A stretch of 46,865 nt of DNA from an uncultured Bacilli bacterium (GTDB lineage Bacteria; Bacillota_I; Bacilli_A; RF39; UBA660), in the NCBI GenBank assembly GCA_944350445.1, contig CALVOW010000010.1:1-46865 (forward strand), in the 5' to 3' direction. A program made the translations under genes and the position numbers. Shown in pieces: positions 1 through 46,865 of the stretch. The notes below the pieces were generated by a model. That model was not told the DNA's origin and ran no database searches. It was given only the letters and a program-made list of their open reading frames with translations. Positions within the stretch are counted from its first letter, which is position 1; each line of letters starts with the position of its first letter.

Positions 1-396
1 TGAATTATTTTTTTATTAGCTAACTCTTTAATACTTTCTCCACTTTCAAGACTCATACTAAATAATTTACTTTCATATAAACTATTTCTGATACTTAAAA
101 GGTCATTGTAACTGGAATTATTTAATTCAACATCAATTCTTGTATTATCATTTAAAGAAACATAAATATCAATGGTTTTTTGATATTCTTTGATAATTCC
201 CTTTGGTAGTTCATTATTTAATAAAGATATACTAGTTGACTTAATATCTAGATCAAGATTAGTTTCTAAGATCAAAAATTCTTTGAAAATATCTAAATCA
301 TAAGTAAAAACACTTTTAAACATCTTATCAAACGTTAAAGGAACAAGCTTTAATTCTTTATCTAGTTTTACGTGTTAAAAAACTTTTTGTAACCAT
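1..396 (-). pseudogene. Rpn-type PD-(D/E)XK transposase, 5' part, frameshifted, cut by window edge
   Basis: Minus-strand reading from about 372 to the window edge gives a protein beginning KLDKELKLVPLTFDKMFKSV and continuing through IDIYVSLNDNTRIDVELN to ESKLFSMSLESGESIKELA. This pattern (a D before an ExN motif, then an R-N-x-x-Y-x-x-K block) resembles the Rpn/PD-(D/E)XK nuclease family transposases. The natural start is the ATG at 396, four bases after an AGGAGG site (401-406), but that frame reads MVTKSFLTRKTR and stops at 358-360. Removing one base in the A run at 366-369 would join it to the long frame. The long frame itself has a stop at 375-377 and no start codon before the Met of DKMF. 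It is therefore a frameshifted copy, or a homopolymer sequencing error. Confidence 0.6.
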
Positions 397-645
397 TTAA
401 CCTCCTTTCCAATTAAAAGTAGCATATTAAAAAAAGAGAAGCAAATTGATGATTTTGTAAATTGACATAGCAAAAACTTCCAAAAAAGCAAATTGAAAAT
501 TACAAGTATCAAGTAAATCAACAAAAGCGAAAAAATTTTCAAAGAAAAATTGGCTGAATTTACCAAATTACTATATTTTTAATTTTTTAATATTTAAAAT
601 TTCTTATTCCAAATATTCCATATTTTCATACATTTGTATGCAAAA

Positions 646-676
646 GAAAAAAAACTAGTTCATTTTTTGAACTAAT
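646..676 (-). terminator. Rho-independent terminator of the LCP operon
   Basis: On the minus strand TTAGTTCA pairs with TGAACTAG across a run of A (arms 668-674 and 656-662), followed by a run of T. It lies just after the stop of the LCP gene, the last gene of the minus-strand polysaccharide operon. The stretch 397-645 upstream of the transposase holds no convincing gene: the 63-codon frame there is only Phe/Leu-rich AT-rich sequence. Confidence 0.75.
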
Positions 677-680
677 TTTC

Positions 681-2549
681 CTAACTTATTTCATTAGTAT
701 TTTCTTGATTAGTTGTCGTATCAATAATTTCATTTTCTTCTTTTTCGATATTTGTATCTTGATTAGTATCATCAGTTTCTATATTTTCATTTGATGATTC
801 ATTATCAAGATTCGTATCACTATCTTTATCATCATCTTCTTTAACTATATTTTCGTCATCACTTGTATTTTCATCTTCTGTTTCTTCTTGACTAGTATTT
901 TCATCAGGATTTGAATTGGTATTTTCATTTGTCGTTTGATTATCATTACTATTATTACTAGTATTAGTAGAACTATTCAAAGTTGGAGTATTAACTTTAC
1001 CAGTATTTTCAGTATAAGAACTATCTAATATTTCTCCAGCTTTTACTTTTTCTAAACTTTCCTTAGCAAGGGTAACCGTTTCTTCATTAGGAATCATTAC
1101 ATATAGTACTTGTGTAGGATATGTATATGTATATTCAGCTCCATCACTACCACTTAAACTAATTGAAGTGATATTCCAACTTGGCATATTATCAAGTTGC
1201 ATTTTTACCAAATCCGTTATTTTATCTGTACTAATATTTGTAATAAAACTTCCAGTTAAAGAATTTAAAATGCTTGTATAACGAGTCAAAATAGTACCAG
1301 AAGTACCTTTTTTAATAATAGCTTGAATCATAGCTTGTTGATTCTTGCCTCTTACCCGATCTCCTTCTTCAAAAGCTTTTCGCGTTCTAACAAAATCTAG
1401 AGCTTCTAATCCAGTTACATGATTATATCCCTTTTTAAAATAATAACCATGCCCTGCACTTTTAAAACTATATTTTGAATAAACATCAACTCCCCCCAAA
1501 GCATCAACTAATTTTACTAAAGCATTGTAATTAACTTTTAAGTAATAGTTTATTTCCATATCAAGTAAATCTTCAATAGTTGAAACACTCATATCTACTC
1601 CATATATACCAGCATGCGTTAATTTATCATAAGAATCAGTATCATGGAGTTTAACATAATAATCCCTTGGAATATTTATCATTAATATTTGGTTAGTCTT
1701 AGGATTAATACTAACAACAATGTTAACATCACTTCTTGTTAAACTATTAACATTTCCATAAGAATCAATTCCCGAGATATAAATATTAAAAGTATCTTTG
1801 GTAACATCAACATCTTTTGTAATATCATCAACCATTTCGGTTATTGAGAAACGATAAATTACTTTGTATTTATCATAAAAATCTTCACTATCTTCCCCTA
1901 ACATTTGATAATAAGCATCTTCTAAAAGAGCTGCATCTAAACTATTATCATCTAAATCATTTAATATTATATCATACTCTTTATATTCTTCATCTTGAAA
2001 ACTAATCTCATCACCTAACTTTTCTAAGGCTTGTTCCATTTTACTACCGGCTTGATTAACATAACCAATTCTTTTATCAGCCAGATCACTAATATTATCA
2101 TAATCAGAATCATTTAAAACCATTACTACATAATTCTTAGTTTCATAATTATGCCCACTTGTAAAGGAATCTAGAAAACTAAATGTTTTGTTTAAATAGA
2201 AAAATACTAAACTTAAAATGATAATATAAAAAATCCCTATTACCGAAATAAATACTTTTAGTCCTCTTTTAACCTTTTTTCTTGTTAAAATATATAAAAG
2301 AAGAATTGGCAAAATAACAATAACACCTAAATAAATAAGCAAATATTTAAAAGGTAAAACATCATATTTAAATATCAAATAAGTATTTAAAATAATTAAA
2401 AATATCCAAATAATACTTGTTATTAATAAATAAATATTTAATTTCTTTATTTTCTTTTTCTTAGTTCTTTTTTTCATATTTTTATTTTTAATATCATCAT
2501 TTTTTAAGTTTAAATCATCATCTATATCTTCAATGAGGATATTATTCAT
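681..2549 (-). CDS. LytR-CpsA-Psr (LCP) family wall-polymer ligase
   Basis: LCP enzymes transfer undecaprenyl-linked glycopolymers to peptidoglycan outside the membrane. The 622-residue product has a basic cytoplasmic start, three hydrophobic segments (about 38-60, 67-88 and 99-119), a region at 139-235 resembling a solute-binding-protein fold (LADKRIGYVNQAG), and the LCP domain at about 253-415. The domain shows D-rich ISGIDSYG, the substrate-binding arginine motifs NIPRDYYV, FVRTRK and GDRVRGKNQQ, and DALGGVDV. The last hundred residues are an unstructured Asn/Thr/Glu/Asp tail. An AGAAGGTG site precedes the ATG. It ends the operon LicD - Alg14-like - Alg13-like - LCP, which fits attachment of the polymer made by the flanking genes. 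The long acidic tail is unusual for the family. Confidence 0.93.
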   Translation of the reverse strand: MNNILIEDIDDDLNLKNDDIKNKNMKKRTKKKKIKKLNIYLLITSIIWIFLIILNTYLIFKYDVLPFKYLLIYLGVIVILPILLLYILTRKKVKRGLKVFISVIGIFYIIILSLVFFYLNKTFSFLDSFTSGHNYETKNYVVMVLNDSDYDNISDLADKRIGYVNQAGSKMEQALEKLGDEISFQDEEYKEYDIILNDLDDNSLDAALLEDAYYQMLGEDSEDFYDKYKVIYRFSITEMVDDITKDVDVTKDTFNIYISGIDSYGNVNSLTRSDVNIVVSINPKTNQILMINIPRDYYVKLHDTDSYDKLTHAGIYGVDMSVSTIEDLLDMEINYYLKVNYNALVKLVDALGGVDVYSKYSFKSAGHGYYFKKGYNHVTGLEALDFVRTRKAFEEGDRVRGKNQQAMIQAIIKKGTSGTILTRYTSILNSLTGSFITNISTDKITDLVKMQLDNMPSWNITSISLSGSDGAEYTYTYPTQVLYVMIPNEETVTLAKESLEKVKAGEILDSSYTENTGKVNTPTLNSSTNTSNNSNDNQTTNENTNSNPDENTSQEETEDENTSDDENIVKEDDDKDSDTNLDNESSNENIETDDTNQDTNIEKEENEIIDTTTNQENTNEIS

Positions 2550-2567
2550 TTAATCACCTTCTCTAAA

Positions 2568-3047
2568 TTATTTATCAATTAATTCTTTTATTAAAGAAAT
2601 CATATGCTTTTTATTACTTTGAAACTTTTTAGGGTGAAAATTCTTTATTTCTTTAATAGCATTTTCCAAGTCTTTAACATCATTAATTCCTATTATATAA
2701 CCTTCTTCATTAAAATTCTCAACAATTTGAACTTGATGATCATTTACATGTTCCTTATATTTTTTAAGTCTTGGAATAGCAATAATTTTCTTTTGATATT
2801 TAAGTCCTGTTAAAATTGCTCCTACTCCACCATGCGTAATTAATAAATCACATTCGGAAATTAACTTATCAAATTTATCTTTGGCAATAAGATCAAATAT
2901 TTCCATATTATTAGATGAATAATCACTTGAAAATCCGGCTTGAACAATTACTTTATCTTGAATAACCTTATTCTCAATTAAAGCATCCAGTTCACTCAAC
3001 AATCTTGTAAATTTTTTATCTTGGGTACCAAGTGTTACTAAAATCAT
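2568..3047 (-). CDS. Alg13/PssE/Cps14G-like glycosyltransferase subunit
   Basis: This is the C-terminal-type half of a split family 28 glycosyltransferase. The protein starts MILVTLGTQDKKFTRLL, the usual beginning of PssE/EpsF proteins, and carries the donor-nucleotide motif LITHGGVGAILTGL followed by KKIIAIPRLKKYKEHVNDHQ. The ATG at 3047 is chosen because it has AGGAGG at 3052-3057 and follows the upstream stop by eight bases. An earlier in-frame ATG at 3113 would add 22 poor residues inside the neighbouring gene. With the Alg14-like protein just upstream it probably forms a two-subunit membrane-bound enzyme that adds a sugar to a lipid-linked acceptor. The sugar cannot be read from the sequence. 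Confidence 0.85.
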   Translation of the reverse strand: MILVTLGTQDKKFTRLLSELDALIENKVIQDKVIVQAGFSSDYSSNNMEIFDLIAKDKFDKLISECDLLITHGGVGAILTGLKYQKKIIAIPRLKKYKEHVNDHQVQIVENFNEEGYIIGINDVKDLENAIKEIKNFHPKKFQSNKKHMISLIKELIDK

Positions 3048-3055
3048 AAAACCTC

Positions 3056-3523
3056 CTAAAATATAAAACCTGAATAAATTGCCTTTGGATATAATTTTAA
3101 CATACTTTCCCATTGAACTAAAAAGTAATCAGCAATAGGATAAATCATGGAGCCTGACATCGTTTTCGTAGTTCGATTAGCCAGCGTTTCAATAAAAATA
3201 ATCTTTTTTTTAAAAAGATGCCCAATATAACACATACTAACGGCTGTATGCGTTCCCGTTGTAATAATCACATCAGGTTTAATTTTTAAAAATAAATAAA
3301 ATGATTTAAAAAAATTATAAATAAATTTAAAAAAATAAGTTAAAAAGTGCGATTTGGTTCCGTATACTAAATAATAGACTTGTTTATATTTATCTTTTAA
3401 ATATAAATTTGATTTAGTTTTTTCTGTTACAATTACTGTATCATAATATGGAAACAACTCTTCAAGTTCTAACATTTCCGATAAATGACCGCCCGTTGAT
3501 GATATAAACATTACTTTCTTCAT
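3056..3523 (-). CDS. Alg14/PssD/Cps14F-like glycosyltransferase subunit
   Basis: The 155-residue protein matches the membrane-anchoring, acceptor-binding half of split GT28 enzymes. It has an N-terminal FISSTGGHLSEMLELEEL block, a hydrophobic stretch near 65-85, PDVIITTGTHTAVSMCYIG, and FIETLANRTTKTMSGSMIYPIADYFLVQW. The length is normal for the family. AGGAGG precedes the ATG. It pairs with the Alg13-like gene eight bases downstream, the usual PssD-PssE order in Gram-positive capsule loci. Recruitment of the partner to the membrane is family knowledge. Confidence 0.87.
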   Translation of the reverse strand: MKKVMFISSTGGHLSEMLELEELFPYYDTVIVTEKTKSNLYLKDKYKQVYYLVYGTKSHFLTYFFKFIYNFFKSFYLFLKIKPDVIITTGTHTAVSMCYIGHLFKKKIIFIETLANRTTKTMSGSMIYPIADYFLVQWESMLKLYPKAIYSGFIF

Positions 3524-3545
3524 ATTCCTCCTTTTATAAGGACTT

Positions 3546-4370
3546 TTATTTTTCCTTTGTTGTATCTAAACTAATTTCCAATACCCCATGAGCAACCCTT
3601 TTTTCTTTAGGTGGTAACTTCATATAATCACCATAAATTTGCTCTAAATAAACTTCTGGTTTATTAATAGCATTAAACATTTCTCCTTCAAATTCTTGTT
3701 TTTTAACTGGTAAAAAAACATCTTTTTTTAAATATTCATTTCTCGTTTGATATTCACCAATATAACAAGCAACATTAGTTGTTTCTATTTTATCATATTT
3801 CATCATTAATTTCTTTTGAAATTTATAAAGCGTCTTTACTGGAAAAATTAAAAAAATAGCACTTAAAAGTTTTATTCGGCAATCCCTCAAAGTAATAATT
3901 TTTCTTTTCACATAAATACTTTCACGAATTACTTTAATAATATTAGCTCGATACTTTATCTTGTCATATCCACCATCTTTAACATTATCAAAGGGAAATA
4001 AATCAACAAATATTTCTTTATTTAAATTTAAAGAGGCAATTTTAGCTTCATTCATAAATGTATTTTTCTTGCGAATTTTAGCATAAGAATGCCAATAATT
4101 AGAGTCTGTTTCTAAGGTTTGCACAAAATATTTATTATTTTTATCACTTGGATAAGTTTTAATAAATTTTTCATAATCACTTCGAAGCATTCCAATATCA
4201 ATATCATCATCCCAAGGAATAAAACCCTTATGACGAACTGCTCCAAGAAGTGTTCCAGCTATTAAAAAATATGTTATATTATGTTCCTGACAAAATTTAT
4301 CAATATCTTTTAATATTTCCACTTGCACTTCATGTAATTTTTTTAAATCTTCTTGACTAATTGTTTTCAT
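3546..4370 (-). CDS. LicD family phosphotransferase
   Basis: LicD proteins have a nucleotidyltransferase fold and commonly transfer phosphocholine or another phospho-alcohol or phospho-sugar to cell-surface glycans. The diagnostic segment is at residues 35-70: FLIAGTLLGAVRHKGFIPWD followed by DDIDIG, with the metal-binding aspartates at 54-58. A second conserved piece, EIFVDLFPFDNV, lies near 125-136. The 274-residue length is typical. It is the first gene of the minus-strand operon and is divergent from the GT2 genes across a 137-base promoter region, so it probably decorates the polymer built by this locus. No choline uptake genes are visible nearby, so the transferred group is unknown. Confidence 0.88.
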   Translation of the reverse strand: MKTISQEDLKKLHEVQVEILKDIDKFCQEHNITYFLIAGTLLGAVRHKGFIPWDDDIDIGMLRSDYEKFIKTYPSDKNNKYFVQTLETDSNYWHSYAKIRKKNTFMNEAKIASLNLNKEIFVDLFPFDNVKDGGYDKIKYRANIIKVIRESIYVKRKIITLRDCRIKLLSAIFLIFPVKTLYKFQKKLMMKYDKIETTNVACYIGEYQTRNEYLKKDVFLPVKKQEFEGEMFNAINKPEVYLEQIYGDYMKLPPKEKRVAHGVLEISLDTTKEK

Positions 4371-4408
4371 ATTTCACCATCGCTTTTTTTAATTCTTTTA
4401 TCTCTTAA

Positions 4409-4414
4409 ATTATA
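4409..4414 (-). promoter_or_regulatory. Candidate -10 box for the LicD operon
   Basis: The minus strand reads GTTATAAT here, a perfect TATAAT about 40 bases before the LicD start. The -35 region 17 bases upstream is weak (TTTTAA). Confidence 0.45.
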
Positions 4415-4483
4415 ACATAAATATTCTAATTTTAAAAATAAAAATCTAATTTTTCAATAAAACTAGTCAGTACCAGCGTTTTT

Positions 4484-4492
4484 TGTTATAAT
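4484..4492 (+). promoter_or_regulatory. Extended -10 promoter for the GT2-Wzy operon
   Basis: TGTTATAAT is an extended -10 element 15 bases before the first glycosyltransferase start, with an AGGAGG site between them. The -35 position holds TAGTCA, a weak match. The divergent LicD promoter lies about 75 bases to the left, so the two halves of the polysaccharide locus share this control region. Confidence 0.55.
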
Positions 4493-4507
4493 TTAAAAGG
4501 AGGCGTT

Positions 4508-5467
4508 ATGAAAATAAAAGTAAGTGTTATTGTTCCTGTTTATAATGTTGAAGCTTATTTAGACAAATGTTTAAATAGTTTAGTTAACCAAACTTTAAAG
4601 GAAATAGAAATTATCATTGTTAATGACGGTTCAAAAGATAATAGTGAAAAAATTATTGAAAAATATAAAGAAAAGTACCCAGGAAAAATTAAATATTATA
4701 AAAAAGAAAATGGCGGATTGTCTAGTGCTAGAAACTATGGCTTAAAATATGCAATTGGGGAATATGTCGCCTTTGTTGATAGCGATGACTATGTTGATCT
4801 TAAAATGTATGAGAAAATGATTAACTTAGCCAATCTTGAAAATTCGGATATTGTAGTAGCAGCAACGGAAGCAATTTACAAAGACCATAAAAAAATAATA
4901 CCAGCTAGTTATAATATTTCAAAAAATTATAAAAATTATTTAATATCTGCCCCTATGGCCTGTAATAAAATTTTTAAACGCCAGCTTTTTAAGGATGATT
5001 TTTTATTCAAAGAAGGAATTTGGTATGAAGATTTAGAATTAATTCCTACTTTAATTTTAAAAACGAAAAAAATTTCCTTTTTAGAAGAACCTCTCTATAA
5101 GTATATGCAAAGAAGCGGTTCTATTATGAATCAAGAAACTTTTAACGAAAAAATTTTAGATATTTATAAAGTTTTAAATAATATTGTTGAAAAATTTCAA
5201 AAATATAAACAATATGAAGATTTTCAAACGGAAATTGAGTATTTGTATATTGAACATCTTTTATATAGTTCAGCACTTCGACTTTCGATGTTTAAAGTTG
5301 AAGGAAAAAAATATTTAAAAGAATTTAAAAATTTAATGCGAGAAAAATTTCCAAATTGGTCAAAAAATGTCTATTTTAAAAAGAAAAGTTATAAATTTAA
5401 AATTATTTGTCTACTTGCCTATTATAGACAAAGAAAGCTTATTTATTTTTTAAATAAAAGGAGATGA
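4508..5467 (+). CDS. GT2 family glycosyltransferase (copy A)
   Basis: An inverting GT-A glycosyltransferase that probably adds a sugar from a nucleotide donor to the lipid-linked repeat unit at the cytoplasmic membrane face. Residues 4-110 form the GT2 domain: VSVIVPVYNVEAYLDKCLNS, IIIVNDGSKDNS, NGGLSSARNYGL and the metal-binding FVDSDDY at 89-95. IWYEDLELIP near 175 is the usual acceptor-side acidic motif. A strong AGGAGG precedes the ATG, and TGA ends the gene, which shows that TGA is a stop here. It is the first gene of a five-gene plus-strand operon. The next gene is a close paralogue whose first hundred residues are nearly the same, so the pair arose by tandem duplication. Confidence 0.93.
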   Translation: MKIKVSVIVPVYNVEAYLDKCLNSLVNQTLKEIEIIIVNDGSKDNSEKIIEKYKEKYPGKIKYYKKENGGLSSARNYGLKYAIGEYVAFVDSDDYVDLKMYEKMINLANLENSDIVVAATEAIYKDHKKIIPASYNISKNYKNYLISAPMACNKIFKRQLFKDDFLFKEGIWYEDLELIPTLILKTKKISFLEEPLYKYMQRSGSIMNQETFNEKILDIYKVLNNIVEKFQKYKQYEDFQTEIEYLYIEHLLYSSALRLSMFKVEGKKYLKEFKNLMREKFPNWSKNVYFKKKSYKFKIICLLAYYRQRKLIYFLNKRR

Positions 5468-5470
5468 GTT

Positions 5471-6433
5471 ATGAAAGTAAGTGTAATTGTTCCCGTTTAT
5501 AATGTTGAACCTTATTTAGATAAATGCTTAAATACCTTAGTAAATCAAACTTTAAAAAAAATAGAAATTATTATTGTTAATGATGGTTCTAAGGATAATA
5601 GTGAAAAAATTATCGAAAAATATCTAAAAAAGTATCCTGAAAAAATTAAATATATTAAAAAAGCCAATGGTGGCTTATCAAGTGCCAGAAATGAAGGATT
5701 AAAATATGCAAGTGGCGAGTATATTGGGTTTGTTGACAGTGATGACTATGTTTCTTTAAATACTTTTAATTTAATGTATAAAAAAGCCAAAGAAAAAAAC
5801 TTTGATTTAGTAGTTTGTAATTTGAACTATGTTTATGAAACCAAAACAAAAATGGTTTCAGCTGGTCTTGATAAAGATCTTGAAAACGAAGATGAAGTTA
5901 AAAAAAATATAGTCTTTTTATACCCAGCTGTTTGGAATAAATTATATAAAAAAGAAATACTTGACTCTTTAAAATTTAAAGAAGGTATTTGGTATGAAGA
6001 TGTTGAATTTAATTTTCGTGTCTATCCAAGAGTAAAAAGCATTGGTTATGTCGATAAACCCCTTATTCAATATGTTCAAAGAGAAAGTTCAATTTCTAAA
6101 ACGATTGATAAAAGATTATTTAATTATATTGATAATTTTAATGGCCTTATTAGATATTATCAAGATAATAATCTTTATAATAAATATTACTTTGAACTTG
6201 AATATAGTTATGTCAGATATTTATATGCAACATTTATTAAACAATTAAGTTATACAAATGATAAAGAATTATTTAAAGAAGGAGTTAAAGAAGCTATAAA
6301 AAACGTTCAAGAACATTTTCCAAATTATAAAAAAAATATTTATTTAAAAAAGTTTGGTCTTAAAAATATTTACTTAAAAACTTTTAATAAGAAAACAGCT
6401 TCTCTTCTTAATTTTAAAAATAGGAGGAAATAA
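5471..6433 (+). CDS. GT2 family glycosyltransferase (copy B)
   Basis: This is the second member of the tandem pair, starting three bases after copy A ends. The GT-A domain shows VSVIVPVYNVEPYLDKCLNT, IVNDGSKDNSEKIIEKY, NGGLSSARNEGL and GFVDSDDY. The C-terminal half has IWYEDVEFNFR and YVQRESSISK and diverges from copy A, which suggests different acceptors or linkages. Its stop overlaps the start of the flippase gene (TAATG), so translation is probably coupled. The sugar and linkage are not predictable by eye. Confidence 0.93.
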   Translation: MKVSVIVPVYNVEPYLDKCLNTLVNQTLKKIEIIIVNDGSKDNSEKIIEKYLKKYPEKIKYIKKANGGLSSARNEGLKYASGEYIGFVDSDDYVSLNTFNLMYKKAKEKNFDLVVCNLNYVYETKTKMVSAGLDKDLENEDEVKKNIVFLYPAVWNKLYKKEILDSLKFKEGIWYEDVEFNFRVYPRVKSIGYVDKPLIQYVQRESSISKTIDKRLFNYIDNFNGLIRYYQDNNLYNKYYFELEYSYVRYLYATFIKQLSYTNDKELFKEGVKEAIKNVQEHFPNYKKNIYLKKFGLKNIYLKTFNKKTASLLNFKNRRK

Positions 6434-7932
6434 TGCGGACGAAAAAAACATTTATTAATTTTTTAACTGATGTTGTTCCTTTAATTATTTCATCATTACT
6501 TGGAATTTTTAAATTAAAATTATTTATTCAAATTTTAGGAGATGAAACCTTAGGATTATATCAATTATTTACCCAAATTATGATTTATGTTGCTCTTGTT
6601 GATGGTGGTATAGGAAATGCCTTACTTTATTCATTATATAAACCTAATAAAGAAAAAAATAATAAAAAAATTAGTTCTATTTTATCAGCTAGTAAAAGAA
6701 CTTTTTCTTTAATTGGCGCGATTATTTTTACAATTGCTTTTCTAATTTCTTTTTTAGTTCCTTTCTTTATTAAAGATACATCATTTTCTAATTCCTTTAT
6801 TACGATTACCTTCTTATTATTTGCCATTAGTAATGTAATTAGTTATTTCTTTGTACCCTATCAAACTATTTTAGAAGTAAAAGAAAAAAAATATGTTGCC
6901 AATATTGCTTTACAAACGGGTCAAATTGCTCAAAGTGCTTTAGAAATTATTCTTTTACTTTGTGGAGTTTCTTTTATTAATATATTATGTATGCACAGCG
7001 TTGTTAAATTACTTGCTAATCTAGCCATCTTAATTGTGGCTAAGAAAATGTATCCAGAATTAAATTATAATGAAAAAGAAAGAGACTATTCTTTTTTAAA
7101 ACAATTAAAGGACTTAATTTTTCATAAAATAAATGGTTTAATAGGTTCAAATATTGATGTTTTAATTATTACCTATATGTTAGGACTTAAAGCCGTTGCC
7201 ATTTATTCAACTTATAATTATATTATTAATATGTTAAAAGAAATATTAAATAAGTTATCAACTTCCATGTTAGCGATTATTGGTAATAAATTAGTTGAAA
7301 GTGAAGAACAAAGTTATTCTTTATTTAAAGAATTAAGAGGTATGTTGTTCTATGTTGCAACTATTATTACAACTCCCCTTTTATTTGCTATTGATCCGTT
7401 TATTGAAATTTGGTATGAAGGAAGCATTCAAACTGATTTTTTAATTGCTATTGGTTTTTGTATGATTATGTTCATATTTGTAGTAAAAATTTGTATTAAT
7501 CTCTTTGTCAATGCCAAAGGCTTATTTAAAGAAACTAAAAAATGTGCTATTACGGATACAATTGTCAACTTATCCTTATCAATTATCCTAGCCCATTTTA
7601 TTGGAATACCCGGAGTTATTATTGCAACAGCAATTTCTGTTTTTGTGGCTGAATATTGTATGAAAACCAGTGTTATTTACAAAGAAATATTTAAAAAGAA
7701 AGTAAGTTCTTTTCACCTTGAAAATATAAAATTCTTTGTTATCTTTATAATTGATATAATTATTGGCTACTTTATTACCAACCAATTTACTTTTACGAAT
7801 ATTTTTATTTGGTTTTTATACTTTATAATCTTTACTCTTCTAAATGCTTTTATCTTGCTAGTTGTTTATAAACTTCTAGGCGAAACCAAATTTATTAATC
7901 GTGTAAAAGAATTAAAAAAGGGGGAAAAATGA
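6433..7932 (+). CDS. Wzx-like polysaccharide flippase (MOP superfamily)
   Basis: A 499-residue hydrophobic protein with about 12-14 predicted membrane helices, starting with a short basic segment and IPSLIGxxK-like residues (VPLIISSLLGIFKLKLF). LGDETLGLYQLFTQIMIYVALVDGGIGNALLY matches the first two helices of O-antigen and capsule flippases. It would move the lipid-linked repeat unit across the membrane for polymerisation. AGGAGG lies inside the end of the preceding gene. The start overlaps that gene's stop, and its own stop overlaps the next start (ATGA), so the operon is tightly coupled. Position between transferases and a Wzy-like protein supports the role. Confidence 0.9.
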   Translation: MRTKKTFINFLTDVVPLIISSLLGIFKLKLFIQILGDETLGLYQLFTQIMIYVALVDGGIGNALLYSLYKPNKEKNNKKISSILSASKRTFSLIGAIIFTIAFLISFLVPFFIKDTSFSNSFITITFLLFAISNVISYFFVPYQTILEVKEKKYVANIALQTGQIAQSALEIILLLCGVSFINILCMHSVVKLLANLAILIVAKKMYPELNYNEKERDYSFLKQLKDLIFHKINGLIGSNIDVLIITYMLGLKAVAIYSTYNYIINMLKEILNKLSTSMLAIIGNKLVESEEQSYSLFKELRGMLFYVATIITTPLLFAIDPFIEIWYEGSIQTDFLIAIGFCMIMFIFVVKICINLFVNAKGLFKETKKCAITDTIVNLSLSIILAHFIGIPGVIIATAISVFVAEYCMKTSVIYKEIFKKKVSSFHLENIKFFVIFIIDIIIGYFITNQFTFTNIFIWFLYFIIFTLLNAFILLVVYKLLGETKFINRVKELKKGEK

Positions 7933-9092
7933 AAAAATTAATGATATTACAAATTAAAAGTAATGAATTAGGTGGAGTTTGGTTTTTTAATAAAACGATA
8001 AGTGAAGAATTATTAAAACATAATTTTCAAATTGAAATTGTTGCAATTCGTGATAATCATTCAAAAAATAAATTAGAAATTGCGAAATCCATTTCTTTAA
8101 AAACAATTAATGAACAAGATAAATGGGAAATTACTAGAAAAAAAGATATTTTAAAAGCATTAAAAACATTAAAATTTAAAAATATTCTTATGATATGCAA
8201 AAAATATTTATCTGAACATAAAAAATTGAAAGAAGATTTTACTACTTTAAAAAATTATATAAAAAAACAAAATCCTGATTATATCATCGCCTCGCATTAT
8301 CAAACCCTAGATGGAATACCTAAGGAATACTTAAAAAAAACCGTTGCTATTCAACACTCTTCATTAAAAGATGTTTTAACACTACATGATAATACTAAAA
8401 AATTAAAAAAATATAGTAAAAAAATTTTTAAAATGGTTTGGCTTTCCAAGAAAACAAGTGAATTAGCCGAAGAAAAAGGTTTTTCTAATAATACATATAT
8501 GTATAATCCTGTTCGCTTTCAAACAAAATTAACAGCTGACGTTATAAAAAATAAAAAGTTAATTAGTGTTACAAGAATTGATAATTCCCAAAAAAGAATT
8601 GATTTAATGCTTGATATTGCAAATACGGTTTTAAAAGATTCTGATTGGACTTTTGAACTTTATGGAACGGGGGAATTTACAGACTATGCTAAAAAAATAT
8701 TAAATAACAATAAAAAAATAAAATATATGGGAAAAACTGATAATCCAATGCAAGTTTTATTAAATGCCTCTATTAATTTAAATACCTCACGAATGGAAGG
8801 CTTTTCTCTTTCAATCTTAGAAGCTAATATGTGTGGAGTTCCAACCGTTACTTTTGATTTTGGAGAATCTGCCCCCGAAGAAATAATTAATGATAAAACT
8901 GGTTATATTATATATAACGATAATAAAGAAGAATATATTGAAAAATTATTATTTTTAATGAATAATTCCCAAAAACTACAAGAATTAGCTAATAATTCTA
9001 AAAAATTTGGTCAAAAATTTACTATTGACAAAATTATTCAAAATTGGTTAAAATTATTTGGAGACTTAGATAATTATAATAGAAAGGGGTAA
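7929..9092 (+). CDS. GT4 family glycosyltransferase
   Basis: A GT-B fold retaining glycosyltransferase of 387 residues. The N-terminal half has the typical LGGVWFFNKTISEELLKHN start and DYIIASHYQTLDG. The C-terminal donor-binding half has LISVTRIDNSQKRIDLMLDI, FELYGTGEFTDY, and the E-x7-E signature in TSRMEGFSLSILEANMCGVP followed by TVTFDFGESAPEEII. A purine-rich GGGGG site precedes the ATG. The gene overlaps the flippase stop by four bases. It probably adds one sugar of the repeat unit. Substrate unknown. Confidence 0.92.
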   Translation: MKKLMILQIKSNELGGVWFFNKTISEELLKHNFQIEIVAIRDNHSKNKLEIAKSISLKTINEQDKWEITRKKDILKALKTLKFKNILMICKKYLSEHKKLKEDFTTLKNYIKKQNPDYIIASHYQTLDGIPKEYLKKTVAIQHSSLKDVLTLHDNTKKLKKYSKKIFKMVWLSKKTSELAEEKGFSNNTYMYNPVRFQTKLTADVIKNKKLISVTRIDNSQKRIDLMLDIANTVLKDSDWTFELYGTGEFTDYAKKILNNNKKIKYMGKTDNPMQVLLNASINLNTSRMEGFSLSILEANMCGVPTVTFDFGESAPEEIINDKTGYIIYNDNKEEYIEKLLFLMNNSQKLQELANNSKKFGQKFTIDKIIQNWLKLFGDLDNYNRKG

Positions 9093-9097
9093 AAAAA

Positions 9098-10654
9098 TTG
9101 CAAAAACTTGAAAAAATCTTAATAGCTATCTTTATTTTCATCCAAATTATTTTAGATATGTTAAGGAAAACTAATTTTGTTAATATTGAAATCTTAAATA
9201 TTTCTATTTTAGAACTTATTAACATCCTTTTAGTTTTAGGAATCTTCGGAATCGTATTTTTAAAAAATATAAAAAGTTTAAAAAAATATATTCTCTACTT
9301 TATAATACTATTTTTATACTTAGTGCTACATTATTATAATACAACTCTTTTTTCAGCTGAAGCTTATCCACTCCAACAAGCTAATTTTCTAATTGAAACA
9401 TTTCATATATTTATTACCTATATTATTCCTTTTATCTTTTTGATTTCTATTCAAGAAAGTAGTATAAAAAAGAAAGATTTAATTGATATTATTAAATACT
9501 TTGCTTTTTTCATGTCTTTTTTAATTGTAATTTTAAACTTTTTTAAATTATCATATCAAGCCTATGATAATGGAAATATTATTAAATATAATTTCTTTGA
9601 TTGGTTCACATATCAAGGAGATAATTATTATGAACTTACCTCAAAAGGCCTATTTTATTCTGGAAATCAAATATCAGCTATTTTACTAATTTGTTTACCA
9701 ATTACTTTATTAGCACTTTATCAAGAAAAAAAAGTTAAAAATTACTTTTTCTTAGGAATTCAAATTTTAGCTATGTATATGCTTGGAACTAAAGTAGCAA
9801 GTCTTGGAATTTTCTTAGTTTTTCTAGCCTTTTTTCTAATATATATATTTTCAAATCTTATTACTAAAAAAGAAATGCAACCAATTGCAAGAATTGTTAC
9901 TTTTACCGTTGTTGCCTGTGCTTGCTTTTTAATTTCACCATTAGGAATTAATTACCGAATGGAAAAAACCGAAAGTTATGAAGATTTAAATAAAAATCCC
10001 GACTTTTTAAAAATATATCAACTAAATTGTAATAGTAGTGATTTAGAAAAAGAAAGAGAATTTATTAAACAATTTATTATTAATTACAAAGAAAATTTAA
10101 ATATACCGGATTATATCTATGAAGCCTATCCAACAGAATTAGACTTAAAATATTGGTGTGTTTTTCTTCATAACGAAGAACTTCCCAAAAATGATTATCG
10201 AATCATGAAAACAAACATTTTAAATTCGATTTATCAAAAAAATAATAACAAATATGATAAATGGTTAGGAATGGGATATACATTAAATTATTTATATACT
10301 GAAAAAGATTACTCTTTTCAATTTTATATCTATGGAATTATAGGAATTATTGTTTTAATTGGACCATTTTACTTTATAATTTTAAAAAATGGTATTCATA
10401 TTTTAAAAGATATCAAACAAAAAGCAACCATCGAAAATTTAATGCTTTTAATGGCTCCATTAGTTGGACTTTTAACCGCCTATTTTTCTGGACATATTTT
10501 AGAAAGAAGTTTTCCAATGTTAATAATTGCTGTTTTAACAGCTTTATCAACAAAAGCTATTTATGAAAAAAAAAATGACCTAAGTCATTCTTTTTATTTT
10601 ATCTTTTTGATAAATTGTTACTTTATTTTTGCCTGTTGCTTTACTTTCATATAA
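9098..10654 (+). CDS. Wzy-like polysaccharide polymerase / O-antigen ligase-like membrane protein
   Basis: A 518-residue protein with about ten hydrophobic segments and one large hydrophilic loop (about residues 285-395), the layout of Wzy polymerases and O-antigen ligase-like proteins. It would join flipped repeat units on the outer membrane face. Sequence conservation in this family is low, so the call rests on topology and on its place after flippase and transferases. The start is a TTG at 9098-9100, seven bases after AAAGGGG, with no better ATG nearby. The last 25 codons overlap, on the opposite strand, the end of the diguanylate cyclase gene and include a terminator hairpin, so the very end of the protein is not conserved-looking. 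Confidence 0.8.
   Translation: MQKLEKILIAIFIFIQIILDMLRKTNFVNIEILNISILELINILLVLGIFGIVFLKNIKSLKKYILYFIILFLYLVLHYYNTTLFSAEAYPLQQANFLIETFHIFITYIIPFIFLISIQESSIKKKDLIDIIKYFAFFMSFLIVILNFFKLSYQAYDNGNIIKYNFFDWFTYQGDNYYELTSKGLFYSGNQISAILLICLPITLLALYQEKKVKNYFFLGIQILAMYMLGTKVASLGIFLVFLAFFLIYIFSNLITKKEMQPIARIVTFTVVACACFLISPLGINYRMEKTESYEDLNKNPDFLKIYQLNCNSSDLEKEREFIKQFIINYKENLNIPDYIYEAYPTELDLKYWCVFLHNEELPKNDYRIMKTNILNSIYQKNNNKYDKWLGMGYTLNYLYTEKDYSFQFYIYGIIGIIVLIGPFYFIILKNGIHILKDIKQKATIENLMLLMAPLVGLLTAYFSGHILERSFPMLIIAVLTALSTKAIYEKKNDLSHSFYFIFLINCYFIFACCFTFI
10574..10589. terminator. Bidirectional terminator inside two overlapping gene ends
   Basis: AATGAC and GTCATT form a six-base stem around CTAA, flanked by a run of A on the left and T on the right, so it can act on both strands. 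It lies within the coding end of the Wzy-like gene and at the stop of the convergent diguanylate cyclase gene. Confidence 0.65.
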
Positions 10655-11155
10655 AGCTTTATCTGCTTCTTCAATACTTTGCCATAAAGAATCATCACTT
10701 TTTTTTAAGGAAATCCCAATTGAAACAGTAATTGAAACTTTATTACCATTAAATGTTAAATACGATCTTTCTATTTCTTTGCGAATTTTTTCGGCTACAT
10801 TATAAGCATTTTCTAAACTACATCCATTTAAAATTAAAACAAATTCTTCTCCTCCATAACGAATAGGTATATCGCTATTTCGAGAATTTTTAGATAAAAT
10901 GCTCGCTACCATTAGAAGCATTTTATCACCAAAATGATGACCATAAGTATCATTTATATTTTTAAAATTATCAATATCAAACATTAATACAGATGAATTA
11001 ATAAAGAAATTATCTTCTAACTGCATACAATAACCACGATTATATAAACCTGTTTGGATATCTTTTGCAATAACTGTATTTAATCTATCAATTTCTTGTT
11101 GCTGACTGACAATGATTTTTAATAAATTTTCAATAATCATAGAATCTGATCTCAT
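10580..11155 (-). CDS. Diguanylate cyclase (GGEEF), soluble
   Basis: It makes cyclic di-GMP from two GTP. The GGDEF domain covers about residues 31-185: LYNRGYCMQLED, MFDIDNFKNINDTYGHHFGD with the metal aspartate at 60, RYGGEEF at 99-105, and the closing KALYESKATGKNKV. An RxxD inhibitory site (RNSD, 92-95) sits exactly five residues before GGEEF, so product feedback is likely. The 30 residues before the domain look like a short coiled coil (IVSQQQEIDRLNTVI) for dimerisation. No membrane segment is visible. AGGAG precedes the ATG. It is ten bases after a membrane protein of unknown function, which may deliver the signal. Its 3' end overlaps the Wzy-like gene on the other strand. Confidence 0.93.
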   Translation of the reverse strand: MRSDSMIIENLLKIIVSQQQEIDRLNTVIAKDIQTGLYNRGYCMQLEDNFFINSSVLMFDIDNFKNINDTYGHHFGDKMLLMVASILSKNSRNSDIPIRYGGEEFVLILNGCSLENAYNVAEKIRKEIERSYLTFNGNKVSITVSIGISLKKSDDSLWQSIEEADKALYESKATGKNKVTIYQKDKIKRMT

Positions 11156-11165
11156 AAATTCTCCT

Positions 11166-11636
11166 TTAATTTACAATTACTCGTCCAGAATAATTTAAAG
11201 AACCATTATAGGTATCACTTATCCAAATTTTTAAACTGATATCTTTAACTTCTTCTTTTTCTATATTATCAATATAAACAATTCCGTCCATATTTAGAGA
11301 ATGAATCTCTCCATCATTAATAATATATTTTAAATAATTATTACTAATATTATTCTGTATTACATCTGGTACAATTGTAATTTTTATATTTTGATTATTT
11401 ACAGCTTTATTCTCAATTTGGAAATTATATTCTTCTATCTTTAAAACGTCATTATCACTCACTTGTTTTAAAGAAGAAAATGTAATATTTTCAGAAACAA
11501 TAATATTTTCTCTTGTATTCGTTTTATAAACATTAAAATCTTTTAAATTAAACCATATATAACTAGAAAAAGTTAAAAATAATATAGTTATGATAATTCT
11601 TGTCATTAAAAATATTTTTTCTTTCCTATAAAACAT
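11166..11636 (-). CDS. Unknown single-pass membrane protein in operon with the diguanylate cyclase
   Basis: I do not recognise this family. The 156-residue protein has a short basic start, one hydrophobic segment at about 10-30, and an extracytoplasmic domain rich in beta-strand pattern (KEEVKDISLKIWISDTYNGS, SGRVIVN), possibly a Ig-like or signalling-modulating fold. A GGGGGG ribosome site precedes the ATG, and it lies ten bases before the diguanylate cyclase gene. It has its own promoter inside the end of the upstream comEB gene. A role in sensing for the cyclase is only inferred from linkage. Confidence 0.7.
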   Translation of the reverse strand: MFYRKEKIFLMTRIIITILFLTFSSYIWFNLKDFNVYKTNTRENIIVSENITFSSLKQVSDNDVLKIEEYNFQIENKAVNNQNIKITIVPDVIQNNISNNYLKYIINDGEIHSLNMDGIVYIDNIEKEEVKDISLKIWISDTYNGSLNYSGRVIVN

Positions 11637-11658
11637 AAAACCCCCTAAAAACGAGAGT

Positions 11659-11687
11659 ATTATATCATATTTTTATTATTTATGCAA
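11659..11687 (-). promoter_or_regulatory. Promoter for the membrane protein - diguanylate cyclase pair
   Basis: On the minus strand TTGCAT (11682-11687) and TATAAT (11659-11664) are separated by 17 bases, 23 bases before the start of the membrane-protein gene. The -35 box lies within the last codons of the comEB homologue. Confidence 0.65.
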
Positions 11688-12176
11688 ATTGATAGTAATA
11701 TTATCTAAATTGATTTGATAATATTTAACACCACACTCATCCATCATAAGTTTACTAGCTTTTACATTATCAGTATCTTTATATTTATCAGATAAATAAA
11801 TAACCTCTTTAATTCCTGATTGAATAATTAATTTAGCACATTCATTACAAGGAAATAAGTCAACATAAATTTTCGCATTTTCTAAATCTTTTCTACTTCC
11901 TCGATAATTTAAAATAGCATTCATTTCCGCATGGCAAACAAAAGCATATTTTGTTTCTAAAGTTTTTCCTTCACGATCCCATGGAAATATATTATCTTGG
12001 AAGCCATTTGGAGCCCCATTATAACCTATTGATAAGATACGATTAGTTTTATCAACAATACATGCTCCTACTTGCGTGTTAGGGTCTTTACTTCGCATAG
12101 CTGATAGTTTAGCTATTGCCATAAAGTATTGATCCCAAGTTAAATAATCTTTTCTTTCTTTATTAATTTCTTTCAT
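11676..12176 (-). CDS. comEB: dCMP deaminase / ComE operon protein 2-like zinc deaminase
   Basis: Converts dCMP to dUMP to feed thymidylate synthesis. Numbering from the chosen start, the zinc and catalytic motifs are CHAEMNAI (81-88; H82, E84) and PCNECAK (109-115; C110, C113), with the family segments SKDPNTQVGACIVD and GYNGAPNGF. The ATG at 12176 is chosen since it follows the upstream stop by one base and has AAAGGG before it. An upstream in-frame ATG at 12194 would lie within the preceding gene. Length (166 residues) fits. It is the last gene of the run beginning with rsmE. Confidence 0.92.
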   Translation of the reverse strand: MKEINKERKDYLTWDQYFMAIAKLSAMRSKDPNTQVGACIVDKTNRILSIGYNGAPNGFQDNIFPWDREGKTLETKYAFVCHAEMNAILNYRGSRKDLENAKIYVDLFPCNECAKLIIQSGIKEVIYLSDKYKDTDNVKASKLMMDECGVKYYQINLDNITINLHK

Positions 12177-12177
12177 A

Positions 12178-13446
12178 CTACACCCTTTCTCCAATTAATA
12201 CATCATTTTCATTTTTTAAAATTTTAACAAGTACTATTTGATTATTAATATTTTTCTCTGGTATTTTTACTTTTAAATAATTTTCTGTATGTCCAAAAGA
12301 AAAATCATCTAAGTTTTTTTCAATTAAAACAGGAAGTTCTAAACCAATTTGGGAATTTAAGTATTCTTTTTCAAGTTGATTACTAAGTTCAATTAATCTT
12401 TTAACTCTTTCTTTTTTTATGCCTTCAGGAATTTGTCCATCCATTAAGTCAGCCTTAGTGCCTTGACGTCTAGAATATGGAAAAACGTGAACTTTGCTAA
12501 ATCTAATTTCCTTAACAAAATCAAAAGTTTCTTGAAATAATTCCTCCGTTTCTCCCGGAAAACCAACAATAACATCAGTTGTGATACTAATACCTGGGCG
12601 TATCATTCTAATTGTATCAATTTTATTTTTATAATAATCTTTTAAATATTTACGATTCATAGCTTTTAAAATAGTATCAGAACCAGCTTGAAGAGGAATA
12701 TGTAAATGTGAAACAATAATTGGGTATTTTTTTAATACCTCTAAAAAATTATCATCTAATTCCGTAATTTCAATTGAAGAAATACGAAGTCTTTTAAGTC
12801 CTTTAATTTTACAAATCTCTTCTAATAATTCTGGAAACGAAGTTTCAATATCACTTCCATAATGACCAGTATGAATGCCTGTTAAAACAATTTCTTGATA
12901 ACCATTTAAAACTAATGCTGTAATTTCTTTTAAAACATTTTCTTTCTTTTTACTTCTTTGCCTACCTCTAGTATAAGGAATAATACAATAAGAACAAAAG
13001 TTTTCACAACCATCTTGAATTTTCACAAAAGCTCTTGTATGTGAATTCATATGTGTAATAAACATATCCTCAAATACATTATCAAAATCTTTATATAATA
13101 TTTTTTTCTTTTCATGTGTTTTTAAATATTCTTCAACCAATTCTACTACTTTTGTTTTATCTTTATTTCCAATTATAATATCTACTAAATCATTTTGATA
13201 ATCCTTATGAGCTTCTACCATACATCCCATTACCACGATAATAGAATCTTTATTTTCACGTCTTACTTTATTAATTATTTTCCGGCTTTTAGCATCACTC
13301 GTATTAGTAACACTACATGTATTTATTACATAAATATCAGCCACATCAGATACTATTTCATAACCTTTTTCTTGAAATAAAGACATAACATACTCTGATT
13401 CATAAGTATTTACTTTACAACCTAAGGTTACAGCTTTTACTTTCAT
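12178..13446 (-). CDS. mtaB: tRNA threonylcarbamoyladenosine methylthiotransferase MtaB
   Basis: A radical-SAM methylthiotransferase that converts t6A37 to ms2t6A37 in tRNAs reading ANN codons. The N-terminal cluster-binding domain starts with the MtaB hallmark TLGCKVNTYESE (C10), with further cysteines at 44 and 75. The radical-SAM motif is GCENFCSYCIIPYTRGRQRS (C147, C151, C154). HIPLQAGSDTILKAMNRKY, VGFPGETEELFQET and FSKVHVFPYSRRQGT follow, and a C-terminal TRAM-like part ends the 422-residue protein. All key residues are present. It is followed one base later by the comEB gene, so they share a transcript. Confidence 0.95.
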   Translation of the reverse strand: MKVKAVTLGCKVNTYESEYVMSLFQEKGYEIVSDVADIYVINTCSVTNTSDAKSRKIINKVRRENKDSIIVVMGCMVEAHKDYQNDLVDIIIGNKDKTKVVELVEEYLKTHEKKKILYKDFDNVFEDMFITHMNSHTRAFVKIQDGCENFCSYCIIPYTRGRQRSKKKENVLKEITALVLNGYQEIVLTGIHTGHYGSDIETSFPELLEEICKIKGLKRLRISSIEITELDDNFLEVLKKYPIIVSHLHIPLQAGSDTILKAMNRKYLKDYYKNKIDTIRMIRPGISITTDVIVGFPGETEELFQETFDFVKEIRFSKVHVFPYSRRQGTKADLMDGQIPEGIKKERVKRLIELSNQLEKEYLNSQIGLELPVLIEKNLDDFSFGHTENYLKVKIPEKNINNQIVLVKILKNENDVLIGERV

Positions 13447-13458
13447 TTTTTACCTCAA

Positions 13459-13779
13459 TTAATATTTTTTAGGACTAATTACTTTTGATTTTTGGCTTTG
13501 ATCATTTATTTTACTATTTTCTTTAATATATTGAAAAATAACAACAAAAGAAGGATCAACTAAATAATTAATATCATCGATTAGAATATCATCTTTTAAA
13601 TAAAACTGAAAATTTTGAAAATAAACTTTATCTTTTAATTCTACTAATTTTGAATCGTTACGACTTAATTTTAAACCTAAAAGTTTTAAAAATTGAATTA
13701 CATTATTTATGTTTAAAGAATCCTGTTCATTTTGAAAAACATAAAGACCACTAGCTATAATTTTATCATATAAATTCAT
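13459..13779 (-). CDS. Unknown small protein upstream of mtaB
   Basis: I do not recognise it. The 106-residue product (MNLYDKIIASGLYVFQNEQD start) has alternating hydrophobic residues suggesting a small alpha/beta fold, no membrane segment and a Lys/Ser/Gln-rich tail. The ATG at 13779 is chosen because AAGGAGG lies before it. A longer frame reaching 13830 would overlap the previous gene and lacks a ribosome site. It sits thirteen bases before mtaB in the rsmE-comEB run, which does not by itself indicate a function. Confidence 0.65.
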   Translation of the reverse strand: MNLYDKIIASGLYVFQNEQDSLNINNVIQFLKLLGLKLSRNDSKLVELKDKVYFQNFQFYLKDDILIDDINYLVDPSFVVIFQYIKENSKINDQSQKSKVISPKKY

Positions 13780-13822
13780 AAATGCCTCCTTAATAAAGTA
13801 TATTATAAAATAAAAAGAAAAA

Positions 13823-14605
13823 TCAATCAAGATTCTTCTTTAATTCATTTAAGATATTTAAAAATTCATTTGTTTTGCGAATTTCTTTTTCTAATTTTTC
13901 TAAATTAGCTGTATTTTCCAATTGAATCTCATTTAAATTTTCATTTTCGATACCAGAAATCGGTGATAAATAAGGTGTACTTGAAAAATCACCTTGATAA
14001 GCCTGTTCTAAAGGAAGCTTTTCGATTGTTTCAGATGATTCGTTTTTTTCTTGATTATTATCATCAAACATTTTAAATACTTCCAAAATACTAATTGGTT
14101 CATCTCCATCATCAGAATTTACTATATCTAAATCACGACTTGTAAGAAGTTCTTGATAACTAATTATAGCATTTTCTTCTTCAAGAGCTTCTAAATTAGT
14201 AATTGTATCTTCTAAACTAGGAGTATGTTCTAATTCTTCTTCGACTTTTAGTAATTCAATTTGGGCTTTTTCCTTAGAGTTTAAATTTCTATTCTCAACT
14301 GGCTCTATTTTAACAACATTAATTGGATCTAAATCAACAATTAAAGGCTCTATTTCAACAGGTTTACTTAATGGTTCTACTTCTTTTTCAGAAAGCTTAG
14401 TCTCCTCGATTTGATTAAAAGAATTATTATCAATCTTTTCAATTTTTACTTCTTCTTTTAAAGATATTTCCGTTTTTTCTTTTTGAAGTTTTTTTTCTTT
14501 TTTACCACTTAAAAATTCACTAATGGATAAAATAATAACCATTAAAACTAAAAAACCTATTACACTTATCATAATTAAAATCTCAGCGTCTGTAAACAAA
14601 TCCAT
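13823..14605 (-). CDS. Unknown membrane-anchored acidic coiled-coil protein
   Basis: The 260-residue protein has one N-terminal membrane helix (about 8-28, AEILIMISVIGFLVLMVIIL), a short basic segment (KKEKKLQKEK), then a long Glu/Leu/Asn-rich cytoplasmic region with coiled-coil character, ending in a heptad-like stretch (NLEKLEKEIRKTNEFLNILN). No enzymatic motif is visible. The layout resembles cell-envelope scaffold proteins but no family is recognised. It starts eleven bases after rsmE and is followed by the small unknown gene. Confidence 0.7.
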   Translation of the reverse strand: MDLFTDAEILIMISVIGFLVLMVIILSISEFLSGKKEKKLQKEKTEISLKEEVKIEKIDNNSFNQIEETKLSEKEVEPLSKPVEIEPLIVDLDPINVVKIEPVENRNLNSKEKAQIELLKVEEELEHTPSLEDTITNLEALEEENAIISYQELLTSRDLDIVNSDDGDEPISILEVFKMFDDNNQEKNESSETIEKLPLEQAYQGDFSSTPYLSPISGIENENLNEIQLENTANLEKLEKEIRKTNEFLNILNELKKNLD

Positions 14606-14616
14606 AACTCAATAAC

Positions 14617-15333
14617 TCACCTCTCATATTCATAATTTATCATACTAAGAGCACAAAGTGCGGCTGTCTCAGTTCTTAAAACGAATTTGCAAAGAGATGT
14701 ACTTAAAAAACCTTTTTGAATTAAATACTCTTCTTCATCTCTTGTAAATCCTCCCTCAGGACCTACTACTATAATCATAGTATCACATTTTGTATTATTT
14801 TGCAAAATATTTTTCAAATTTCTTGTCATTTCATTTACAGTACATAAAATTTTTAAATCATATTTTACTTCTCCTAACTCTTTTACTGTTAAAACATCAA
14901 AAACTTTAGGAACGATATTTCGTTTTGATTGACGGCTAGCATTTTTAACAATTTCTTGCCATCTACTAACTTTCTTTTCAAAATCTTCCTTTGTACCTTT
15001 AATTATACTATTTTTTGTTTGAAGTGGGATAAAAGAAGTAGCACCAAGTTCAACACTTTTTTGCAAAATTAAATCCATTTTGGCTTCTTTTACTAAACTT
15101 TGACAAATAGTTACCTTTACTCCTAATTCATTGTATGCCAAATTTTCTTCAATTATACTGGCAACAACCAATGGTTGTAATTTTTTTATTTTAGTAAGAT
15201 AAACTTTTTCATTGAAAACAACTTCAACTATATCTTCTAATTTCATTCGCATAACAGTTTTTATATGATGTGTATCTTCTTGACTCAATTCAAACTGATT
15301 ATTATCTTTTTTATTAACAAAATAACGTTGCAT
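14617..15333 (-). CDS. rsmE: 16S rRNA (uracil1498-N3)-methyltransferase RsmE
   Basis: Methylates N3 of U1498 in helix 44 of 16S rRNA. It begins MQRYFVNKKDN, the usual RsmE start, with an N-terminal PUA-like part (LSQEDTHHIKTVMRMKLEDI), the SPOUT part QSLVKEAKMDLILQKSVELGA, KNASRQSKRNIVPKV, and the cofactor-binding knot VVGPEGGFTRDEEEYL followed by LRTETAALCALS. All are conserved. The ATG at 15333 is preferred over the one at 15345 because it matches the family and has GGATGG upstream. About 240 residues is normal. A TATAAT at 15379-15384 probably drives it and the genes after it. Confidence 0.94.
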   Translation of the reverse strand: MQRYFVNKKDNNQFELSQEDTHHIKTVMRMKLEDIVEVVFNEKVYLTKIKKLQPLVVASIIEENLAYNELGVKVTICQSLVKEAKMDLILQKSVELGATSFIPLQTKNSIIKGTKEDFEKKVSRWQEIVKNASRQSKRNIVPKVFDVLTVKELGEVKYDLKILCTVNEMTRNLKNILQNNTKCDTMIIVVGPEGGFTRDEEEYLIQKGFLSTSLCKFVLRTETAALCALSMINYEYER

Positions 15334-15678
15334 AAAACCATCCATTCTAAATTAGTAATTAATATTTATTTTTACCTATTTATTATATCATACGGCAGAC
15401 TGCGTCCGCAACCTAACTTGCAAACTTTCTAAAACTAATATATAATAACATTTACAAATTTCAACTGTCAGAAAAAAGGCCGACCTATATATCCTTTTCT
15501 TAATAAAAATTAAGTTTTTCACGTTAGAATTATAAGATTCAATATTATACAGTTGAACATAATAAACAAGTTTATTCTCATGTATCTTCATATGGGGAAA
15601 GGGGCATTTTTGCCTTTTTATCAAAAACTTGTTTTTTATTTATGTTTTTTTAAAGCAATAGCATAAAATTATTAATAA

Positions 15679-15708
15679 AAAAGTCACTGAACTAAATTCA
15701 GTAACTTT
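15679..15708 (-). terminator. Rho-independent terminator at the left edge of the island
   Basis: AAAGT-C-ACTGAA and TTCAGT-A-ACTTT pair with one mismatch around CTAA. On the minus strand the hairpin is followed by a run of T. It would end transcripts of the 969-residue protein gene. Confidence 0.7.
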
Positions 15709-15718
15709 CGCATTTTTA

Positions 15719-15795
15719 TTAATTATTTTTTTCTTTTAAAGCTGCTTGTGCCACTGCCTTTATAGGGAGTAGATTTCTACTACCAACTTTCAATA
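15719..15795 (-). pseudogene. Possible 3' stub of a lost gene
   Basis: The minus-strand frame reads KVGSRNLLPIKAVAQAALKE then KNN and stop, ten bases before the terminator. It is closed upstream by a TGA after a few codons and has no start with a ribosome site. The amino acid pattern looks coding and is loosely like the PpdK C-terminus (PIARLAAAQAAI), though the DNA differs too much for a recent duplicate. The origin is unknown. Confidence 0.25.
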
Positions 15796-15930
15796 GTATA
15801 AGTCACAGTCAATAAAGGTGATAGATTAAAACAATTATTATTTCAAAGTTTAGATACTTTTTCTTTAATACATAATAAATATACCATCAATATTAAAAAA
15901 AGAAAACGTTAAATAATAATTCTTTTAGTA

Positions 15931-18840
15931 TTAATAAATGTTATTTTTTTCTTTCTTTAAAATTTTTGCTTTATTTTTAGAAATTGATTTTTGTTCTAAT
16001 TCTGCCCTACTATCAAAAGAATTACTAAACTGTTCTATAGAACCATCTTTATAAGTTATAACATACCAATCATCATTACAATAAACTTCTTTTAAATCTT
16101 CTACATCTATTGCTTTATATGAATCTATTGTATTTTCTTTTTCTGCTTTAACATATCTTAAAGCATTAACTTTCTTATTCATGATTTTTATGTAATCCTC
16201 TTCATAAGATTCATCGTCCGAATAAACCATAATATCTTTTCTATCATCTTGATAAGCAAAACAACTTTGTCCCAAATTAAATATACCATTTCCTCTAATT
16301 AAGTATTGAACATTTTTTGAATCAGAATATCCAACTTCTTCAATAGGTTGTGGTAAAACATCAACGAATTTTCTATTACTTCCTAATCTACTTCCGAAAT
16401 CTTTATCTTCAAGATTACAAGTTTTTGCTATTAAGCAAGGATACTGTTCAATACCTTTTATTTCTTTATCAAAATTTGTAAATCCAATAGTTATATTTTT
16501 AATGCAACTTTCTATTCCCTCTGATTGATATGAAGTTTTTATTAATTCATCTGCAAATTGTAAATATACATCAAAAAAATCTACTGAGTTTATTTTTTTA
16601 GAAATTTCAATATTATCTAAACATAATAAATCTCCATTTCTCCAAACCCAACTATGTGCTAATATTTCATTACTTTTTTTAATAACTAAAATTCTACCAT
16701 TATTACTTGTTAAAGAATGTTTTAAACATGAATATCCATTTCCTAATACAGTAAAGCAACAATCTGTTTTATTACCTATAGCTAATGCTTCCATATTATC
16801 TAATCTTAATATTTCATAAGAATATTCATCTTTTGTTCCTGTAATTCTTGGTATTGTAGAATTTACTCTAGTTAACATTTGATCATGTAATAATAAAGTT
16901 TCATTCACATTACTATTACTGCATCCAATAAACTTGAATAATCCTTCTAAACGATAATATTTAGGTGGTAATGATATTTCATCACTTTTTAAAAAATCTA
17001 TTATTATTTTTAATGATTTATCTTTATCATTCATAACAATCATTTCCCATTCACTAAATATTCTTGGGAAGTATTTATACAAATCATTATCTTTATTAGA
17101 TAACATTTCTTTAATCTTTGAATAATCTTTATCACTAAACAATAAATTCATTAATTTGGTATTTAATATTGGATTATATTGTTCATCTAATTTTATATTT
17201 TTAACATCTACATTACCTACTAAATGTTCTAATACAGGTAATGTATCGTCTATTTCTAATATGTTTTTTGCATTATTAAATCCAACCATTAAAATCAATT
17301 TTAAAATTAATTGTTTGTAACTTCTAAAATGCCAATCACTATTTTCAAACTTTTTACATAATTGTTTATGTTGTTTAACATTATAATTTTCTAATTGTTC
17401 TACTGTAAAATCTTCTACTTTGAAATCAATTTGTCCTAATCTATTAAATATTGTTATTTCTTCAATACTAAATAGTTCATATAAAATTGTTATTGATTTA
17501 CCCATAACAATTTTATAAAATAATTTTTCTATTTCTTTAAAATTATTATTTTCAATATTGTTTATAATATTTTGATTTTTTAAAAAATTTATAAAATTAA
17601 CTAAATGTTTTTTATAAGCACCATCACTTTTAGAAATAGTATTATTTTGAAACATCACTTTTAATTCGCATAAATTCTTTAAATATTTATCAGAAAAAAT
17701 TGAAGTTGTTTCATCTATTTTTTCTAATACACCTGTTGGTATAATGTTATTTCTATATTTTTCTTCAACATACCCTAATGCAGATACATCTCCTTTATGC
17801 CAATAAGAAGTATAAAACTTTGTATCAAATAATTCTTCTATATCAACTATTTCAAAAGTATCTAATATATTTTTAAAATCATCATTGATTGTTCTAGTCT
17901 TAGAACACAGTTTAATCCAATCATTTAATGTTAATGAATTAAAGACTTCTTTATTTTTACTATACAAATCTATAATAATTTTAGGACTTATTTTAGATAT
18001 TATCTTTTTTAGTTCTTGTTTCTTAATTATATTTTCAAAAAAGTTTGATATTAAAATTTCTTGCTTTGAGCTATCCGTTTCACTTAAATATTCTTTTAAA
18101 TCATATTCATCAATATTATCAAAAGCAACATTTAATTTAACATAATGTTTATTTACAAATTCTTTATATACTTCTATATTCTCTATATACTTTAGAAATG
18201 ATAAAAGTTGTCTCGGATTAAATTGGTTAATTTTTTCATTAAACTTATCTAGGAAGAAATTCATAAATTCTTCATTATAAACTCTTTGTTGTTGAAAAAC
18301 ATTGTTTATATCATTTATATTAGCAGTTTCATAACAACATCTATTATGAAAATATAATCCATTAATAAATTCTCTATTTTCTACTTCTAATAATTCACTA
18401 TAAAATTCAGTATAAAAACTATAGTAATCTTCATGAGCAAATCCATGAAATAAATTTTCAGGATTTTGACTTATAACTTTTTTAAATAACTCAACATCAA
18501 CATTTCTTAATTCTTTTAAAACATTAAAAGAAAGAAAATATGATAAAGATCTAGGAGCCATCATTGTATATAAAAATATATCTTTATCATGTTCTTTAAT
18601 ATATTTAATATTTTCTTTAAAAAATGTTATTTGTTTTTCTTCTGGTAATTTACTAATAATATAATAAATAGTAAGAGGAGTCATATCATTAATATTTTTA
18701 TTACCAGTTTCAATATATTCATCACACTCTTTAAGTGCTTTTTCTTCGTTTTCTTTACTAATATTTAATGAAAGTGGTATTGAATTTTTTTTAAGTTGTT
18801 CTAATAAATCTTTCATTTGTTCATCAGTTAATTCTGGCAT
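15931..18840 (-). CDS. Large unknown protein with a conserved-looking C-terminal Cys/His/Trp domain
   Basis: I cannot assign a family to this 969-residue protein. The first 650 residues are Asn/Lys/Glu-rich and mostly helical, with repeated short helices (ISKISPKIIIDLYSKN, FNSLTLNDWIKLCSKT) that suggest a helical-repeat scaffold. Around 685-750 there is a compact block, NKTDCCFTVLGNGYSCLKHS then LVIKKSNEILAHSWVWRNGD, LLCLDNIEI, which looks like an enzymatic or ligand-binding core reminiscent of GNAT or PcfJ-like domains. A possible small strand-rich domain (NVQYLIRGNGIFNLG, DDWYVITYKDGSIEQF) ends it. No signal or membrane segment is seen. GGGGG precedes the ATG. It follows the ankyrin-AAA+ gene by 21 bases, so the two are probably one functional unit. 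Confidence 0.8.
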   Translation of the reverse strand: MPELTDEQMKDLLEQLKKNSIPLSLNISKENEEKALKECDEYIETGNKNINDMTPLTIYYIISKLPEEKQITFFKENIKYIKEHDKDIFLYTMMAPRSLSYFLSFNVLKELRNVDVELFKKVISQNPENLFHGFAHEDYYSFYTEFYSELLEVENREFINGLYFHNRCCYETANINDINNVFQQQRVYNEEFMNFFLDKFNEKINQFNPRQLLSFLKYIENIEVYKEFVNKHYVKLNVAFDNIDEYDLKEYLSETDSSKQEILISNFFENIIKKQELKKIISKISPKIIIDLYSKNKEVFNSLTLNDWIKLCSKTRTINDDFKNILDTFEIVDIEELFDTKFYTSYWHKGDVSALGYVEEKYRNNIIPTGVLEKIDETTSIFSDKYLKNLCELKVMFQNNTISKSDGAYKKHLVNFINFLKNQNIINNIENNNFKEIEKLFYKIVMGKSITILYELFSIEEITIFNRLGQIDFKVEDFTVEQLENYNVKQHKQLCKKFENSDWHFRSYKQLILKLILMVGFNNAKNILEIDDTLPVLEHLVGNVDVKNIKLDEQYNPILNTKLMNLLFSDKDYSKIKEMLSNKDNDLYKYFPRIFSEWEMIVMNDKDKSLKIIIDFLKSDEISLPPKYYRLEGLFKFIGCSNSNVNETLLLHDQMLTRVNSTIPRITGTKDEYSYEILRLDNMEALAIGNKTDCCFTVLGNGYSCLKHSLTSNNGRILVIKKSNEILAHSWVWRNGDLLCLDNIEISKKINSVDFFDVYLQFADELIKTSYQSEGIESCIKNITIGFTNFDKEIKGIEQYPCLIAKTCNLEDKDFGSRLGSNRKFVDVLPQPIEEVGYSDSKNVQYLIRGNGIFNLGQSCFAYQDDRKDIMVYSDDESYEEDYIKIMNKKVNALRYVKAEKENTIDSYKAIDVEDLKEVYCNDDWYVITYKDGSIEQFSNSFDSRAELEQKSISKNKAKILKKEKNNIY

Positions 18841-18861
18841 GATATTATCCCCCTTCCTTTT

Positions 18862-20448
18862 TTATTTTTTAAATCTATTAAAATCTATTTTTAATACTCT
18901 CTGTGCTGGCTTAGATATACTTGTATCTAAATTTTTTAATCTTGCTATTGCTTGCTCTCTTGTAGATTCATAGATTCTATCACAATATTCAAATCCTTCA
19001 ATAAAGTGTTCTACTGTAATAAATTCACTATCATAAACTTTTGCAAATGCAAATGCTTTATCAACAATAGAAATAGCTAAATCTGGATTATTAACCATAT
19101 CATTATATACTCTATGACTTTTTTCAGTAGCACTTAATATAATATTTACTATTTGAGTTCTTATATTTTCGTTCTCAAATGATATTCCATTTTTTACATA
19201 ATAATCTCCAATTACTTTATCAACTATTTGATATAAAATATCATCAGTAGGTTCTTTAACAGTGATTTTTTCAAATCTTCTTTTTAAAGCATCATCACTA
19301 AAGAACTTTTGATATTCTTTTTCAGTTGTTGTTCCAATTACTTTTAAATTAGATCTATCAATATAATGTTTTAACATAGATGCCATGTCATTATCTTTAC
19401 CTTTAGTTGAACCAATACCATATATTGTATGAATCTCATCTATAAATACAATTACATCTAATCTTTCACATAACTTCATTAATTTAGTCATATTATCTTC
19501 AAACATTCCAACATATTGGCATCCTGCAACTATATCACTTGGATTAACTTCTAAAATTATTTTCACTTGTAAAAAGTTTGGTACTTGTCCCGTTTTAATT
19601 CTATAAGCAAGTTCATCTACTATTGCAGTTTTACCTACTCCTGATTCTCCAACAATTAATGGTCTTTTTTTATCTTGAGCTAAAGTAATCATAAGATTTT
19701 TTAACTCTTTTTCTCTTCCAATAGTTGGTGCAACTATATAATTTTTCTTATTTAATACTTTTCCATATTTTTCAAGTTCTGAAATATCTTTGTCTGATAG
19801 AGTTGATGTTACTGTAGCAACAGAAACTTCTTGTCTTACTGGTGCATTATTAACAACAACAGGTTTAATTTCTTTAGGTTTATTATCTTTTTGAATCATA
19901 GGATATTTTTCTTCAAATTTTTTCTTAAAACTTTCTATTTGTTCTCTAGAATATTGTTTTTGGAAAATCATTGCTTCAAGTAAATTTCTACCTTCTGAAC
20001 AAACTTTAGTACAATCATATCCATTAGAACATAATAAATCATAAATTCTTTCAACTTCACCCAAATAATCATCACTATATATTGCAGTATGCATAATAGT
20101 ATCTTTATCACTATCAATATGATTAATGTTTAAATTGTATTTTAATGCTTCAGTAATAATATTTAAAATAAATTCCTCACTATATCCAGCATATAAAGCA
20201 GTTTGAATAAAATTATAATTATAATCTGCTTCTAAGTTTGGACTTAATCCAATTTGTAATAATGATTTAATAGCTAAAAAACACTTTGCTTCATCATACT
20301 TATCATCTACTAAAATATGTAATATTGATTGATTATCATCATCAGTATAATCCAAACTACCAAATGCACCCTTAATCTTTTTTACATTAGAATGCATATC
20401 TTGTGTCATTTTTGATAATAAAAATCTTATATTATTTTTATTTAACAT
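18862..20448 (-). CDS. Ankyrin-repeat AAA+ ATPase with ClpA/ClpB-type D1 domain
   Basis: The 528-residue protein starts with ankyrin-like helix pairs (about 35-165: DDDNQSILHILVDDKYDEA, YNFIQTALYAGYSEEFILN, KDTIMHTAIYSDDY, GRNLLEAMI). A linker at 185-235 leads to one AAA+ module of the Clp D1 type: GREKEL (244-249), Walker A GESGVGKT (267-274), pore loop QYVGMFE with Tyr 312, Walker B VIVFIDE (332-338), sensor-1 IGTTT, arginine finger LKRRFEK, then the C-domain. All ATPase residues are present, and the pore tyrosine suggests threading of protein substrates. The ClpB N domain, middle coiled coil and D2 are absent. AAAGGGGG precedes the ATG. It is probably the motor for the 969-residue partner downstream. 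Confidence 0.88.
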   Translation of the reverse strand: MLNKNNIRFLLSKMTQDMHSNVKKIKGAFGSLDYTDDDNQSILHILVDDKYDEAKCFLAIKSLLQIGLSPNLEADYNYNFIQTALYAGYSEEFILNIITEALKYNLNINHIDSDKDTIMHTAIYSDDYLGEVERIYDLLCSNGYDCTKVCSEGRNLLEAMIFQKQYSREQIESFKKKFEEKYPMIQKDNKPKEIKPVVVNNAPVRQEVSVATVTSTLSDKDISELEKYGKVLNKKNYIVAPTIGREKELKNLMITLAQDKKRPLIVGESGVGKTAIVDELAYRIKTGQVPNFLQVKIILEVNPSDIVAGCQYVGMFEDNMTKLMKLCERLDVIVFIDEIHTIYGIGSTKGKDNDMASMLKHYIDRSNLKVIGTTTEKEYQKFFSDDALKRRFEKITVKEPTDDILYQIVDKVIGDYYVKNGISFENENIRTQIVNIILSATEKSHRVYNDMVNNPDLAISIVDKAFAFAKVYDSEFITVEHFIEGFEYCDRIYESTREQAIARLKNLDTSISKPAQRVLKIDFNRFKK

Positions 20449-20525
20449 ATAGAATTCCCCCTTTGAATTGTGTTATATAATAACATAAAATGTAAAGTTT
20501 TACAAATTATACTTCTCTTTTATTC

Positions 20526-21446
20526 TTAAAAAACATCATTTATTGTATAAGTATCATCAAAATTACCATAGCATGTCTTTATTTCATACAATTTCTCTTT
20601 ATCACTATAGTAATTTGAGAATTCTATTAAAAATTCTTGATTAATTAGTTCTAATATTTTTAATACTTCATCAATTAATTTAGTACCTGATATAATATAG
20701 TCAAAATATATGTCATTACTTATATATAATACCGTTGGTTCACTTTTTCCTTTACCTTTAGCAGATTTATGTGGAAATAATAAGTCGAAGGGATTATAAT
20801 CTCGATTTTTTATTGAAATATCTATCGCTTTTTTTATATTTACATCTTTATATATATCGATTAAAGTTGATAACAAAGATATTTCATTATCTTTAATTTG
20901 TACCATTAAAATTTTTGAAGAAAACTCCATATATCTACTACATTTATTGGTATTTCTATCATATCTAGTTTCAGTTGTATGTAATATTCTGTTTCTAAGC
21001 ATATAGATTTGCCACCAAATACCAAATTGATTTCTACTTGGATATATTTTCTCGATAGCTTTTGCGTTTAAATATTTTGATAATATTTGCTTTTGTTCTG
21101 ATTCAAAAACTACTGATACAGAAGCTATAAAAGCATCAAAGTAAAAAGTTAATTCTTCATATCTTTTATCTGGGCAAATTGATATATTATTTTGTTTTAA
21201 TAATTCATCCTTTGAAACAATTTCATTAAACAAAGTTAAATATTTTTTTAAAAAGAATATTATCTTACTGATTTTAAATGAGAAATCATCAAATAGTTTA
21301 TTTGAATCATACCTTACAACTTCTTCATCAGTTTGATTTTTATACTTTTCAAATCCAATTATATTTAATATGTTTATTTGCTTAGATAATTTATCAACAT
21401 ACTTTATTTGATTATTTATTTTATCAAATAATGTTTTATAATCCAT
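20526..21446 (-). CDS. Unknown protein with a HEPN-type R-N-x3-H motif
   Basis: A 306-residue mostly helical protein. Residues 148-157 read YMLRNRILHT, a match to the R-x4-6-H signature of HEPN ribonucleases, including Asn after the Arg, and it is preceded by long helices as in that fold. A second half contains FDLLFPHKSAKGKGKSEPTV and more helices. The whole is otherwise unrecognised. It follows the 267-residue gene by 25 bases and is separated from the AAA+ gene by 77 bases. HEPN proteins are common toxins and defence effectors, so an RNase role is plausible but rests on one motif. Assigning a family would need a profile search. Confidence 0.65.
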   Translation of the reverse strand: MDYKTLFDKINNQIKYVDKLSKQINILNIIGFEKYKNQTDEEVVRYDSNKLFDDFSFKISKIIFFLKKYLTLFNEIVSKDELLKQNNISICPDKRYEELTFYFDAFIASVSVVFESEQKQILSKYLNAKAIEKIYPSRNQFGIWWQIYMLRNRILHTTETRYDRNTNKCSRYMEFSSKILMVQIKDNEISLLSTLIDIYKDVNIKKAIDISIKNRDYNPFDLLFPHKSAKGKGKSEPTVLYISNDIYFDYIISGTKLIDEVLKILELINQEFLIEFSNYYSDKEKLYEIKTCYGNFDDTYTINDVF

Positions 21447-21471
21447 GTTATCCCTCCTTCATACTATTCTA

Positions 21472-22275
21472 TTATTTCTTTAGACTATGAATTAATTTAA
21501 TAATAGTAATACCATAATCTATTAAAAATTCTTTTTGTTCTTTACTAAATTGCTTTCTTTCTTCTAATGCATTATTGCTAGCATGTCTAAAACATTGTAT
21601 TTGTTTTCTATAGTTTTTTATTATTTCATCATCTATATATTTAAAACAATACTTCGAATAATCTAATTTAATAAAATTTCCATCTACACATAAAAGATTT
21701 TCAATAAGATTTGCTATTTCTTTAATTTTTTCATCAATAGTCATATTTTCAAATCTTGCATTCCTAGTAGAAATTTCTATAAACATTTTATCAATATTAG
21801 TTTCAATTTTAATGGATGTTTCTTTTTCAAAAGTCAAATTTTCTACCATTTTTCTTCTAGTCATATATTGAACTGTACCATTATGATCCAAACCTCTCTC
21901 AATTGCTAAATTTCTTATATCAATGCAAGTAAATTTATACGGATCATCAGGTGGCCTATCAATAATTCTAGGAAATTCTTTTATTCTATAACTATTGTCA
22001 TGTAAATAGAATAGAGAAAAGTAAAATAATCTTGTATTTTTTATAGTGGTAATATCAAGATTAGGTTCACATAAATCTTTCAAGGTTCTTACAACATCTT
22101 CATCATCGTAGACTTCATATTCTATCTCATCATATGGATCTTCATTAGTTATAAAATTCATTTCATCCATTGTTTGTTTATCTTCTTCTGCTTTTGTTAT
22201 TAATTCATTATAGAATTTATAATAATAATCTTCTTTTGATACATGTTCCTTATAATATTTTTCAAGATTAATCAT
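21472..22275 (-). CDS. Unknown island protein, possible Abi-like helical C-terminus
   Basis: The 267-residue protein begins with a Glu/Asp/Tyr-rich segment (FITNEDPYDEIEYEVYDDED) and ends in a helical region: ISTRNARFENMTIDEKIKEI, ANLIENLLCVDG, CFRHASNNALEERKQF, FLIDYGITIIKLIHSLKK. The latter pieces recall the C-terminal helical domains of abortive-infection proteins, but no catalytic motif is clear. GAGGTG precedes the ATG, and a good extended -10 promoter lies 20 bases further up. It is cotranscribed with the HEPN-motif gene downstream. Confidence 0.6.
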   Translation of the reverse strand: MINLEKYYKEHVSKEDYYYKFYNELITKAEEDKQTMDEMNFITNEDPYDEIEYEVYDDEDVVRTLKDLCEPNLDITTIKNTRLFYFSLFYLHDNSYRIKEFPRIIDRPPDDPYKFTCIDIRNLAIERGLDHNGTVQYMTRRKMVENLTFEKETSIKIETNIDKMFIEISTRNARFENMTIDEKIKEIANLIENLLCVDGNFIKLDYSKYCFKYIDDEIIKNYRKQIQCFRHASNNALEERKQFSKEQKEFLIDYGITIIKLIHSLKK

Positions 22276-22295
22276 ATAATTTCACCTCACAAAAT

Positions 22296-22304
22296 ATTAT
22301 ACCA
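22296..22304 (-). promoter_or_regulatory. Extended -10 promoter for the 267-residue / HEPN-motif pair
   Basis: The minus strand reads TGGTATAAT (TATAAT at 22296-22301), an extended -10 element about 20 bases before the 267-residue gene. No strong -35 box is seen. It suggests this pair can be transcribed apart from the ParB and regulator genes. Confidence 0.55.
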
Positions 22305-22340
22305 TAATGTTAATTAAAAATTTTCTAAATAAAAAAGTAA

Positions 22341-23195
22341 CTATTTATTGATATTTTTATAAGCTTTTATCGCCTCAATAATATATTGTTCAATATATCT
22401 TTTATCTCTTTTCGCTAAACTAAATGGTAATACACTTATTATCTTTGATTTATTAAAAGATATTTTTTCATGTTGATTTCCTTTTTCCTCTAATAAAATT
22501 TTATCTATGTCATCGAATGTTAATAATTTTTTTGAACTAAGTTTTCTTATTCTTATTGCTTGTGCATGGCTTGGCGTTGTATCTTCATATGTTATTGCTG
22601 AGTATACTATCTGTTGTTCAGTTTTAGAAAGAAAAGATAATTCTACCGCAGGTAATAATCCCATAGTTAAATTATGTTCTTCTTTTATTTTTCCAGTATT
22701 ATCAACTATTTCTAATAACTCAGGTATTAAATATGTTAATCTTATATATCTTTGAATTTGTCTTGCACTATCATTACTTTTTTCTGATAATTTTTCATCA
22801 CTTCTTAACCTCGTGTCATTATGACACGAAGTTTTACCTTGATGCTTCATTGCTTCCATTTTCATTCTATAAGCAAATGCTTTTTCACTTGGTAACAACT
22901 TTTCTCGATACATATTAGAATCTACCATAAATATTGTAGATTCATCATCATTTAAATCTTTAATGATTGCATCAATTTCTTTTAAACCTAATATTTCATA
23001 TACTTTCTTTCTTCTATGACCTGATAAAAGTTCATATCTGTTATCTTCTTTTTTTCTAACTACAATAGGTACTAATAATCCATTTAGTTTTGTACTTTCT
23101 ACTAGAGTATTTAATTCATCACCTAATTCTACTTTATATGGATGATTCTTAAAATCATCTATTTCACTAATTTTAATTTTTATTATTTCATTCAT
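22341..23195 (-). CDS. ParB/Srx-domain (KorB-like) DNA-binding protein
   Basis: A 284-residue ParB family protein. The N-terminal ParB nuclease/CTPase-like domain shows KISEIDDFKNHPYKV, NGLLVPIVVRKKED and LLSGHRRKKVYEILG with GHRR at 59-62, then SNMYREKLLPSEKAFAYRMK. The central helix-turn-helix includes SEKSNDSARQIQRYIRLTYL. It resembles the plasmid and integrative-element ParB proteins of Bacillota, and no ParA is present in the window. Its start overlaps the end of the regulator gene by eight bases. A perfect 19-base palindrome lies within its coding sequence. It may act as a partition protein or as a regulator of the island. Confidence 0.88.
   Translation of the reverse strand: MNEIIKIKISEIDDFKNHPYKVELGDELNTLVESTKLNGLLVPIVVRKKEDNRYELLSGHRRKKVYEILGLKEIDAIIKDLNDDESTIFMVDSNMYREKLLPSEKAFAYRMKMEAMKHQGKTSCHNDTRLRSDEKLSEKSNDSARQIQRYIRLTYLIPELLEIVDNTGKIKEEHNLTMGLLPAVELSFLSKTEQQIVYSAITYEDTTPSHAQAIRIRKLSSKKLLTFDDIDKILLEEKGNQHEKISFNKSKIISVLPFSLAKRDKRYIEQYIIEAIKAYKNINK
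22811..22829. promoter_or_regulatory. Perfect 19-base palindrome inside parB
   Basis: TCGTGTCATTATGACACGA has two perfect nine-base arms around one base. ParB proteins often bind palindromes in or beside their own gene, so this is a candidate parS-like or autoregulatory site. It does not match the canonical chromosomal parS (TGTTTCACGTGAAACA). Confidence 0.4.
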
Positions 23196-23649
23196 TACTA
23201 TCTTCCTTTACTTTATAATTTATCTTCCATTCAAAATATTCTTCATAATTAACTATCATTTTTTGTTTTTTATCTCTCATAGTATTCCATTCGTCAAAGA
23301 ATGAATTAATAGTTTCATCATCAGTATTTAAATCAATTCTCATTTTAGGAAACATTTCTTCTAGCCATAATAGAAAATAAAGAATATCTGATGTACTTTT
23401 AAATTCATATTGTTTAATTAAATTATCATTTACTAAAAGTATATTTGATAATTCCTGTAATCTAGATTTACTTGGATTCCTCTCTCCCTGTTCATATCTA
23501 GTTAAAGTTCTTCTTTTATTTTCACCAGTTATTCCTAAATCATCTGAAACATTATCTTGAGTTAAATGTCTAAAAATTCTCACAAATTTTATTCTTGATC
23601 CTTGTGATAAATCATAAAGGTCAGGCCTTAAATATATTCGATTTCGCAT
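23188..23649 (-). CDS. Xre-family helix-turn-helix regulator
   Basis: The 153-residue protein carries an N-terminal Cro/C1-type domain at about 18-75: SRIKFVRIFRHLTQDNVSDD, LGITGENKRRTLTRYEQGER, NPSKSRLQELSNIL. The remainder is acidic and unrecognised and may bind a ligand or partner. The ATG at 23649 is chosen because AGGAGG precedes it by seven bases. A longer frame to 23736 lacks a ribosome site and runs through hairpin sequences. It is the first gene of the island and overlaps parB by eight bases. The inverted repeats just upstream are candidate operators for it. Confidence 0.85.
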   Translation of the reverse strand: MRNRIYLRPDLYDLSQGSRIKFVRIFRHLTQDNVSDDLGITGENKRRTLTRYEQGERNPSKSRLQELSNILLVNDNLIKQYEFKSTSDILYFLLWLEEMFPKMRIDLNTDDETINSFFDEWNTMRDKKQKMIVNYEEYFEWKINYKVKEDSNE

Positions 23650-23670
23650 TGTCTCACCTCCTTTTTTCCT

Positions 23671-23724
23671 GTCGCAAAAAAACATAAAAAAAGCTAAGAT
23701 ATGCGACATTAACCAATATCTTAG
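23671..23724. promoter_or_regulatory. Nested inverted repeats, candidate operator of the island regulator
   Basis: CTAAGATAT (23694-23702) and ATATCTTAG (23716-23724) are perfect nine-base arms around 13 bases. Interleaved with them, GTCGCA (23671-23676) and TGCGAC (23702-23707) form a second inverted pair. They lie 22-75 bases before the regulator start, where an operator or leader structure would be expected. Confidence 0.45.
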
Positions 23725-23792
23725 TCTAAATTTCAAATTTTATATTAATTTTTAGTGTAAAATATATAAATCTAATTTTTTGTAAAAAATTA

Positions 23793-23820
23793 AAAAATCC
23801 TAGATTTTTCTAGGATTTTT
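23793..23820 (-). terminator. Terminator of ppdK
   Basis: AAATCCTAGA pairs with TCTAGGATTT across TTTT, a stem of about 12 pairs when A/T flanks are counted. The minus strand after it is T-rich. It is twenty bases past the ppdK stop, and its symmetry lets it work in both directions. Confidence 0.85.
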
Positions 23821-23839
23821 GGTTATAAATTTTAGTTAA

Positions 23840-26473
23840 TTATTTATCCCCGTTATTGATTGCGGCTTGTGCTGCAGCAAGACGAGCTATTGGTACTCTA
23901 AATGGTGAACAAGAAACATAAGTTAAACCAATATTATGGCAGAATTCAACAGTTGATGGTTCTCCACCATGTTCTCCACAAATACCAAGTTTAATATCTG
24001 GTCTAGTACTTCTTCCTTTTTCACAAGCCATTTTCACAAGTTGTCCGACACCTTCTTGATCAAGTTTGGCAAATGGATCGAATTCATAAATTTTATTTTG
24101 ATAATAACTATCTAAGAATTTTCCAGCGTCATCTCTTGAGAATCCAAAAGTCATTTGCGTTAAATCATTAGTACCAAATGAGAAGAATTCAGCTTCTTTA
24201 GCAATTTGATCAGCAAGTAGTGCTGCTCTTGGAATTTCAATCATAGTACCAATATGATATTCCATCTGAGAATTCTTTTCTTTTTTTACAAGTTCAGCTG
24301 TTTCAACAACAATGTCTTTAACAAATTTTAATTCTTTTTCTTCACCAACAAGAGGAATCATGATTTCTGGAGTAATAGAAAATCCTTCTTCTTCCTCTAC
24401 TTCAATAGCAGCTTCCATTAAAGCACGAGTTTGCATACGAGCAATTTCTGGATAAGTAACAGCTAAACGGCAACCTCTGTGTCCCATCATTGGATTAAAT
24501 TCATGTAGTTCAGCACATTTAGCTTTTAAATGTTCAACACTAACACCCATATCCTTAGCTAAAGCTTTAATATCTTCTTCAAGGGTTGGTAAGAATTCAT
24601 GTAGAGGTGGATCTAAATAACGAACAGTCATAGGTAGTCCATTTAAAGCCTTATACATAGCTTTAAAATCACCTTTTTGGAATGGAATTAATTCATTTAA
24701 AGCTTTTTCACGTTCTTCAACTGTTTCTGATAAAATCATACGACGAATTTTTGGAATTCTATCTTCTTCAAAGAACATATGTTCAGTACGACAAAGTCCA
24801 ATTCCTTCAGCACCAAGTTCAACTGCTTTTTTAGTATCTCTTGGATTATCAGCATTAGTACGAACTGCTAAACGACGAGCTTCATCAGCCCAAGCCATAA
24901 TACGACCAAAGTTACCACTAACACTTGCTTCAACAGTTTTAATATCACCTAAATAAATTTTTCCAGTTGAACCATCTAAAGAAATATAATCTCCTTCATG
25001 AATTGTATGTCCACCAAGGGTAAATTCTTTCTTTTCTTCATTCATGTGAATGTCGCCACAGCCAGATACACAACAAGTTCCCATTCCACGAGCAACAACA
25101 GCCGCATGAGAAGTCATTCCTCCACGAACTGTTAAGACACCTTGACTAGCTACCATTCCTTCAATATCTTCTGGAGTTGTTTCAAGACGAACTAAAATAA
25201 CACGTTCTCCTCTTCCACCTTTTCCAGCCTCTTTAGCTTCTTCAGCAGTAAAATAAACACGCCCAGCTGCAGCTCCAGGTGATGCAGGTAGAGCTTGGCC
25301 AATTACTTCGCCATTTTTCAAAGCATCAGCATCAAAAGTTGGATGTAAAAGTTGATCTAAACTCTTAGCATCAATACGTAGTATTGCTTCTTCTTTTGTA
25401 ATCATTCCTTCATCAACTAAATCACAAGCAATTTTAATAGCCGCTTGAGCAGTTCTCTTACCACTTCTTGTTTGTAAGAAATATAAATGTCCTTCTTGAA
25501 TTGTAAATTCCATATCTTGCATGTCTTTGTAATGATTTTCAAGTTTATTAGCAAGTTTCATAAATTCTTCGTAACATTCTGGCATATCTTCTTGAAGTTT
25601 TGTAATAGGTTGTGGAGTTCTAATACCAGCTACAACATCTTCTCCTTGAGCATTTATTAAATACTCACCATAAATACCTTTTTCACCAGTAGAAGGGTTA
25701 CGAGTAAATGCAACACCAGTTCCTGATGTATCTCCCATGTTACCAAATACCATAGATTGAACATTAACAGCTGTTCCCCAGTCCCCTGGAATATCATTCA
25801 TACGACGATAAACAATGGCTCTTGGATTATCCCAAGATCTAAATACAGCCTTAACAGCTCCCATTAATTGTTCACGTGGATCTTGTGGGAATTCTTCACC
25901 ATTCATATGATCAGAATAAACTTTTTTAAATCTCTTAACAAGTTCTTTTAAATCATCAACTGTAAGTTCAGTATCGTATTTTACACCTTTTTCTTCTTTA
26001 ATTTCATCAATAATCTTTTCAAAGAAAGATTTATTAACTTCCATAACAACATCAGAATACATTTGAATAAATCTACGATATGAATCATAGGCAAATCTTG
26101 GATTATTAGTTTTCTTGGCAAATCCTTCAACTGCTACATCATTTAAACCTAAATTTAAAATTGTATCCATCATACCAGGCATAGAAGCACGAGCTCCACT
26201 TCGAACAGAAACTAATAATGGATCATCATTATCTCCAAATTTCTTACCTTGAATCTTTTCAAGTTCTGCAAGAGCTTCAAAGATTTGTTTTTCAATTTCT
26301 TCACTTATCTTTTTACCACTTTCATAATAAGCAGTACAAGCTTCAGTCGTTACTGTAAATCCTTGAGGTATAGGAAGTCCTAAATTAGTCATTTCGGCTA
26401 AATTAGCACCCTTTCCACCTAAAAGATTACGCATATCTTTGTTTCCTTCTTTAAAGGAATAAACATATTTCAT
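23840..26473 (-). CDS. ppdK: Pyruvate, phosphate dikinase
   Basis: Interconverts pyruvate, ATP and Pi with phosphoenolpyruvate, AMP and PPi in the cytoplasm, often running in the ATP-forming glycolytic direction in anaerobes. The 877 residues fit the usual length. The N-terminal ATP-grasp part shows LLGGKGANLAEMTNLGLPIP, VSVRSGARASMPGMMDT and QGEDVVAGIRTP. The swivelling domain has the phospho-histidine in GGMTSHAAVVARGMGTCCVS (His 456). The C-terminal PEP/pyruvate barrel has GIGLCRTEHMF, MGHRGCRLA, FGTNDLTQMTFGFSRDDAG and GICGEHGG with the catalytic Cys. AGGAGG precedes the ATG. It is transcribed alone, with a strong promoter and its own terminator. Confidence 0.98.
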   Translation of the reverse strand: MKYVYSFKEGNKDMRNLLGGKGANLAEMTNLGLPIPQGFTVTTEACTAYYESGKKISEEIEKQIFEALAELEKIQGKKFGDNDDPLLVSVRSGARASMPGMMDTILNLGLNDVAVEGFAKKTNNPRFAYDSYRRFIQMYSDVVMEVNKSFFEKIIDEIKEEKGVKYDTELTVDDLKELVKRFKKVYSDHMNGEEFPQDPREQLMGAVKAVFRSWDNPRAIVYRRMNDIPGDWGTAVNVQSMVFGNMGDTSGTGVAFTRNPSTGEKGIYGEYLINAQGEDVVAGIRTPQPITKLQEDMPECYEEFMKLANKLENHYKDMQDMEFTIQEGHLYFLQTRSGKRTAQAAIKIACDLVDEGMITKEEAILRIDAKSLDQLLHPTFDADALKNGEVIGQALPASPGAAAGRVYFTAEEAKEAGKGGRGERVILVRLETTPEDIEGMVASQGVLTVRGGMTSHAAVVARGMGTCCVSGCGDIHMNEEKKEFTLGGHTIHEGDYISLDGSTGKIYLGDIKTVEASVSGNFGRIMAWADEARRLAVRTNADNPRDTKKAVELGAEGIGLCRTEHMFFEEDRIPKIRRMILSETVEEREKALNELIPFQKGDFKAMYKALNGLPMTVRYLDPPLHEFLPTLEEDIKALAKDMGVSVEHLKAKCAELHEFNPMMGHRGCRLAVTYPEIARMQTRALMEAAIEVEEEEGFSITPEIMIPLVGEEKELKFVKDIVVETAELVKKEKNSQMEYHIGTMIEIPRAALLADQIAKEAEFFSFGTNDLTQMTFGFSRDDAGKFLDSYYQNKIYEFDPFAKLDQEGVGQLVKMACEKGRSTRPDIKLGICGEHGGEPSTVEFCHNIGLTYVSCSPFRVPIARLAAAQAAINNGDK

Positions 26474-26494
26474 ATAATCCTCCTAACGCTATAT

Positions 26495-26523
26495 ATTATA
26501 TAAAAAAAAAGTTGTTGTTTCAA
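26495..26523 (-). promoter_or_regulatory. ppdK: ppdK promoter
   Basis: On the minus strand TTGAAA (26518-26523) and TATAAT (26495-26500) are exactly 17 bases apart, about 20 bases before the ppdK start. The -35 box lies inside the terminator hairpin of the upstream membrane-protein gene. Confidence 0.75.
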
Positions 26524-26532
26524 CAACTTTTT
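26506..26532 (-). terminator. Terminator after the third small membrane-protein gene
   Basis: GTTGTTG and CAACAAC, extended by A/T pairs to about 12 base pairs around TTT, with a T run following on the minus strand. It overlaps the ppdK -35 box. A second small inverted repeat, TTGACA/TGTCAA, lies at 26540-26556 before it. Confidence 0.8.
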
Positions 26533-26559
26533 AAATTACTTGACAAAAAATGTCAATTA

Positions 26560-26958
26560 TTAATTATTATAAATATCTTCACATTGAGAACAATAACTAT
26601 CCATATCACTATCATTAGCACTACTTGTCCAACATTCAACCCAAGCCTCAGCCGATGTTAAATCGCTATCATCTTTTATAATGTTATCACTTACAAGATT
26701 TAAAATCAAACTAATCAAAAAGGGAACTAAAAAGATAATGACACCATACATTAGTCGCTTAAAAAATGTACTTTGCGACTCTTTAGTAGCTTTTTCATCA
26801 CCACTTACTATAGCTTTGAACATATCAATAGTTCCAAGAACAAGTAATAATAAAGGAACAGACCATTGAATAATCGAAATCAGAAGTCTTATAATCTTTA
26901 AAAATGGACGAATGTCGCAACACATTTGAACAGTTTCTGTACAATTTAAAATAAACAT
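26560..26958 (-). CDS. Small two-helix membrane protein C (VirB2/TrbC-like topology)
   Basis: This is the third of three tandem paralogues. The 132-residue protein has Cys residues at the N-terminal end (LNCTE, MCCD), a first helix in about 25-48 ending in PLLLLVLGTIDMFKAIVSGD, a charged loop (EKATKESQSTFFKR), a second helix of about 70-92 (LMYGVIIFLVPFLISLIL), and a Cys-rich tail (ECWTS, YCSQCE). Both ends are probably outside and the basic loop inside, as in VirB2/TrbC pilins. Function is not established. A GGAG site precedes the ATG. It is separated from copy B by a hairpin and is followed by its own terminator. Confidence 0.75.
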   Translation of the reverse strand: MFILNCTETVQMCCDIRPFLKIIRLLISIIQWSVPLLLLVLGTIDMFKAIVSGDEKATKESQSTFFKRLMYGVIIFLVPFLISLILNLVSDNIIKDDSDLTSAEAWVECWTSSANDSDMDSYCSQCEDIYNN

Positions 26959-26984
26959 CTTATCACTCCATTTCTTTAAAGATA

Positions 26985-27011
26985 AAAATAGAAGTTTTTT
27001 TCTTCTATTTT
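26985..27011 (-). terminator. Hairpin between small membrane-protein genes B and C
   Basis: AAAATAGAAG and CTTCTATTTT form a perfect ten-base stem around seven T, followed on the minus strand by a T-rich stretch. It probably ends the transcript of copy B. It could instead sit in the leader of copy C, since TTGTGT and TATAAA boxes 18 bases apart lie upstream (27033-27062). Confidence 0.6.
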
Positions 27012-27083
27012 ATTAAGTCTGATTATCCATTATTTATACAATCAAGTTGATTATATACACAACAGAAGTTCTAATGTTAAACT

Positions 27084-27428
27084 TTAAGCCTCACTCCAAC
27101 ATCCGAAGAAATTATTATAAGTCTCGGAAGCACTACCAGCCGCATCATTATTTATCATATTTCCAACAAACGTAAATACAAGACTAATAATAAATGGAAT
27201 TAAGAAAGCCACAACGGCATAAATTAAACGTCTTGCAAACTTTTTTTGAGCTTCTTTGGTAGCCTTTTCATCCCCACTGGCCATAGCCTTAAACATATCA
27301 ACCGTTCCAAGAACAATTAAAACAAGTGGAATTGCCCATTGAATTAAAGTAAATACATATTTAATAGCACTTACAATAGTTAATATATCACCTTCACAAA
27401 GAACCTCACCAATTAAAAATAAATCCAT
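27084..27428 (-). CDS. Small two-helix membrane protein B (VirB2/TrbC-like topology)
   Basis: The middle paralogue, 114 residues. It begins MDLFLIGEVLCEGD with one Cys, then a first helix ending in IPLVLIVLGTVDMFKAMASG, a charged loop (DEKATKEAQKKFARR), a second helix (LIYAVVAFLIPFIISLVFTF) and a tail ending FGCWSEA. The helix-loop-helix core is almost the same as copy C. The ATG at 27428 is chosen for its AGGAGG. It has a good promoter of its own. Role beside the Tad genes unknown; pore or pilin-like subunit is inference from topology. Confidence 0.75.
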   Translation of the reverse strand: MDLFLIGEVLCEGDILTIVSAIKYVFTLIQWAIPLVLIVLGTVDMFKAMASGDEKATKEAQKKFARRLIYAVVAFLIPFIISLVFTFVGNMINNDAAGSASETYNNFFGCWSEA

Positions 27429-27452
27429 AAAAATCCTCCTAAACACAAATTT

Positions 27453-27481
27453 ATCATACTAAAATTTTCAAAATAAATCAA
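27453..27481 (-). promoter_or_regulatory. Promoter of small membrane-protein gene B
   Basis: TTGATT (27476-27481) and TATGAT (27453-27458) on the minus strand with a 17-base spacer, 24 bases before the gene start. Confidence 0.6.
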
Positions 27482-27495
27482 GTATTTTTAATATT

Positions 27496-27813
27496 TTAGT
27501 CGTTTTTTACCTTTTCTTCAACTAAATCCCAACAATTTTTCCAACTATCATCATATTCCATTGGAAATAATCTATCAAACATTCCTAAGATAAAAGGAAC
27601 TAAAAAAGGAATTAAATAAATGATAACAGCATAAATAATTTTCATAAAAACATCTTTTCTTAGTTTTTTAATTTCGTCTTCTTTTTTTGACACAATAATT
27701 TTAAATATATCAATTGTACAAAAAATAATTAAAATAATTGGAACCAAAAAACGAACAACTTCTAAGATTTTAATGACAATTTCAAAAATCATTTGCATAT
27801 CTTCATTACACAT
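27496..27813 (-). CDS. Small two-helix membrane protein A (VirB2/TrbC-like topology)
   Basis: The first and most divergent paralogue, 105 residues. It has the same plan: N-terminal Cys (MCNEDMQM), a helix with VPIILIIFCTIDIFKIIVSK, a charged loop (KEDEIKKLRKDVFMK), a second helix (IIYAVIIYLIPFLVPFILGM) and a tail with NCWDLVEEK. The ATG at 27813 follows AGGTGG. An earlier GTG at 27822 is part of that site. It lies just after tadZ but has a separate promoter. Confidence 0.75.
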   Translation of the reverse strand: MCNEDMQMIFEIVIKILEVVRFLVPIILIIFCTIDIFKIIVSKKEDEIKKLRKDVFMKIIYAVIIYLIPFLVPFILGMFDRLFPMEYDDSWKNCWDLVEEKVKND

Positions 27814-27832
27814 AACAACCACCTATTCGCAG

Positions 27833-27861
27833 ATTATAACATAAAAAGTAAAAAAAAGCAA
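27833..27861 (-). promoter_or_regulatory. Promoter of small membrane-protein gene A
   Basis: TTGCTT (27856-27861) and TGTTATAAT (TATAAT 27833-27838) on the minus strand with a 17-base spacer and an extended -10. It starts right after the tadZ stop, so the small genes need not depend on the Tad operon promoter. Confidence 0.65.
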
Positions 27862-27862
27862 G

Positions 27863-28861
27863 TTATTTAAAGAAATCAAATAAACCTTTTTTAGGTCTTT
27901 CATCTTGTTCACTTATTAAACCAAGTTTTGAAAGTAATTGATTTAAAATAGGATTAAAAATTCGATCATTTAGAGGTGGTAAACTAAAATAAATACTAAT
28001 ACCAGCCTCTCTTGCAAAGATATTTATATCTTTTTCAGCAAGTAAGTTATTATTTAAAACAACTTTTTTACCTTTTAGTTTTGTAAAAGCATTTCGATCA
28101 TTCATGATTAATTGATTAATTTTATAAAGCGATGGTTCAACTAAATAAATAACATCTGTGCATATATCAATATCATTACTTTCATCTAAATCTACTAAAA
28201 CTATTTGACTAGGCGATACAAGTGAAAAAAACTCACCTAATTTATTTTTTGCTATTGAATACATATTTTTCGCATTATAAAAAATAAAATCACGTTTATC
28301 AATTTCAACAGCAATAACATCTTTTTTATGAACTTCTTCGAGTGTCTTTTTTAACATGTAAACAAGCGAAGTACTACCAGAATCTTTTGTTACATTTTTT
28401 ATTCCTAAAATAATTCGGCCATTTTCAATTTGGATGGTACCTTGACTAAAATTTAACGATAAATCTCTATTTTCAGGAACTTCATTTACAACTACAAAAT
28501 CTTTTACATCATCATAAGTATTACTTCGATTGACCAACTCTAAAAGTCCTTTAACATTATCTGTGAAATTATAAATATTTAAACTTACTAAAAAAGATAA
28601 AAATTTCTTTGGTGGAGAATTATCAGGCGGTAAAAATAAAATTAATTTTTCAGTATCAAAAGCTTTTGCAAGATCTCTTAAAACATCTTCTTTTGGAAAT
28701 CTTTCAAGAGCTGTTGCATCAATAATTAATTTTTTATAAAAAATCGAATTAAAACTATTGGCTATTTCTGAAACTTTAAATACCCCGTTTAATTCTTTCA
28801 TAATCTCTATATTAGTTCCTTCAATTAAATCTTTATATTGATTTGTAACAATAATATTCAT
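27863..28861 (-). CDS. tadZ: TadZ/CpaE-like pilus-localisation ATPase homologue
   Basis: A 332-residue protein with a receiver-like N-terminal half and a MinD/ParA-like C-terminal half, the plan of TadZ/CpaE proteins that place the Tad machine at its membrane site. The nucleotide loop is degenerate: GIKNVTKDSGSTSLVYMLKK in place of the usual KGGxGKT, so ATP hydrolysis is doubtful, as for several TadZ proteins. VIAVEIDKRDF and QIVLVDLDESNDID fit the A' and B strands. It ends in a basic FDFFK tail. The ATG at 28861 is chosen because of GGGGGAA upstream and fit to the previous stop. It follows the TadE-like gene directly and ends the Tad run. Confidence 0.7.
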   Translation of the reverse strand: MNIIVTNQYKDLIEGTNIEIMKELNGVFKVSEIANSFNSIFYKKLIIDATALERFPKEDVLRDLAKAFDTEKLILFLPPDNSPPKKFLSFLVSLNIYNFTDNVKGLLELVNRSNTYDDVKDFVVVNEVPENRDLSLNFSQGTIQIENGRIILGIKNVTKDSGSTSLVYMLKKTLEEVHKKDVIAVEIDKRDFIFYNAKNMYSIAKNKLGEFFSLVSPSQIVLVDLDESNDIDICTDVIYLVEPSLYKINQLIMNDRNAFTKLKGKKVVLNNNLLAEKDINIFAREAGISIYFSLPPLNDRIFNPILNQLLSKLGLISEQDERPKKGLFDFFK

Positions 28862-28863
28862 AT

Positions 28864-29244
28864 TTAAATTCCCCCATTTGTAGCGTTTTCCTTGCATCTT
28901 TCTCCATAAATTGCTTTAGTCTCATTAGTAATTGCAAGGCGTAAATGTGCATCTATTAAAGGCACATCAAAATTAACATAAGTAGTTACTCGATAAACTG
29001 CATCACCATTAGAATTTTCACTACAAGTAATTGATAAATCATTATAATAATTTCTATTTTGTAAAGATTCAATCAAAGAACTTCTACTTACCTCACCCTC
29101 TGATTCTTCAAGTGCAGTTACAACATAATTACTAGCACGATAAGTAGCCGCGTAGTTCATTATTACTCCAATAAAAACAATATAAATAAATATAAAACCA
29201 ATCATAATATAAAATAGCAATGAACCACCAACGGCTTCTCTCAT
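28864..29244 (-). CDS. TadE-like pseudopilin
   Basis: A 126-residue protein with one N-terminal hydrophobic helix (about 5-32, GGSLLFYIMIGFIFIYIVFI) followed by a small outer domain with two Cys (TCSEN, ERCKEN). MNYAATYRASNYVVTALEES just after the helix is typical of TadE/TadF minor pilins. It lies between the short pilin-like gene and tadZ. A function in pilus initiation or assembly is inferred from the family. No prepilin peptidase gene is in the window. Confidence 0.7.
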   Translation of the reverse strand: MREAVGGSLLFYIMIGFIFIYIVFIGVIMNYAATYRASNYVVTALEESEGEVSRSSLIESLQNRNYYNDLSITCSENSNGDAVYRVTTYVNFDVPLIDAHLRLAITNETKAIYGERCKENATNGGI

Positions 29245-29268
29245 ACTAACATCTCCTTAAATTTATTT

Positions 29269-29442
29269 TTAATTTAAATCAATATTTTTTACAATCATGC
29301 CTGCTTCATCTTCGAATTTTCCCCAGCGTTCATTTATAGCTTCTTGAATTTGAGGCCAAAATGCTGCAAAAATACCAACAATAACCCCAACAGCAATGAT
29401 TGTAATTAAAGTCATACTTAATTCACCACTCGCTTCTTTCAT
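29269..29442 (-). CDS. Short Flp-like pilin candidate (57 residues)
   Basis: The minus strand encodes a complete 57-residue protein that is easy to miss. It starts MKEASGELSMTLITIIAVGV and continues with IVGIFAAFWPQIQEAINERW, one hydrophobic helix followed by an amphipathic tail, the plan of Flp-type type IVb pilins. Glycine at 6 followed by Glu at 7 and hydrophobics may serve prepilin peptidase cleavage, though the usual G-x4-EY is not exact. AAAGGAG lies eight bases before the ATG. It sits between tadC and the TadE-like gene, where the major pilin is often found. It is probably the structural subunit. Confidence 0.75.
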   Translation of the reverse strand: MKEASGELSMTLITIIAVGVIVGIFAAFWPQIQEAINERWGKFEDEAGMIVKNIDLN

Positions 29443-29517
29443 CTACATTTCTCCTTTCATATTTTACTAATTTAGTATACCATTAAATAATATTTTAATC
29501 AATATTTTTACAAGAAT

Positions 29518-30303
29518 TTACATTTCCATCATCATCATCATCATAGCAATAAATAAAACAAGTAAAGTTCCACCACCAGTTACCATTAACATTGCTAACG
29601 TTTTTCTTTCCATTGTATTTAAACGTTTAGCATATTTTTGCTCACGAGCTTTATTTTGAAGAGAAGAAACACTTTTCGAAAATACTAGTAATTGTTCTTG
29701 TTTATTTTCCTGTGCTCCAATACTTAAACGATATAAAAGTCTCATCATTCTTAAAGAATCACGGACTGGATACTTTTCAGCAAATTCAACATATGGATCA
29801 ATTGAAGAATCACCAGCATCAATTTTTTTAATCATATCTTGAAGTCCTTCTTTAAACATATCTGGAGCAGTTTCAATTGACTTAGAAATTGCAACTGGTA
29901 TTGTATAATGTTGAGCTAATATTTCAATACTTTTTAAATAATAAGGCAAAGTTTGATCAATTTCTGTTAAATGTTTCTTATAATAACTTTTTAAACTTGA
30001 ATATTGATTTTTATATAAAACAATGATTATTATAATACCAATAATTAAATTAATCCAACTAAAATTAAAAAGTAAAATAGCTAAAATTACAACAACACCA
30101 AGCATGGCTTGCTTAATTCTTTTTTCAAAAAGCACATCCGGATCTACATCACCACCATACCTAGCTTTTACCAAAAAATCATAATCTTTTTCTTTTAACA
30201 AAGAAAATAAAGCTTTATTATCTTCATATAATTTTTTAGTACTAATAGCTCCACTATAACTTAAAACAAATAAAACAATTAAAACAACAATTGCAAATTC
30301 CAT
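29518..30303 (-). CDS. tadC: TadC-like inner-membrane platform protein
   Basis: A 261-residue T2SS-F-domain protein. It has an N-terminal helix (1-20), a central pair of helices near 65-95, the cytoplasmic F domain with ILAQHYTIPVAISKSIETAP and RLLYRLSIGAQENKQEQLLV, and a C-terminal helix. It forms the membrane platform with TadB. The coding end is an ATG repeat giving six Met in a row before EM and stop. Its start overlaps the tadB stop (TAATG). Confidence 0.85.
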   Translation of the reverse strand: MEFAIVVLIVLFVLSYSGAISTKKLYEDNKALFSLLKEKDYDFLVKARYGGDVDPDVLFEKRIKQAMLGVVVILAILLFNFSWINLIIGIIIIIVLYKNQYSSLKSYYKKHLTEIDQTLPYYLKSIEILAQHYTIPVAISKSIETAPDMFKEGLQDMIKKIDAGDSSIDPYVEFAEKYPVRDSLRMMRLLYRLSIGAQENKQEQLLVFSKSVSSLQNKAREQKYAKRLNTMERKTLAMLMVTGGGTLLVLFIAMMMMMMEM

Positions 30304-31199
30304 TACTCAGCCCCCACATTCTCGTTATAATACTTTTCTCCACTTAAAAGAAAATAACTATTAAATAAAACTACAATATGTAAGCCAATTTGTAAAATAA
30401 CATTTGTATTAACCATTTCAATATAGGTTTCTTTACCAATTAACCACTGAACAAGCATGACCATTAAATAAAGAAGTAAACCATATTGAATAAAAGCTTT
30501 ATGAAATGCTTGCCGATTCATTCTATCTTGATAAACTCCTTCAACTAATTGGTCGACATCTAATAACATATTATCTAAAACTCCAACTGTATCATGTGCT
30601 CCTTCTCTAGTTACTTGTAAAAATAATTGGTGCATATTCCTTGTCATATAAAAATCATATTTACTATTCATGTAATCAATTGATTCTCCGACATCACCAT
30701 TATGATAAGCAAGATCAATCATTACTTTTACATCGGTTTTTATAGGATCTTCTAAAACTCCTGATTCATATACTCCCTCAAGAGCCTTTACAAAAGACTG
30801 AGTCGTTTGAAATTCCATAATTGTATTTGTAACATATACTTGTATTTGTTCAAAAATAAATTCACTATAAAGTCTTTTGCAACGAAGATAAGCTAGATAT
30901 GGGATAAAAGCAATAACAACAAGTACATAAATAAATGAAACAACAATGTTATAAAAATACAAATAAGATATTAAAAAGGCAACTACTGCAAAGACAATTG
31001 TTTGAATTAAATATTGTTTTTTTGTATATTCAAGTCCCATTTCTTTACATTTTTCACGAATAACTTTAAAAGAATATGGAGCATATTTATCATAAACATT
31101 TCCAATACTAGTTGTTACGAATTTATATAAAGATTCACCATTACTTTTGCGATATAATACCACGAATAAAACAACGAATACTATAATTATAAATTCCAT
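30303..31199 (-). CDS. tadB: TadB-like inner-membrane platform protein
   Basis: A 298-residue protein with an N-terminal helix, a helix pair near 70-105 (VVAFLISYLYFYNIVVSFIY), a T2SS-F domain (NTIMEFQTTQSFVKALEGVY, NSKYDFYMTRNMHQLFLQVT) and two C-terminal helices. It would contact the TadA ATPase. It sits twelve bases after tadA and overlaps tadC. The assignment follows from order and fold. Confidence 0.85.
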   Translation of the reverse strand: MEFIIIVFVVLFVVLYRKSNGESLYKFVTTSIGNVYDKYAPYSFKVIREKCKEMGLEYTKKQYLIQTIVFAVVAFLISYLYFYNIVVSFIYVLVVIAFIPYLAYLRCKRLYSEFIFEQIQVYVTNTIMEFQTTQSFVKALEGVYESGVLEDPIKTDVKVMIDLAYHNGDVGESIDYMNSKYDFYMTRNMHQLFLQVTREGAHDTVGVLDNMLLDVDQLVEGVYQDRMNRQAFHKAFIQYGLLLYLMVMLVQWLIGKETYIEMVNTNVILQIGLHIVVLFNSYFLLSGEKYYNENVGAE

Positions 31200-31211
31200 T
31201 TTATCACCTCT

Positions 31212-32507
31212 TTATAAAAATTCTTCAATATCATTTATCATTTGATTGTTTGCTAAATTATTACTTTGAACTGGTTGATTAACAGTCACTGGATTATTTG
31301 TATTGGTTTGAAAATTATTACTTTGTCCATTTGGTTTTGGTGTATTGACAACCTTATTTGTATTTTCAAATGGCAAATCTATTTTTATATTTTCAAAATC
31401 TTTATCTCTTAAGTCTACTCCTTGACTTTCTAAATAATCAACTAGATAAGGACTTGGAGAATTAATAATTTCTCCACCATCAATATTTTTTCGATAAATT
31501 ACATTATATTCTGGTTTATTATCCTCAGTAACATAAAATTCACATACCTCACATACTTCTCTTAAAAACTTTCCAGTTACTTTATCATAACGAGCTCTTA
31601 CGTGAACACCAAGTTGAATATAACGATAAATAGTTGTCATAAATTGCTCAACATCAATATTACTCTCTAATAAACTATACATACGATACGGAATACTAGA
31701 AGCCTTATCAGCATGAATTGTTGATAAAATATTATGTCCTGAAGAAATAGAGTTACGAACAGCGGTTACAGCTTCAGCTGAACGAACTTCCGATAATAAA
31801 ATCCATTTTGGGTTTTGTCGCATACAACCTATTAAAACATCACTATAAGAAGCAATATTGTTAGTCTTCATAGACACAATATCACGATGTGGAAAAATAA
31901 CATCTAAGTGAAGTTCTAAGGTATCTTCAATTGTAATAATTTTTTCATTTTCTTTAGTATGACTTGCTAAATACTTAACAAGCTCAGTTTTACCACTACC
32001 AGTCTCACCACTAACTATAATATTACAGTGTCCTTTTACACACTCAATTAAAAAATCATGAATTCCCGTAGTTATATATTTTTCAGCAATAATTTTTTCT
32101 TTTTTTAAACGGATTTTTGCAGGAGTTTTTCTAAATACTGCTGCTATTCCATTTCTAGCAATTGAATCATGAATAAAATTCATACGAAGTTCAGCTGATT
32201 CACTATCTAAAAGCGGGCTGGCCATATTAAAAGTTTTTCCCATAATATTGGCACACTGAAAAGCAATTTTTTCCATTAATTCATTATTAATTCCTGGATT
32301 TTCAACTCGATAAACTCCTTTATCCAAAGATTTTAACCAAACTTGACCATTATTACTATAAGAAATATCCGTTATATTATCATCATCTAAATATGTTTTT
32401 AAAGGCCCAAAATCAATATTTGAAAACAAACTAGCATTAATTTCTGTGTTCGTCTTATTGGCATTATTTGCTTGATTTAACTCATAAGCATTTATACTTT
32501 GATTCAT
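31212..32507 (-). CDS. tadA: TadA/CpaF-type secretion ATPase
   Basis: Hexameric VirB11-like motor for pilin extrusion. The 431-residue protein has an N-terminal domain with LKTYLDDDNITDISYSNNGQ, then the ATPase core: Walker A GETGSGKT (167-174), Asp box IEDTLEL (193-199), Walker B WILLSEVR (235-242) and His box SGHNILSTIHAD. All motor residues are present. The last 45 residues are a low-complexity Asn/Gln-rich tail ending in NDIEEFL, which is unusual and may be a partner-binding extension. It is preceded by the cpaB gene and followed by tadB and tadC in the usual order. Confidence 0.95.
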   Translation of the reverse strand: MNQSINAYELNQANNANKTNTEINASLFSNIDFGPLKTYLDDDNITDISYSNNGQVWLKSLDKGVYRVENPGINNELMEKIAFQCANIMGKTFNMASPLLDSESAELRMNFIHDSIARNGIAAVFRKTPAKIRLKKEKIIAEKYITTGIHDFLIECVKGHCNIIVSGETGSGKTELVKYLASHTKENEKIITIEDTLELHLDVIFPHRDIVSMKTNNIASYSDVLIGCMRQNPKWILLSEVRSAEAVTAVRNSISSGHNILSTIHADKASSIPYRMYSLLESNIDVEQFMTTIYRYIQLGVHVRARYDKVTGKFLREVCEVCEFYVTEDNKPEYNVIYRKNIDGGEIINSPSPYLVDYLESQGVDLRDKDFENIKIDLPFENTNKVVNTPKPNGQSNNFQTNTNNPVTVNQPVQSNNLANNQMINDIEEFL

Positions 32508-32515
32508 AAAACTAC

Positions 32516-33283
32516 CTATTCTACAATATTTGTTGCACGGGATTCAATATATTGTCTAATCGTCTCACTTGTTACATTAATAACTATTTCATCTGAGTCA
32601 AGTTCTAATGATGCATTAGTTGGAACTAAAATAATTTCAGCATTTTGAATATATTCAGCCTTACGTAATAGCAAATGTATATCTTCAGTAACAGCAAATA
32701 TTATTTGGCTAGGAGCACGTTCTTCAGTTGTGTTTTCAAATACGTGACGACCACTTGAATCTTTAACGGCTAAAATTTTAACATTTTCAACCAATTTTCC
32801 AACCATAAGTAAACCATCATCACCAACACCTTTAAAATAAACATCTACATAATTTCCAGGGTACATTGAATTACCATACGTTGTTTTCATATCAACTGAA
32901 AAATTATAAGCCACAAATCCTTCTTCAATATCAATTAAAAATGAATCAGGTAATTCTTCTTCTTTTACAATTAAAGATTCATAAAATAAACTTCCAGATG
33001 GAATTGTTGCATTTACATTAGTATACATTCCTAAAATTTGGGTATCTTTATTCGTTAAAACATTACCTTTAATTGCTGATTGTGGAATTTCTAAATATCC
33101 AATCATATCATCAGTAATTTGGGTTCTTGGTGGAATTGTTTGTGTTGCATATGGTACACGAATTGGACTTGTTGCTTGACTTACTCTCCAATTATAGAAA
33201 AAGTAAAGTACCAAAACAATTAAAATAGCAGCAATAATTGTAACTGTATTTTTATTAGATAAAACTTGTTTTAATTTTTTCAT
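32516..33283 (-). CDS. cpaB: CpaB/RcpC-like Tad pilus assembly protein
   Basis: A 255-residue protein with one N-terminal helix (12-30, VTIIAAILIVLVLYFFYNW) and a SAF domain (YATQTIPPRTQITDDMIGYL, IPSGSLFYESLIV) followed by an RcpC-type part (YPGNYVDVYFKGVGDDGLLM, IIFAVTEDIHLLLRKAEYI). In Gram-negatives CpaB works with the secretin; here, without one, it may organise the outer face or peptidoglycan. AGGAG precedes the ATG. It lies nine bases before tadA. Confidence 0.87.
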   Translation of the reverse strand: MKKLKQVLSNKNTVTIIAAILIVLVLYFFYNWRVSQATSPIRVPYATQTIPPRTQITDDMIGYLEIPQSAIKGNVLTNKDTQILGMYTNVNATIPSGSLFYESLIVKEEELPDSFLIDIEEGFVAYNFSVDMKTTYGNSMYPGNYVDVYFKGVGDDGLLMVGKLVENVKILAVKDSSGRHVFENTTEERAPSQIIFAVTEDIHLLLRKAEYIQNAEIILVPTNASLELDSDEIVINVTSETIRQYIESRATNIVE

Positions 33284-33301
33284 AAAATCTCCTTCTTTTT
33301 T

Positions 33302-33889
33302 TTACTTTTCTTCAAATATCGCATCTATTTGATTGCGAATATTAAAATCCCCTTCATCAAATTCAAGCGTTGTTGAACCAGTTGAATTATAGGTATTATA
33401 AGTATCAATTCTAACACTTACCTTTGGTGGATATTCAATTACCTCTTGAACAGTTACTTGATAACTCTTATTATTATTAACACTTTCAGCAAATCTTCTT
33501 AAAAAACTTTCAACAAACACATCAGCATTTAATTTAACTTCACCAACTAAATAATCGCATCTACTATAATTTTTACTAACATTATCAATATTAAGATTAG
33601 TAGTATTTAAAACTAAGTCATAATTATTTTTGCTAGTAAATTCGACTGTTTCTCTTGTAATATCAACACCTGGCTTGATGCAAAGATAAAATCCCGCTCG
33701 ATAAGATGCTTTATCAATTGAATCAAACATAGCAGCTTCAACAGTATTTTTAATCAAAGTATAGTCTTGTTGATTAGTTGTGGTTATATTGCCAAAAATA
33801 TTAATTAAAATTACTCCAACAATCCCCATTATAAATATGAAGACTGCCCACATTGCTGTTTTCGTAACTCCACCTCCTATTTTACACAT
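33302..33889 (-). CDS. Unknown Tad-locus pilin-like membrane protein
   Basis: A 195-residue protein with one N-terminal helix (about 12-32, AMWAVFIFIMGIVGVILINI) and an outer domain with Cys at two positions (FYLCIKPG, SRCDYLV). The domain pattern (KNTVEAAMFDSIDKASYRAG, FLRRFAESVNNN) resembles minor pilins or Tad accessory proteins, without a family I can name. The start is unclear: the ATG at 33889 lacks a ribosome site, whereas a strong AGGAGG at 33873-33878 lies inside the frame and points to a start near 33865 with no ATG there. The next ATG is at 33853. Confidence 0.65.
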   Translation of the reverse strand: MCKIGGGVTKTAMWAVFIFIMGIVGVILINIFGNITTTNQQDYTLIKNTVEAAMFDSIDKASYRAGFYLCIKPGVDITRETVEFTSKNNYDLVLNTTNLNIDNVSKNYSRCDYLVGEVKLNADVFVESFLRRFAESVNNNKSYQVTVQEVIEYPPKVSVRIDTYNTYNSTGSTTLEFDEGDFNIRNQIDAIFEEK

Positions 33890-33892
33890 TTT

Positions 33893-33921
33893 ATTATATA
33901 ATAAACTTTAAAGTATATCAA
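33893..33921 (-). promoter_or_regulatory. Internal promoter of the Tad operon
   Basis: TTGATA (33916-33921) and TATAAT (33893-33898) on the minus strand, spaced by 17 bases, between the vWA gene and the 195-residue gene. The expected RNA start is about 33886, at or after the first ATG of that gene. Confidence 0.65.
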
Positions 33922-33935
33922 GCAGAAATTAATCT

Positions 33936-36305
33936 TCAATCATTAATTTTTACATTGCTAAATAAATTACTTTGACTACTATTTTCTAAACCACTTCTTG
34001 TGAATTCACATATATATTTATTGCTTGAATTAAAATAGCAATTTCGACCATTATAACTGCTTACTCCCTCTTCACTAGTATCTTTTCGAATATTTTCAAT
34101 ATTTTCTTTACTCATTTGATATTGATACATGAAACTAGTTTCATCATCCCATATATCGCTTTTTATAATATTTACAAAATTGTAATCATTATTAGAATAA
34201 TTTTTTCCTATTTCGCGATTAGTTCCATAATTTTGATTGAATGGATCAGTTAAATCTATTTGTCTAAATTTAACTATTTGATTTAATGCACCAGAATCTG
34301 GATCTATAAAAGAACAATCCTCTAGTTTAACATTCAAAAGTCCTGAATAACCAGCATTTTCTAAATTAACATATATATTACCTCCACTTTCTTTTAAATC
34401 AGTATAAAATTTATTACCACCACTAATTTGCGTATTGTCATCGCTACAATTTATTTGATCACCAGTTGTCATATCAAGACAACTAGTTGGTAATTGCATA
34501 CTTTTAGAAAGAGAAAGATAACAAGTTTGATCAACAATCACGGTTTTACCATTAATTGTTTGATTTCTAACATTTTGACAAGAAAGATTGCTATTTACCT
34601 CACTACTGTCAATAAAAGTTGCTACATCATTACCTTGAGAATTACTGTAATCAACTCTTAATGTTGCCGATTGATCAGTAAACCTTGCAATATAATTTTC
34701 TAAATCATTTTTTGTTAGATTAATATAATTATTTAAAATTTTATCCATATTTTCTCTTCGCTTAGTTAAAGTTGCTATTTCTTTAGCATCACTTGTTGCA
34801 TTTAAAGCTCTTGTAAGTTCTGAATAATCTTCATTAAATTTTTCATAATCAAACTTATATTGACACATTAAATTCGTGCTAACGTTAATATTCGCCGGGA
34901 AGCCAAGACCACCTTCAATATCAAAAGCAATAGTACCCTCTGGTAAATTATTTATTTTAATACCAACGGAAAAACCATTATAATATTGATTATCTCTTAA
35001 ATAACCTTCATAACAAATTTTTTCATAATATTCATATTCATCACTGTCCCCAGTTTTTATTGTATCAGAAGTAGCTACTCCACTACATGAATTTATTTCT
35101 AATTTTTGTTGAACCCAATAAACTTCCGGACTTACATCACAAGTTATAGTTTTAGATTCACCGCTACTAGTTGTATATGCAAAACTAAAACTACTATTTG
35201 TTTGATGCCAACCATCTTCAGCATAAGCATCAATATCTACATAAAAAGGTCCTACAGTAACCCCCCCTGATGTGTTTTCCACATTAAAGTTTTTTGTTCC
35301 ACTATAACTATCAGAAAAAGTAAAATTTGAACCAACTCTATCAGTCAAAACACCATTAGCAAATTCCACAGAATCAGTAACTTCAACTTTGATACTATCG
35401 GCAATTTCTTGTAAAATTGTATCATAATCAACGACGGTATCATTAGCACACCAAGATCTAGTAGAATAATCATAATTACCATAATTACACCACCATTTAT
35501 CTGGTTTAATAAAAGTTTCTATAAATGGTTTATTATATTGACCATATTTTTTATATCCCTCATTATATTTTTCTAAGCCCCCCGCATACTGAATCATATA
35601 AAAAGTAACTCCTGTATTTCGTAAAGCTTGAAAGCGACTTTGGCTAGCTGCTACATCAGTATCATCATTATACCAATATTGTCCATCACCAAGCAAAATA
35701 ATATATTCCATTCGATCGCCAGTTAATAAACTTGCAGCTTGTGAAAGAGCTTTTTCCACATGAGAAGTAGTACCAAGTCCTCCACTATTATAATTTAAAA
35801 GAGTAAAACTAGTAGCATCATAATTTTTTCGTATATAAGAATTCTTAGCAAATTGAATAATAGCAAGACGAACTGTATCAATATTTTTCAAATTATCATA
35901 AAAATTTTGCGTAGCCGTTTTTATTTCATTTATGGAACTAGAAACTGTTTTAGACATATCTAAAATCAAAATAACATTTGCATCTGCATAAACTTCTGTT
36001 GTTCCAAGATTTGAACCACGAACATCAAAACTTATTTCATAATGACCAAGTTCATTCGTCTTTTTAACTTTTTTAACAATTTCAACATCACTTCCACCAG
36101 CTATACTTCCATAAGTAATATCAACTTCAGTAACATTTCCATTAGAATCGGTAATTTCTGTACATCTAACATTACTATTTGTTATTTGCGTCGGGCATCT
36201 TAAAGCACCTTTTTGGTCATTATTAGTCTCCGCATGACTAGAAAATGGCAATAATAAGATTGTAAAAATTATTAGTATAGTAATTATTTTTTGTATTTTT
36301 TTCAT
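33936..36305 (-). CDS. Secreted von Willebrand factor A protein of the Tad locus
   Basis: The 789-residue protein starts with a signal peptide (about 1-25, ILIIFTILLLPFSSHAET). A vWA domain at about 108-310 shows the metal site: VILILDMSKT (DxSxT, 116-120), Thr 179/180 in GLGTTSHVEKA and LLGDGQ with Asp 207. The second half is a Cys-rich, strand-rich region (CSGVATSD, CYEGYLRD, CQNVRNQT, CYFNSSNKYICEF) with no membrane anchor or LPxTG sorting motif, so it is either free, bound to the pilus, or held by the neighbour membrane protein. GGAGG precedes the ATG. vWA proteins often act as pilus tip adhesins, so this is the probable adhesin. Target unknown. Confidence 0.85.
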   Translation of the reverse strand: MKKIQKIITILIIFTILLLPFSSHAETNNDQKGALRCPTQITNSNVRCTEITDSNGNVTEVDITYGSIAGGSDVEIVKKVKKTNELGHYEISFDVRGSNLGTTEVYADANVILILDMSKTVSSSINEIKTATQNFYDNLKNIDTVRLAIIQFAKNSYIRKNYDATSFTLLNYNSGGLGTTSHVEKALSQAASLLTGDRMEYIILLGDGQYWYNDDTDVAASQSRFQALRNTGVTFYMIQYAGGLEKYNEGYKKYGQYNKPFIETFIKPDKWWCNYGNYDYSTRSWCANDTVVDYDTILQEIADSIKVEVTDSVEFANGVLTDRVGSNFTFSDSYSGTKNFNVENTSGGVTVGPFYVDIDAYAEDGWHQTNSSFSFAYTTSSGESKTITCDVSPEVYWVQQKLEINSCSGVATSDTIKTGDSDEYEYYEKICYEGYLRDNQYYNGFSVGIKINNLPEGTIAFDIEGGLGFPANINVSTNLMCQYKFDYEKFNEDYSELTRALNATSDAKEIATLTKRRENMDKILNNYINLTKNDLENYIARFTDQSATLRVDYSNSQGNDVATFIDSSEVNSNLSCQNVRNQTINGKTVIVDQTCYLSLSKSMQLPTSCLDMTTGDQINCSDDNTQISGGNKFYTDLKESGGNIYVNLENAGYSGLLNVKLEDCSFIDPDSGALNQIVKFRQIDLTDPFNQNYGTNREIGKNYSNNDYNFVNIIKSDIWDDETSFMYQYQMSKENIENIRKDTSEEGVSSYNGRNCYFNSSNKYICEFTRSGLENSSQSNLFSNVKIND

Positions 36306-36318
36306 TTAATAACCTCCA

Positions 36319-36969
36319 TTAAATGTCATCTTTTTTCCTTTTTCTTTTAACAATAATAAAACAAATCACTGCTATTATTAATACTAAAGATACTCCACCT
36401 ATAATAAAATATAATCGATAATCACTATCAGTTATTAAGTCAATGATGCCAGTATCGGTGTATTCATCAAACAATTGATCAATTTCAAAAAATTCTAAAT
36501 CACCAATATCTAAAAACTCTTGACAATATTCAAAATCTGGATATTCTTCACACTTTTCTTTATTAAAGTGATAATAAGGATTATAAACAGGTAATTCAAC
36601 CGTCACAGTTCTTAATATTTCATCAGTACAATAATTATCGGTATAAGAATAAATATAAAAAACTTTTTTACCAGATGTAAATTCCATTTCTTCTATTTCA
36701 GCTTGTGTATAATATTCTAACTCATTATTTTCTCTATAATAAATTCGCAGATCATCATCTAAATTTAATACTTGAAGTTTATAATATCCTACAACCTTTT
36801 CATCTGATTCTAATTCATCTTCAACAGAATACTGATAACTAAAATTAACATTACTTGCTAATTCTCTTAATCTTGTCATTTCCGAAGTTGTACAAGCATC
36901 AATCGCTGATACATTTATGCAACCAAAACAAATTAATAATAAACTAAAACTAAATAGTATTTTCTTCAT
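36319..36969 (-). CDS. Unknown type I membrane protein, first gene of the Tad operon
   Basis: A 216-residue protein with a signal peptide (1-22, ILFSFSLLLICFGCINVSAI), an outer domain with several Cys (DACTT, NYCTDEI, EKCEEYPDFEYCQEF), one C-terminal helix (about 185-207, LYFIIGGVSLVLIIAVICFI) and a KRKRKKDD tail, which sets its topology. It may anchor the vWA protein encoded thirteen bases downstream. I do not recognise a family. The operon promoter lies 24 bases upstream. Confidence 0.75.
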   Translation of the reverse strand: MKKILFSFSLLLICFGCINVSAIDACTTSEMTRLRELASNVNFSYQYSVEDELESDEKVVGYYKLQVLNLDDDLRIYYRENNELEYYTQAEIEEMEFTSGKKVFYIYSYTDNYCTDEILRTVTVELPVYNPYYHFNKEKCEEYPDFEYCQEFLDIGDLEFFEIDQLFDEYTDTGIIDLITDSDYRLYFIIGGVSLVLIIAVICFIIVKRKRKKDDI

Positions 36970-36992
36970 AACATCTCCTATTATCTATTTTG

Positions 36993-37021
36993 ATTATAAC
37001 AAATTTGTTTTTTATTTACAA
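36993..37021 (-). promoter_or_regulatory. Promoter of the Tad operon
   Basis: TTGTAA (37016-37021) and TATAAT (36993-36998) on the minus strand, 17 bases apart. Its -35 box overlaps that of the divergent lipoprotein promoter. Confidence 0.75.
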
Positions 37022-37043
37022 TAAAATTTTCTTATGTTATGAT
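37015..37043 (+). promoter_or_regulatory. Promoter of the lipoprotein gene
   Basis: TTTACA (37015-37020) and TATGAT (37038-37043) on the plus strand with a 17-base spacer, followed by GAGGTG and the start at 37060. The two divergent promoters share five bases of their -35 boxes. Confidence 0.7.
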
Positions 37044-37059
37044 AATTTCTGAGGTGTTT

Positions 37060-37482
37060 ATGAAAAAGAAAATATTATTAATTATATCAATTTTATTACT
37101 CGCAACTGCCTGTTCTAGTAGTTATTTAAAAAAAATTAATTTAAATACTTTAAATGAAAAAATAAGTAATGAAGAAAGTTTCGTTTTATATCTAACCGAA
37201 GAAGATGAAGCTGGAAATACTTTAAGAAATACTTTATTAAAAGTAGCTAAAGAATTAGATATTCAAACATTTTATTTGAATACTAGTGATTTAGATGACG
37301 AAGAATTAGAAAATTTAAAAGAAAATTTTTATTTTGAAGACTCTAATATTATTGTTTTTGTAAAAAATGGAATTGAAGAAACGGTTTTAGCAAGAATAGA
37401 TGATCCTTATATTAGTGCTAATGATTTACAAGCAGAATTAATTACCCAAGGGTTTGGGGAAACAATTACTAATCAAAATTAA
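37060..37482 (+). CDS. Thioredoxin-fold-like lipoprotein without CxxC
   Basis: A 140-residue lipoprotein. The signal peptide ends in a lipobox LATAC, then SSS, so the mature protein is tethered outside the membrane. The rest has the size and strand order of a thioredoxin domain (SFVLYLTEEDEAGNTLRNTL, IQTFYLNTSDLDDEELENLK, SNIIVFVKNGIEETVLARID), but at the active-site position EEDEA replaces a CxxC. It therefore cannot be a normal disulfide enzyme and may be a chaperone or adaptor. The ATG at 37060 is chosen for GAGGTG and for the lysine-rich signal start (MKKKILL). It is divergent from the Tad operon, whose outer proteins are rich in Cys. Confidence 0.75.
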   Translation: MKKKILLIISILLLATACSSSYLKKINLNTLNEKISNEESFVLYLTEEDEAGNTLRNTLLKVAKELDIQTFYLNTSDLDDEELENLKENFYFEDSNIIVFVKNGIEETVLARIDDPYISANDLQAELITQGFGETITNQN

Positions 37483-37517
37483 AAGATTTAATGAATTAAA
37501 TACTCATTAAATCTTTT
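37481..37517. terminator. Convergent terminator between the lipoprotein gene and frr
   Basis: AAAAGATTTAATGA and TCATTAAATCTTTT are perfect 14-base arms around nine bases. The structure contains the stop regions of both convergent genes and can end transcription from both sides. Confidence 0.9.
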
Positions 37518-38041
37518 GTTTTATCATCTAATAATTCGTCAATGATTTTATTATATTTATTAACTAATTCTTGAATTTTTTCTTCACTTACCTTTAAAGC
37601 ATCTTCTGGTAATTTTTCCATTTTTAACATTTCAATTGCATCTCTTCGTTGATTACGAATGGCAACTTTTCCTTCTTCGGAGGTAGCTTTGGCTTGTTTT
37701 ACTAATTCTTTTCTTCTATCCTCGGTTAAAGCCGGAATAATAATACGAATACATTCGCCATCATTGTTAGGAGTATATCCAAGTTGAGCTTCAAAGATAG
37801 CTTTTTCAATATTAGCTAAACTTGATTTATCAAATGGTTTTAATAAAAGTTGACGAGCTTCTGGAATTGATATAGTTACTAAACTTTTAAGGGGTGTTAA
37901 ACTTCCATAGTAATTTACCATGACTCCATCTAAAATACTAGGATTAGCCCGTCCAGCATTTATTTTTTTTAATCTTCCTTCTAAACTTTCTAAAGTCTTT
38001 TTTAAATCATTTTCGAAATTATTTATTATTTCTGTTTCCAT
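37496..38041 (-). CDS. frr: Ribosome recycling factor
   Basis: Splits the post-termination ribosome with EF-G. The 181-residue length is near the usual 185. Family blocks are LEGRLKKINAGRANPSILDG, VNYYGSLTPLKSLVTISIPE, ARQLLLKPFDKSSLANIEKA, GYTPNNDGECIRIIIPALTE and DRRKELVKQAK. The protein has the expected long helices. AAAGGA lies before the ATG. It is 50 bases after yqeH and ends at the convergent terminator. Confidence 0.97.
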   Translation of the reverse strand: METEIINNFENDLKKTLESLEGRLKKINAGRANPSILDGVMVNYYGSLTPLKSLVTISIPEARQLLLKPFDKSSLANIEKAIFEAQLGYTPNNDGECIRIIIPALTEDRRKELVKQAKATSEEGKVAIRNQRRDAIEMLKMEKLPEDALKVSEEKIQELVNKYNKIIDELLDDKTKDLMSI

Positions 38042-38092
38042 AAAATTCCTTTCTAAATTTATTTTAACTTTTTTTTAGAAAAATAGCAATCT

Positions 38093-39094
38093 CTAAATTA
38101 AATTCTTTCTAATAAACCTTTTAACATCTTTATCTAAATAAAGACCAATTTTTCCAGATATAACAATTTTAATAAAACCAAGACCATAAATAACTAAATC
38201 TTCGTGAAACCTTATGTCATATTCTTGATAAAATAATTCTTTTAAAGTTTCACGACGTGAGTTAACTTTTTTAACCTTTATACCATTAGGAATATATAAA
38301 GTAAAACTATTGCGATCGCCTTCAATATAATCAATTCGTAAAAAGGATCCAATTAATAAACTTTGATTAGCACTAATTTGATAAGTTTTTGGTTTAATTT
38401 CTTGTTTTGTATTTAAAATTTTATAATATTTACTGTTTAAATGATGAATTATATTATAAGAATCTATAAGTCCTGGAGTATCAATTAAAGTAAGTTTATT
38501 ATTTAATTCAATTTTAATTTTATTTAAAGTCGTCTCTGGCATATTAGAAATAGTTAAAGTTGGCTCTAAATTAGAATAATTATTAATCATTTTATTAATT
38601 AAACTACTTTTTCCAGCATTAGTTTCCCCAACTAAATAAACAGAATTTCCTTTTTTGTATCTTAATATTTTTTTATATAATAAATCCATATTATAATTAG
38701 TAAGTGAACTAACTATTATATAGTCTTTAAACGTAAACAACTCCATTATATATTTTAATATTTTTTCATCTCGAACACTTTTTGGTAAAATATCTCTTTT
38801 ATTTAAAACTAAAATTATATCATTAGTTAAATATTTTTTTATATCATCTAAATTTTCACGGATATTTAAAATATCAACTACATATAAAACTAAGAACTTT
38901 TCTTTATTAATACTTTTTAGAATTTTTAGATATTCTTCTTTATCAGTTGCAACTTGATTAGTTTCTCCATAATTTTTTACTTTAAAACATCGCATACAAT
39001 AAGGATTATCTAAATTTGGTGTATAACCAATATTTAAAATATTTTCATTTTGAAGTACTACTCCACATCCAAGACATTTTTTATTTTTTTTCAT
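38093..39094 (-). CDS. yqeH: YqeH-type circularly permuted ribosome-assembly GTPase
   Basis: A GTPase needed for 30S subunit assembly. It has an N-terminal zinc finger (CLGC at 7-10, CMRC at 33-36) and the permuted motif order: G4 NKRD (98-101), G5 SSLT, then G1 GETNAGKS (156-163) and G3 DTPGL near 207. The C-terminal part with RIDYIEGDRNSFTLYIPNGI is family-typical. The 333-residue length is slightly short of B. subtilis YqeH. It overlaps yqeG by 14 bases, with AAAGGGG inside yqeG as its ribosome site. Confidence 0.95.
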   Translation of the reverse strand: MKKNKKCLGCGVVLQNENILNIGYTPNLDNPYCMRCFKVKNYGETNQVATDKEEYLKILKSINKEKFLVLYVVDILNIRENLDDIKKYLTNDIILVLNKRDILPKSVRDEKILKYIMELFTFKDYIIVSSLTNYNMDLLYKKILRYKKGNSVYLVGETNAGKSSLINKMINNYSNLEPTLTISNMPETTLNKIKIELNNKLTLIDTPGLIDSYNIIHHLNSKYYKILNTKQEIKPKTYQISANQSLLIGSFLRIDYIEGDRNSFTLYIPNGIKVKKVNSRRETLKELFYQEYDIRFHEDLVIYGLGFIKIVISGKIGLYLDKDVKRFIRKNLI

Positions 39095-39593
39095 AATACT
39101 GCCCCTTTATAATACCATTTTTTTTATTTAAAATCTTTTCAACCATGCGATTAAAACCTGTGATTTTTAAATCATGATTTAAAATAGGATCAACTAAAAT
39201 TGTAAGTATTTTTTTTCTATTTCCAACTAAAATATCGGTTACTACTTGATCCCCTATTATGACCATTTTCTGATAGTCAATATTATAATCTTTTTTGATT
39301 TTTCTAAGTACTTTTAAAGTTGGTTTTAAACTTAATGAATAATATTTACATTTTAAATTACGGCAAAAAGATTGAACACGTTTTTTATGACTATTACTTG
39401 CAATTACAACTTGAAAATCTTTACTTAATTGATTTAGAAAATTAATCGTTTCTAAATTACAATTTTTCTCATTTATACTACCAATTGTATTATCTAAGTC
39501 AAATATAAGCAATTGATAACCCATTTCTTTTAATTTTTGATAAGGAATTGTAAAAATATCTTTTTGATACATATCAGGAATAAATAATTTCAT
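39081..39593 (-). CDS. yqeG: YqeG-type HAD phosphatase
   Basis: A small HAD hydrolase of 170 residues. It starts MKLFIPDMYQKDIFTI, has the nucleophile motif LLIFDLDNTIG (D32, D34), VVIASNSHKKRV, and KMVIIGDQVVTDILVGNRK with the C-terminal acidic pair. It lies directly before yqeH, as in B. subtilis. The ATG at 39593 is preferred since the one at 39599 would be too close to the AAAGG site. The substrate is not known with certainty. Confidence 0.93.
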   Translation of the reverse strand: MKLFIPDMYQKDIFTIPYQKLKEMGYQLLIFDLDNTIGSINEKNCNLETINFLNQLSKDFQVVIASNSHKKRVQSFCRNLKCKYYSLSLKPTLKVLRKIKKDYNIDYQKMVIIGDQVVTDILVGNRKKILTILVDPILNHDLKITGFNRMVEKILNKKNGIIKGQYYEKK

Positions 39594-39604
39594 AGACATC
39601 CTTT

Positions 39605-41368
39605 CTAATAATTTTCACTTTCATTTAAATATTCTTTTAAACTAATAGCGACCTCGTTTGGTAAAATCTTACTTAATTCTTCAATACTTGCCTCTTTTAT
39701 TTTCTTTAAAGAAGAAAATTTCTTTAATAATTCTTGTCGTCTTTTTAAGCCTATGCCTGGAATCATTTCTAATATACTTGCTAAAGATCCTTTATTTTTA
39801 ATTTGCCTGTGATAACTTATAGCAAAACGATGAACTTCTTCTTGAATACGAGCTAAAAATAAAAACAAATGACCATGTAAATCTAATTCAATTTCGGCTA
39901 AATCACTAGTAATTAAGGAAGTAGTTCGATGTTTATCATCCTTTTTCAAACCAATTACCGAAATATTTAAATTTAATTCGTCTAAAACCCGTTTGGCTAC
40001 TTCGACTTGATTTTTTCCACCATCAACAATTATTATATCTGGTTTTTTCAAGTCTTCCATTAAAACTTTATAATATCTTCGATAAATTACTTCTTCCATA
40101 GCTTTTAAATCATCTTTTGTCGAAACATCAATTTTATATTTGCGATACTCATTTTTAAGAGGTAAAAAATCTTCAAAAACAACCATACCCGAAACATAAT
40201 AAGTTCCAAATAAATGTGAATTATCAAAAGCCTCAATGCGGGAAACATTTTTTTGATTTAAAACAATAGCTAATTCTTTTAAAGCTAATTTGCGAACTTT
40301 TTCATTTTGATTTAGGGTTTTAATTTCCTCTTCCAATAAAATTTTGGCATTTTCATAAGCTAAATCAAGTAATTTTTTCATATCGCCTTTTAAAGGGGTT
40401 CTAACATTCGTTTTTAAATAAGTAGTAAGAATTTTTGTATCTATATCACTTGGAACTAAAATTTCTTTTGGTAATAAATGTTTTTCATAGAAATTAATAA
40501 TATATTGTACTAAGGTATCAACTGGTGAATCGTAAAATGTAAAAATCTTTTTATCACGACCAAATAAAGTTCCAGACCGAATAAAAAACACTTGAATTGA
40601 TAAATAATTATCTTGAACATAATAATTAAATAAATCTAAATTTATTTCTTTATTTAAAACAATCGTTTGATTTTTTAAAGTTATATTAATATCATCAATC
40701 ATTTTTTTATATTCAAGAGCTTTTTCAAAGTTCATTTTTAAACTTGCTAATTCCATCTCTTGATTTAATTTTTTTAATAAAGCTTTAGCATCACCATTTA
40801 AAAAAGAAGTTATTTCTTTTTTCATCGTTTCTAATTTTTCTAAATCAATTTCATTTTTACAATATCCTAAACATTCTCCAATATGGTAATATAGGCAATA
40901 ATCTTTTTTTAAAGTTTCACATTTTCTTAAAGGATAAAGTCGATTTAACATATAAACTGTATTTCTAGCACTAGAAACATTTGGAAATGGTCCATATAAA
41001 TTATTTTTATTTTTCTTTAAATTCGGATTACGAATAACTTTTAGAGTCGGATATTTTTCTTTGGTAAATTCAATATAAGGATAACTTTTATCATCTTTTA
41101 ACAGGATATTATATTTAGGATTGTATTTTTTTATCAAAGTTATTTCTAAAATTAAACTTTCTAATTCACTAGTTGTTACAATATATTCAAAATCCGCTAT
41201 ATCTGATACTAATTTTTTGGTTTTTCCAGTAACTCGTCCAGTAAAATAACTTTTAAGCCTTTTTTTTAAATTTTTGGCTTTACCAACATAAATAATGTTA
41301 TTGTCTTTATCTTTCATTTGATAAGATCCCGGAAGTTCGGGAACCAAAGCCAATTTTTCCTTAAACAT
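39605..41368 (-). CDS. uvrC: Excinuclease ABC subunit C
   Basis: The incision nuclease of nucleotide excision repair. The 587-residue protein begins with a GIY-YIG domain (PGSYQMKDKDNNIIYVGKAK, LKKRLKSYF), then a Cys cluster (KCETLKKDYCLYYHIGECLG), a UVR motif (about 195-230), the RNase H-like C-terminal nuclease with RIEAFDNSHLFGTYYVSGMV and IIVDGGKNQVEVAKRVLDEL, and a final HhH pair (LEMIPGIGLKRRQELLKKFS). The ATG at 41368 is chosen because GAGGAGGG precedes it. It is first in the run uvrC-yqeG-yqeH-frr. Confidence 0.97.
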   Translation of the reverse strand: MFKEKLALVPELPGSYQMKDKDNNIIYVGKAKNLKKRLKSYFTGRVTGKTKKLVSDIADFEYIVTTSELESLILEITLIKKYNPKYNILLKDDKSYPYIEFTKEKYPTLKVIRNPNLKKNKNNLYGPFPNVSSARNTVYMLNRLYPLRKCETLKKDYCLYYHIGECLGYCKNEIDLEKLETMKKEITSFLNGDAKALLKKLNQEMELASLKMNFEKALEYKKMIDDINITLKNQTIVLNKEINLDLFNYYVQDNYLSIQVFFIRSGTLFGRDKKIFTFYDSPVDTLVQYIINFYEKHLLPKEILVPSDIDTKILTTYLKTNVRTPLKGDMKKLLDLAYENAKILLEEEIKTLNQNEKVRKLALKELAIVLNQKNVSRIEAFDNSHLFGTYYVSGMVVFEDFLPLKNEYRKYKIDVSTKDDLKAMEEVIYRRYYKVLMEDLKKPDIIIVDGGKNQVEVAKRVLDELNLNISVIGLKKDDKHRTTSLITSDLAEIELDLHGHLFLFLARIQEEVHRFAISYHRQIKNKGSLASILEMIPGIGLKRRQELLKKFSSLKKIKEASIEELSKILPNEVAISLKEYLNESENY

Positions 41369-41387
41369 AAAATCCCTCCTCATTAAT

Positions 41388-41423
41388 ATTATATAAAATT
41401 AAAATGACTAAAACTAGTCATTT
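41388..41423 (-). promoter_or_regulatory. uvrC: uvrC -10 box with overlapping hairpin
   Basis: TATATAAT (TATAAT 41388-41393, minus strand) lies 20 bases before uvrC. The hairpin AAATGACTA/TAGTCATTT (41402-41410, 41415-41423) covers the -35 region, where no good box is seen. The hairpin may be the terminator of the gmk operon or an operator. Confidence 0.45.
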
Positions 41424-41500
41424 CTATAATTTTATCAAAAATTATCATTAATTTTTTTATAAATAATAAATTTAACAAATTAACTTATATTATTAATTTT

Positions 41501-41546
41501 TTGACATTCACACGGAAATTTTTGTATTTTTCCGTTTACTTGTCAA
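41501..41546. promoter_or_regulatory. 46-base dyad of TTGACA-N5-ACGGAAA half-sites
   Basis: TTGACATTCACACGGAAA (41501-41518) and the reverse complement of 41529-41546 (TTGACAAGTAAACGGAAA) match at 14 of 18 positions, with both conserved blocks at the same spacing. Neither side has a T run, so it is not a plain terminator. It lies 30 bases past the gmk stop. Confidence 0.5.
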
Positions 41547-41575
41547 ACACAAAAACTTAAAAAAAACAACTATTT

Positions 41576-42145
41576 CTAGTCATTTTTAATAATCGAATAA
41601 ATTTTTAAAGCGGCATCATAGGCCTTACCATCATAGTTTATTACAATGTGTGGATAAATTTCTTTATTTTCCATTTCAATTTTTGCGGTTGCTAGTCTTT
41701 TTTGAATACTCTCCTCAGTTTCCGTTTTTCTATCTCGTAGTCTTTTTTCAAGCTCTTCTAATGAAGGTGGCATGATAAAAATACCTAAAGCATCTTCATA
41801 GTTATTAACAACTTGTTTGTAGCCATTAATGTCAATTTCTAAAATAACATCATAATCAAGGGCTAAATACTTTAAAACATGTTCTTTTAAAGTTCCATAA
41901 TATTTACCAGTTCCATACTGATTATATTCTAGGAAAGAATTATTATTAATTTTTTCTAAAAATTCACTTTCTTTAATAAAATAATAATTAACTCCATCAA
42001 CTTCCCCTTCACGTGGTAATCTTGTTGTTGCTGATATTGATAAATGAACTTTATCATTATTTTCTTTATAAATATTTAATAATTCTTTAACAACGGTTCC
42101 TTTTCCAGCTCCACTTGGACCTGAAATAACTATTAATTTACTCAT
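41576..42145 (-). CDS. gmk: Guanylate kinase
   Basis: Phosphorylates GMP to GDP. The 189-residue protein has the P-loop GPSGAGKG (9-16), the GMP-binding segment SATTRLPREGEVDGVNYYFI, EYNQYGTGKYYGTLK and VILEIDINGYKQV, then IFIMPPSLEELEKRLRDRKT in the lid. All are conserved. It overlaps the smr gene by eight bases and ends the operon that begins with the rel gene. In Bacillota, (p)ppGpp inhibits Gmk, so the shared transcript is meaningful. Confidence 0.97.
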   Translation of the reverse strand: MSKLIVISGPSGAGKGTVVKELLNIYKENNDKVHLSISATTRLPREGEVDGVNYYFIKESEFLEKINNNSFLEYNQYGTGKYYGTLKEHVLKYLALDYDVILEIDINGYKQVVNNYEDALGIFIMPPSLEELEKRLRDRKTETEESIQKRLATAKIEMENKEIYPHIVINYDGKAYDAALKIYSIIKND

Positions 42146-42398
42146 TTATACCTCTTATTTTTATTTTTATAATTGTACAACCAGGATTAAAAAAATCTCT
42201 TTTATATTCAAGTACCCTTTTATCTTTTTTTAAATATTCATGAATACTTTTCCTTAAAATATCCTTCCCAATCCCATGGACAATACAAATATATTCATTT
42301 TTTAGTATTATGTTATCATTTATAAATTCATTCGTCAAGATAAGAGCTGACTCTTTATATTCCCCATGTAAATCAAGCGTTGGTAAATTATTTATCAT
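42138..42398 (-). CDS. Small stand-alone Smr-domain protein
   Basis: An 86-residue protein that is only an Smr domain: TLDLHGEYKESAL with DLHG at 9-12, IVHGIGKDILRKSIHEYLKK and CTIIKIK at the end. Smr domains bind or cut branched DNA or RNA; stand-alone forms are seen with ribosome quality control and DNA repair functions. The ATG at 42398 overlaps the pfkB-type gene by 11 bases. A TTG two codons earlier is an alternative. The ribosome site is weak, so translation is probably coupled. Confidence 0.88.
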   Translation of the reverse strand: MINNLPTLDLHGEYKESALILTNEFINDNIILKNEYICIVHGIGKDILRKSIHEYLKKDKRVLEYKRDFFNPGCTIIKIKIRGINE

Positions 42399-43287
42399 AG
42401 GCAAGCACTTCTTTTAAAGCAGGAATTGAAAAACGTGTTCCAAATTTTGTAACCGACAAAGCTGACGTAACATTAGCTAAATACATAGCTTTTAAAAGTG
42501 GAAAGTTTTGACTAATAAAATATAAAAGAGCTCCATGATAAATATCCCCAGCACCAGTTGAATCAACAGTTTTTACCTTTAAACTAGGAATTAAATGATA
42601 TTTTCCATCTACTTTAGTAAAAGAACCATATTTTTCAAGGGTAATAATAACTTGACCTTTAAAATCATTTTCTAATTTATCATAAACTTTATAAATTGTG
42701 TTCATATCTTGATAATCTAAGGGAAGTTTCGTATAATCTCTAGCAAAATCATTTGAACAAACAACATAATCAACCATTTTGGAAAGTGTAACAATATTTT
42801 CATTATATTTACCAGCATCAATCATGGTAATAGTATTTTTATCTTTTTCCTTTAAAGTTTTATAAGATAGTAAAAATTCATCACCATCAACTAAAATATA
42901 ATCAAAATTATCCGTAATTTTCGTGATTTTTTCAAACTCCATCTTTGGATCCCTACTTGTTATAATCGTTCTTGTACCATTTTTTTGATTAGCAATTATA
43001 TAACTTGATGTCGTTTTAAATTTTTTGTTTGCCTCTAAATATTTTGTGGAAACGCCAATTTTTTGAAATTCTTCACGAATTTTTTCTCCATAATAATCCT
43101 CGCCAATTACCCCAGCAAAACTAGTTGGAATGCCCCAAGAAGCTAAAAGATAAGCGGCGGTGGCAGCTGGTCCCCCTCCACACTCAATATGGGGGATTTT
43201 AAGACGAATTTTTTTATTTTCAATTGGATAATCTAAAACTGGTAACGTAATATCATAAGCAGCATGGCCAATACAAAGTATATTCAT
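42388..43287 (-). CDS. PfkB-family carbohydrate kinase
   Basis: A ribokinase-fold sugar or nucleoside kinase of 299 residues. The N-terminal signature IECGGGPAATAAYLLASWGI and the C-terminal DSTGAGDIYHGALLYF with the catalytic Asp and anion hole are intact, as is ILVDGDE/TMIDAGKYN in the middle. The substrate cannot be told from sequence; ribokinase, fructokinase and others share these motifs. It overlaps dtd by four bases and smr by eleven, so it is in the rel-gmk operon. Confidence 0.9.
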   Translation of the reverse strand: MNILCIGHAAYDITLPVLDYPIENKKIRLKIPHIECGGGPAATAAYLLASWGIPTSFAGVIGEDYYGEKIREEFQKIGVSTKYLEANKKFKTTSSYIIANQKNGTRTIITSRDPKMEFEKITKITDNFDYILVDGDEFLLSYKTLKEKDKNTITMIDAGKYNENIVTLSKMVDYVVCSNDFARDYTKLPLDYQDMNTIYKVYDKLENDFKGQVIITLEKYGSFTKVDGKYHLIPSLKVKTVDSTGAGDIYHGALLYFISQNFPLLKAMYLANVTSALSVTKFGTRFSIPALKEVLAYDK

Positions 43288-43730
43288 TTTTTATTCTCCT
43301 TTTCTAAAAGAATCGTGACTGGTCCATCATTAATTAAACTAACTTCCATCTCCGCCCCAAATATACCCGTTTCAACCGGAAGAAATTTACTTAATTCTTG
43401 ATTAAACTTGTCATATAACAAAGATGCTTTTTCACCATTTAAAGCTTCTATATAACTAGGACGATTTCCTTTTTTACAATTAGCATATAAAGTAAACTGG
43501 GAAATTGATAGAATACTTCCCTTAATATCTAAAATACTTTTATTCATAACCCCAAATTCATCATCCATAATTCGTAAGGCACAAATTTTTTTAACTAAAA
43601 AATTTATTACATCATCATTGTCTCCTTCAGTAAAAGAAACTAATAATAAATATCCATAATCACATTTTCCAACTACTTTGGAATTGACTTTAACACTGGC
43701 TTTTTTAACTCTTTGCACAACAACTCTCAT
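43284..43730 (-). CDS. dtd: D-aminoacyl-tRNA deacylase
   Basis: Removes D-amino acids wrongly attached to tRNA. The 148-residue protein starts MRVVVQRVKKASVKVNSKVV and has the two active-site motifs ISQFTLYANCKKGNRPSY and INDGPVTILLE. KICALRIMDDEFGVMNKSIL also fits. It overlaps the rel gene by four bases, the common rel-dtd order of Bacillota. Confidence 0.97.
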   Translation of the reverse strand: MRVVVQRVKKASVKVNSKVVGKCDYGYLLLVSFTEGDNDDVINFLVKKICALRIMDDEFGVMNKSILDIKGSILSISQFTLYANCKKGNRPSYIEALNGEKASLLYDKFNQELSKFLPVETGIFGAEMEVSLINDGPVTILLEKENKK

Positions 43731-45826
43731 TTTATCACTCTCTCCACATCTACAATATAATCTAATTTTTCTAAATTTCTAATAATATTTTCTAAATCTT
43801 TTAAAGAACTAACCTGAAAAGAAATTTCATAAATATACTTTAATTCCACAATATTCGTCAAAACATTACTAATTATAACACCACTAGATGAAAGTTTAGC
43901 TATAATATCAGCTAAATGACTAACATTATCATTTACATAAATTAAAATTTTCGTCATATATTTATTCTTGGTTTCTTTGTGCCAATTAACATCGATCAAC
44001 CTATCATCTTTTAGGGCATTTAAACATTCTTTTCTATGAATGGTAATACCTTTATTTTTGGTAATAAATCCAACAATTTTATCACCTGGTAAAGGATTAC
44101 AACAAGATGCAACACTAACTTTAATATCTTGAATACCAGAAACATCAATATCCGATATTTTTCTTACCCTACTTTCCTTTTTTAAGATAATTTGTTCTTT
44201 AACTGGATAGATAATTTCAAAAATTGTTTTTACAGAATACTTATTATTACCAATATTTAAATAAAGTTCTTGTAAATCTTTCAACTTTAATTCTTTTAAA
44301 ATCTTTTTAACATTTTCCAAATTTAAAAATTCTTTACTACTAATATTCTTTTTTCGTAAATATTTTATTAAAGATTGTTCACCAAACGTAATTATTTCTT
44401 CTTTTCGCTCACGACCAAAAAAGGCTTTAATTTTATTTTTAGTCTGGGTCATTTTGGCTATTTTTAACCAAGAAAGTTTTGGACCCGTTGAAGACTTACT
44501 AGTAATAATTTTTACAACATCATTATCTTCTAAAACATAATTTAAAGGAACAATTTGATTATTAACCATGGCCCCCGTCATTTCTTCTCCTACTTTGGTA
44601 TGAACTTTATAGGCAAAATCAATTGGGGTTGCTCCATGTGGCATCTCAAAAACATCACCCTTAGGTGTGAAAACATAAATATTTCCATGACCTGATTCAT
44701 CTTTCATTTCTTCATAGATATTCGTATCAACTTTATTTTGATAATTATCAATAACTGTTTTAAAAAACTCTAATTTTTGATCCGTTGAAGATAAATTTTC
44801 GGCTGTCCGATGCTCTTTATAAGACCAATGCGAAGCAAGACCATTCTCAGCTACTTCATTCATCATAAATGTACGAATCTGAATTTCAAAAAGTTTATTA
44901 TTAACCCCAAAAACGGTTGTATGAAGGGATTGATAACCATTACTCTTGGGCATAGCAATAAAATCTTTAAAACGCTTAGGAATTGGCTTAAACTTTGAAT
45001 GAATAAGTCCTAAAACTAAATAGCATAAAGATTCATCATGAACCATAATCCGCAGAGCAAATAAGTCATAAATATCATTAAATTTTCTTCCCTTATCAAG
45101 TTTATTATAAATACTATAAATACTTTTACTACGTCCTTTAATTTCATAGACAATATGATGACTATCTAAAAGTTCTTTTACTTGTAAAGTCATCTTGTAA
45201 ATAAGTTCATCACGTTCTTTTTTCGTACTATTTAATTCTTTAACTATATCATAATAAACATCAGGTTTTAAAACTTTTAGTGATAAATCTTCTAACTCAC
45301 TTTTTAACTTATAAATACCTAAATGATGAGCAATGGGAGCAATTATTTCTAGGGATTCTTTAGCATATTTTTTTTGTAAGTCTTTTTTATATTTTTCAAC
45401 ATTTCGCATCAAGGTAACACGACTGGCCAGATTAATCATAATTACCCGAACATCCTCAGTCATTCCCACAATTATTTTTTTATAATATTCAATTAAATAA
45501 TCATTTTCGGTTGAATAAATAATTTTATCTAGTTTAAAAGCACCACTAGCAAGTTTTGTAATTTCTAAACCGAATTTTTCTTTTAAAGTTTTCTCATCTA
45601 TTTTTTCAAGGGTTAATAATTTATATAAAAAACTAGCTTGAATTGTTTCAATATCTGAATAGACAGTTGTTAAAATATAACCAGTTTCTAATATTTCATC
45701 AAGTATTTTTTCATCTAAAAATTCTTGAATATATTGATATGTATCAAGAAGTATTTTTGCATCTATTTCTAAATATTTTTCAATGCTTGAAAGAATATCT
45801 TCTATTTTATATTTAATTTTTTCCAT
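43727..45826 (-). CDS. rel: RelA/SpoT homologue with a degenerate hydrolase domain
   Basis: A long RSH protein of 699 residues. The synthetase domain (about 220-340) looks intact: YEIKGRSKSIYSIYNKLDKG, DIYDLFALRI, RFKDFIAMPKSNGYQSLHTT and EIQIRT. A TGS domain (NIYVFTPKGDVFEMPHGATP), a zinc-finger-like ASCCNPLPGD and a C-terminal ACT domain follow. The N-terminal HD hydrolase domain has lost its catalytic residues: where Rel has LLHDVVED this protein has FLYKLLTL, and the later ADRxHN segment is ASRVTLM. It therefore probably makes (p)ppGpp but cannot degrade it. It heads the operon rel-dtd-pfkB-smr-gmk and has a good promoter. Confidence 0.94.
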   Translation of the reverse strand: MEKIKYKIEDILSSIEKYLEIDAKILLDTYQYIQEFLDEKILDEILETGYILTTVYSDIETIQASFLYKLLTLEKIDEKTLKEKFGLEITKLASGAFKLDKIIYSTENDYLIEYYKKIIVGMTEDVRVIMINLASRVTLMRNVEKYKKDLQKKYAKESLEIIAPIAHHLGIYKLKSELEDLSLKVLKPDVYYDIVKELNSTKKERDELIYKMTLQVKELLDSHHIVYEIKGRSKSIYSIYNKLDKGRKFNDIYDLFALRIMVHDESLCYLVLGLIHSKFKPIPKRFKDFIAMPKSNGYQSLHTTVFGVNNKLFEIQIRTFMMNEVAENGLASHWSYKEHRTAENLSSTDQKLEFFKTVIDNYQNKVDTNIYEEMKDESGHGNIYVFTPKGDVFEMPHGATPIDFAYKVHTKVGEEMTGAMVNNQIVPLNYVLEDNDVVKIITSKSSTGPKLSWLKIAKMTQTKNKIKAFFGRERKEEIITFGEQSLIKYLRKKNISSKEFLNLENVKKILKELKLKDLQELYLNIGNNKYSVKTIFEIIYPVKEQIILKKESRVRKISDIDVSGIQDIKVSVASCCNPLPGDKIVGFITKNKGITIHRKECLNALKDDRLIDVNWHKETKNKYMTKILIYVNDNVSHLADIIAKLSSSGVIISNVLTNIVELKYIYEISFQVSSLKDLENIIRNLEKLDYIVDVERVIK

Positions 45827-45848
45827 AATGACTCCTTATTACAAATTT

Positions 45849-45877
45849 ATTATAACATATGGAAAAAATCGAGACAA
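45849..45877 (-). promoter_or_regulatory. Promoter of the rel-gmk operon
   Basis: TTGTCT (45872-45877) and TATAAT (45849-45854) on the minus strand with a 17-base spacer, 23 bases before the rel start. Confidence 0.7.
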
Positions 45878-45918
45878 TAAATATAAAAAGAAAATAGTTT
45901 TGAATAATTATTATTTTT

Positions 45919-46488
45919 TTATCTTTTTAAAATTAATCTCTTAACATCACTTTCTATTTTTTCTAATAGTTCGTTTGATGTATAAAGATTAGGATCAATG
46001 CTTTTTCCAACTTTTAATTTTAAATTATTTTTAATTAATTTGTACTGACCGGTAATAGCAAAAGGAAAGATTGGAGCTTTACTTCTTTTAGCAATTAAAA
46101 CTGTTCCTAATTTAAATGGTAATAAAATGTTATCAGTTTTATTAGTTGTTCCTTCTGGAAATATTAAAACACATTTCTCTTGATTTAAATAATCAATTGC
46201 CATACGAACACAATTTATGTCATTAGCATTTCTTTTAACGGGAATACTTTCAACTGATTCCATAAGAGGTTTTAAAAAACTATCGAATAATTCTTGTTTA
46301 GCCATAAAATGAATTTGTCTTTTAGTTAATGTTGTAAGAAGTAAAGGATCAAAATTACTAATATGATTTCCGGCTAAGAGAATTTTTCCTTCCTCTGGTA
46401 TTTCTTCTTCGAAACTAATTTCTGGGCGAAATAAAACTTGCATGGTTTTACTTACAATAGGTCTTAATTTTTGATATGTATTTTTCAT
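45919..46488 (-). CDS. plsC: 1-acyl-glycerol-3-phosphate acyltransferase (PlsC-like)
   Basis: Makes phosphatidic acid from lysophosphatidic acid at the membrane. The 189-residue protein has the HxxxxD motif in LAGNHISNFDPLLL, the second block HFMAKQELFDSFLKPLMESV, FPEGTTNK and PIFPFAITG. The membrane-anchoring N-terminus is short, as in several Bacillota homologues. GGAGG precedes the ATG. It is alone, 90 bases from the rel gene. Confidence 0.93.
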   Translation of the reverse strand: MKNTYQKLRPIVSKTMQVLFRPEISFEEEIPEEGKILLAGNHISNFDPLLLTTLTKRQIHFMAKQELFDSFLKPLMESVESIPVKRNANDINCVRMAIDYLNQEKCVLIFPEGTTNKTDNILLPFKLGTVLIAKRSKAPIFPFAITGQYKLIKNNLKLKVGKSIDPNLYTSNELLEKIESDVKRLILKR

Positions 46489-46511
46489 AAATTTTCCTCC
46501 ATATTTAACAT

Positions 46512-46538
46512 ATCATAATAATTTGCAAAAAATGTCAA
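46512..46538 (-). promoter_or_regulatory. plsC: Possible plsC promoter
   Basis: TTGACA (46533-46538) and TATGAT (46512-46517) on the minus strand, but the 15-base spacer is shorter than usual. Confidence 0.4.
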
Positions 46539-46865
46539 ATTATATTTTTATATTTTAATGTCTTTATTAATGAAAATTCTAAATATTACAATTAAACCTT
46601 GCAATTTTCAAAAATAATAGTAAAATTAAATACAAAGTTATTTATAACTTAGTTTGAGTAAAAAGCAAATAGTTAAGACTTATTAAACGGGAAGTTGTTA
46701 ATAAGGCAAAGTTATAACTGCTTATTTGTTTTTGCATTCCGCTTACTAAGAAAGATTACTCTTTTTTAGTTGAGCCTAGAAGGAGTTTTTTTATTTATGT
46801 TGAACTTATAGTTATGTGGAAGATTAATAAAAATGCCTTGAAAATAAAGCGTTTCTATTTTAAAA
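46539..46865 (+). ncRNA. Gene-free region, candidate structured RNA ending in a terminator
   Basis: No coding frame is supported here. The plus strand holds AAGTTAT/ATAACTT (46635-46650), CTTATTAA/TTAATAAG (46679-46686, 46698-46705, perfect eight-base arms), a GCTTACTAA/TTAGTTGAGC hairpin near 46741-46777, and then ACTC...GGAGT with a run of seven T. This could be a small RNA or a leader running toward a gene beyond the window. I could not match it to 6S, tmRNA, SRP, RNase P or a known riboswitch by eye. Confidence 0.3.
46757..46797 (+). terminator. Plus-strand terminator in the right-edge region
   Basis: ACTCTTTTTT pairs with AAGGAGT (one G-U pair) around TAGTTGAGCCTAG, followed by seven T. 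No plus-strand gene ends here, so it points to a non-coding transcript or a regulatory leader. Confidence 0.55.

Follow-up and report, generated by a model that had tools for sequence, protein, structure and literature searches.

A candidate mobile regulator-effector gene pair, an ankyrin-Clp D1 ATPase and a large protein with a predicted GNAT-like domain, in uncultured gut Bacilli

What is the task of a bacterial protein that joins ankyrin repeats to a single Clp-type ATPase module, and what links it to the large protein encoded directly behind it? The question is raised by a stretch of 46,865 nucleotides (the window) from an uncultured Bacilli bacterium, in which the gene for the ATPase (here called Ank-D1) comes first and the gene for the second protein (P969) lies downstream after a gap of 21 nt, each with a strong Shine-Dalgarno sequence (Table 1). 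The promoter-like site upstream of the ATPase gene is only a fit to the consensus, and such sites are no more frequent in this region than in its shuffled versions. Both genes show a dN/dS of 0.155 between the window and a relative from another genus, so neither open reading frame can be regarded as a chance one; the corresponding values for the parts of the ATPase are 0.06 for D1 and 0.22 for the ankyrin region.

Table 1. Coordinates of the features at the Ank-D1/P969 locus (positions in the window).
Feature	Position	Strand	Remarks
Terminator-like hairpin	15679-15709	minus	about 220 nt downstream of P969; consensus match only
Mobile block	15860-20510		promoter region and both genes; 4.65 kb, 94.5% identical to G170
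P969 gene	15931-18840	minus	969 aa; modelled as an all-helical solenoid (residues ~1-640), then a GNAT-like alpha/beta domain (~660-790), with more strands and a helix up to 950
Conserved C-terminal domain of P969	15991-17043	minus	residues 600-950; defines the wider family
Ank-D1 ATPase gene	18862-20448	minus	528 aa; ankyrin repeats, residues ~18-181; disordered linker, 185-215; D1 module, ~216-514; conserved tail RVLKIDF
Promoter-like site	20477-20505	minus	lies within the conserved block, 5' of the ATPase gene; TTGTAA-17-TATTAT with TG
306-aa protein	20526-21446	minus	no family match; absent from the G170 copy
267-aa protein	21472-22275	minus	no family hit of note (lowest Pfam E=0.25)
ParB/Noc-like protein	22341-23195	minus	flanks the module in the window and in G170; two ORFs in G170
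HTH regulator	23188-23736	minus	between ParB and ppdK

The ATPase consists of four N-terminal ankyrin repeats and one complete Clp D1-type AAA+ module. The NCBIfam ClpA profile matches over D1 only (residues 209-474 against profile residues 161-413, E=1e-52), the PDB matches are ClpA and ClpC chains, and the best fold and sequence matches are Clp D1 modules. Walker A (GESGVGKT, residues 267-274), Walker B (FIDE, 335-338), the sensor-1 TTT, the arginine pair of LKRRF (390-391) and the pore-loop tyrosine Y312 in AGCQYVGMFE are all kept, and the relatives vary in these columns hardly or not at all. A Clp N domain, M domain and D2 are absent, as the 528 residues hold one module and the profile matches end at D1. 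The ankyrin assignment appears weak if the protein is taken alone (Pfam Ank_5, E=0.002), but is solid at the profile level: a profile of the N-terminal family (residues 1-185 plus homologues) matches PDB ankyrin and DARPin chains with E=2e-30, a homologous stand-alone ankyrin partner passes the Ank_4 cut-off, and the AF2 model of the N-terminus shows successive regular helix pairs (block pLDDT mostly 79-96, with one block at 58). A profile was used for this assignment, the top 50 Foldseek hits for the Ank-D1 model all being AAA+ proteins, and bare ankyrin proteins were left out of the structure alignment because they misaligned onto the AAA+ part. The picture drawn in the initial annotation, namely two open reading frames spaced by 21 bases, an ankyrin-like N-terminus, retention of Walker A and B, sensor 1, arginine finger and pore-loop tyrosine, and loss of the N domain, middle coiled coil and D2, is thus borne out in all these respects.

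The same catalytic motifs and a pore loop of the type AGxxYxGxFE are shared with the D1 rings of ClpA, ClpB and ClpC, whereas Ank-D1 has a single module, lacks a Clp N domain, an M domain and D2, hence offers no place for a ClpP-docking loop, and stands in a clade separate from these double-ring Clp/Hsp100 chaperones. Closer in layout is Skd3 (human CLPB), the metazoan mitochondrial disaggregase, in which, likewise, ankyrin repeats precede a single AAA+ module of the Clp family. Skd3 contains an NBD2-type module with a GYVG pore loop, together with an MTS and a CTD, and its activity requires the ankyrin domain (PMC7343390). Ank-D1, in contrast, shows the D1-type AGCQYVGMFE instead of an NBD2 module with GYVG, is bacterial, and is cytosolic as judged by its sequence. 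The initial annotation had noted the Skd3-like layout while setting the module apart from the D2 type, and the ClpA match, the ankyrin profile and the D1 tree agree with that distinction. As far as sequence comparison goes, the likeness is one of convergent layout, and Skd3 is an architectural analogue only, not a family to which Ank-D1 belongs.

A phylogeny of the AAA+ domain, suggested as a check when the locus was first annotated, places it in an unnamed clade of single-D1 ATPases and not in a family of different function. Among 53 D1 domains, the 34 that come from single-D1 proteins of the host bacterial family all fall into a single clade (SH-aLRT 100), separate from ClpA, ClpB, ClpC and the viral Clps, within which the housekeeping members group together (SH-aLRT 100), as do the six P969-paired ATPases (SH-aLRT 95). 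According to the match tables, a housekeeping single-D1 ATPase of ~300-420 aa is encoded, in addition to double-ring Clps, in almost all genomes of the host family. These proteins (e.g., G000:C24:3491-4360) share the clade and the single D1 module with Ank-D1, but are devoid of ankyrin repeats and of a P969 partner, and the closest relatives outside the P969-paired clade carry varied N-terminal regions. In two inspected loci the housekeeping gene is found near ClpB, namely in G000 at the position just given (L252:3164-4414) and in G002 (L251:3975-5075). A separate observation concerns two Clp genes on viral contigs (L239:4899-6239 and L240:4941-6293), in which the Walker A GK of D2 is followed by a C-x(2-3)-KxTxIT-like text resembling the start of an intein.

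For P969, an AF2 model built from 36 sequences (pLDDT 83.9) predicts a helical solenoid and, after about residue 640, the order beta-beta-alpha-alpha-beta-beta-beta-alpha-beta, which corresponds to the GNAT topology, the GNAT-like strand-helix order being modelled at residues 667-786. Foldseek searches with the model return importins/exportins and many GNATs, the best GNAT matches reaching probabilities of 0.96-1.00 but E-values of only 0.04-0.17. The viral structure library BFVD yields a sole match below 0.001, the uncharacterised 656-aa phage protein A0A7G9A3X2 (E=3e-7 over 742 columns, 13% identity), besides weaker GNATs. Searches with P969 in Pfam, NCBIfam, PHROGs, phages, plasmids and PDB sequences gave nothing meaningful, including no Pfam GNAT match. 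A similarity to PcfJ, suspected by eye, was rejected (hhalign against PF14284, probability under 1%). The invariant residues of the C-terminal domain (R658, IP663-664, G689, CC694-695, R716, S730-W731-W733-R734, C740-D742-N743-E745, and Y759) cluster on the modelled strands beta3, beta4 and beta5 and in the alpha1-alpha2 region. In GNATs, these elements form the cleft. Because the conserved residues fall on the modelled cleft strands, P969 is probably an effector enzyme. It resembles GNATs such as GCN5, PaiA, and RimI in the modelled strand-helix order, and GNATs recur among the structural matches with the E-values given above, but it lacks the acetyl-CoA loop of motif A (Q/RxxGxG/A), with no conserved glycine between E745 and Y759, and shows other conserved residues instead, including the CC pair and WxWR. 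We read the domain as a GNAT-like fold without assigned chemistry, and its reaction would likely be something other than a standard acetyl-CoA one.

The C-terminal domain of P969 is encoded in 74 of the 291 genomes sampled from the host family and in none outside that family in a 295-genome sample of the phylum. The 350-residue domain recovers 61 genome loci, mostly from MAGs of gut Bacilli and Clostridia, and its profile finds three distant members of the family in viral contigs; with full-length P969 as the query, the viral scan was empty. One member (L149, CANQZY010000095) lies on a contig labelled Methanobrevibacter, which is probably a binning error. On some contigs several P969-domain genes occur close together (G254:C1:27682-34862; also in G255, G220, and G288), which suggests local expansion. 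The genes found within 60 nt of P969 relatives fall into three main homology classes, with 32 ProA-like partners, eight of a 246-491-aa type, and five consisting of ankyrin or ankyrin-D1 proteins, and the class of the partner follows the P969 tree. The ProA-like partners match gamma-glutamyl phosphate reductase from the PDB with E=7e-19; at about 30 loci (such as L144:6011-7054 and L123:9124-10101), a P969-family protein of mostly 1183-1874 aa overlaps a downstream ProA-related gene of ~340 aa. The ProA-like profile match skips positions 223-247, near the expected catalytic cysteine, and this partner may be a pseudoenzyme. Bare ankyrin proteins homologous to the N-terminus of the window ATPase stand beside AAA-less P969 relatives at L119, L121, and L047, with L126 nearby, which argues for an association of ankyrin and P969 that is independent of the ATPase. 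Bare ankyrin genes precede the large gene at some loci and follow it at others, and a fusion-first order of events cannot be told from a bare-ankyrin-first one in the ankyrin tree. Since the family occurs without AAA+ modules, the component common to all appears to be P969, with the ATPase as a controller that one clade acquired; these gene neighbourhoods suggest an ATPase added on to an ankyrin partner and speak against P969 as the adaptor of the ATPase.

Among the 291 genomes, P969 adjoins every Ank-D1 of the clade or starts at the contig edge beside it (window, G170, G214, G157, and G095); L108 adds one more pair. At the G095 locus both genes are decaying and still paired. The relative of P969 at L108:1046-3697 is 78% identical in the domain and ends early at 883 aa, with the D1 part of the ATPase intact. 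The fusion itself is not strictly tied to P969, which is missing from the surroundings of two further ankyrin-D1 proteins (L085 and L092). The block comprising both genes is 94.5% identical at the nucleotide level to its counterpart in G170 (CAMEJC010000010), which belongs to another genus, and its edges lie abruptly just outside the two genes; the flanks reach 69% in the HTH-ParB DNA and 80% in the ppdK DNA, and the rsmE proteins are 43% identical. Horizontal movement of Ank-D1 and P969 as one unit is supported by this sequence comparison, and the pair is co-inherited, co-transferred and co-lost under purifying selection. The assignment of P969 as the partner of the ATPase, made in the initial annotation, is strengthened by genes that move and decay together, while its alternatives of substrate adaptor or effector fared differently: the occurrence of the family without AAA+ modules speaks against the adaptor, and the effector is probably correct.

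The reading that we prefer, tentatively and with less than even confidence, is that of a horizontally mobile two-gene regulator-effector module in which an ankyrin-D1 motor controls the GNAT-like P969. The ankyrin arm would bind P969, to which the bare ankyrin partners beside AAA-less relatives point; the D1 module would form a hexameric ring, ATP-driven pulling via the pore-loop residue Y312 would remodel or restrain P969, and this remodelling would switch the GNAT-like active site. Remodelling rather than proteolysis should be expected, and a partnership with ClpP is unlikely, because a protein lacking D2 has nowhere to carry a ClpP-docking loop. Alternatively, the genes may represent a toxin-antitoxin or effector-immunity pair, with P969 toxic through its GNAT-like domain, the ankyrin part neutralising it by binding and, in this clade, D1 stripping or unfolding the toxin. 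This would fit adjacent and co-transferred pairs, the small ankyrin partner of some relatives, a partner type that tracks the large protein, and the joint decay in G095; but gene order varies, the ankyrin gene standing on either side of the large one, lengths of 900-1700 aa are uncommon in toxins, and at L108 the ATPase is kept next to a shortened P969 copy. We consider the pair unlikely to be of this kind.

The mobile, patchy and multi-partner nature of the family, the combination of a solenoid with an enzyme-like domain, and the few defence genes near relatives would also be in line with an anti-phage system in which infection is sensed by the P969 solenoid and the effector is the ankyrin-D1 ring, unfolding proteins of the phage or the host. 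This reading is rather improbable: the constant component of the family is the C-terminal domain of P969 and not the ATPase, and the neighbourhoods consist mostly of core genes, with the defence matches counted without a background. Less probable again is a Skd3-like disaggregase acting under stress, for which P969 would serve as scaffold or substrate adaptor; this reading could explain the shared layout, the dependence of Skd3 on its ankyrin domain (PMC7343390), and the intact pore-loop tyrosine and catalytic motifs, but conflicts with a D1-type module in place of the NBD2 type, with a patchy, non-core distribution in a host that already has double-ring Clps and housekeeping single-D1 proteins, and with the conservation of the P969 C-terminal domain without any AAA+ module. 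That Ank-D1 and P969 are unrelated chance neighbours is close to refuted by the edges of the 4.65-kb block just outside the two genes, by the presence of both at every locus of the clade and by the recurrence of a homologous ankyrin beside P969 relatives, even if a search for conserved neighbours of the other surveyed single-D1 ATPases found none shared beyond one closely related pair, indicating that such ATPases can work alone.

For the mobile regulator-effector module, an accessory role in conflicts, either in defence against phages or mobile elements or in competition, seems most likely, although this is the weakest step of the argument; what favours it is a family that is mobile, diverse, patchily distributed and in places arranged in tandem (e.g., G254:C1). 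PADLOC returned no system-model match for P969 and only generic, weak AAA matches for the ATPase. The neighbourhoods of P969 relatives contain mostly core genes and scattered defence models (mad3 twice, mad8, LmuB, and PDC models), counted without background comparison.

Extending the preferred reading to all relatives, it is quite possible, though still short of probable, that they form a mobile, apparently undescribed two-gene regulator-effector family of uncultured gut Bacilli and Clostridia. A solenoid/GNAT-like effector of ~765-1870 aa would be combined with swappable dedicated partners, namely bare ankyrin proteins, ankyrin proteins with a single-ring Clp module, ProA-like proteins that may have lost catalysis, or the 246-491-aa type, and the partner in the window clade would be an ATP-driven remodeller of Skd3-like design built independently from D1. 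A literature search in open papers found no description of such a system, which is limited evidence of novelty. If the reading is true, ankyrin repeats and one Clp ring were assembled twice, with D2 in animal mitochondria and with D1 in bacteria, and the pair would offer a compact genetic system for studying the control of one dedicated partner by a single-ring Clp motor. The P969 family is common, yet matched no library used, and its swappable partners provide a natural experiment on the control of a GNAT-like domain.

The 306-aa and 267-aa proteins encoded next to the block are probably both outside the module. In two genera, the space separating the module from ppdK holds ParB/Noc-like and HTH genes (window 22341-23736 and L036:7544-8764), and this region looks like a shared insertion site. 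Inside the parB gene, a near-perfect 19-bp palindrome, TCGTGTCATTATGACACGA, occurs at positions 22811-22829 as a single copy in the window and is possibly a parS-like site.
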